From Phragmitibacter sp. (lineage in GTDB: Bacteria; Verrucomicrobiota; Verrucomicrobiia; Verrucomicrobiales; Verrucomicrobiaceae): DNA of 35,366 nucleotides. The stretch covers positions 1-35,366 of the forward strand of contig JANYJH010000074.1 of assembly GCA_025361865.1 (NCBI GenBank). Reading direction: 5' to 3'. Numbering within the stretch: position 1 is the stretch's first letter; every line of letters begins with the position of its first letter. Both the position numbers and the translations under genes were made by a program. Shown here in pieces: positions 1 to 35,366 of the stretch. The notes beneath the pieces were generated by a model, which searched no databases, was not told the origin of the DNA, and worked only from the letters and a program-made list of their open reading frames with translations.

Positions 1-10
1 ATCTTTTGGA

Positions 11-39
11 TTACAATATTTTTTATATTTAATGATAAT
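11..39 (+). promoter_or_regulatory. Putative sigma70-type promoter for the sugar-nucleotide operon
   Basis: An AT-rich stretch ahead of the first gene contains TTACAA (11-16) and GATAAT (34-39) separated by exactly 17 bases, a reasonable housekeeping -35/-10 pair. Transcription would begin near position 46 and leave a leader of about 45 bases before the ATG at 92. This is pattern matching only. AT-rich sequence yields such matches by chance, so confidence is modest. Confidence 0.4.
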
Positions 40-91
40 TATGGTGGCGTTTTGAGGTCAAAAAGGTTAAGTTATCTCAACTTTGTCCTCT

Positions 92-970
92 ATGACCATC
101 TCGAAAGCCGTCATCACTGCCGCTGGCCCCAATCAACAGCATCTTCTTCTGCAAACGCTCATTGATCGTGAGGGGCGCAACCGAAAAGTGCTCGGTTTGC
201 TTTTGGACGAAATCACCTCTGCGGGCATCGAGAACGTAGCCTTGGTCGTGGGGCCGGGTCAGGAAGCCTTCTATCAGGACGCGATGGATACTGCGCAGGT
301 GAAGCTGACATTCATCGTGCAGCCGGAGCCGCGTGGTTATGGGCACGCGGTGCTTTGCGCTCGGGAATTCACGGGTGAATCACCGTTCCTCCTGATGATG
401 AGTGATCACGTTTATGTCAGTGATCGGGCAGGGCAAACGTGCGCGCAACAACTCGTGCAGGTGGCCTCCGCTCAGGAACAAATGGTCTCTGCCGTGCAGG
501 CGACGCATGAGAGTAAGCTGGCCTATTTCGGAGCCGTCAGCGCGCTCGTGCATGAAGCTCGCGAGCGCCTTTACCGCGTGAATCGAGTGACGGAGAAACC
601 CAGTCCGACCGAGGCCGAGCAACACCTCATGACACCCGGCTTGCGCAATGGCTACTATCTCTGCTTTGCAGGAATGCATGTGCTCACGCCGCTCATCATG
701 GAACTGCTTCAGGAACGATGCATCACCCTGCCGCCAGAGGGTAAGCTGGACCTGTCTTCATCTCTGAACGAAGCCGCGCGCCGCACCCGCTATCTGGCCT
801 GCGCCATTGAAGGACGCCGCTATGATCTCGATCATCGTCATGGGGTTCTGATGGCCCAGCTCGCCGTGGCTTTGGACGGGCGTTATCGGGATGAACTGCT
901 GGCGGGACTCGTGGAGTTACTGGCGCTCACGCCTGCAAAAACGGGCGTCGCAGGATCAATCAACTCCTAA
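92..970 (+). CDS. GalU-like sugar-phosphate nucleotidyltransferase with an altered nucleotide-binding loop
   Basis: This 292-residue protein has the layout of UTP-glucose-1-phosphate uridylyltransferases: an N-terminal Rossmann strand (AVITAAG), a segment ending GIENVALVVGPGQE, the GYGHAVLCA stretch that matches GalU GLGHAVLCA, an LMMSDH metal/nucleotide segment, and a GMHVLTPLIMELL segment like the GalU Y-V-L-x-P region. The usual GxGTRxxPxTK loop after the first strand is not recognisable; the protein reads AAGPNQQHLLLQTL there. Catalytic competence is therefore uncertain. I chose the ATG at 92 over the in-frame TTG at 83; neither has a clear ribosome-binding site. It ends 24 bases before the kinase/pyrophosphorylase fusion, so the two probably form an operon for nucleotide-sugar supply. 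The family is fairly sure, the substrate unknown. Confidence 0.75.
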   Translation: MTISKAVITAAGPNQQHLLLQTLIDREGRNRKVLGLLLDEITSAGIENVALVVGPGQEAFYQDAMDTAQVKLTFIVQPEPRGYGHAVLCAREFTGESPFLLMMSDHVYVSDRAGQTCAQQLVQVASAQEQMVSAVQATHESKLAYFGAVSALVHEARERLYRVNRVTEKPSPTEAEQHLMTPGLRNGYYLCFAGMHVLTPLIMELLQERCITLPPEGKLDLSSSLNEAARRTRYLACAIEGRRYDLDHRHGVLMAQLAVALDGRYRDELLAGLVELLALTPAKTGVAGSINS

Positions 971-994
971 CCGTCACGTTCGCTCTCTCATCGT

Positions 995-3900
995 ATGTCC
1001 CGTCTGAAAGACATTCTCACCGCCACTGATCCGCGACTGAGAAACACGCCTCTGGAGCTTGCCGTAAGCGGGCTGGCACTGCCTGAATTGCTCGCTGAAT
1101 GTGAAGCCTTGGACGCTTTCTGGCGGACTGCTGAGAACCTCTATGAGCGGGTCAGAGCGCTCTTCCTGCTTTATGCGATTCATCGTTTTCATTTACCGCC
1201 CTTGCTGGAGAATGAGGCTGCCGGAGGCGATCTCAACGCCACAGGTAGGATCGGGTTCGTAGGGTATTCGCATCTGCTGGAGCGTCGTTTCGTGGAAGCC
1301 ATTCGCGTCTTCTTAGCCGAAGCGCAGGAGCATGGCCGGACAGATGCCTTGTGCTCTGCTTTGGCCCGTAGCTATCACCAACTCGCCCTGCAACAACTCG
1401 CGGATCAGGTGCATCTCAGCGTCCGCGCGGTCAGAGGAAATCAATGGATGTTCCGCACCGGAGCGGCGGATGAGCACCCACTGCGGGTGCGTCCAGAGCT
1501 GCGTCAGATGAGCGCGGGCCTCTATCCTGTGCTCCATGAGCGCACCGCCGTTCGCATGGATTTAAGCCACTCTTCCTGGAGTGATATTTTCTTTCTGGGC
1601 ATGGATTATCCCGAAGGTGCTCGCGTGCTGAACGTGAGTATCAACCTCGCCGTGCTGGGCCGTGATGACGTGCCGCAGCCGCCCGTGGAAGTGCTATTGC
1701 GTGTTATTGATCAACCCGTGCTGCGTCTCACTAGCGTTGATCTCGGAGCCTCCGCAGAAATCCATCATCTCGAAGAAGTCTTCGATTTTGCGCGTGATCA
1801 TCTCGGCCTGCTCAAAGCGGGCCTCATCGCGGCGGGCATCGTGCCCATCGGCCTTGAGGGATCGGGCGAGCCCTTGACTGGAGTGTTGGAACGCTTGCTC
1901 GGTCCCGGCCTTGGTTTGGAACTCGTGACCAGCGTGAATGGCATTCCCAAAGGTAGCCGGTTGGCGGTATCCACCAACCTTCTGGGCTCGCTGATTTCTG
2001 TTTGCATGAGAGCCACGGGCCAGACGAAAGCGCTCACCGGCCCGCTGGCAGAAGAGGATCGCCGCATGGTCGCGGCCCGCGCCATTCTCGGTGAATGGAT
2101 GGGCGGCAGCGGTGGCGGCTGGCAGGACTCCGGCGGGGTTTGGCCGGGCATCAAGATCATCGAAGGATGCCCCGCATCTGAAGGCGATCCCGAGCATGGC
2201 GTCTCCCGTGGTCGCCTGTTGCCGCAACACACGGTGCAGGACCATGAAGTGATCTCCGTGGAGAATCGGCGTCGTTTGGAAGACTCGCTCGTCCTTGTCC
2301 ATGGCGGCTTGGCGCAAAACGTCGGCCCGATTCTGGAGATGGTTACGGAGAAGTATTTACTGCGCTCCGGCCCTGAATGGGAGGCGCGACAAGAATCACT
2401 CAGGATGTTCGAGCTAATCCTCGTGGCCTTGCGCGGCGGGGATGTGAAGGCGCTGGGCTCACTCACGACGCGGCACTTTGAAGGCCCATTACAAACGATC
2501 ATTCCGTGGGCTACCAATGCCTTCACGGAGAAGTTGATCACCCTCATGCGCGCCGAGTTTGGCCAGGACTTCTGGGGCTTCTGGATGCTCGGTGGCATGT
2601 CCGGCGGCGGCATGGGCTTCATCTTCGCGCCTGAGCGGAAACAGGAAGCCTCGCGTCGTTTACTGGAGGTCATGCTTCAGCAAAAGCAGGTGCTGCAAAA
2701 CAGCCTGCCCTTCGCGATGGACCCCGTGGTCTATAACTTTGCCATCAATGAAGCAGGCTCTTCCGCCGTGCTGAAGCAGGGTGAGGACGCCTTGTTGGTG
2801 CCGCCGTATTACGCGCTCGTTTTGCCCAGCTTATTGAGAGCTGATCCGCGCTCTTTGGGTGATCTCCGACGCCGTGAAATCGAGCTTTATGGCAAGCGCA
2901 CTCACGAAGAGCAGGCATTCCAACAAAGCGTGCGTCGCGTGCTGGACAACCTGCTGCCGCATCGCTCGGGAAGTCAGAAGACCAGCGGCGAAGAATTGCA
3001 CAGCCTGCTCCAGCGCAATGGCTTTGATTCCAAGGCTCACGAGCATTTGCGAACGGAGCTGCAAGCAGGTCGGATCGGCTTGGCTCGCAATCAATTGCCC
3101 GTCTCTGTGCGGGTGGAAAATGTGCGGCCCGGCGATGTCACCGATGCGGCCACGGACCTCACGGAGCAAGATCGTCTCTGCGGCGATGCAGCCCTGCGGG
3201 CGGGAGAAGTGGGCGTCATCACGCTCGCAGCCGGCGCGGCCAGTCGTTGGACAGCAGGCGCAGGCGTGGTGAAAGCACTGCATCCCTTCTGCCAGTTCTC
3301 GGGGCGTCATCGCACTTTCCTTGAGACTCATTTGGCCAAGACGCGACGCACCGCGCATCAGTTCGGGCAGGCACCGTTGCACATCATCACGACGAGCTAC
3401 CTGACCTATGGCCCCATCTCAGGCAACCTCGAACGCGATGGGTATTACGGCTTGCGTGACTCCGTGGCGCTGAGCGAAGGACGCAGCATCGGTCTGCGCT
3501 TCATTCCGATGGAGCGCGACCTGCGTTTCCAGTGGGAAGAGACCGCGCAGCAAATGCTCGATGAACGGCAGGATCGGATGCGTGGCAGCGTTCGCCAAGC
3601 CCTGATAAAATGGGCCAAGAGCGCTGGCGAAGGCAGTGACTACACGGATAACATGCCGCTCCAGTGCGTGCATCCCGTGGGGCATTGGTATGAAGTGCCG
3701 AACCTCCTGCTCAATGGCACCCTGGCGCGTCTGATCAAACAGCGTCCGCAACTGAAGACCTTACTGCTACACAACGTGGATACGCTGGGCGCGAACCTTG
3801 ATCCGGCGCTGCTCGGCTGGCATCGGCGTAGCGAAGCTGGCTTGAGCTTCGAGGTAATTCCAAGACGCCTTGAAGATCGCGGCGGCGGCTTGGCGCGTGT

Positions 3901-4333
3901 GAACGATCAGCTTCGACTCGTCGAAGGTCTGGCCTTGGCTCATGAGGAGGACGAATTCCGACTGAGTTACTACAACACGCTGACGTGCTGGATTGATTTG
4001 GATAAACTCCTGACGGTGTTTGGGCTAAGCCGTTCCGACTTGGCGGATGATGCCCGCGTGGCCGTGGCCGTGCGTGAGTTTTCCCAACGGCTTCCTTCTT
4101 ACATCACCATGAAGGACGTGAAAAAACGCTGGGGGCATGGCCAGGAAGATGTCTTCCCCGTGGCTCAGTTCGAGAAGATCTGGGGGGACATGTCATCCCT
4201 GCCAGAGATCAAAAGCGAGTTCGCAGTGGTGCCAAGACTGCGTGGCCAGCAGTTGAAAGACCCAGCGCAGCTCGATGGCTGGTTGCGTGACGGTAGTCGC
4301 GACTATGTGGATTCGCTATGTCGCTGGGATTGA
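995..4333 (+). CDS. Fusion of fucokinase-type GHMP sugar kinase and UDPGP-family sugar-1-phosphate pyrophosphorylase
   Basis: This 1112-residue protein has two catalytic-looking halves. Residues about 185-550 carry GHMP-kinase motifs in the style of L-fucokinase: [11 protein letters not shown] (187-197), a phosphate-loop region [11 protein letters not shown] (318-328), [13 protein letters not shown] (373-385) and [12 protein letters not shown] (533-544). Residues about 738-1000 resemble UDPGP-type pyrophosphorylases: [12 protein letters not shown], then a lysine (GVVKALHP), [16 protein letters not shown], and [11 protein letters not shown] (927-937). Residues 1-180 are helical and unassigned. 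Such a protein would phosphorylate a free sugar at C1 and then activate it to a nucleotide sugar. In Bacteroides FKP the pyrophosphorylase is N-terminal and the kinase C-terminal; here the order is reversed and the pyrophosphorylase family differs. The usual GSGLGTSS loop is altered. It lies directly downstream of the GalU-like gene. Substrate is not predictable. Confidence 0.75.
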
Positions 4334-4338
4334 GATCG

Positions 4339-5343
4339 CTAGCTCGCGCACAGTCTGCTGGCCAGCTTCACGGCCTCATAAAGACTGTTCGGATTCGCGA
4401 GGCCCTTCCAAGCTATATCTAGCGCGGTGCCGTGATCCACGCTCGTTCGGATGATGGGCAGACCGAGGGTGATATTGATGGCGTCATCAAAGGCCAGCGC
4501 CTTCAAGGGAATGAGCCCCTGATCGTGATACATGCAGATATAGGCGTCGGTTTGTGGCCTACGTTTCGCCAAGAAAGCCGTGTCCGGTGGCAGCGGCCCT
4601 TCGATGGAAATACCCCTCGCTCGTGCGGCTTCGATGGCCGGAATGATGAAGCGCTCTTCCTCTCGCTCACCGAAGAGTCCGTGCTCGCCCGCATGAGGAT
4701 TCAAGCCACACACGATGAGCTTTGGCTCACGTCCTCTGATCTTGCGCATGGCCGCTGCGGTCAGCTCAATGACTTCCAAGATGCGCTCTACGCTCAGCAG
4801 CGTGGGCACTTCCTTCAACCCGACATGCACGGTGACGAGGCTGCAAGTGATCTCCGGCGCGGTGAGCATCATGCAGGCATCGGGTGCATTCGTCTTCTCA
4901 GCGAAGATCTCGGTATGGCCTGGATACTGACTGTAACCGCCTGCATGAAGCGCTTCCTTATTGATGGGCGCGGTGGCCACGGCGTCCACTTGCTTGGCCA
5001 GCGCGGCGTTGATCGCTTCTTCAATGTAGGCGTAGCAAGCCTTGCCGGTGGCCGCATTGGCGGTGCCGGGATGAAGGGCTGCTCGGTCCATCGCGGGGAT
5101 GTTCAGCACCGATGGTTCATAGATCATAGCGCTGGCTGATGCCCATTCTTCAAGCGAAAGGACGCGCTGAGGCTTGGCTATACTGAGCACGTCAGCGACC
5201 TGATTCAGCACGAAGGAGTCTCCAAAAATGATAGGGATGCAGACCTCCGCGATGCTCTTGTTCGCCAGCAGATGCAGGCAAATCTCAGGCCCCACGCCAG
5301 CGGGATCACCCATCGTTACAGCGATGCGCGGCAGGCGGTTCAT
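4339..5343 (-). CDS. pdxA: 4-hydroxythreonine-4-phosphate dehydrogenase (PdxA family)
   Basis: The 334-residue length matches PdxA (about 330). It starts [16 protein letters not shown], the family hallmark, and has the metal-ligand histidine segments [24 protein letters not shown] and [11 protein letters not shown], followed by [20 protein letters not shown]. PdxA oxidises 4-phosphohydroxy-L-threonine in the DXP-dependent pyridoxal phosphate pathway. A close subgroup (PdxA2) acts on threonate phosphates in sugar-acid breakdown and cannot be excluded. Its ATG overlaps the TGA of the upstream kinase-DUF1080 gene by four bases (5340-5343), so translation is probably coupled. A possible end of pdxJ at the right edge of the window would fit a B6 role. 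Confidence 0.93.
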
Positions 5344-6881
5344 AGCGACTTGATGCGGATGTTCTTGAAGGCGACACCGGGATTGCTCTCCAAGCCGATG
5401 ACGCCTTCCAGCGGGAATTTGCTCTCGTCCGTCTCTTCATAGTCGGTGACGATCTTATCGTTCACCTCGCACTGGAGCTGATGGCCTTTGGTGGTGATGC
5501 GGAAATGAAACCACTCACCGGGCTTCAGGATCATAGCCAGTGCGGGCGTCGGCTTGTAGATGTCACCTCGGCCACGATCCTCGTAGAGGTAACCCATGCG
5601 GGTCGGAGCGAGTTCTGTCTGGACGCCTTTAAGCTGCCAGAGGTTTTCATCTAGGATGCTGCTGCGGACGTTGATCCCGCTGTTGGAAGTAGGGAAGGGA
5701 AGGAGCACATCGGCTTCCAAAACGAAGTCGCGGTAAATGCGATCTTTCAGGATCAAATAAGACCGTGCGCGTTTCTCTTTGCACAGAAGGGTTCCGTTTT
5801 CGACACCCCATATATCGGGATCACCATTCCAACCGGCGAGGTCTGTTCCGTTAAAAAGCGGTGTCCAGCCGTCGCCACGCAACAGGAAAAAAGCGATCAC
5901 AGCGAGGGCTGCGATGCCAAGAATGATGAGCTTTCCTTTCGGTGATTTGCCTTCCGCGATCGGTGGTTTCGTATAAGCGGCGGCGGCTTGTTGAATCGGC
6001 TCTTCCTCTGCTTGCTGGGCCTCGGCGTAGTTTGCGGCCCTGAGATCAGCGGCATCTGCCTGGATGATGCTTTTTAGCACCTCCAGTGCAACCGCTGCTG
6101 ACTCAGGCCGATGGGCCGGATCGTGATTCATCAACCACATGATCCAGTCCGTAAATGGGGCGGGAATCTGCGGACAGACTTCTGCCAGCGGGCGCACTAG
6201 ATGTTTGATATGACAATCCATTACTTCCCTGACGGATGGGGCATCAAAGGGCCGCTCTCCGGCCAGCGACTGATAGAAAACGCAGCCGAGGGAATAGAGA
6301 TCCGTCCGACCATCAATGGACTCTCTGAGGAACTGCTCGGGAGCCATGTAGTGAATGGAGCCCATCACGCAACCGCTCTGATCCGTGGTTTGCTTGCGTG
6401 CTGAATAGCTGAGTTTGGCCAGGCCGAAGTCGATGATCTTCGCGTTCAGTCGGTCTCCCGCGAGGCGGTTCACCTTGATGTTTTCCGGCTTGAGATCGCG
6501 ATGAAGAATATTCATGCCGTGGGCATAGAGCAGCGCTTCCATCGTCTGAAGCGCGAGCTGCTGGAAATCTTCCAAGCCCAGTGTTTCACGGGCCAGCCAC
6601 TCGGCAAGGTCATCTCCTTCCAGCAATTCCATGACGATGAAGAGCCCTTCGTCATCGCTGCTCACATCATAGATGGAGACGATGTGCGGATGCTTTAAGT
6701 TCGCCAGTGCGGACGCTTCTTTGCGCAGCGTCGCCGCTTCATCCACGGCCTTGGCCGCGTCAGCACTGCTGATCAGTCGCTTCAGAGCGACGTAGCGCTC
6801 AAGCTGCGTGTCATATCCTTTGAAGACCATGCCCGCACCGCCGACCCCGAGCTGTTCAAAAATTTTATAGCGTTCTGCCAT
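5340..6881 (-). CDS. Hanks-type Ser/Thr protein kinase with one membrane segment and an external DUF1080 domain
   Basis: Residues 1-275 are a complete eukaryotic-like kinase: glycine loop [12 protein letters not shown] (11-22), catalytic lysine in VALKRL (K34), HRDLKPEN (127-134), DFGLAK (151-156), MAPEQF and the [13 protein letters not shown] helix. An Ala/Glu-rich linker leads to one hydrophobic segment (about 317-335, [18 protein letters not shown]). Residues 338-513 are a DUF1080/3-keto-disaccharide hydrolase-type fold, beginning [16 protein letters not shown] and including [16 protein letters not shown] and the terminal [21 protein letters not shown]1080 proteins are usually secreted and act on or bind glycans. 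The inferred arrangement is a cytoplasmic kinase with an outward-facing sugar-sensing or hydrolase domain. It lies 47 bases after the sulfatase gene and overlaps pdxA by four bases. Confidence 0.92.
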
Positions 6882-6928
6882 TCAATCCTATGTAAGTTGA
6901 GCAAGCCTATCCGCAAGCGGGAAGCGCG

Positions 6929-8296
6929 TCACTTGAGGTCTATCTGATACTTGGCCCACTTCGCTCGCAGTTCAGCCAGCACCTTTTCCTGAGCTGCGCC
7001 TTGCAGGAGATTCTTTTCTTCCAGAGGATCATTCTGCAAATCGTAAAGCTCTTCCACGAGCGGCATCGAAGTCACCCAGCGGATGTATTTCCAGCGCTCC
7101 GTTCGCACGCCTTCCACGGGTGGAATCCGGTCTGGAACGGAGTGATGTTCGTAGAAGAATTCCGTGCGCCAGTCAGCGGGCGGCTCGCCTTTGAGCAGCG
7201 GCACCAGACTGCGGCCCTGCATGGATGGGGGCGCTGGAAGGCCCGCCCAATCAAGCATCGTCGCGGCATAGTCCACATTCAGCACCATCTCATCACGCTT
7301 CTGGCCGCGCTGCTTTTCAGGCAGGCGTGGATCGACGATGAGGCAGGGGACACGGATGTCTTCCTCATACATGAACCACTTGTCTGCGAGGCCGCGATCA
7401 CCCAGCGCATAGCCATTGTCCGAGGTCACCACGATGATCGTATTCTGCGTGAGATGCTGCTTTTCAAGCTGCTCCATGACTCGTCCGATCTCCCGGTCCA
7501 CGCCGCTGATGAGCCGGTAGTAGTCGCGGAGAATCGTTTGCGCTTTGTCAGGTGAATCAAAGCGCCAGTTCCAGCGCGTGCGGCCTTCTGAGCTCTGCAC
7601 AAAGGCGGGCAGGCGAGCAAAGGCTTCTTCCGTGGCCAGTTTGGATCGCGGAATATTCGTCTCTTCATAGAGCATTTCATCGCGCTGGTCCGGCTCGTAT
7701 TCGCGCGGTTCATGATCGCGAGCATGAACGGCATTGAAGCTGATGGACAAAGCGAAGGGCTTGGTGCCATCGCAGCCTTGCAGGAACTCCAGCGCTTGGT
7801 TTCCCATCTTCGCCGTCGTGTGCGTGTGCGTGGGGTCCTTAGGGTCGATGAAGAACTTCCCGCCCTGGCCCGGCAGCCCCTGCCAGTAATCGTATTCGGT
7901 CGCGTGAGTGGCAATGACTTTGGGATTGCCCACTCCGAACTTGCCGATGAATCCCGAGCGGTAGCCGCTGGCCCGAAGCAGCGCCGGATAGGTCTGCTCC
8001 CAGCCTTTCAGATTGTCGCCGCCCTGCTCAACGCCATGCCGTCGGGCCCATTGCCCGCTGAAGATGCTCGCGCGGCTCACCCAGCAGATCGAGGTGGTGA
8101 CAAAGGCATTCCTAAAGAGCGTGCCACGCTGCGCGAGACGATCTATCTGCGGCGTCTTCACCACCTCGTCACCCATGCAACCAAGCGTGTTCCAGCGCAG
8201 GTCATCAATCAAGATGAAGACGATGTTTGGCCTTGTCTGCGCCTGTAACGCCACAGCCAGACTGAGCGCGAAGTAGGCGATGATGAGGCGTTTCAT
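6929..8296 (-). CDS. Secreted S1-family sulfatase
   Basis: This 455-residue protein has a signal peptide (MKRLIIAYFALSLAVALQAQ) and the sulfatase core: PNIVFILIDDLRWNTLGC with the metal-binding aspartate pair, the formylglycine region SICWVSRASIFSG (C71), KFGVG and VTSDNGYALGDRG. It would hydrolyse sulfate esters of polysaccharides in the periplasm or outside the cell. The active-site motif reads C-W-V-S-R, with valine where the consensus CxPxR has proline; the cysteine and arginine are retained. No maturation enzyme is visible in the window. It starts 19 bases after the ThuA-domain gene and precedes the kinase-DUF1080 gene. The general shape suggests an aryl or N-acetylglucosamine-6-sulfatase-like group, but substrate cannot be fixed by eye. 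Confidence 0.93.
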   Translation of the reverse strand: MKRLIIAYFALSLAVALQAQTRPNIVFILIDDLRWNTLGCMGDEVVKTPQIDRLAQRGTLFRNAFVTTSICWVSRASIFSGQWARRHGVEQGGDNLKGWEQTYPALLRASGYRSGFIGKFGVGNPKVIATHATEYDYWQGLPGQGGKFFIDPKDPTHTHTTAKMGNQALEFLQGCDGTKPFALSISFNAVHARDHEPREYEPDQRDEMLYEETNIPRSKLATEEAFARLPAFVQSSEGRTRWNWRFDSPDKAQTILRDYYRLISGVDREIGRVMEQLEKQHLTQNTIIVVTSDNGYALGDRGLADKWFMYEEDIRVPCLIVDPRLPEKQRGQKRDEMVLNVDYAATMLDWAGLPAPPSMQGRSLVPLLKGEPPADWRTEFFYEHHSVPDRIPPVEGVRTERWKYIRWVTSMPLVEELYDLQNDPLEEKNLLQGAAQEKVLAELRAKWAKYQIDLK

Positions 8297-8315
8297 GAGG
8301 CTGCCAGTGTCACGC

Positions 8316-9284
8316 TCACTGAGCCGCTGGGGGAGTGGAGGCAGGTTTAGCCGTGTTGAACACTTTGCGATCCATGTTCGCCGTCAGGTCTTCAGGCTTC
8401 ACTTCCACCTTCGCCCCCGCCGCAGGCACGGCCACCTTCGCGCACCAGAGGATGGCATTGGTCACGAGGCGACGCTGGCTCTCCACGTCCCAGTTCTTGT
8501 GCAAATCGCAACCGGTGTAGCCGAAGCTGCGCCCACCGTTGTCGCGCTCGAAAGTCCAGCCGACGATCTCCGCACGACCAACGTGAGACTTGGCATCTGC
8601 CGTCGAGCGGGATGTATCAGGAACGCTGCCGCTGAGGAGCTGAGTGACGCCCTTATCTGCAAAGCGCAGATTGTAGAGCCAGCCGTCTTTGGGCGCAGAG
8701 AAAGCTTGAACTCCATTGAGCACTTCATGCTTCGGGAACGAGTCAAAGCTCATGTCCCAGTGACCGCGACAACTGAGGTCCTTCTGAAAAACCGCGCCGA
8801 ACCAGGATTTAAAATCGTCCGCTTGAGCCGCAGGTATATCCACCGTTTGATGAAGCATGAGCAGGCCGGTGCCTTTGTCCGCGAGCTGCTTCATCAGCGC
8901 CCAGCGCGCCGGATTGAGGAAGGCCAGCTTATCCGCACCGTCCATGTAGCAAACGACGCACTTCGCATCGTTGAAGATCGCCTCGTTCTTCGGCCAACCA
9001 TCGGCCACCAGAACCGGCCACACGCCCGGTGTTTGCTTGAGCCAGTTCACCATCATGGAGCAGCCCGCGAAGTATTCATGCTGACCCGGTTTGTTGGCAG
9101 GGCTGCCTGCGAGGATGACTATCTTCGCGAGCGACTTATCCACCGTATCCACCTCCAAAGGCACTTTTTGCTGTTGCTCCGTCAGTTCAGCTAGAGCTGG
9201 GAGCGGAGTCAGAAAACCGAGAAGGGAAGTGAGGAGGAGCAAGTGAGGCAGACGCATCCCCAGTGAACGCACTGGATGATTCAT
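8316..9284 (-). CDS. Exported ThuA-domain protein
   Basis: The mature part resembles the ThuA (trehalose-utilisation-like) class I amidotransferase-related fold: KIVILAGSPANKPGQHEYFAG, then NDAKCVVCYMDGAD, LADKGTGLLMLHQTVD, FGAVF, HWDMSFDSFPKHEVLNG and the GGRSFGYTGCDLHKNWD segment near the end. Family members are linked to sugar catabolism in Bacteroidota, Planctomycetota and Verrucomicrobiota, often beside sulfatases, DUF1080 and Gfo/Idh proteins, but their reaction is mostly unknown. An upstream extension to 9404 is possible. I took the ATG at 9284 because it gives a normal signal peptide (MNHPVRSLGMRLPHLLLLTS, cleavage near ALA-E); the ATG at 9257 is equally plausible. It is probably the first gene of a four-gene run with the sulfatase, kinase and pdxA. 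Confidence 0.85.
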   Translation of the reverse strand: MNHPVRSLGMRLPHLLLLTSLLGFLTPLPALAELTEQQQKVPLEVDTVDKSLAKIVILAGSPANKPGQHEYFAGCSMMVNWLKQTPGVWPVLVADGWPKNEAIFNDAKCVVCYMDGADKLAFLNPARWALMKQLADKGTGLLMLHQTVDIPAAQADDFKSWFGAVFQKDLSCRGHWDMSFDSFPKHEVLNGVQAFSAPKDGWLYNLRFADKGVTQLLSGSVPDTSRSTADAKSHVGRAEIVGWTFERDNGGRSFGYTGCDLHKNWDVESQRRLVTNAILWCAKVAVPAAGAKVEVKPEDLTANMDRKVFNTAKPASTPPAAQ

Positions 9285-9433
9285 TCCTTGCCGCGAAGAA
9301 GGGGGGCTTGAAGAAGCATTTTCGGGCTGATGCCTAGACATTTTAAAAAAAGTTGAGGTCGGGAATCGAGATGTAAGTGCAATGATATGAGCGGAATACG
9401 ACAAAAGTCACCCAGCGCAATAACGCTTAATGG

Positions 9434-9459
9434 TATTAATAATATTGAAATTATTAATA
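9434..9459. promoter_or_regulatory. AT-rich dyad (possible operator) ahead of the PEP-CTERM gene
   Basis: A perfect 10-base inverted repeat, TATTAATAAT (9434-9443) and ATTATTAATA (9450-9459) with a 6-base spacer, lies in a markedly AT-rich stretch (about 9417-9490) between the divergent ThuA and PEP-CTERM genes. The symmetry and position suggest a regulator-binding site or a promoter-proximal element. A TATAAC hexamer at 9474-9479 could be a -10 box, but no convincing -35 box accompanies it. Some dyad symmetry is expected by chance in AT-rich DNA. Confidence 0.3.
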
Positions 9460-9518
9460 ATAATGTTAATTTTTATAACTTAATGTTTTTAGGAGATGTA
9501 GAACAATCAACCTTAACA

Positions 9519-10259
9519 ATGAAATCCATGACCTCAAAACTCAGCCTTCTCCTTACAGGAGTTCTCCTGACGCTCCCTTTTGAAGCGCAAGCGCAGAATT
9601 TGCTGACTAACGGCAGCTTTGAACAATACAGTGGGGGCGCGACGGATGCCCGTTTCCCAGACACTCTTCAGGGCATTACCAGTCAGAACGGCTGGACTCT
9701 GAATGATTCCAACCACGCCCTCTTCCAGAGCGCGAGTTCCTTTGCAGATGCTGCCCAGCATTACTACCAAGGCACAAACGGAAGCTACTTCACCGAATTC
9801 GCCGGTGCAGGCGCCGACGGACGGGAGTGGGCGGAGCAGACGGTCTCAATCATCGGCGGGCAGACCTATCGGCTCTCCTTTGACCATGCCTCTGGCGGCA
9901 TCTGGTGGCAGTCTGCCGGAATCTGGGTCTCCACGGGCGGCACCGCCTTTGATGTGGATCTGAGTGGAGCCTTTTCCTACTCACACACCTACACGCACCC
10001 GACTTCCGCCTTTGACGGCACCACGCCACCTGCTGGGCTGAATCCGACATCATGGGTCAGCGATAGCTATGACTTCACTCCCGGCAGCAGTGGGAATCTC
10101 ACGGTGCGCTTTACTGCCCTGAACGGTGGGACGAACTGGATTGATAATACCAGTCTGACCACTGTGACTGCTGCCCCAGAGCCGACCGGAGCTGTCCTCC
10201 TCGGCGCTGCCGGATTGCTGGCCATCGTGCGTCGCCGTCGCCTTCGTTGCGCCAGTTAG
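9519..10259 (+). CDS. PEP-CTERM-anchored secreted protein, carbohydrate-binding-like
   Basis: This 246-residue protein has a signal peptide (MKSMTSKLSLLLTGVLLTLP, cleavage near AQA-Q). A jelly-roll-like region begins NLLTNGSFEQYSGG and includes TQ-free Trp/Gly-rich strands such as SGGIWWQSAGIWVS. It ends with APEPTGAVLLGAAGLLAIVRRRR, a textbook PEP-CTERM signal of PEP motif, hydrophobic helix and basic tail. Exosortase-type enzymes process such proteins at the cell surface. The NLLTNGSFE opening is shared by many secreted DUF642 or galactose-binding-like proteins, so glycan binding is a guess. In-frame codons continue upstream to 9387, but only the ATG at 9519 (or 9528) places a signal peptide at the N terminus. 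An AGGAG at 9491 is too far upstream to serve this start. It is divergent from the ThuA gene. Confidence 0.85.
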   Translation: MKSMTSKLSLLLTGVLLTLPFEAQAQNLLTNGSFEQYSGGATDARFPDTLQGITSQNGWTLNDSNHALFQSASSFADAAQHYYQGTNGSYFTEFAGAGADGREWAEQTVSIIGGQTYRLSFDHASGGIWWQSAGIWVSTGGTAFDVDLSGAFSYSHTYTHPTSAFDGTTPPAGLNPTSWVSDSYDFTPGSSGNLTVRFTALNGGTNWIDNTSLTTVTAAPEPTGAVLLGAAGLLAIVRRRRLRCAS

Positions 10260-10415
10260 ATCGTCTTGATCTGATGGGCTTGCCTTTCATAATAGACATT
10301 TAGAGGGGATTACGACCTTCGGAGTGGCTTCTTATGGGTCGTTCAGGGTGGCAATCGCATCAAAATGCTTGTGAAAGGCGAGCGTGCTGCTTTGTGATGG
10401 GGACGCATCGCAAGC

Positions 10416-11165
10416 ATGACAGTCGCCACTTCAAAGCCCCCCAAGACTCGGAGGTCCAGAGTTTTCCGCTGGATTAAGATATTGCTGTCCGCAGCATTGA
10501 TGCTGGCCTTGCTCCTAGTCGTTTTCCATCGCCCTCTGCTGCGATGGGCGCTGGATGATGGCGCTCGTTATTTCGCGAAAAAGGCCGGCTACCAGCTCGA
10601 TTGGACGGTGGCGGGCAGTATTCTGGATGAGCTTTCGCTAAACAACATTCAAGTCAGCGGTCCTGAGAAGAGTCCGGTTCAAAAGATTAGCTGGAAGAAG
10701 TTCGAGGCAGATTACAGCCTGTGGGAGCTTCTCCGAAAAGGCCCCGGCGAGTTCTTGCACAGTCTGACGTTGGCGGATGCGGACATTGTCATAGATGGCC
10801 GAACCCCACCGGATCAAAAGCCTGCTGAAGCCAGCAAAGGAGGTGCGCCACCGGCGTTCTGGATTGGGCACCTCGATCTGCGCAACATCAATGCCCGCAT
10901 TATCACCGATCAAGGCGACATCATTCTGCGCGGCTTCACGCTGATCCTTGATGAGCAAAAGCCCGGTGAGCTGGCCATTGAAGAACTCATCGTTCCCTCT
11001 GCTAATCTCCATCTCACTCAGGTTCACGGGAAGACCGAGGTGAGGGATCGCCGGATCACGATCACAGATTTGAACGTCATGGAAGGCGTTACATTGAGCA
11101 GTCTGATGGTGGGGCTGAAAGACCTGCATAGCGGCTTTGTTCCTTTCGGCACCGAGCTGCGTTAG
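10416..11165 (+). CDS. TamB-like protein, N-terminal fragment ended by an in-frame TAG
   Basis: This 249-residue product has a short basic N terminus, one membrane anchor (about residues 19-37, IKILLSAALMLALLLVVFH) and the start of a beta-rich AsmA/TamB-type repeat (SILDELSLNNIQVSG, LDLRNINARIITDQGD). It stops at TAG (11163-11165), yet the same frame continues open from 11166 to 14201 with the same repeat style, giving 1261 codons overall, very close to the usual TamB size of about 1260. TamB spans the periplasm from inner-membrane anchor to TamA-type Omp85 partner and is linked to envelope lipid or protein transport. Either the gene carries a nonsense mutation or sequencing error, or it is now split in two. 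I see no sign of a designed domain boundary at the stop. Confidence 0.7.
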   Translation: MTVATSKPPKTRRSRVFRWIKILLSAALMLALLLVVFHRPLLRWALDDGARYFAKKAGYQLDWTVAGSILDELSLNNIQVSGPEKSPVQKISWKKFEADYSLWELLRKGPGEFLHSLTLADADIVIDGRTPPDQKPAEASKGGAPPAFWIGHLDLRNINARIITDQGDIILRGFTLILDEQKPGELAIEELIVPSANLHLTQVHGKTEVRDRRITITDLNVMEGVTLSSLMVGLKDLHSGFVPFGTELR

Positions 11166-11177
11166 GGCAAAGCAACG

Positions 11178-14100
11178 GTGGAGTCATCCGGCAGTGTCAG
11201 TGAACTGTGGACTGCGCCGTCGCTGGATGCCGCGTTGAAATTGACCGCGCTGACGCCTGCTGCAATCGCCCAATGGGTAAAACTTCCTGAAGGCTTCTCA
11301 TGGCGTGTGGATGAACTGAAGCTGCAACTTAAAGGGCCTCCGACGCAGCCGCAAAAGCTGAACGCTGATGTCACACTCGTTGCTTCAAACATTCAGGTTT
11401 CAGGCGTGCAAGCAGACAGCGTGAACGCTCATGCCATCATTGAACAAGGAGCGCTGCGTCTGGAAGCGCTGACGCTTCACTCAGGCCCGAACAGCGTCGA
11501 AACCTCAGCATCAGCCGCGTTGCCCGCGACCTGGGATCAAATGGCCGCGCTCACCGCGGAGGCGCAGTGGAAGATCACAGCGCCGAGCATCGAAAGCCTC
11601 TTCATCAAACCCGCTGACTTCGCAGGAAACCTGCAAGGGCAGGGGACCGTGGCAATCAAAGCGGGCCGACTCAACGGCGCAGAAGGCAAGCTAAATGGCA
11701 CGAATCTTACGGTGGTGAAAAAGACGATCAAGTCACTGGATGTCGAGGTCACTACGGATGCGCAGATCGTGCGACTGAAGAGCGCCGTGGCTCATCTGGA
11801 CGAGCATAACAGCGCGAATGTTTCCGGTGAGATGAACCTCACGGGACGCCAATCCGTCCGCCTTTCCTGGCAGGGGGACATCACGGATCTGGCTACGTTT
11901 GCGCAGTGGGCCGGAGTGAAGGAAGAACCCTTGCCGGAGGCTGGAAAGTTTACCACCACAGGGATGGCCGCCTTCGATCTTCTGGATGTGCAGGCTCAGG
12001 ATTACATGAAGGTTTCCGCAAAGGGCAGCGCTCGCTTGAATGGCGTGATCTGGCAGAAGGCTGAGATGGAATCCGTCGCGCTGGACTTCGATTGTCGTGA
12101 TGGCCGTGCTGAGGTGAAGCCGTTGGAGGTTCGGCTCAACGAGCAAAACAAGCTCATCATCAAAGGTCACGCCATGCTCGATAAGACGGGTGATTTCGCC
12201 GGGAGCATTGAAGGCACCTTCCCGCAGCTTACGGACTTTTCCGGTTGGCTGGAACTGGCCAAAGCACCACGACTCACCAGCGGAAGCGCCGCATTGTCAT
12301 GGAGTGGCCAAGGGAAAATCTCCACACGCGAGGTCACCGGCGCAGGTTCTGTGAAAGTATCCGATGTCAAGCTGGAGGGCAACGCGGATGCCTTGTCACT
12401 GGCTCTGGAAACGCAGCATGAAGGTCACAAAGCAGAGATCAAAAAGCTCGAAGCCAGTGTTGGAAAATTCCACGCGAACGCCACGCTGGCCATCTCTGAT
12501 ACGGACTTGAGCATCCCGCGCGTCTCCATGTTCTCAGATGAACTGCTTCTCTTCGATGGGGCTGTGCAAGTGCCGCTGGTCCTAGCGCAGGAGCCGCGCC
12601 CAGCGATTCCCATTGATCCGAAACGGCCTCTTCAAGTCAGCCTGCACATGGTGGATATGGACATCACGAAGCTGGCCGCGGCGTTGGGTCAAAAGCCCGC
12701 TGCGAGTGGCATCGCGAGTTTAGAACTGGACCTTCATGGTCTGCTGTCAGACCTTGATGGAAAGCTCTCGTTGGCGCTCACAGGCGTGCGTGCGGGAGTG
12801 ATGGAGAACAAGCTGGAGCCCGCATCCTTGAAGCTGGAAGCCGTTCTTGATCAGCATCAGCTCAAGGTAGAGGCCACCGCGCATCAGGCCCCGTTGCAGC
12901 CTTTGAATGCGAAGGCGGAACTGCCCCTCGATTTGGAGAAGCTCATCGCGGAGCCTCATTCCGTCATGGATGCGCCGATCACGGCCAGCGTGGTGCTCCC
13001 TGATTCGGACCTTTCCACGGTTCCTCAATTCGTCCCGGTGCTCGCATCGGTAAAGGGCATGATCGGGCTTAATGTAACGCTGGGCGGTTCAATACGAGTC
13101 CCGAAGATGGAAGGGCTGATCCACGTTGATGTGCCCAGCGCTGATTTGAACAAAGGCCAAATGACGATCCGCGATATGAAAGCCCGCGTGGCCTTCGCTG
13201 ATCAGCGCATCACCCTGCAAGACATCTCTGCCACGCTGGCCGGCGGCAAGGTGAGCGCGGGAGGAACCGTGAATCTGGCTCCGCTGAACAACCCCGCTTT
13301 AGATGTTCACCTGGTGGCGAAGGAAGCACTCGTGATGCGCGATGAAACGATGAGTCTGCGCGCCGATGCCGATGTTTCCTGCAAAGGCACACTGAGCAAA
13401 GCAGATGTCTCTGGGCGCATTGATCTGGTGCGTGGTCGGGTCTTTAAGGAGATTGAGTTCCTGCCCTTATCGCTGCCGAATCAACTGCCGCCCGCACCAC
13501 CAGTCATCCGTCGGGGCAGCGCTTCGGCGGGACTGCCAGCGCCCTTTGATCAATGGAATTATAATCTCGACATCACCAGCCGTGATCCCATTCGCTTACT
13601 GGGCAATATCCTGAATGGGGGCGTGGCGGTTGATTTGCATCTTCGCGGCACAGGGCCGGGTATCCCCTTGGAAGGCAAGGTTTCGTTGGCGGGTGCGAAG
13701 CTGCGGATGCCCTTCACCACCATGAAGATCATCAAGGGAGACATCCTCTTCACGAAGGACAAGCCGCTCGATCCCGAGATAGATTTGCAAGGGGATTCAC
13801 TTATCAATAATTACCAAGTCAGTGTTTACGCTTATGGATCAGCCTTGGCACCGAAGACCCGCTTCACCTCCAGTCCGCCCATGTCAGAGCAGGAAATAGC
13901 CACCCTCTTGGCGACAGGAACCACGAAGGGGGACAAGGATAGCGCGTTGGGCGTGGCCGCCAACCGGGCTGCGTTCCTGCTCATCAGCAGGCTCTATCGC
14001 GAACTCTTCAACAAAGGCGCGCCGAAGCGATTCGATGAGGAGCCGCCGAAGTTGACCTTCAGCTTTTCACCGCTCTCCACAGGCTCATCTCAGCGCGGAG

Positions 14101-14201
14101 TCACCGCCACTTATGAGCTTTCGCCCAAACTACAAGCCATCGGCTCAGTCACGGATCGGGGCTTCCGAGGCTTGTTCTACTACATCGTTCGATTCCGATG
14201 A
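11178..14201 (+). CDS. TamB-like translocation/assembly protein, C-terminal part (DUF490)
   Basis: This 1007-codon stretch is in the same frame as the upstream fragment (11178 minus 10416 is 762, divisible by three). It is a long array of amphipathic beta-strand repeats typical of TamB/AsmA-like bridges, and its last 300 residues match the TamB (DUF490) domain: GRVFKEIEF, a LDITSRDPIRLLGNILNGGVAVDL segment, GTGPGIPLEGKVSL, RMPFTTMKIIKGDILF, PMSEQEIATLLATGT and the C-terminal YELSPKLQAIGSV followed by RGFRGLFYYIVRFR. Alone it lacks a signal or anchor. A GTG at 11178 with AGGG at 11164-11167 could allow reinitiation 12 bases after the TAG. Its TGA overlaps the TamA-like ATG by four bases (14198-14201), the usual tamA-tamB partnership in reversed gene order. 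Confidence 0.82.
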   Translation: MESSGSVSELWTAPSLDAALKLTALTPAAIAQWVKLPEGFSWRVDELKLQLKGPPTQPQKLNADVTLVASNIQVSGVQADSVNAHAIIEQGALRLEALTLHSGPNSVETSASAALPATWDQMAALTAEAQWKITAPSIESLFIKPADFAGNLQGQGTVAIKAGRLNGAEGKLNGTNLTVVKKTIKSLDVEVTTDAQIVRLKSAVAHLDEHNSANVSGEMNLTGRQSVRLSWQGDITDLATFAQWAGVKEEPLPEAGKFTTTGMAAFDLLDVQAQDYMKVSAKGSARLNGVIWQKAEMESVALDFDCRDGRAEVKPLEVRLNEQNKLIIKGHAMLDKTGDFAGSIEGTFPQLTDFSGWLELAKAPRLTSGSAALSWSGQGKISTREVTGAGSVKVSDVKLEGNADALSLALETQHEGHKAEIKKLEASVGKFHANATLAISDTDLSIPRVSMFSDELLLFDGAVQVPLVLAQEPRPAIPIDPKRPLQVSLHMVDMDITKLAAALGQKPAASGIASLELDLHGLLSDLDGKLSLALTGVRAGVMENKLEPASLKLEAVLDQHQLKVEATAHQAPLQPLNAKAELPLDLEKLIAEPHSVMDAPITASVVLPDSDLSTVPQFVPVLASVKGMIGLNVTLGGSIRVPKMEGLIHVDVPSADLNKGQMTIRDMKARVAFADQRITLQDISATLAGGKVSAGGTVNLAPLNNPALDVHLVAKEALVMRDETMSLRADADVSCKGTLSKADVSGRIDLVRGRVFKEIEFLPLSLPNQLPPAPPVIRRGSASAGLPAPFDQWNYNLDITSRDPIRLLGNILNGGVAVDLHLRGTGPGIPLEGKVSLAGAKLRMPFTTMKIIKGDILFTKDKPLDPEIDLQGDSLINNYQVSVYAYGSALAPKTRFTSSPPMSEQEIATLLATGTTKGDKDSALGVAANRAAFLLISRLYRELFNKGAPKRFDEEPPKLTFSFSPLSTGSSQRGVTATYELSPKLQAIGSVTDRGFRGLFYYIVRFR

Positions 14202-16252
14202 AGCCGCTCACACTCTTGATCATAGCCTTGTTGGGCATTGGCTTGTGCGCGGCTTCGGACGTGCCCGATTCCGATGAAATGACCGTGAGCGCTAACGGAT
14301 TGGACGTATCGGTTAAAGGAGTGGGTAAGACCTCGCGTGATGACGTGAAGAATGTCATCGAGTTGCAGGTAGCCTTGAGTCAAGACGCCGCGGCGACCGC
14401 GCCCCTGGCTGATGATTTGGCCTTCTTTCTCCGTCAGCGCTATCAGGAACTCGGCTATCCACAGGCCGTAGTCACTTGGGAACTGATCAATGGGCAAGTC
14501 TCCCTGAGTGTGGAGGAGGGGATTCATTACCTTGTGGGGGCCATCCGCTTTGCAGGAAACAGCGTCGCGAAGGATGAAGACCTCAAGCAGCTACTCCTGC
14601 GGCCAACCCATGAGAAGCTGGGAACGAAGGGCGATAAGGTGGCCTTCGTGGAGACGGACATCAAGAAGGGCGCGGAGTTGGTGCAACGCTACTTTCAGGC
14701 GCAAGGCTATTTGGAAGCCGTCGTCGCTGAACCGCAGTTCACGCAGCATCCAGAAAGCGAAACGGTCGATCTTTTGCTCAAGATCAAGCAGGGACAAAGC
14801 TATCTCTTCGGCGAGGTGAATGTCACGGGCGATCTCCAAGACCAGACGCGGACAGTGAATGAGCAGATCAGCGAACTGGGAGGTCAGCCGTTCAATGAAG
14901 TCAAACTTGAGAGCGTTCGCGGGGCCATCGAAAGCATCTATCAAAGGAGCGGACACTTCCACGCGGCGGTGACGCTTAATGCCAATCCTACGGCCAATGG
15001 CAGTGGAGAAGTGCCTGTGGAATTCCATGTCACACCCGGGCCGAAATTCCGCATCAGCGAAGTGAAGATCGCTCCGAATTTATCCAAAGGCGCTCAACGG
15101 GTAGCGCGCTCTAGTTTCAAGCGCGCTAAAGGTCGGTATTACTCGCCCGAAGAACTGGACATCATGCATCGTCGCGTCTTGGACACGGACATATTCTCGC
15201 GCCTTGACCTCAAGCCGATGGCGGATAGTGAAGACACGTTGTCGCTTGAATTGTCAGGCGAAGAAGGTCCTACGCGGCGTCTCTCGGTCTTCGCCGGATA
15301 TGAGACTTTCCAAGGCCCCATCTTGGGTGTGGAAGCACGTAAAATGAACTTGTGGAATACAGGCGATGCCTTGCTCGCCAAAGCTGAAGTCAGCGGCACT
15401 GGCTTCAATGGAGCGATCAGGATGGTTGATCCCGCGTTTCTGAACAGCCCCTTCAATGCGGATATTGAGCTGGCCGCGCAATCGCTCTCCGTCTTTGATT
15501 ACACAAGGCACACGATCAATCTGCGAGCTTCGGTGAATCGGCATTGGGACACGCATATCACGACGGGCATCTTCGCAGAGATCTCTGAGAACACGCTGAC
15601 TTCCCCCACGCTCACGCCGCTTGAATTAGGGCCAGCGACTTATGGATTGGCCACGGTGGGTGCGGCGTTGACCTTCGACTATCGGGACAGTTCCGTGCTC
15701 CCCACGAAGGGCTACTATGCGGGCCTCACGGTCACAGACGCCACGGACATCAATGGAGATGGTCAGGTGAATTACCTCCGAACGGACTTAGCCTTCTCGT
15801 TTTACCAACCGATCACGAAGAAGCTGCGTGCCGCTTTCAATGCCCGCGCCAGCGCGATCAACAGCAAAGGCGGCGTGGACGCACTGCCCATAGACCTCCG
15901 TCTCTTCAATGGCGGGGCCACCAGCGTGCGGAGTTTCCCCGAACGTGAAATGGGAACGAAATCCAAATCGGGAACACCCCTCGGCGGCACCCTGAGCCAA
16001 GTCTTCACGATGGAGCTTTCCTACGAGATCATCTCGAACTTGGAACTCGCCGCCTTCGTGGATGCCGGAAGCGTCAGTCCCACACGAAGCAACGTCCTCA
16101 GCTCACCGAATGGCCTGCGTTATGCCGTCGGTGCCGGCATTCGCTATAAGCTGCCGATTGGTCCGCTACGGATTGACTACGGCTACAATCCCAGCCGACG
16201 CGGGAATGAGCCGATAGGAGCGCTGCACATCGCGCTGGGCTTTGCGTTTTAG
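14198..16252 (+). CDS. Omp85-family outer-membrane protein (TamA/BamA-like)
   Basis: This 684-residue protein starts with a signal peptide (MKPLTLLIIALLGIGLCAAS). Several POTRA modules follow, visible as repeated beta-alpha-alpha-beta units such as YLVGAIRFAGNSV (about 110-123), SYLFGEVNVTGD (about 205-216) and FRISEVKIAPNLSKG (about 283). From residue 365 a beta-barrel domain begins (RRLSVFAGYETFQGP), with FDYRDSSVLPTKGYYAGL, SVRSFPEREMG, which corresponds to the conserved Omp85 RG-F region, and PIGPLRIDYGYNP. It ends in phenylalanine (LGFAF), the outer-membrane barrel signature. Translational overlap with the TamB-like gene argues for a TamA role rather than general BamA. The pair would sit across the envelope and help insert or export outer-membrane components. 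Confidence 0.9.
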   Translation: MKPLTLLIIALLGIGLCAASDVPDSDEMTVSANGLDVSVKGVGKTSRDDVKNVIELQVALSQDAAATAPLADDLAFFLRQRYQELGYPQAVVTWELINGQVSLSVEEGIHYLVGAIRFAGNSVAKDEDLKQLLLRPTHEKLGTKGDKVAFVETDIKKGAELVQRYFQAQGYLEAVVAEPQFTQHPESETVDLLLKIKQGQSYLFGEVNVTGDLQDQTRTVNEQISELGGQPFNEVKLESVRGAIESIYQRSGHFHAAVTLNANPTANGSGEVPVEFHVTPGPKFRISEVKIAPNLSKGAQRVARSSFKRAKGRYYSPEELDIMHRRVLDTDIFSRLDLKPMADSEDTLSLELSGEEGPTRRLSVFAGYETFQGPILGVEARKMNLWNTGDALLAKAEVSGTGFNGAIRMVDPAFLNSPFNADIELAAQSLSVFDYTRHTINLRASVNRHWDTHITTGIFAEISENTLTSPTLTPLELGPATYGLATVGAALTFDYRDSSVLPTKGYYAGLTVTDATDINGDGQVNYLRTDLAFSFYQPITKKLRAAFNARASAINSKGGVDALPIDLRLFNGGATSVRSFPEREMGTKSKSGTPLGGTLSQVFTMELSYEIISNLELAAFVDAGSVSPTRSNVLSSPNGLRYAVGAGIRYKLPIGPLRIDYGYNPSRRGNEPIGALHIALGFAF

Positions 16253-16318
16253 GGCTAACCAAATCCAAAGGCAAGATTGAGCCTTGCGAGAAAGGCAGCG
16301 AGAGTGCATGATTGAACT

Positions 16319-16498
16319 ATGAAACCAGCCCTTGCTGTAACGCTTTCTACCAAGCCTGCACGCCGTGTCATAACTGGAGATTGGGGACGAGTTGAGAAAT
16401 CCAAAGTGGAAATCTTCGCTCGTGAGTTCACTCGTAAATCTGGTCTGCCAGAGTGCGATGCGGTAGGTGAACTTTTGAAGTTACGAGGCCGTCTGTGA
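16319..16498 (+). CDS. Small putative antitoxin partner of a PIN-domain toxin
   Basis: A 59-codon frame runs from ATG at 16319 to TGA at 16496-16498. The protein begins MKPALAVTLSTKPARRVITG and ends VGELLKLRGRL; it is basic and probably helical in its second half. I do not recognise a named family. The call rests on context: its stop codon overlaps the GTG start of the PIN-domain gene in a GTGA arrangement, and small DNA-binding antitoxins normally precede and overlap VapC-type toxins. In such modules the antitoxin binds its own promoter and masks the toxin active site. It is unrelated by eye to the antitoxin of the second module at 30313-30555. Confidence 0.65.
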   Translation: MKPALAVTLSTKPARRVITGDWGRVEKSKVEIFAREFTRKSGLPECDAVGELLKLRGRL

Positions 16499-16932
16499 AG
16501 CCTTTTGCTGACGCCAGTTTCATGGTGGCGGCTTTTGCTCCTGATGAGCATAGTCGGAGTGCGTGGCGCTGGTGGCGCAAGACAAACGCCGTCGTGATGA
16601 CCACACGCCTTGCCCTCTTTGAAGCAGAGAATGCGATACGCACACTGCCGCTCGGCGGGAAATGCAGTGCCAGAGAATCGAGAGCGGCACTGGAGGGCAT
16701 TAAGCGGGCTTTGTTGGAAGGGCTGCTGATCCGTCGTGAAATCCCTATTCTACGACTCTATCCTGCGGCGCAACGGCTCAGTCAACATCACAGCACAGGT
16801 GCTAGTTATGGAGCGATGGATATTCTCCATGTGGCCAGCGCGCTTACCATCGGAGCAGATACATTGCTGACTTTTGATGAGCGACAAGGTGAACTTGCCA
16901 CAGCGGAAGGCTTGATTGTTCAGCCCGGATAA
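16495..16932 (+). CDS. PIN-domain ribonuclease toxin (VapC-like)
   Basis: The 145-residue length is typical of VapC. The acidic residues of the PIN fold are present: D6 in KPFADASF, E43 in LALFEAEN, an aspartate in GAMDILHVASAL and another in LLTFDERQGELA. PIN toxins cut tRNA or other RNA when freed from their antitoxin. The start is GTG at 16495, sharing bases with the stop codon of the upstream small gene, so the two are translationally coupled. The protein is clearly related to the second PIN toxin here (29885-30319): the D6 and E43 positions and the D-I/L-LHVA and LTFD-RQG-LA blocks are shared. No catalytic residue is visibly lost. Confidence 0.85.
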   Translation: MKPFADASFMVAAFAPDEHSRSAWRWWRKTNAVVMTTRLALFEAENAIRTLPLGGKCSARESRAALEGIKRALLEGLLIRREIPILRLYPAAQRLSQHHSTGASYGAMDILHVASALTIGADTLLTFDERQGELATAEGLIVQPG

Positions 16933-17004
16933 TAGAATCCATTTGAGCATCTAGTCTGGTAACCCAGATGATTCAGGCAAGCACCGGAACCCTGATTCAC
17001 AAAC

Positions 17005-17094
17005 TGGCGGATGGGGAGGGATTCGAACCCTCGGTGCCGTTTAAAGCACACACGCTTTCCAGGCGTGCCCGTTCGACCACTCTGGCACCCATCC
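17005..17094 (-). tRNA. tRNA-Ser (anticodon GGA)
   Basis: On the minus strand a complete cloverleaf is visible. The acceptor arm is GGATGGG paired with CCCATCC, then a discriminator G and an encoded CCA. The anticodon stem is CACGC/GCGTG with loop CTGGAAA, placing anticodon GGA at 17058-17060. A long variable arm follows, as expected for a class II tRNA such as serine, and then a T arm GAGGG-TTCGAAT-CCCTC. It reads UCC and UCU codons. Length is 90 bases including CCA. It lies 70 bases after the FmdB-like gene on the same strand. No integration-site duplication is visible beside it. Confidence 0.95.
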
Positions 17095-17164
17095 TAATCG
17101 TTTGCGGGCCGCTAAGTTGCGTTGATGCAGCCCACTCGCAAGTTTTATCTGCGATTGTTAGCGT

Positions 17165-17392
17165 CTAATGACATCCACATCCAGTGCCACAGCTACCGCC
17201 GGATGATGCCGCGCTGCTGCTAGGGGAGCCGACACCCATGAGGCCAGCGCCGCCGGTGATCACGCGGCGCACGGGCTCGCCCGTGTCAGGGTGATGCGTG
17301 AGCGCGGCGTCTTTCATGCTCTGCTTCACTTCAAAGCGACGCGGCTTCTCCACTTCGTTCTGTGGGACGGTTTCGTAAATGTAGGTGGCCAT
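17165..17392 (-). CDS. FmdB-like small protein with the zinc-ribbon cysteines missing
   Basis: The 75-residue protein follows the FmdB-family plan: an N-terminal ATYIYET strand, RRFEVKQSMKDAALTHHP where FmdB proteins have FEVFQSMSDPPLTxCP, and GEPVRRVITGGAGLMGVG matching the conserved VRRxIxGGAGLxFKG. The two CxxC knuckles that bind zinc in typical members are absent; a histidine pair and VPQNEV occupy those places. The C terminus instead ends SCGTGCGCH, a compact cysteine/histidine cluster that could bind a metal. FmdB proteins are named after a putative regulator of formamidase; their real function is poorly defined. It lies 63 bases after the FabZ-like gene and may be co-transcribed with it. 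Confidence 0.75.
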   Translation of the reverse strand: MATYIYETVPQNEVEKPRRFEVKQSMKDAALTHHPDTGEPVRRVITGGAGLMGVGSPSSSAASSGGSCGTGCGCH

Positions 17393-17455
17393 TGGAGGGA
17401 GTAGTTAGTTTTGAGTTGAGGGTTGATAGCTTGAAAAGGTGCGCGCATCAACTCG

Positions 17456-17878
17456 CTATCCACCACTGAGTGTGACTTGACCTTCTGCCAGCGTTTGCTC
17501 GCCGAGGGTGACTTTGCCGGAGGCTTGCACGAGGTTGCCCATGCGGCCCTGAAGGGTGGCTTCAATACGCAAAGTCTCACCGGGAAGCGCTGCGCCGAAG
17601 ATCTTCACAGAGCGGATGGCGGTGAGTCGGAGATCAGGCATGGCGGGAATCTCAGGATCAGTCTGCGCGGCGATGCCGGCGACTTGCGCGAGGGCTTCCA
17701 CCATCAAGACGGCGGGCATGATGGGTTGGGTGGGAAAGTGGCCCTTGAGGAAAGGGGCTTCACTGCGCAGAGTATATTCTCCGGTCGCGGAACGGCCCGG
17801 TTCCAAGGCGATCAACTCATCCACAAAGCGGAACTCCGGGCCGTGCGGCAGGGATTGAAGAGCTTCAGCGAGGTTCAT
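17456..17878 (-). CDS. FabZ/hotdog-type 3-hydroxyacyl-ACP dehydratase
   Basis: The 140-residue protein matches FabZ in length and motifs: LPHGPEFRFVDEL near the N terminus (FabZ LPHRxPFLxVDR), then FLKGHFPTQPIMPAVLMVEALAQ, which includes the catalytic histidine of GHFP and the glutamate of the following helix, and later RSVKIFGAALPGETL. The reaction is dehydration of 3-hydroxyacyl-ACP. The frame is open to 18109, but the ATG at 17878 overlaps the LolA-like stop codon (ATGA) and begins the homologous region, so I chose it. Pairing with a LolA-like gene recalls aryl-polyene and other specialised lipid clusters, where FabZ-like and LolA-like genes are neighbours; the rest of such a cluster is not present here. 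A housekeeping FabZ role is also possible. Confidence 0.85.
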   Translation of the reverse strand: MNLAEALQSLPHGPEFRFVDELIALEPGRSATGEYTLRSEAPFLKGHFPTQPIMPAVLMVEALAQVAGIAAQTDPEIPAMPDLRLTAIRSVKIFGAALPGETLRIEATLQGRMGNLVQASGKVTLGEQTLAEGQVTLSGG

Positions 17879-18576
17879 GATTTCGGCTTCATCTCCTCGA
17901 TTTGATAGCCTACGGTGTCCACCTTGAAAGTGTCGGCCTTGAGGCTTTCTCCGAGGACATAGGACTTCATGACCGTTTCCATCGTCGAGCCATCCCGCAT
18001 CTGAATGATGAAGCTGCGCAAGGAACCATCCGCGACGGAGACCGTAAGAAAGACGTTCTTCACGAAGATCACCGCCTGACGATCTCGCAGCACGAGGCTG
18101 AGCTTCCACACATCGGCTTGGCCCGCGACAGGCTCGACGTTCTCGATCTCAAAGCGTTTCTCGAATTCCGCGAGGGAAGCCCCGAAGCCTTCGCCGATCA
18201 TGGCGATGCCCTGCTGGTCGCTTTGCATGAGCGCCTCCCTGCTCCAGATGCGGGCTTTCTTTTCGCGGGCATCCAGCACGATGAGTTTCCCGTCCTTGCC
18301 GCGTAAGGCCAGCATGGTGGGCGGTTCACCGATCTGCCAGCGGAAATGGTCCGGCTTCTCCAACCAGATTTTCCCGGTGCGGATCAAGGGCCTGCCCACG
18401 GTGGTGAGTCGGCGGATTTGGTCAAAGTCGCCCTGCACGGTGGGCACTTGGGCAGCGAGCCGTAGCCATTTGGAGATGATGCCGCGTTTGTCGGTGGTCA
18501 CTTCAGAACGAGACGTAAGCGGGATGAAGCAAGCGGCCAGGCACAGCCAGAGAGTAGCCTTAATGGGGATGAACAT
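17875..18576 (-). CDS. LolA-like periplasmic lipoprotein carrier protein
   Basis: The 233-residue protein has a signal peptide (MFIPIKATLWLCLAACFIPL) and the LolA pattern: an early VQGDFDQIRRLTTVGRPL segment, GKIWLEKPDHFRWQIGEPP, which closely follows the LolA G-x-x-x-x-x-PxxFRWxxxxP signature, and later VFLTVSVADGSLRSFIIQMRDGS. LolA proteins carry lipids or lipoproteins across the periplasm from LolCDE. Overlap of its stop with the FabZ-like start suggests a specialised carrier serving a particular lipid rather than the housekeeping LolA; this is inference. I chose the ATG at 18576; a GTG at 18600 would add eight residues. No clear ribosome-binding site precedes either. Confidence 0.82.
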   Translation of the reverse strand: MFIPIKATLWLCLAACFIPLTSRSEVTTDKRGIISKWLRLAAQVPTVQGDFDQIRRLTTVGRPLIRTGKIWLEKPDHFRWQIGEPPTMLALRGKDGKLIVLDAREKKARIWSREALMQSDQQGIAMIGEGFGASLAEFEKRFEIENVEPVAGQADVWKLSLVLRDRQAVIFVKNVFLTVSVADGSLRSFIIQMRDGSTMETVMKSYVLGESLKADTFKVDTVGYQIEEMKPKS

Positions 18577-18693
18577 GCGTGAATGATTCGCCGGAACCAC
18601 GTTTCTTCAAGTCATACTCAATGCGGTCTTTGGATGAAGAAAAGGTAGGGTCGATTGCCCATCATCCGATGAGTGAAGAGTAGGCGTTAGATG

Positions 18694-18777
18694 AGTCTCA
18701 CGCAAAGCCGCAAAGCCGCAAAGAACTGAACAGAAGCATCCTCTGACCTTGGCGGCTTTGCGCCTTTGCGTGAGACT
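18694..18777. repeat. REP-like intergenic palindrome (CTCACGCAAAG type)
   Basis: The ends are perfect 14-base inverted repeats, AGTCTCACGCAAAG (18694-18707) and CTTTGCGTGAGACT (18764-18777), and pairing continues inwards with two mismatches over about 30 bases. The left arm contains three copies of an 8-base unit, GCAAAGCC-like. The element sits within the 319-base space (18577-18895) between the LolA-like gene and the MFS gene. The rest of that space holds only the MFS terminator and no credible gene. Palindromes of this composition look like dispersed REP or MITE-type elements; copy number cannot be judged from one window. Confidence 0.7.
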
Positions 18778-18834
18778 TTCAGGAGGGTGGCTTTAGGCAG
18801 AGGCGCAGCTCGTCCCTACCTTTGTTTCAAGGCA

Positions 18835-18867
18835 CAAAAAAGGCGGCTAACCGAAGCTAGCCGCCTT
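18835..18867 (-). terminator. Rho-independent terminator of the first MFS transporter gene
   Basis: On the minus strand a 10-base-pair stem, AAGGCGGCTA with TAGCCGCCTT (18840-18867), has an 8-base loop and is followed by a run of T (complement of the A run at 18835-18840). It lies about 30 bases after the stop codon of the transporter gene at 18896. The GC-rich stem and T tract make this a strong intrinsic terminator. Confidence 0.85.
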
Positions 18868-18895
18868 CGCGGATCATTTAGGACTGAGGCTGAAC

Positions 18896-20467
18896 TTACG
18901 CTTTATCATGCGCACGCTCATCTTCCACATGGACGGCTTTGTAGCCGCCGATGGTTTTGAAGTAGAGCAGGATGAGCAGGTAGATCAATGCCATCGTGGC
19001 AGGGATGTAAGCGTCTGCGGCGAGCGTGCGACGGTCGCCAGTCTGGTCAGCGGTGACGACAGCCTTTTGCTTGTCAGTGCGTTCCTTGGCTTCCTTGGCT
19101 TCACCGAGCTTCGTGCCATCGAGACCAACGGCTGAGGTGGATTCCAGATTGAGAAACTTGCTTGGAGCTGGAGCTTTGTATTCGGCGAACAGCGCAGGGT
19201 TCGCCTTGTTGAGCTCTTCACCAGCAAAGCGGTCTTTGCAGTAGCCGAGTCCAGGACCACCGATCAAACCAGCGGACAACATGCCGATACCACCCATGAT
19301 GGAGATGGCGACGGCACCAGTGCGCGGGAAGCGGTCAGAGGCGATGGCGAGCATTGTGGGCCAGAAGAAGGTCTTACCTACGGCGTAGATGCCGAGAGCG
19401 ATCAAGGCCATCGGGAAGCTGTTCATGCCGCTAGCGAGGTTCAGGCCGATACAGGCCGTGATGGAGCAGACTACGAGGAGACCCACAGGGGAGAGCTTGA
19501 GCGTCTTCTCGATGAAGTGAGCACAGAAGCGCAAGCCGAACATTAGGGCCGAGGTCCAGATGAAGAGAGCCTTGCCTTGCTCAGGAGTGAAGAGGTTGCC
19601 CGTGATGTTTTGAATCCAACCATCGGTGCCCAATTCAACAGCACCCACGAGTGAGTGCGTGACGAAGAGAACGAAGAGGAGGAGCGAACCCATTGAAAAC
19701 TTGGTGATGAGGGCGACGGCCAAAAGCAGCACACCAGAGATGATGTAGGCAGTGGTGGCGGAGAGACCGAGGGGGCCTGAGAAGAAGAGTGTGAGCAGGT
19801 AGCAGATGACCAAGGCACCGAGGATGCCTACGTCTTTAAACATTTCACCGAGGCTCACGCCTTTGACAGAGGCTTCTGACTTCGGCATCTGTTGACCGAA
19901 GAACATCACCCCATAGAGCACGGTGGGCACAAGGTAGATGGAGAGCTGGCCCTTCCAGCCCAATCCCATTTTATCACCCAAGATCCAGCCAGCGACGGTG
20001 CCGAGCACCATCCCTGCGGGCCATGAGGCGTGAAGGATGTTGAGGTAATGCGTGCGGTTATGCGGGAACAGAGTGGCGACGAGTGGATTCGCCACGGCTT
20101 CGAGAGTGCCGTTGGCGAAGGCGAAGATGAACATGCCCCATGAGAGCATGGAGTAGGCGTTCGCAGGTGAGGTCGCGCCAAAGGTAACGAAGGCCGAGAG
20201 GATGTGACAGGCGAAGGCCACCATGACCAGCTTCCCGTAGCCGATTTTATCAGCGATGACGCCGCCGATGATGATGCCGAAGCAGAAGCCCGTGAAGCCC
20301 ATGCCGCCGATGGCTCCAAGTTGAGTGGCGGTGAAACCAAACTCCTTGCCCCAGTTGGCGAAGATGCCGCCACGAATGGCGAAGCCGACGCCAGCCGCGA
20401 GGATGGCCATAAATCCTGCCCAAAGCAGGCGGTTTGCATTGGGCGCGATGCCCTCGTTATTACTCAT
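18896..20467 (-). CDS. MFS transporter, probable sugar permease (paralogue 1)
   Basis: This 523-residue protein is a 12-helix major facilitator. Recognisable parts are a first helix ([21 protein letters not shown]), the helix 2-3 loop [11 protein letters not shown] in place of the MFS GxxxDRxGRR motif, and the conserved [21 protein letters not shown] and [12 protein letters not shown] helices. A polar insert of about 75 residues, rich in Ala/Lys/Glu, separates the last two helices, and the C terminus has KTIGGYKAV. The overall pattern recalls FucP/NagP-like sugar importers, but substrate is not predictable. The neighbour at 20598-22127 is a paralogue with the same plan. A strong terminator follows the gene. 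Regulation is not evident from the 130-base upstream gap. Confidence 0.88.
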
Positions 20468-20597
20468 ATTTCTATTAGGTGGTGTGTTTGCAGTTTGGTT
20501 TGAGATGACTGTCGGCTGGTTTGGTGGCAGCGTTCAGAAAGGAGTTCGCCGTTTTTATCAGAAAGAGGGCAGGGAACAAGCTAAATCTGGTTTGGGA

Positions 20598-22127
20598 TCA
20601 GTGCGAGCCGATCTCCAGTGGCTTGTAGCCCCCCTTGGAACGGAAGTAGAAGAACATGATCAGGTAGCAGGCCAGCATGAAGCTGGGGAGCACGGCGATC
20701 TTGGAAAAAGCACCGCGCTTGCTCTCGGCCTGCACGGCTGTCAGCTCGGTGCTAGCGGCGGCATCGAGCGCTTTGATCTTGGCTTGATCGAGGCTCGGGG
20801 TATCGCCGAAGATGCTCGGTTTGGCGGGTCCTTCGACTTTCAGCAACAGCGGCGCATGGCTGCTGCTCAAGCGCTGGTGCATGTCCTGATCCTGCTGGTA
20901 GCCGATGAATGGGCTGCCGAGCACGCCGAGGAAAAGCACGCCCACTGCGGACACGCCATTCAAGGTCAGCGCGCCACCTTTCGGGAACTGCTCAGAGGTG
21001 AGGCCGAGAGTGGTGCTCCAGAGGAAAGTCTTGCCCAAAGCATAGATGGTGGCTGCGGCGACGATGGTCCAGCCGACACTGTGCGAAAGGAGCATGAGTC
21101 CGATGATGGCAATGGTGGAGCCGATGACCAGAAGGCCGATGGGTGAGAAGCGATGCACGATGGGCCCAGCATAGAAGCGCAGGATGGTCATGATGGCGGA
21201 GACATAGACGAAGACCCACGCGGCGAAGTTTGGCCAACCAGCAGGGCCATTGAGTTTGAGCAGCTCAGGCATCCAGCCGTCGGTGCCTAGCTCGCTAGTG
21301 GCCAGCGGTCCGATGATGACGAGCACGAGCAGGAACAGCCAGTTGCCCAAAGACGCGGTGTAGAGGCCAATGGCCGCCGCCACGATGGCGGCGATGATGA
21401 GGTCGATGGTCCAATTCACCTCATGCCCGGCCATCTGATAGACCGCCGCGACAATGAGCGCGGTGATGATGAAGAAGCCCACTGCGCCGACTTCCTTGAG
21501 CATATCGCGGTAGCTCACTCCGGCGGCCACGCGCTCGTTGGTTGGAAAGGTGCGTGGCAGAATGAGCACGGCATACAAGATTACTGGAACGAAGCACAAG
21601 GCGAAGCGGAACTTCCACACGGCATCAAAGAACAGATGCGTGTCTGGGAGCACCGCGCAGAATAAGGCTCCCAGGGCCAAGCCCGCAGGCCAGCCCGCAT
21701 GGAGGATGTTCAGCCACTTGGATTTGTCCTTGGGGAATAAGGTGGCGACGACGGGATTGATGAAGGACTCGACAGTGCCATTGGCCACGGCGACGAGCAG
21801 CGTGCTCCAGTAGAAGGATTGGAAGCCAGTGGCATTCAGCGTGAGCACGAGTGAGATCAGATGGCAACCAATGGCGAAGCACGCGACCGTCTTGTAGCCG
21901 ATCCAGTCGATGATGAGACTGAAGAAGATGATGCTCAAAGCGAAGGGCCACATACCTGCGCCGTTGATGGAGCCTTTCTCGTTTTCCGAGAGATTGAAGC
22001 CGTCCTGCAAAAGGCCGATGGTGTTTGCTCGGACGCCGAAGACAAAGGAGGTGGCGACGAGGGCGATGAAGCACGCCCAAAACAGTTTCATGTCGGGCCG
22101 GTCAGAGGTTGGGTTCGCAGTGGTCAT
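20598..22127 (-). CDS. MFS transporter, probable sugar permease (paralogue 2)
   Basis: The 509-residue protein is a second 12-helix MFS permease with the same landmarks as its downstream neighbour: DWIGYKTVA after helix 2, LVAVANGTVESFINPVVATLFP, LHAGWPAGLALG, ELGTDGWMPELL and, near the end, FYFRSKGGYKPL. It also carries a polar stretch of about 75 residues before the final helix. The two genes are about 130 bases apart on the same strand, so tandem duplication followed by divergence is the simplest origin. They are too different for a recent copy. Nearby KDPG aldolase and NagB genes suggest sugar or amino-sugar uptake, which is inference. Confidence 0.88.
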   Translation of the reverse strand: MTTANPTSDRPDMKLFWACFIALVATSFVFGVRANTIGLLQDGFNLSENEKGSINGAGMWPFALSIIFFSLIIDWIGYKTVACFAIGCHLISLVLTLNATGFQSFYWSTLLVAVANGTVESFINPVVATLFPKDKSKWLNILHAGWPAGLALGALFCAVLPDTHLFFDAVWKFRFALCFVPVILYAVLILPRTFPTNERVAAGVSYRDMLKEVGAVGFFIITALIVAAVYQMAGHEVNWTIDLIIAAIVAAAIGLYTASLGNWLFLLVLVIIGPLATSELGTDGWMPELLKLNGPAGWPNFAAWVFVYVSAIMTILRFYAGPIVHRFSPIGLLVIGSTIAIIGLMLLSHSVGWTIVAAATIYALGKTFLWSTTLGLTSEQFPKGGALTLNGVSAVGVLFLGVLGSPFIGYQQDQDMHQRLSSSHAPLLLKVEGPAKPSIFGDTPSLDQAKIKALDAAASTELTAVQAESKRGAFSKIAVLPSFMLACYLIMFFYFRSKGGYKPLEIGSH

Positions 22128-22192
22128 GGTGGGAAAGGCGGAATTACAGCGATACCGAACGTTTTTAGCAATAGCATTCCTTCGTGAAATGA

Positions 22193-22223
22193 AAAGCCGC
22201 CCGCAGTTCGTGCGGGCGGCTTT
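22193..22223 (-). terminator. Intrinsic terminator after the GlsB-type gene
   Basis: A perfect 13-base stem, AAAGCCGCCCGCA with TGCGGGCGGCTTT, encloses a 5-base loop. On the minus strand it is followed by a short T run. It lies 24 bases downstream of the small membrane protein gene ending at 22247 and upstream of the second MFS gene, so the two are probably transcribed separately. Confidence 0.8.
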
Positions 22224-22246
22224 AATAAGGCGCGCTGGCGTTTGCC

Positions 22247-22492
22247 TCAGCCGATGAGCCGATAGACGAATATCAGGAGGAATGAGCCACCGGTGGCAAT
22301 GCCGATGCTCTTCAGGCTGAAGCTGCTCACATCACCAATGCCGAGCATGGTGCCGATGTAACCGCCCACGATGGCTCCGGCGATGCCCAGTAGGACGGTA
22401 AGGATGAAGCCGCCGCCCTGTTTACCAGGAAAGAGAAGCTTGCCGAGAATGCCTGCGATGAGGCCCAGTATGATCCAGGAAAAGATACCCAT
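22247..22492 (-). CDS. GlsB/YeaQ/YmgE-family small membrane protein
   Basis: The 81-residue protein has the family plan of three hydrophobic segments: GIFSWIILGLIAGILGKLLFPGKQGGG at the N terminus, then FILTVLLGIAGAIVGGYIGTMLG, and a C-terminal ATGGSFLLIFVYRLIG. This is the transglycosylase-associated or GlsB group of inner-membrane proteins, usually induced in stress or stationary phase; the molecular role is unknown. It is transcribed away from the KDPG aldolase gene and is followed by its own terminator, so it is likely monocistronic. Confidence 0.9.
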   Translation of the reverse strand: MGIFSWIILGLIAGILGKLLFPGKQGGGFILTVLLGIAGAIVGGYIGTMLGIGDVSSFSLKSIGIATGGSFLLIFVYRLIG

Positions 22493-22605
22493 AGGCTAGC
22501 AAACTATCAAAACGGGCGTGAGCGAGCAATGCTTAGTTTTGATCCTTACTTGGTGCTTTTGAAGCTCATCCTTTACAGCGTCGCGGTCTTGGTAAGAATG
22601 AGCGC

Positions 22606-23364
22606 ATGTCTCTTGAAGTTCTCAATCGCATCGAAACCTTGGGCGTTGTGCCCGCCATTGTGCTGGGAGATTCCTCTCTTGCCGCTGATCTTGCAGCAGC
22701 TCTTTACGAGGGCGGACTGCCCTGTGCTGAGGTCACTTTGCGCACGCCGAGTGCTCTAGAAACGCTTCAGGAAATGGCGCGTCACCCCGGCTTGTTGATC
22801 GGCGCCGGGACCGTGATGAACATCGCTCAGGCACAACAAGCCATCGCTGCGGGAGCGAAGTTCATCGTGAGTCCCGGTGTGGATGAGTCCTTAATCCGCT
22901 TCTGCATGGAGCAGAATATTCTCATCATCCCCGGAGCCTGCACGCCCACGGAAGTCATGCTTGCCACGAATCTCGGCGTGCCTTGCATCAAGTTCTTCCC
23001 TTGCGATGCCTTTGGTGGAATGCCCGTGCTGAAGGCGCTGAACGGCCCCTTCCCGAACATGCGCTTCATGCCCACTGGCGGAATCTCGCTGGAGACCACG
23101 CCGGAGTTTCTCGCTTATAAGCCAGTGCTGGCCGTGGGCGGCACTTGGATGGTGAAGAGGGAATGGCTGGAGGCGGAGCGCTTCGACATCATCGCGGAAG
23201 CCTGCGCCGCCACGATGGCCATCATCAAACAAACCAAGCGCGGGGTGGATACCTCCAACCGCGTTCCGAAGCTCGGAAAGATGAGCGGCTTTGGCAAGGA
23301 CAGCGGGCTTTCCGCCATCAGCAAGGCGACGGTGAGCATCCACGAAGCGTTTATGGGAGAGTGA
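22606..23364 (+). CDS. eda: KDPG/KHG aldolase with a C-terminal extension
   Basis: The first 210 residues match Eda. The catalytic glutamate is in CAEVTLRT (E42), followed by LIGAGTV, IVSPGVDE, IPGACTPTE and the Schiff-base lysine in CIKFFPCD (K129). MPTGGISLE and VLAVGGTWMV complete the phosphate site. The enzyme splits 2-keto-3-deoxy-6-phosphogluconate into pyruvate and glyceraldehyde-3-phosphate, and often 4-hydroxy-2-oxoglutarate. The protein has 252 residues, about 40 more than E. coli Eda, with a basic Gly/Ser-rich tail (from about residue 210, QTKRGVDTSNRVPKLG). Such a tail may be a lineage trait. A palindromic repeat starts one base after the stop codon. Confidence 0.92.
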   Translation: MSLEVLNRIETLGVVPAIVLGDSSLAADLAAALYEGGLPCAEVTLRTPSALETLQEMARHPGLLIGAGTVMNIAQAQQAIAAGAKFIVSPGVDESLIRFCMEQNILIIPGACTPTEVMLATNLGVPCIKFFPCDAFGGMPVLKALNGPFPNMRFMPTGGISLETTPEFLAYKPVLAVGGTWMVKREWLEAERFDIIAEACAATMAIIKQTKRGVDTSNRVPKLGKMSGFGKDSGLSAISKATVSIHEAFMGE

Positions 23365-23365
23365 A

Positions 23366-23437
23366 GAAAGTAGTCCGCCAAGCCTTTGGCGGTTCATATC
23401 AGCTTCCCTGACCGCCGAAGCTCGGCGGACTACTTTC
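23366..23437. repeat. REP-like palindrome starting one base after the eda stop codon
   Basis: Terminal arms GAAAGTAGTCCGCC (23366-23379) and GGCGGACTACTTTC (23424-23437) are perfectly complementary. Inside, two further hairpins are visible: CCGCCAAGCCTTTGGCGG on the left and CCGCCGAAGCTCGGCGG on the right. The whole 72-base unit can therefore fold as one long stem or as a cruciform pair of hairpins. It has no U-run typical of an intrinsic terminator. It could still slow polymerase or stabilise the eda mRNA end. Confidence 0.7.
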
Positions 23438-23500
23438 CCTAGAACACGAAGAAGCACCATCTAACCGCGTAGTATTTAAACCCTACCATAGCCTCCCGCC

Positions 23501-25372
23501 ATGAACCCACGCCGCTCTGCCAGTGAAGCCCACGAGAAGATTCCTACGCTCATCTTCGATTCCTCCGCATCCGCCGCTGCATCCTTGGCGCGGGAAGTGA
23601 AGGAATTGATCGAAGCGAAGAACCGCGAGGGCAAAGCCGCTGTGCTGGGCCTTGCGACGGGCTCCACGCCGGTGCCGTTTTATCGCGAACTCATCCGTCT
23701 TCATCGCGAGGAAGGCTTGAGTTTCGCGAACGTCAGCTCCTTCAATTTGGATGAATACTTTGGCCTCGGCCCGGATCATCCTGAGAGCTACTACCGCTTC
23801 ATGTGTGATCAGCTCTTTGATCACATCGACATCCCCAAAGCCAACATCCATCTGCCCAGCGGCACGGTCGCGAGCGATCAAGTCTTCGAGCATTGTCGCC
23901 AGTATGAAGAGATGATCGACGCGGCAGGTGGCGTGGATTTGCAAATCCTCGGCATCGGACGAACGGGCCACATCGGCTTCAACGAACCAGGCTCTTCGCG
24001 TGAGTCCCTGACCCGACGCATCACCTTGGATCGAATCACCCGCCAGGATGCTGCGGCAGACTTCCGCGGTGAAGAGAACGTGCCTCGCTTCGCCATCACC
24101 ATGGGCGTCGGCACCATTCTGCGAGCGAAGAAGATCGCCCTCATGGCTTGGGGCGAGAACAAGGCTGGCGTCGTGGCCCGCGCGGTCGAAGGCGAAGTCA
24201 CGGATGCCGTCTCCGCTTCCTTCCTGCAAGAGCATCCGCAGTCCCGATACCTCATTGATCAAGGCGCTTCCCGTGAGCTGACGCGCGTGAAACTGCCGTG
24301 GCTTGTCGGCCCCGTTCGCTGGTCGCCGCAGGAGACGCGCCGCGCTGTTTGCTGGCTCTCGAACTCGCTCAAGCGGCCCGTCTTGAAGTTAACGGATGAG
24401 GACTATAACGAGCATGGCCTCTCTGATCTTCTCTCTGAACAAGGCCCCGCTTATCAGCTCAATATCCGCATCTTTAATCAGCTTCAGCACACTCTCTCGG
24501 GTTGGCCCGGTGGGAAGCCGAACGCGGATGACACCTTCCGTCCTGAACGCGCGAATCCTTATCCGAAGCGTGCGCTCGTGCTCAGTCCTGAGCCGCAAGA
24601 CGCCACCGTCAGCATGGGCAGCACCCTTGATCGTCTGCGGGAGCAGGGGCATGAAGTGAAGCTCGTCAGCATGACCAGCGGCAGTCTTCGCGTGTCCGAT
24701 GCCGAGGCTGACAAATTCGCGTCCATCCTGCTAGAGCTGGGCATCACCGCACCGGCCTCATGGAAGGAGCAGACGGAATATGCGCAGCGGATTCTCAGCC
24801 TCCTCGAAAGCAAGGGAGCGTTCGGCGAAGACCCGCTGGAGCTGCGCAAGCTCAAGGCGCTCGTCCTTCGCGGTGAACTGCGTGATTCAGCTCAGGCGCT
24901 TGGCTTGCCCCAGGATCGCATCACGTTCATGGACCTGCCGTTCTATGAAAAGGGACGTTATCGGCGCTTCAAACTGGAGGCCGAAGACACGGCTCACATC
25001 GTCCAGTTGCTGCGCGAATTCCAGCCTCATCAAATCTACATCACAGGGGATGCCGCTGATCCGAGCAGCGTCTCCGCTCTCTGCTTCCGCGCCTTGAAGG
25101 AAGCCCTCAAGGAAGCGCCAAGTGATGGCCCATGCAGCGTCTGGCTGTATCGCGGCAAGGAGAAAGCGCTGGAGCCGTGGGAGATTGATATGGCCATGCC
25201 GATCAGTCCGATGCAGCTTGAACTCAAGGCGCGGGCGTTGACGAGATACACCTCGCTGACCTCAATGGAGCTGGAAGCGACGAAGACCAATCAAGGAACT
25301 GCGCAGGCTTATGACTCGCTCGGACTGGCGAACTATGAGGCGATCGAAAGTTTCCAGCGCTGGCAGAGCTAA
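23501..25372 (+). CDS. nagB: Glucosamine-6-phosphate deaminase fused to a degenerate PIG-L/LmbE-like domain
   Basis: Residues about 1-290 are NagB: LGLATGSTPVPFYREL, SFNLDEYFGL (D84, E85), GIGRTGHIGFNEPGSS (H157, E162) and the later FLQEHP. NagB turns glucosamine-6-phosphate into fructose-6-phosphate and ammonia. Threonine (T155) stands at the position of E. coli Asp141. Residues about 355-623 align with the PIG-L deacetylase-like domain found fused to NagB in Bacteroidota, but its zinc motif HPDD reads EPQD (364-367), and the later aspartate/histidine region reads GDAADPSSVS (516-525) with no histidine. The second domain is thus probably non-catalytic. The gene lies between two palindromic repeats. 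Confidence 0.9.
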   Translation: MNPRRSASEAHEKIPTLIFDSSASAAASLAREVKELIEAKNREGKAAVLGLATGSTPVPFYRELIRLHREEGLSFANVSSFNLDEYFGLGPDHPESYYRFMCDQLFDHIDIPKANIHLPSGTVASDQVFEHCRQYEEMIDAAGGVDLQILGIGRTGHIGFNEPGSSRESLTRRITLDRITRQDAAADFRGEENVPRFAITMGVGTILRAKKIALMAWGENKAGVVARAVEGEVTDAVSASFLQEHPQSRYLIDQGASRELTRVKLPWLVGPVRWSPQETRRAVCWLSNSLKRPVLKLTDEDYNEHGLSDLLSEQGPAYQLNIRIFNQLQHTLSGWPGGKPNADDTFRPERANPYPKRALVLSPEPQDATVSMGSTLDRLREQGHEVKLVSMTSGSLRVSDAEADKFASILLELGITAPASWKEQTEYAQRILSLLESKGAFGEDPLELRKLKALVLRGELRDSAQALGLPQDRITFMDLPFYEKGRYRRFKLEAEDTAHIVQLLREFQPHQIYITGDAADPSSVSALCFRALKEALKEAPSDGPCSVWLYRGKEKALEPWEIDMAMPISPMQLELKARALTRYTSLTSMELEATKTNQGTAQAYDSLGLANYEAIESFQRWQS

Positions 25373-25373
25373 C

Positions 25374-25447
25374 GGAGCGCGGAGCTTTAGCCCGCATCAT
25401 TTCATTATAAACAAACACAAATACTGCGGGCTGAAGCTCCGCGCTCC
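25374..25447. repeat. REP-like palindrome between nagB and the lipoprotein gene
   Basis: Two 23-base arms (25374-25396 and 25425-25447) are inverted copies with a single difference, a T in the left arm opposite G. They begin GGAGCGCGGAGCTT and are very GC-rich. The 28-base centre is AT-rich (TCATTTCATTATAAACAAAC). The element starts one base after the nagB TAA and ends four bases before the ATG of the lipoprotein gene, so it fills the entire gap. It would put a strong hairpin over the downstream start region. Confidence 0.75.
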
Positions 25448-25451
25448 TTTT

Positions 25452-25787
25452 ATGAAACACCTCCTCCTTCCCTGCCTTCTTGCCTTGCTCATGTCTTGCA
25501 CGAAGGAAACGCAGAACCGTATTGGCCGTTCCATCCAGAACTGGACAGGCGTGAATGGCGTCCTCGAAATCTATGCGGGCGAGAAGCTCGTGAAGCGTTT
25601 CATTAAAGTGGACAAGCTCACCACGGCGACCGCCACAGATGGCGGCAGTGCGTCACGGCCTTATCGTTACGGCTATGGTGTCTTGGATGAGAACTTGAAT
25701 GGCGTTGCAGATGCCACAGAGAAGCGCGTGTATTTTGAGTTCAGCGATTACTCCTCGAACTACATCTTCTACGAGAGCCCGCATTGA
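25452..25787 (+). CDS. Small predicted lipoprotein of unknown function
   Basis: The 111-residue protein opens with a lipoprotein signal (MKHLLLPCLLALLMSC) whose cysteine at residue 16 would be lipidated. I recognise no family. The C-terminal half contains DENLNGVADATEKR, an acidic loop like the dockerin or EF-hand-type calcium motif DxNxNGxxD, followed by aromatic strands (VYFEFSDYSSNYIFYESPH). The frame is open upstream, but the repeat occupies that space and only this ATG gives a signal. It converges on thiS, with only four bases between the two stop codons. Confidence 0.65.
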   Translation: MKHLLLPCLLALLMSCTKETQNRIGRSIQNWTGVNGVLEIYAGEKLVKRFIKVDKLTTATATDGGSASRPYRYGYGVLDENLNGVADATEKRVYFEFSDYSSNYIFYESPH

Positions 25788-25791
25788 TCCA

Positions 25792-25992
25792 TTAGCCACC
25801 AGCGGTGATCTGCACGACTTCGATCACGTCTCCTTCAGCGACCGTCGTGGTAGCCACTTCACGAGGGAATAAGGCGCGCTGATTCAACTCCACCACGACG
25901 GGCTTCTCCCCAAAGCCGAGCGCGTTCAGCAAGTCCTGAACCGTGGATAGCTGGGAGAAATCTTGAGGGGTTCCGTTGATGACAAGGCGCAT
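25792..25992 (-). CDS. thiS: ThiS sulfur carrier protein
   Basis: The 66-residue length and ubiquitin-like pattern fit ThiS: VINGTPQDF at the start, TVQDLLNALGF, then VVVELNQRALFPRE, a GDVIEVVQITAGG end and the essential terminal Gly-Gly, which is adenylated and then thiocarboxylated. ThiS gives sulfur to the thiazole ring of thiamine through ThiG. It stands alone; no thiF, thiG or thiH is in the window, and I see no convincing TPP riboswitch upstream in the 118 bases before it. A MoaD-like carrier is a less likely alternative given the short length. Confidence 0.88.
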   Translation of the reverse strand: MRLVINGTPQDFSQLSTVQDLLNALGFGEKPVVVELNQRALFPREVATTTVAEGDVIEVVQITAGG

Positions 25993-26045
25993 GTCATTTC
26001 ACGATGCGGAAGCGGCTGAGCGTGGCAAACGAAAGTTGCTGTTGA

Positions 26046-26080
26046 AATAAAAAGCGCCCGATGTTTCCACCGGGCGCTTT
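26046..26080 (-). terminator. Intrinsic terminator after the Gfo/Idh oxidoreductase gene
   Basis: A perfect 10-base stem AAAGCGCCCG with CGGGCGCTTT (26051-26080) and 10-base loop lies 31 bases after the stop codon at 26111. On the minus strand the stem is followed by a T-rich tract (complement of AAATAAAAA, 26045-26053). It separates the Gfo/Idh transcript from thiS. Confidence 0.85.
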
Positions 26081-26110
26081 CATTCCTGGAATGAGATTGA
26101 TCCGAATCGC

Positions 26111-27673
26111 TTAGCCGACTTTCGGCAGCTTGAACTCTTCGCGGTATTCTTCGGTAGCCATCTTCGTGGCCTCTTCAGCGAACTCGCCTTCAAACTTCAT
26201 CGCTTCCGCGTTGAAGCTGAGCCAAGGGCCGAGGGAGGTCTTCTGCGCGTTGACGTCCACTTGGTTGGCTTCGAGATTGGCCACGAAGTTTTCAAAGGTC
26301 GCACTGGCAGCTTTATCAGCCGCGAGACGTTCTTTGATTTCACCGGGGGCGACCTTCTTACCGAGGCGGTAGCTGACGTTAGCGAGGTGCGCGAGGCAGG
26401 CAGCTTGGAAGCCGTGACTGATGTGCAGGTTCGGATTCACGCGCTTGCCCGCCTGAATGGAGGCGATGAAGTTCGGCATGTGGCTCGGGCCGTCACGGAA
26501 GTCATCGAACTTCTTCACCATCTTGCCTTCGTTGTCGTAAGCCTTGGATTCAGCGACGTAGCCGCCTTCGCAATGGAAGACATTGCCGATCTGCGTCGAG
26601 CCACCTTTGCCCTGACCAGAGACGTAATAGACGGGCGCGCCGCCTTCTTTACCGTCCTTGCCAAAATTCATATTGGCCTTCGGAAGACCGCGATTGTCGA
26701 AGAGGAGAGGCACTTTGCCTGCGCCCCAATCATAGAGCGCCATCTGGTTGTTCGCGGTCTGGCCGTCATCTTCATAACCCCAGCGGGAACCGAAGCTCAT
26801 CACGCGCAGAGGAAGCTCTGGATTGCCGAGCACCCAGCGACCAACGTCGAGCTGGTGGGGCCCTTGGTTGCCGATGTCGCCATTGCCATAAGCCCACTGC
26901 CAGTGCCAGTCGTAGTGGAATTTCTCACGGGCGATGGGCATCATGGGGCGGGGGCCGCTCCAGAGGTTGTAATCAACCGTGCCAGTGGTGCTCTTGCCTG
27001 CCTTATCATGGAACTGGCCGGGCTTGATGATGCCGCCTGCGACTTCGACTGGCGCGGCGACTTTCCCGATGCTCTGGCGCGGCTTGTAGTTGGTGCCACG
27101 GGAGAGGACGAGCTTACCGATCTCACCTGATTTCACGAACTCCATCGCGGAGGCCCAGCCGAGGTCTGAGCGGCGCTGCATCCCGTGTTGAAGGATGAGC
27201 TTGCCTTCCACGGCGACGCCTGCTTTCAGGAGTTCTGCCCCTTCAAAGAGGTTATGACAGACTGGCTTCTCAACATACACATGCTTCCCTGCGGCGAGGG
27301 CCGAGAGAGCGATGAGCGTGTGCGTGTGGTTCGGCGTGGCGATGGTGACCGCGTCGATGTCCTTATCTTCAAGGAGCTTCCGGTAATCGGTGTAGGCTTT
27401 GACCTTGATGTTCTTCTTCTCAAGTCCTGCGACCATCTTATCCATGACATCGGAGTCCACATCACACAGCGCGACGAGGCGGACGCCTTTGATTTTGCCA
27501 GAGGTGAGATCGCCGATGTGGCCTTTGCCACGGGCATTGAAGCCGATGACGGCGATGCGGATGTCTTCGTTGGCCCCGGCGGCCTTGGCGAAGGTGGGCA
27601 GATACATTGCGGCACCAGCGTAGAGCGAGCTACGCAGCACATCGCGGCGGGTGATGGAGGAGGGTGTGTTCAT
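26111..27673 (-). CDS. Tat-exported Gfo/Idh/MocA-family oxidoreductase
   Basis: The 520-residue protein begins with a twin-arginine signal (ITRRDVLRSSLYAGAAMYLP, then FAKAAGA). The NAD(P)-binding Rossmann region follows (IRIAVIGFNARGKGHI, VALCDVDSD), then VTIATPNHTH and the family lysine in HVYVEKPV. Later segments such as HYDWHWQWAYGNGDIGNQGPHQLDVGRW are typical of the large secreted Gfo/Idh proteins of Verrucomicrobiota, Planctomycetota and Bacteroidota. These are thought to use tightly bound NAD for sugar interconversion in the periplasm, including 3-keto sugar chemistry, but the substrate here is unknown. It lies 29 bases after the DUF6807 gene and ends at a strong terminator. Confidence 0.93.
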   Translation of the reverse strand: MNTPSSITRRDVLRSSLYAGAAMYLPTFAKAAGANEDIRIAVIGFNARGKGHIGDLTSGKIKGVRLVALCDVDSDVMDKMVAGLEKKNIKVKAYTDYRKLLEDKDIDAVTIATPNHTHTLIALSALAAGKHVYVEKPVCHNLFEGAELLKAGVAVEGKLILQHGMQRRSDLGWASAMEFVKSGEIGKLVLSRGTNYKPRQSIGKVAAPVEVAGGIIKPGQFHDKAGKSTTGTVDYNLWSGPRPMMPIAREKFHYDWHWQWAYGNGDIGNQGPHQLDVGRWVLGNPELPLRVMSFGSRWGYEDDGQTANNQMALYDWGAGKVPLLFDNRGLPKANMNFGKDGKEGGAPVYYVSGQGKGGSTQIGNVFHCEGGYVAESKAYDNEGKMVKKFDDFRDGPSHMPNFIASIQAGKRVNPNLHISHGFQAACLAHLANVSYRLGKKVAPGEIKERLAADKAASATFENFVANLEANQVDVNAQKTSLGPWLSFNAEAMKFEGEFAEEATKMATEEYREEFKLPKVG

Positions 27674-27702
27674 GTTATTTGGTATAGATCGGAACTTAAC
27701 TT

Positions 27703-28650
27703 TTACTGGCTGGAGTAATCTTTGAACAGCTTTTCCAACTCAGCGGGGCGTGATTTCCCTTTGGCAAAGTAGAAACGGTAACGAAGCGTCAGGCTTTCGC
27801 CTTTTTTCAGGGTGTAGTCCCCGGCGTGTTCAGCAAGCGTGGGATCGAAGTCATGCAGACCGAAGGGATTCACGGCGAACAAACCGTAGTCCCGCGCGTG
27901 CCAGGTGGTCGGAGAACGGAGATTGCTGGGATGGCTGAGGATGCTCACGGCCACTTCTGTGCCCTTCGGATCAGGGCCGTAGTAGCTGACCCAGTTCGCG
28001 TGCTTGCCCCAGACCTGAGCGTTGCGGTCATCGCCGCTGTTGAAGGCGTGGCCTTTGGCCCCTTCGATCTTGGCAGAGAGGGAAAGGGATGAGCAAAGTC
28101 GGAGCGCCATGCTGCCTTCCTTAGTATCGCCAAAGACGACATCGCCCTCACTGGCTTTCAGCGTGATGTCGAAGTCCAGTAGCTTCTCGCCTTCAGGCAA
28201 GGCGGTGATCGTGATCTTGCGTGAGTCCGTCAGTTGCACGGCCCCGTTCGGCGCGACCCATTTCGTGTCCGCGGTGAAGAAGCCTTTGTCGCCTTCCGAT
28301 TTGGTTTCGCCAAAACTCACATGCTCCTGTTTGCCGAAGTTCTTTTCCTCACTCCAGAAGTCCATGCCGTTGATGCTGCCATGCGCGAACCACAGGGAAC
28401 GATGATGCTTGTGATCGGTCGGTTCACCCGCCACATCGGTGCGCATCGGGAAGTTCCGCGTGATGTTCTCACCAGCCGCGCCGATGACCGGATACATGAA
28501 GGGTCGCGGCGTATTCTTCGTGATGTATTCGGTGAACAGAGCGCCATTCACTTCCACCTTCAATCCAGCATCGCTGGGCGTGAGTTTGACGGATTGAGCA
28601 TGAAGAGGAAGGGCCGCAGCGAAGAGGAACAGGAACGGTAAAGCGCGCAT
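27703..28650 (-). CDS. Exported DUF6807 (PmoA-like) protein
   Basis: The 315-residue protein has a signal peptide (MRALPFLFLFAAALPLHAQS). The body matches the DUF6807 or PmoA-like group: VEVNGALFTEYITKNTPRPFMYPV, TDHKHHRSLWFAHGSINGMDFW with a histidine cluster, GSMALRLCSSL, WVSYYGP, SILSHPSNLRSPTTWHARDYGLFAVNPFG and LRYRFYFAKG. Function is not established. Its genes are commonly beside secreted Gfo/Idh oxidoreductases, as here, which suggests a joint role in sugar catabolism. The ATG at 28650 places the signal peptide at the N terminus; the frame is open to 28683. The name PmoA here does not imply methane monooxygenase. Confidence 0.85.
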   Translation of the reverse strand: MRALPFLFLFAAALPLHAQSVKLTPSDAGLKVEVNGALFTEYITKNTPRPFMYPVIGAAGENITRNFPMRTDVAGEPTDHKHHRSLWFAHGSINGMDFWSEEKNFGKQEHVSFGETKSEGDKGFFTADTKWVAPNGAVQLTDSRKITITALPEGEKLLDFDITLKASEGDVVFGDTKEGSMALRLCSSLSLSAKIEGAKGHAFNSGDDRNAQVWGKHANWVSYYGPDPKGTEVAVSILSHPSNLRSPTTWHARDYGLFAVNPFGLHDFDPTLAEHAGDYTLKKGESLTLRYRFYFAKGKSRPAELEKLFKDYSSQ

Positions 28651-28772
28651 AAAGGGCTGCCATGATGAGGCCGTGGGCTGCAAACGAAAAGGAAAATCCG
28701 CGCTGTTTCTCGAATTCTTGAGTTCTGAATCGTGCGAATTTCACGCGATGTGTTATATTTTCTGCATTTTCC

Positions 28773-29783
28773 ATGACTATCTATCAAAGAACTCAAGCCA
28801 CCCTACGTGATCAACCTCAGCATTGGCTCGTCACCGGCGGCGCGGGCTTCATCGGTTCGCATGTCATCGAGAAGCTGCTCAGCCTCGGCCAAAGCGTGCG
28901 AGTGCTCGATGATCTGAGCACTGGAAAAACGCAGAATCTGGAGGCTGTGCGTGGCCTTGTCGGCCCCGAGAAGGCGGCGCGACTTGAATTCCTGCAAGGC
29001 GACATCCGCGATGCGGGGACCTGTGATCGCGCTGTTGCCGGTGTGGATCGCGTCATTCATCTCGCCGCGATGGGCTCCGTTCCGCTCTCCATGGACAAGC
29101 CGGCAGATTGCAATGCCATCAACGTTTCCGGCACGCTCAACATCTTCCTCGCCGCTCATCGCGGCGGCGTGAAGCGTCTTACTTACGCGAGCAGCAGCGC
29201 GGTGTATGGCGACGATGCTTTGGAAACCAAGCGCGAAGAAAGCATCGGCAAATGCATCTCACCTTATGCGGCCAGCAAACGCATGGACGAGATCTATGCG
29301 CAGACCCTGCACACCTGCTTCGGCTTTGAAGCGGTCGGCTTCCGTTACTTTAACGTCTTCGGACCACGCCAAGATCCGAAAGGTGCTTACGCCGCCGTGA
29401 TCCCGCTTTGGATTGATGCCATGAAGAAAAGCCAGGATGTCTTCATCAATGGCGACGGCGGTAACACGCGCGATTTCTGTTTCGTGAGAGACATCGTGCA
29501 GGCGAACATCCTCGGAGCAACGACGGACAATGCAGCCGCGTTCGGTGAGGTCTTCAATGTGGGGCTGGGCAGCGCGACCACCTTGAACGAGCTCTTCACC
29601 ACGCTGCAAACGCTCGTCAGCGAGGACACAGGTCGTGCCGTGCCAAACGTCATCTATCGCGACTTCCGTGCAGGCGACATCCGTCATTCCTGCGCTGACG
29701 CCACGAAGATTCAGCAAGCTCTCGGCTTCGCACCAGATCACACCGTGATGGAAGGATTGCGCGAGACCGTGAAGGCGTTTTAA
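28773..29783 (+). CDS. UDP-N-acetylglucosamine 4-epimerase, WbpP/GalE type
   Basis: The 336-residue protein is an extended SDR. It has VTGGAGFIGSHV (NAD binding), HLAAMGSVPLSMDKP, SSAVYGDD and SPYAASK (Ser/Tyr/Lys catalytic set), FRYFNVFGPRQDPKGAYAAVIPLWI and VFINGDGGNTRDF. Similarity to WbpP of Pseudomonas is strong across the length, including an N-terminal leader before the Rossmann fold. At the substrate gatekeeper position, where E. coli GalE has Tyr299 and WbpP has serine, this protein reads GDIRHSCAD with serine, favouring N-acetylated UDP-hexoses. The product would be UDP-GalNAc for surface polysaccharides. It is divergent from the DUF6807 gene, and a palindromic repeat begins one base after its stop. 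Confidence 0.88.
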   Translation: MTIYQRTQATLRDQPQHWLVTGGAGFIGSHVIEKLLSLGQSVRVLDDLSTGKTQNLEAVRGLVGPEKAARLEFLQGDIRDAGTCDRAVAGVDRVIHLAAMGSVPLSMDKPADCNAINVSGTLNIFLAAHRGGVKRLTYASSSAVYGDDALETKREESIGKCISPYAASKRMDEIYAQTLHTCFGFEAVGFRYFNVFGPRQDPKGAYAAVIPLWIDAMKKSQDVFINGDGGNTRDFCFVRDIVQANILGATTDNAAAFGEVFNVGLGSATTLNELFTTLQTLVSEDTGRAVPNVIYRDFRAGDIRHSCADATKIQQALGFAPDHTVMEGLRETVKAF

Positions 29784-29784
29784 C

Positions 29785-29888
29785 GTGGCACAGGCATCCT
29801 GCCTGTGGGTAGTTCAGGCATCTTGCCTGAATCATCTCTGACAACGGCAGGATGCCTGTTCTACCCACAGGCGAGACGCCTGTGCTAC
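29785..29888. repeat. Composite palindromic repeat (CACAGGC type) between epimerase and vapC
   Basis: The outer arms (29785-29812 and 29861-29888) match in inverse orientation at 24 of 28 positions; each arm is itself a hairpin such as CACAGGCATCCTGCCTGTG. Between them lie a perfect hairpin, TTCAGGC-ATCTT-GCCTGAA (29813-29831), and another CAGGATGCCTG-type piece. The element starts one base after the epimerase TAA, and its right end covers the stop codon of the convergent PIN-toxin gene (29885-29887). It looks like a dispersed intergenic repeat rather than a dedicated terminator, as no U-run follows. Confidence 0.7.
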
Positions 29889-30319
29889 TTCAACCAACGC
29901 AGTCCCGCCTTTTCAGCGAGCTTGCCTTGACGTTGATCGAATGTCAGGAAATCACGCACCCCCAGTTCACAGGCGATGGCGACATGTAGCAAGTCGGTGG
30001 CCCGCACCCCGAGCGCTTGTCCGTAACGCTCTCCCAGTTGCTCTGATTTGCGAAAAGCATCCGTCCAAGGAATGGACGTATGGGATAAGATTTCAGATTT
30101 CAAATCGCTTTCCAGAAGCGCTGAAGCTGCCTGCTTTTCAGTGCTCGTGATTTCAGCGCGGAACACCGAAAGCCTGAAAGCATTCCGCACTTCATGGCGA
30201 TGCAAAGGAGTGAACGGCAGCGTCACGGAGAGCTTTGCCATCCGTCGTGCCGCCGAGTCTGAATGAGCATCCTGAACATACAAGGAAACCAAAAAACTGG
30301 AGTCCGCATACGCTACCAC
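29885..30319 (-). CDS. PIN-domain ribonuclease toxin (VapC-like), second module
   Basis: The 144-residue protein has the PIN acidic set: D6 in VAYADSSF, E43 in PLHRHEVRNAF, aspartate in RATDLLHVAIA and aspartate in FLTFDQRQGKLAEKAG. It probably cleaves RNA when its antitoxin is degraded. The start overlaps the stop of the upstream antitoxin gene by seven bases, as usual in type II modules. It is a clear relative of the toxin at 16495-16932. Its TAG stop lies inside the arm of the intergenic repeat, so the very C terminus may have been shaped by that repeat. Confidence 0.88.
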   Translation of the reverse strand: MVAYADSSFLVSLYVQDAHSDSAARRMAKLSVTLPFTPLHRHEVRNAFRLSVFRAEITSTEKQAASALLESDLKSEILSHTSIPWTDAFRKSEQLGERYGQALGVRATDLLHVAIACELGVRDFLTFDQRQGKLAEKAGLRWLK

Positions 30320-30555
30320 TTTGCCTCCTCGCGCTCTAGCAAGATGGCGTTCTGAGCAGCTTGGTCGCCATAGATTTGACGCAGCCGTCCTGCGAAATCG
30401 GGCCGCTTGACCCGCCCCGCCTTCTTCAGTTCTACGGGCACCAGCTTGGCGCAGGTGATCCCGCGTTTGGTAATCGCTATCTCCTCGCCCGCACTCAGCC
30501 AGGTGGAAAGTTTGGCGAAATCGTTCCTGAGTTCACGCACGGTTACTGTTCTCAT
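30313..30555 (-). CDS. Phd/YefM-type antitoxin
   Basis: This 80-residue protein begins MRTVTVRELRNDFAKLSTWL, a classic Phd/prevent-host-death N terminus, followed by GEEIAITKRGITCAKLVPV, the strand-turn-strand that forms the DNA-binding dimer. The C-terminal part (RVKRPDFAGRLRQIYGD onward) is polar and helical and would wrap the PIN toxin. Such antitoxins repress their own promoter, which would lie in the 80-base gap to the divergent yicC gene. It precedes and overlaps the PIN toxin gene. Confidence 0.9.
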   Translation of the reverse strand: MRTVTVRELRNDFAKLSTWLSAGEEIAITKRGITCAKLVPVELKKAGRVKRPDFAGRLRQIYGDQAAQNAILLEREEAKW

Positions 30556-30639
30556 GGTGAGACATTAGTTTGTATCACCAAGTCAATCAACCACATTATC
30601 CCGTTGCCGCACCCCGCACGCTCGCCAACATGCTGGGCT

Positions 30640-31515
30640 ATGAATAGCATGACGGGATTTGGACGCGGCGAGGCCATCGCTGAGGGCGTCGTTTGGCGGG
30701 TGGAAATCAGCTCGGTGAATCGCAAGCAGTTGGAGATCGTCATCAATCTTCCGCGTGAGTTGAACGAGCTGGAAACAGGACTGCGCAATGGCATCGCAGG
30801 GAAGCTTTCCCGTGGCCGGGTTTACGCGGCCATCACCGCAGATCGTGGAAGCGCCAGCAAAGCCAGCCTGCGGGTGGATGAAACTTTAGCGAAGCAATAT
30901 GCCGAAGCGCTCACGAAGCTATCGGGCTCGTTGAACCTGCCTTCCGCCATCTCATCGAATGACATCATTCGCTGGCCCGGCGTCTTCACGATTGAGCAAA
31001 GTGAAGTCACCGCTGAACAAGCGCAGCCCTTCATTGATAAAGCCGTGAACGCGGCGCTGAACCAGATGCTCACCATGCGCAGCGCTGAGGGCCAGCACTT
31101 GAAGGAAGACATGAGCGTGCGGCTGGATGCCTTGCAGACCATGTTCACTGAAGCTGCCGAACTCTCTCCTCAAGTGGTCGCGAAGTATCGCGATGCCCTG
31201 CGCCAAAGACTTACCGATGCGGGCCTGCCTTTGCCCCTCGATGATGAGCGCCTCGTCAAGGAGATCGGCCTGTTCGCGGATCGCTGCGACATCTCAGAGG
31301 AGATCACGCGCGCGGCCAGCCACATCAAACAATTCCGCACCTACATGGACAATGGCGAGCCCGTGGGCCGCTCGTTGGACTTCCTCTCGCAGGAACTCTT
31401 TCGAGAGATCAACACGATGGGCAGTAAGGCGAATCACGCGCCCCTGGCCCAGCTCGTCGTGCGCGCCAAGACGGAGCTTGAGAAGATCCGCGAACAGGTG
31501 CAAAACATTGAGTGA
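30640..31515 (+). CDS. YicC-family protein (putative endoribonuclease)
   Basis: The 291-residue protein starts MNSMTGFGRGEA, the near-invariant YicC opening, followed by VEISSVNRKQLEIVINLPRE. The C-terminal DUF1732 region has DISEEITRAASHIKQF, PVGRSLDFLSQELFREINTMGSKA and a final coiled segment. YicC of E. coli has been described as an endoribonuclease acting on small RNAs. The frame is open from 30361 but the family start fixes the ATG at 30640. It is followed five bases later by guanylate kinase, a very widely conserved pairing. Confidence 0.95.
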   Translation: MNSMTGFGRGEAIAEGVVWRVEISSVNRKQLEIVINLPRELNELETGLRNGIAGKLSRGRVYAAITADRGSASKASLRVDETLAKQYAEALTKLSGSLNLPSAISSNDIIRWPGVFTIEQSEVTAEQAQPFIDKAVNAALNQMLTMRSAEGQHLKEDMSVRLDALQTMFTEAAELSPQVVAKYRDALRQRLTDAGLPLPLDDERLVKEIGLFADRCDISEEITRAASHIKQFRTYMDNGEPVGRSLDFLSQELFREINTMGSKANHAPLAQLVVRAKTELEKIREQVQNIE

Positions 31516-31520
31516 TACTT

Positions 31521-32135
31521 ATGACCAACGATTTCCCCACCCAGCGCCTCGGCGTCCTCATGGTCGTCTCCGGCCCTTCTGGTTCTGGCAAGACCACGCT
31601 CTGTCGCCAGCTCGCAGACATGGGTGAAGTCGCCTATTCCATCTCCTGCACCACCCGTGCGCCACGCGCCGGAGAAGTGCATGGTCGCGATTACTTCTTC
31701 CTCACCGAACCCGAGTTCAAAGAGCACATCGAGCGCGGAGAATTCTTCGAGCACGCCCATGTTCATAACAATTACTACGGCACGCTGAAGACCTATGTGA
31801 AAGCGAATCTGGAGCGCGGTGTGGATGTGGTCATGGACATAGACATCCAAGGCGCAGCGCAAGTGCGAACCTGTGATGATGAGCTGGTGCAGCGCTGCTT
31901 CGTGGACATCTTCATCCTTCCACCCAGCGTGGACGCCTTGAAGGAACGCCTCTCCCAACGTGGCACCGAAGACCAAGAGAAGCTGAACCTGCGACTCACT
32001 AACGCCCTCACTGAACTCAAGGAGTGGCCGCAGTATCAATATGCGCTCATCAGCGGGTCGCGTGAGCTTGATTTGGAACGCTTCAAGGCACTCTTGTTCG
32101 CAGAGCGGATGAAGGTGGCGCGGTATGTTTCATAA
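31521..32135 (+). CDS. gmk: Guanylate kinase
   Basis: The 204-residue protein matches Gmk in length. It carries the P-loop GPSGSGKTT (18-26), the GMP-binding region SCTTRAPRAGEVHGRDYFFL, GEFFEHAHVHNNYYGT, and VVMDIDIQGAAQV, then the lid arginine region RLSQRGTED and NLRLTNA. It phosphorylates GMP to GDP. I chose ATG at 31521, with GAG eight bases upstream, over a GTG at 31512 that overlaps the yicC stop. It is probably co-transcribed with yicC. Confidence 0.95.
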   Translation: MTNDFPTQRLGVLMVVSGPSGSGKTTLCRQLADMGEVAYSISCTTRAPRAGEVHGRDYFFLTEPEFKEHIERGEFFEHAHVHNNYYGTLKTYVKANLERGVDVVMDIDIQGAAQVRTCDDELVQRCFVDIFILPPSVDALKERLSQRGTEDQEKLNLRLTNALTELKEWPQYQYALISGSRELDLERFKALLFAERMKVARYVS

Positions 32136-32168
32136 TCCTGGTGGGATTACAAATCTGCGGGACATGCC

Positions 32169-34775
32169 TCACTTCGCTGGAGCCGCATGACTGGCAGACC
32201 AGGCTTCCCACATGGCTTTGACGCGGGCGGCGGCAGCGGCATCTCCCTTCTGCGTCCGGGCGGCTTCAAGAGCCGTTGCAACCGCACTTTGCTCTGAGAT
32301 CAGCGCAGCCGTGGATTCTTTGAGCTTATCATCCAGCAACGGAATCTGCTGGAGATAGATCTTCATCAGTTGCTTGAGGATCGGTGGCGAGTTGGGATCA
32401 ACGACGGGCGGCACCGCGCCTTTGTTGGCCACGCGGGAGATTTCGTTCAGAATCGGGTTGCGCTCCGATGGCGCAGTTCCCGTCAGCTTGCCGCGCAAAG
32501 CCGCGACGTATTTGTTGTCGAGATCTTCGCGCAACGTGGTCGCTCCTTTGATGATGCGCTCGTCCCATTGGGCTTCAAATTGGGCTTTGAGCTGGGTTAT
32601 CTCAGTGTCATCTACCGGCGTGGCACTGGCCATCTCGATCCTCGCTGTTGCCAAAGGGGCCTCGCTGGAGACGAGTGATTTCAGTTCCGGCAGACGCCAG
32701 AGATGGAGTGCGTTATCGCCGTCTTTGGCCAGCTTTTGTCCTGCTTCAGAACCGATGCCGCCCCCTGTGAGAAGGAAGGCCTCATCTGCGCTGACATCCA
32801 GGTAGTTCGTGCAATGCGTTTCCCCTGTGACTTTCCACATTTCCTTGCCTGTGATCGTCTCAAAGATGCGGATCGTGGAGTCACCGCAACCCGTGAGAAT
32901 CAAGCGGCCACGATCCAGAAAACGGAGGCTGAAAATGCTGGAGCCGAGCCCTTCACATCGCGCCACTTCCTTCTCTGATTTCAGGTCCAGCACCGCCACA
33001 GCCCGCGACTGAACGGCGGCCAACCAACGCCCATCGGGTGATACCGCTATGCGGTAGGGCATGATGCTCAAGGGGCGAATGACTCCGAGAGGAATATTGC
33101 TCTTAAAGCTGCCGATGCGCATCTCCGTCTGATTGGGCGTGGTGCTGCTGCTGCGACCGCCCGTGATGAAGCGCTCATCGGCGCTGCCCGGCACGCGGGC
33201 TACGCTTTGCACGGCCCCTGTCCATCCATCGAGAGGAAAGGGACTGGAACCATCCGCGAACTTCCACAACTGCAAAGGAGTCGTCTGATCGGAAGACGCG
33301 AGCAGCAGGGCATCATCGCTTGGCGAGAAGGTCACGCTGCCCGTTTGCTTGCCCGTGGTGGTGGCTTGGGCGACGGGCGCTCCTGAATCCACATCCCAGA
33401 CCCGCGTCTGAGAATCATTGCCCCCTGCGGCCACGTAACGGCCTGTGCTGCTTAAGGCCACACAAGTCAATGCCGCGCTCTCAGCGGTGAACGTCTGGAG
33501 GCATTCACCCCTCGCCACGGCCCAGACTTTGACCGTTCCATCAGCGCTGGAGGTCACGGCTCGCTTTTGATCTGGCAGCAAGGCCACGCCCGTGATGGTG
33601 TCATTGTGGGACTGCTGAAATTTGGAGAGATGACCAGCGGGAACGTCGGCGACATTGACCGTTTGCAGTTCCGCCACGGAGATCATCGGCTTTACTGGCT
33701 CGGTGGATTCGGGCGTTGCAGGCATCACGGAAGGAGTGGTCGTCTTCACCTTGAGTGCCTCCTCAGCGGTCACCGTTTTAAGCTGCTCTACGGGGTCTTT
33801 GCGGGCATTCCAGAAATACAATCCGGTCAAACCGATGGCCGCTAGGACCATGAGCTTGATCATCAGTGAAATGACCGAGACTGGTTGCGGCGGAACCACC
33901 TGCACAGGCACTTGAGGAACCACTCGCTGCGGCCCGCCACCTGAGGGGAAACGACGACGATTCGCGATCAAAGAAATCGACTGCCGCATCTCCTTCACCT
34001 GCTGGTAACGATCCTTCGGGAAGACGCGCGTGGCTTTGGCGATGACTTCATCCCAACCGACATCCGCGCCGCTGAGGACAGAGGCCAACTGTCGGGTTTT
34101 CTTTGGCAAGGTTTGCGTCAGCGTCTCATAGAAAAGGACGCCCATCGCATAGATGTCCGCCCTTTGATCCACCTCGATGCCCTGCGTGATTTCGGGAGCC
34201 GCATAGTCCGGCGTGCCCATCATCACTTCCTGATCCTGCGCCGCTGTGGCGCGGGCGAGACCGAAGTCCGCCACCTTCACATGGCCATCCGTGCTGATGA
34301 GAATATTGTTCGGCTTGATGTCCCGGTGGATGATGCCGTGGTCATGTGCGTATTGGATCGCATCGCAGAGCTGGAGCGCATAGGAGAGCGCGTGCTCCTT
34401 GGTCACTGCGCCGGTATGAATCAAATCATGCAGCGTGTGACCGGGGACATATTCCATGACGAGGAACAGATGTCCTGCCTGCGTGGTGCCGAAGTCGAAC
34501 ACGCCCACGATGTTCCCATGATGCAGCTTCGCCATGGCCCGCGCTTCGATCTGAAACCGCGCAGTGAAATCCATGTCCGTCTCCCCGGAAATCATCGCGG
34601 GGAGAACCTTGATGGCCACGTAGCGGTCCAGCGCGGCCTGTCGCGCCAGATACACCGCGCCCATGCCGCCCTGGGCGATGAAATCATGGATTTCATACTG
34701 CGGCAAGTAGTGCGCAAGCTCCTGAAGACTAGGAGCTTGAAAGGTCACTGGGGGAATGGAGTCGTCGTCAGCCAT
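32169..34775 (-). CDS. Membrane-anchored Ser/Thr protein kinase with WD40-type beta-propeller
   Basis: The 868-residue protein has a complete Hanks kinase (about 27-275): FIAQGGMGAVYLAR, K56 in VAIKVLP, HRDIKPNN (150-157), DFGLAR (170-175), GTPDYAAPE and DIYAMGVLFYETL. A proline-rich linker leads to one hydrophobic segment (about 301-323). Residues about 385-700 contain WD-type repeats, such as VTSSADGTVKVWAV, VAAGGNDSQTRVWDV and LTGCGDSTIRIFE. The tail (from 725) is helical and Ala/Gln-rich, likely coiled coil. The propeller would face the periplasm and bind protein or other ligands. ATG at 34775 was chosen; the frame opens 69 bases earlier. It lies after acpS on the same strand. Confidence 0.9.
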   Translation of the reverse strand: MADDDSIPPVTFQAPSLQELAHYLPQYEIHDFIAQGGMGAVYLARQAALDRYVAIKVLPAMISGETDMDFTARFQIEARAMAKLHHGNIVGVFDFGTTQAGHLFLVMEYVPGHTLHDLIHTGAVTKEHALSYALQLCDAIQYAHDHGIIHRDIKPNNILISTDGHVKVADFGLARATAAQDQEVMMGTPDYAAPEITQGIEVDQRADIYAMGVLFYETLTQTLPKKTRQLASVLSGADVGWDEVIAKATRVFPKDRYQQVKEMRQSISLIANRRRFPSGGGPQRVVPQVPVQVVPPQPVSVISLMIKLMVLAAIGLTGLYFWNARKDPVEQLKTVTAEEALKVKTTTPSVMPATPESTEPVKPMISVAELQTVNVADVPAGHLSKFQQSHNDTITGVALLPDQKRAVTSSADGTVKVWAVARGECLQTFTAESAALTCVALSSTGRYVAAGGNDSQTRVWDVDSGAPVAQATTTGKQTGSVTFSPSDDALLLASSDQTTPLQLWKFADGSSPFPLDGWTGAVQSVARVPGSADERFITGGRSSSTTPNQTEMRIGSFKSNIPLGVIRPLSIMPYRIAVSPDGRWLAAVQSRAVAVLDLKSEKEVARCEGLGSSIFSLRFLDRGRLILTGCGDSTIRIFETITGKEMWKVTGETHCTNYLDVSADEAFLLTGGGIGSEAGQKLAKDGDNALHLWRLPELKSLVSSEAPLATARIEMASATPVDDTEITQLKAQFEAQWDERIIKGATTLREDLDNKYVAALRGKLTGTAPSERNPILNEISRVANKGAVPPVVDPNSPPILKQLMKIYLQQIPLLDDKLKESTAALISEQSAVATALEAARTQKGDAAAAARVKAMWEAWSASHAAPAK

Positions 34776-34843
34776 GAATAAATAGCGAGCCGACTTTACC
34801 GAAGTCCGTCTCCGTGGCGAGAACGAAGTTATCGGATGTGTCA

Positions 34844-35245
34844 TTATTCCCCGATGGCCACCACCGAGGCCGCAGCCGTCGTCTCCGTGTGCGTCAGCGT
34901 GAGCAAAACCCGCTGGATACCCATCGAAGCCGCCTGCCGTGCCGCGCCATCATGCAAAACGATGGACGGCTGGCCGTTGGCGGCGCGTCGGACCTCCACA
35001 TCTTTCCAGCCCACACCTTCCGCGAAGCCCGTGCCCAGCGCCTTCACCACGGCTTCCTTCGCCGCAAATCTGGCTGCATAGTGAATCTCCGGCGAGGCAC
35101 AGGCATCACAATACTCGATCTCCCCCGCGTGAAACATCCGCTCCTTAAAACGGTCGCCACTGCGCGCCAGCAAGGCCCGAATGCGCGAGACTTCCACCAG
35201 ATCGAGACCGAGGGCGATGATGGAGGAATGCGGTCGTTCAGCCAT
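34844..35245 (-). CDS. acpS: Holo-[acyl-carrier-protein] synthase
   Basis: This 133-residue protein has both AcpS signatures: IALGLDLVEVSRI with the metal-binding aspartate near the N terminus and HYAARFAAKEAVVKALGTG in the middle, followed by GWKDVEVRRAANGQP and LTLTHTETTAAASVVA. It transfers 4'-phosphopantetheine from CoA to apo-ACP. The frame is open to 35284 but ATG at 35245 starts the family region. In many bacteria acpS follows pdxJ, and the few codons at the window edge are compatible with that. Confidence 0.93.
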   Translation of the reverse strand: MAERPHSSIIALGLDLVEVSRIRALLARSGDRFKERMFHAGEIEYCDACASPEIHYAARFAAKEAVVKALGTGFAEGVGWKDVEVRRAANGQPSIVLHDGAARQAASMGIQRVLLTLTHTETTAAASVVAIGE

Positions 35246-35326
35246 AGTTGGGATAAGGTTAGCGGTCGTTTGCCGTCCTGTCATAAACCATAGCTCAACA
35301 ACTGCAAACCACAGCTAACCCCCTGC

Positions 35327-35366
35327 TCAGCCCTTGTAATCCGCCATCACGGCCAGCATTTCTTGA
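35327..35366 (-). CDS. C-terminal end of a gene running off the window, possibly pdxJ
   Basis: On the minus strand an open frame enters from the right edge and ends at TGA (35327-35329), encoding QEMLAVMADYKG at its end. Only twelve full codons are visible. A terminal E-M-x-x-x-M helix is compatible with PdxJ, and pdxJ-acpS adjacency is common, but this is weak evidence. The 81-base gap to acpS has no clear signal. Confidence 0.3.
   Translation of the reverse strand, partial: QEMLAVMADYKG

Follow-up and report, generated by a model that had tools for sequence, protein, structure and literature searches.

In this study we show that the tamB gene of a Verrucomicrobiales bacterium is interrupted by a single in-frame TAG, and the evidence taken together suggests that this is probably a recent nonsense lesion, a real mutation or polymorphism, in an otherwise ordinary gene. 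The window analysed here, a stretch of 35,366 nucleotides, is the entire contig C363 of a draft genome of 4.67 Mb in 455 contigs, which is 91.5% complete with 3.1% contamination. Sequence searches gave Verrucomicrobium sp., Prosthecobacter sp. and further members of the Verrucomicrobiaceae and Verrucomicrobiales as named relatives, so the host is an environmental Verrucomicrobiales bacterium.

The initial annotation described one reading frame of 1261 codons between 10416 and 14201 that is interrupted only by TAG at 11163-11165, and both the sequence and its translation bear this out. The frame begins with ATG at 10416 and ends with TGA at 14199-14201, and the 249 and 1011 sense codons on the two sides of the stop, which is codon 250, lie in the same phase (Table 1). 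The probability that a random frame contains no stop over 1011 codons is roughly 1e-21, and homologs, whose alignment starts at residue 4, align across the TAG without interruption; the frame is therefore not a product of chance. PF04357 (the former DUF490) lies in the C-terminal part, at about residues 937-1183 when the two pieces are joined. With 90.9 bits it exceeds the cut-off of 22.4, and it is the sole PF04357 match in the genome. Residues 19-37 form the only strongly hydrophobic segment of the joined frame. These positions agree with the earlier proposal that the N-terminal piece holds the anchor and the C-terminal piece the DUF490 domain, and on sequence grounds the broken frame is an ordinary full-length tamB. 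TamB, which is anchored in the inner membrane, forms the periplasmic bridge in the translocation and assembly module. In the window the anchor and PF04357 share one frame but sit on opposite sides of the TAG, so that only a false stop or readthrough would place them on the same polypeptide.

The gene directly downstream of tamB matches Omp85 (145 bits) and POTRA (77 bits) models, and its ATG overlaps the tamB stop, the two genes forming an apparent operon. For the partner protein the BamA model scores above the TamA model, with both scores under the cut-off. A second Omp85 gene of the genome is located on contig C149, so the partner beside tamB need not be the only BamA. The locus resembles known systems in which TamB and an Omp85 protein are encoded in one operon, both in the protein itself, with its N-terminal signal-anchor, long repetitive beta-rich body and C-terminal PF04357, and in the Omp85/POTRA gene that follows directly with an overlapping start. 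What sets it apart is the TAG that interrupts the frame at codon 250. In G005, the closest relative, tamB is likewise followed by an overlapping Omp85 gene, and its tamB is 43-44% identical to that of the window. Elsewhere in the window, the frame just upstream of tamB (9387-10259) encodes a protein that is probably secreted; it matches choice-of-anchor C weakly, and its C-terminal end resembles a sorting signal (MYXO-CTERM/PEP-CTERM models). Two neighbouring frames at 83-970 and 995-4333 have nucleotidyltransferase-type matches, the former for a GalU-like protein and the latter for a protein of 1112 aa whose UDPGP domain lies close to the end.

Table 1. Features of the interrupted tamB locus; positions are those of the window.
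Feature	Position	Strand	Remarks
tamB N-terminal part, 249 codons	10416..11165	+	Hydrophobic signal-anchor, residues 19-37; ends at the in-frame TAG
In-frame TAG, codon 250 of tamB	11163..11165	+	Position without a stop in every aligned relative
tamB remainder, 1011 codons and TGA	11166..14201	+	PF04357 (TamB/DUF490) at about 13224-13964
Possible restart GTG	11178..11180	+	Four codons past the TAG; Shine-Dalgarno match unremarkable
POTRA and Omp85 barrel protein, TamA/BamA-like partner	14198..16252	+	Start codon overlaps the tamB stop

Comparison with relatives places this interruption within the family. Among 68 family genomes, that of the window included, tamB is one uninterrupted full-length frame in 37, while five others give partial matches, some of them running to or near contig ends, and two (G031 and G076) give weak fragments only. 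A single lesion in tamB is seen in three of the 68, the window genome, G079 and G029, at unrelated positions. G079 (L097:5455, minus strand) carries a single in-frame TAG, and it was considered as a relative sharing the stop; its TAG aligns with residue 44, just past the anchor, rather than with residue 250, and is an independent lesion or error. G029 (L098:2827-2840, minus strand) has one frameshift at about residue 1005-1010. Its tamB is directly preceded, on the same strand, by a 684-aa frame, whereas the 684-aa partner in the window lies downstream. A search of a separate contig collection with the C-terminal part as a single sequence returned nothing, and an alignment query recovered 21 named Verrucomicrobiales loci, partly from the same genomes, none of which has a stop within tamB. 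We found no literature report of an interrupted tamB in Verrucomicrobia.

The alignment column occupied by the TAG is poorly conserved across the relatives. It holds Ser in the six nearest ones (G005; G001, G011 and G018, which belong to one genus; G002 and G012, which belong to another) and Gln, Pro, Leu, Met, Ile or Ala in more distant ones. Since Ser is shared by the nearest relatives and Gln occurs only in a more distant group, the proposed origin of the stop by a CAG-to-TAG change is possible but not favoured. The same comparison contradicts the suggestion that the window encodes a truly split TamB, in which an anchored N-terminal protein would co-operate with a separate C-terminal protein. 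Although both parts keep an open frame, the second with a start codon close to the stop, the full-length tamB frames of the family are continuous across this point, the lesions of G079 and G029 lie elsewhere, the second part has no signal and the TAG does not coincide with any break of its own in the identity to the closest relatives. Nor is there a two-gene tamB, with consistently separate parts, in any family relative examined; the frame of G016 seems to start at residue 245, but it is merely cut by a contig end. We therefore give a split TamB hardly any credence.

Whether the ribosome would stop at this codon can be judged from the rest of the genome. A 412-kb sample contains 308 gene calls, of which 136 end in TGA, 104 in TAA and 68 in TAG (about 22%); for the genes of at least 300 aa in the same sample the counts are TGA 75, TAA 50 and TAG 33. 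RF1 (prfA) is present with a score over the cut-off, and a CUA anticodon is carried by none of the 37 tRNAs found in the genome, which is about 91% complete. The anticodons of 36 of these tRNAs were assigned by ARAGORN, and that of the 37th, which is cut off at the end of contig C332, was read by eye as TAC (valine). Stop usage, RF1 and the tRNAs rule out reassignment of TAG, which is a normal stop in this genome, and make its suppression unlikely, although a suppressor tRNA might lie in the roughly 9% of the genome that is missing.

A related explanation is that the stop is real but tolerated, occasional UAG readthrough or reinitiation at GTG 11178 supplying a little functional TamB. A survey has argued that bacterial genes commonly carry in-frame stops while purifying selection on them continues, and that such stops are short-lived and possibly read through to some extent (PMC7918605). 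The conserved reading frame of the window tamB, its freedom from further lesions and the position of the GTG would all fit such a case. Against it, no relative conserves the TAG, and the tRNAs, RF1 and the wide use of TAG as a terminator give readthrough no help. The 100 bases from the TAG onward fold with z = -1.0, which is not unusual. The GTG, which is the first start codon after the TAG, and the AGGG at 11164-11167 that overlaps the stop are both present as initially annotated, but the Shine-Dalgarno energy at this codon is -3.4 kcal/mol compared with a mean of -3.7 over 76 internal in-frame start codons, so that the match is no better than at internal starts. The earlier remark that the second part has no signal peptide is confirmed by the lack of any export or anchor segment near its start; the best 19-residue hydrophobicity mean after residue 250, 1.45, lies deep inside the protein. 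Neither restart nor readthrough, the latter an option raised by the initial annotation, has positive support. A tolerated stop is accordingly improbable in our view, and it is still more doubtful that the TAG is real and regulatory or leaky, keeping TamB low and tunable through readthrough or reinitiation.

The lesion shows no sign of age. No further stop or frameshift occurs in the 1261 codons, in each part the window protein and G005 have nearly the same identity to the relatives common to both, and the terminal branches of the window protein are 0.56 for the N-terminal and 0.52 for the C-terminal part compared with 0.69 and 0.65 for G005, a test that at this distance reveals only a very long unconstrained period and hence shows no more than that the lesion is not old. 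Since there is no second lesion and neither part diverges faster, the interruption appears to be either recent or false. Of the options offered by the initial annotation, a new nonsense mutation and a mistake in the assembly both remain. A clean frame without a second lesion is equally expected of an intact gene with one wrong base.

In the latter case the organism would have a sense codon at 11163 and an intact tamB, the TAG being a consensus error. Such an error is believable because one base suffices, because the genome is a fragmented draft of 455 contigs, and because there is a precedent: in Deinococcus radiodurans, tamB was annotated as three genes, DR_1460-DR_1462, through sequencing errors, and re-sequencing showed it to be one gene, DR_146T (PMC5382914). 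The two cases are alike in that the public sequence shows a broken frame while homologs are intact, and differ in that the D. radiodurans gene had several gaps and base errors that re-sequencing proved false (PMC5382914), whereas the window gene has one stop in its assembled sequence. A scan of 412 kb of the same genome for interrupted genes flagged 34 same-frame pairs, of which the joined frames of 14 were read by eye. Among those read, tamB is the only clear interruption; the pairs with long pieces look like distinct neighbours, and several of the rest have the look of antisense shadow frames. Widespread interruption of genes was therefore rejected. No other clean within-gene stop was recognised, and consensus errors are thus not frequent in this genome as far as a scan of moderate sensitivity, which ranks tamB itself low, can tell. 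In short-read assemblies, moreover, real nonsense mutations are by our own estimate at least as common as consensus errors. Taken together, we consider a wrong base rather unlikely, though worth serious consideration.

We therefore return to a recent nonsense lesion as the probable explanation, with the weights given to all these readings resting on our judgement. A lone stop in a conserved gene, unshared by relatives, is also what characterizes the recent in-frame stops and young nonsense pseudogenes treated in two reports (PMC7918605; PMC2916853). The strain or population assembled would recently have gained one nonsense codon in tamB. Translation would then normally end after 249 residues and leave an anchored stub without most of the beta-taco and without the C-terminal domain, and any product restarted at 11178, lacking an export signal, would remain in the cytoplasm. 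Since the stub has no C-terminal domain and a restarted product would not be exported, TamB is very probably non-functional in cells carrying the TAG. We infer both the reality of the TAG base and the loss of function.

Such a loss is believable because, judging from the family comparison, several lineages appear to have lost tamB or changed it strongly. Of the 47 family genomes with a completeness of 90% or more, 14 lack a PF04357 match, which suggests that TamB is dispensable over time in the family, and 12 give no match in a search with the tamB protein. Among all 68 genomes, tamB is undetected in about a third, the near-complete G009, G030, G034 and G078 included. The TAM bridge thus seems to have been repeatedly lost or replaced in these Verrucomicrobiales.

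In summary, the interrupted tamB of this bacterium is an ordinary finding that matters little and indicates no new biology. Readthrough of a genuine stop would mean controlled synthesis of an envelope protein, and nothing points that way. The case is rather a reminder that a single stop in a draft genome of an environmental bacterium usually reflects a recent lesion or one wrong base, and that members of this family can lose tamB.
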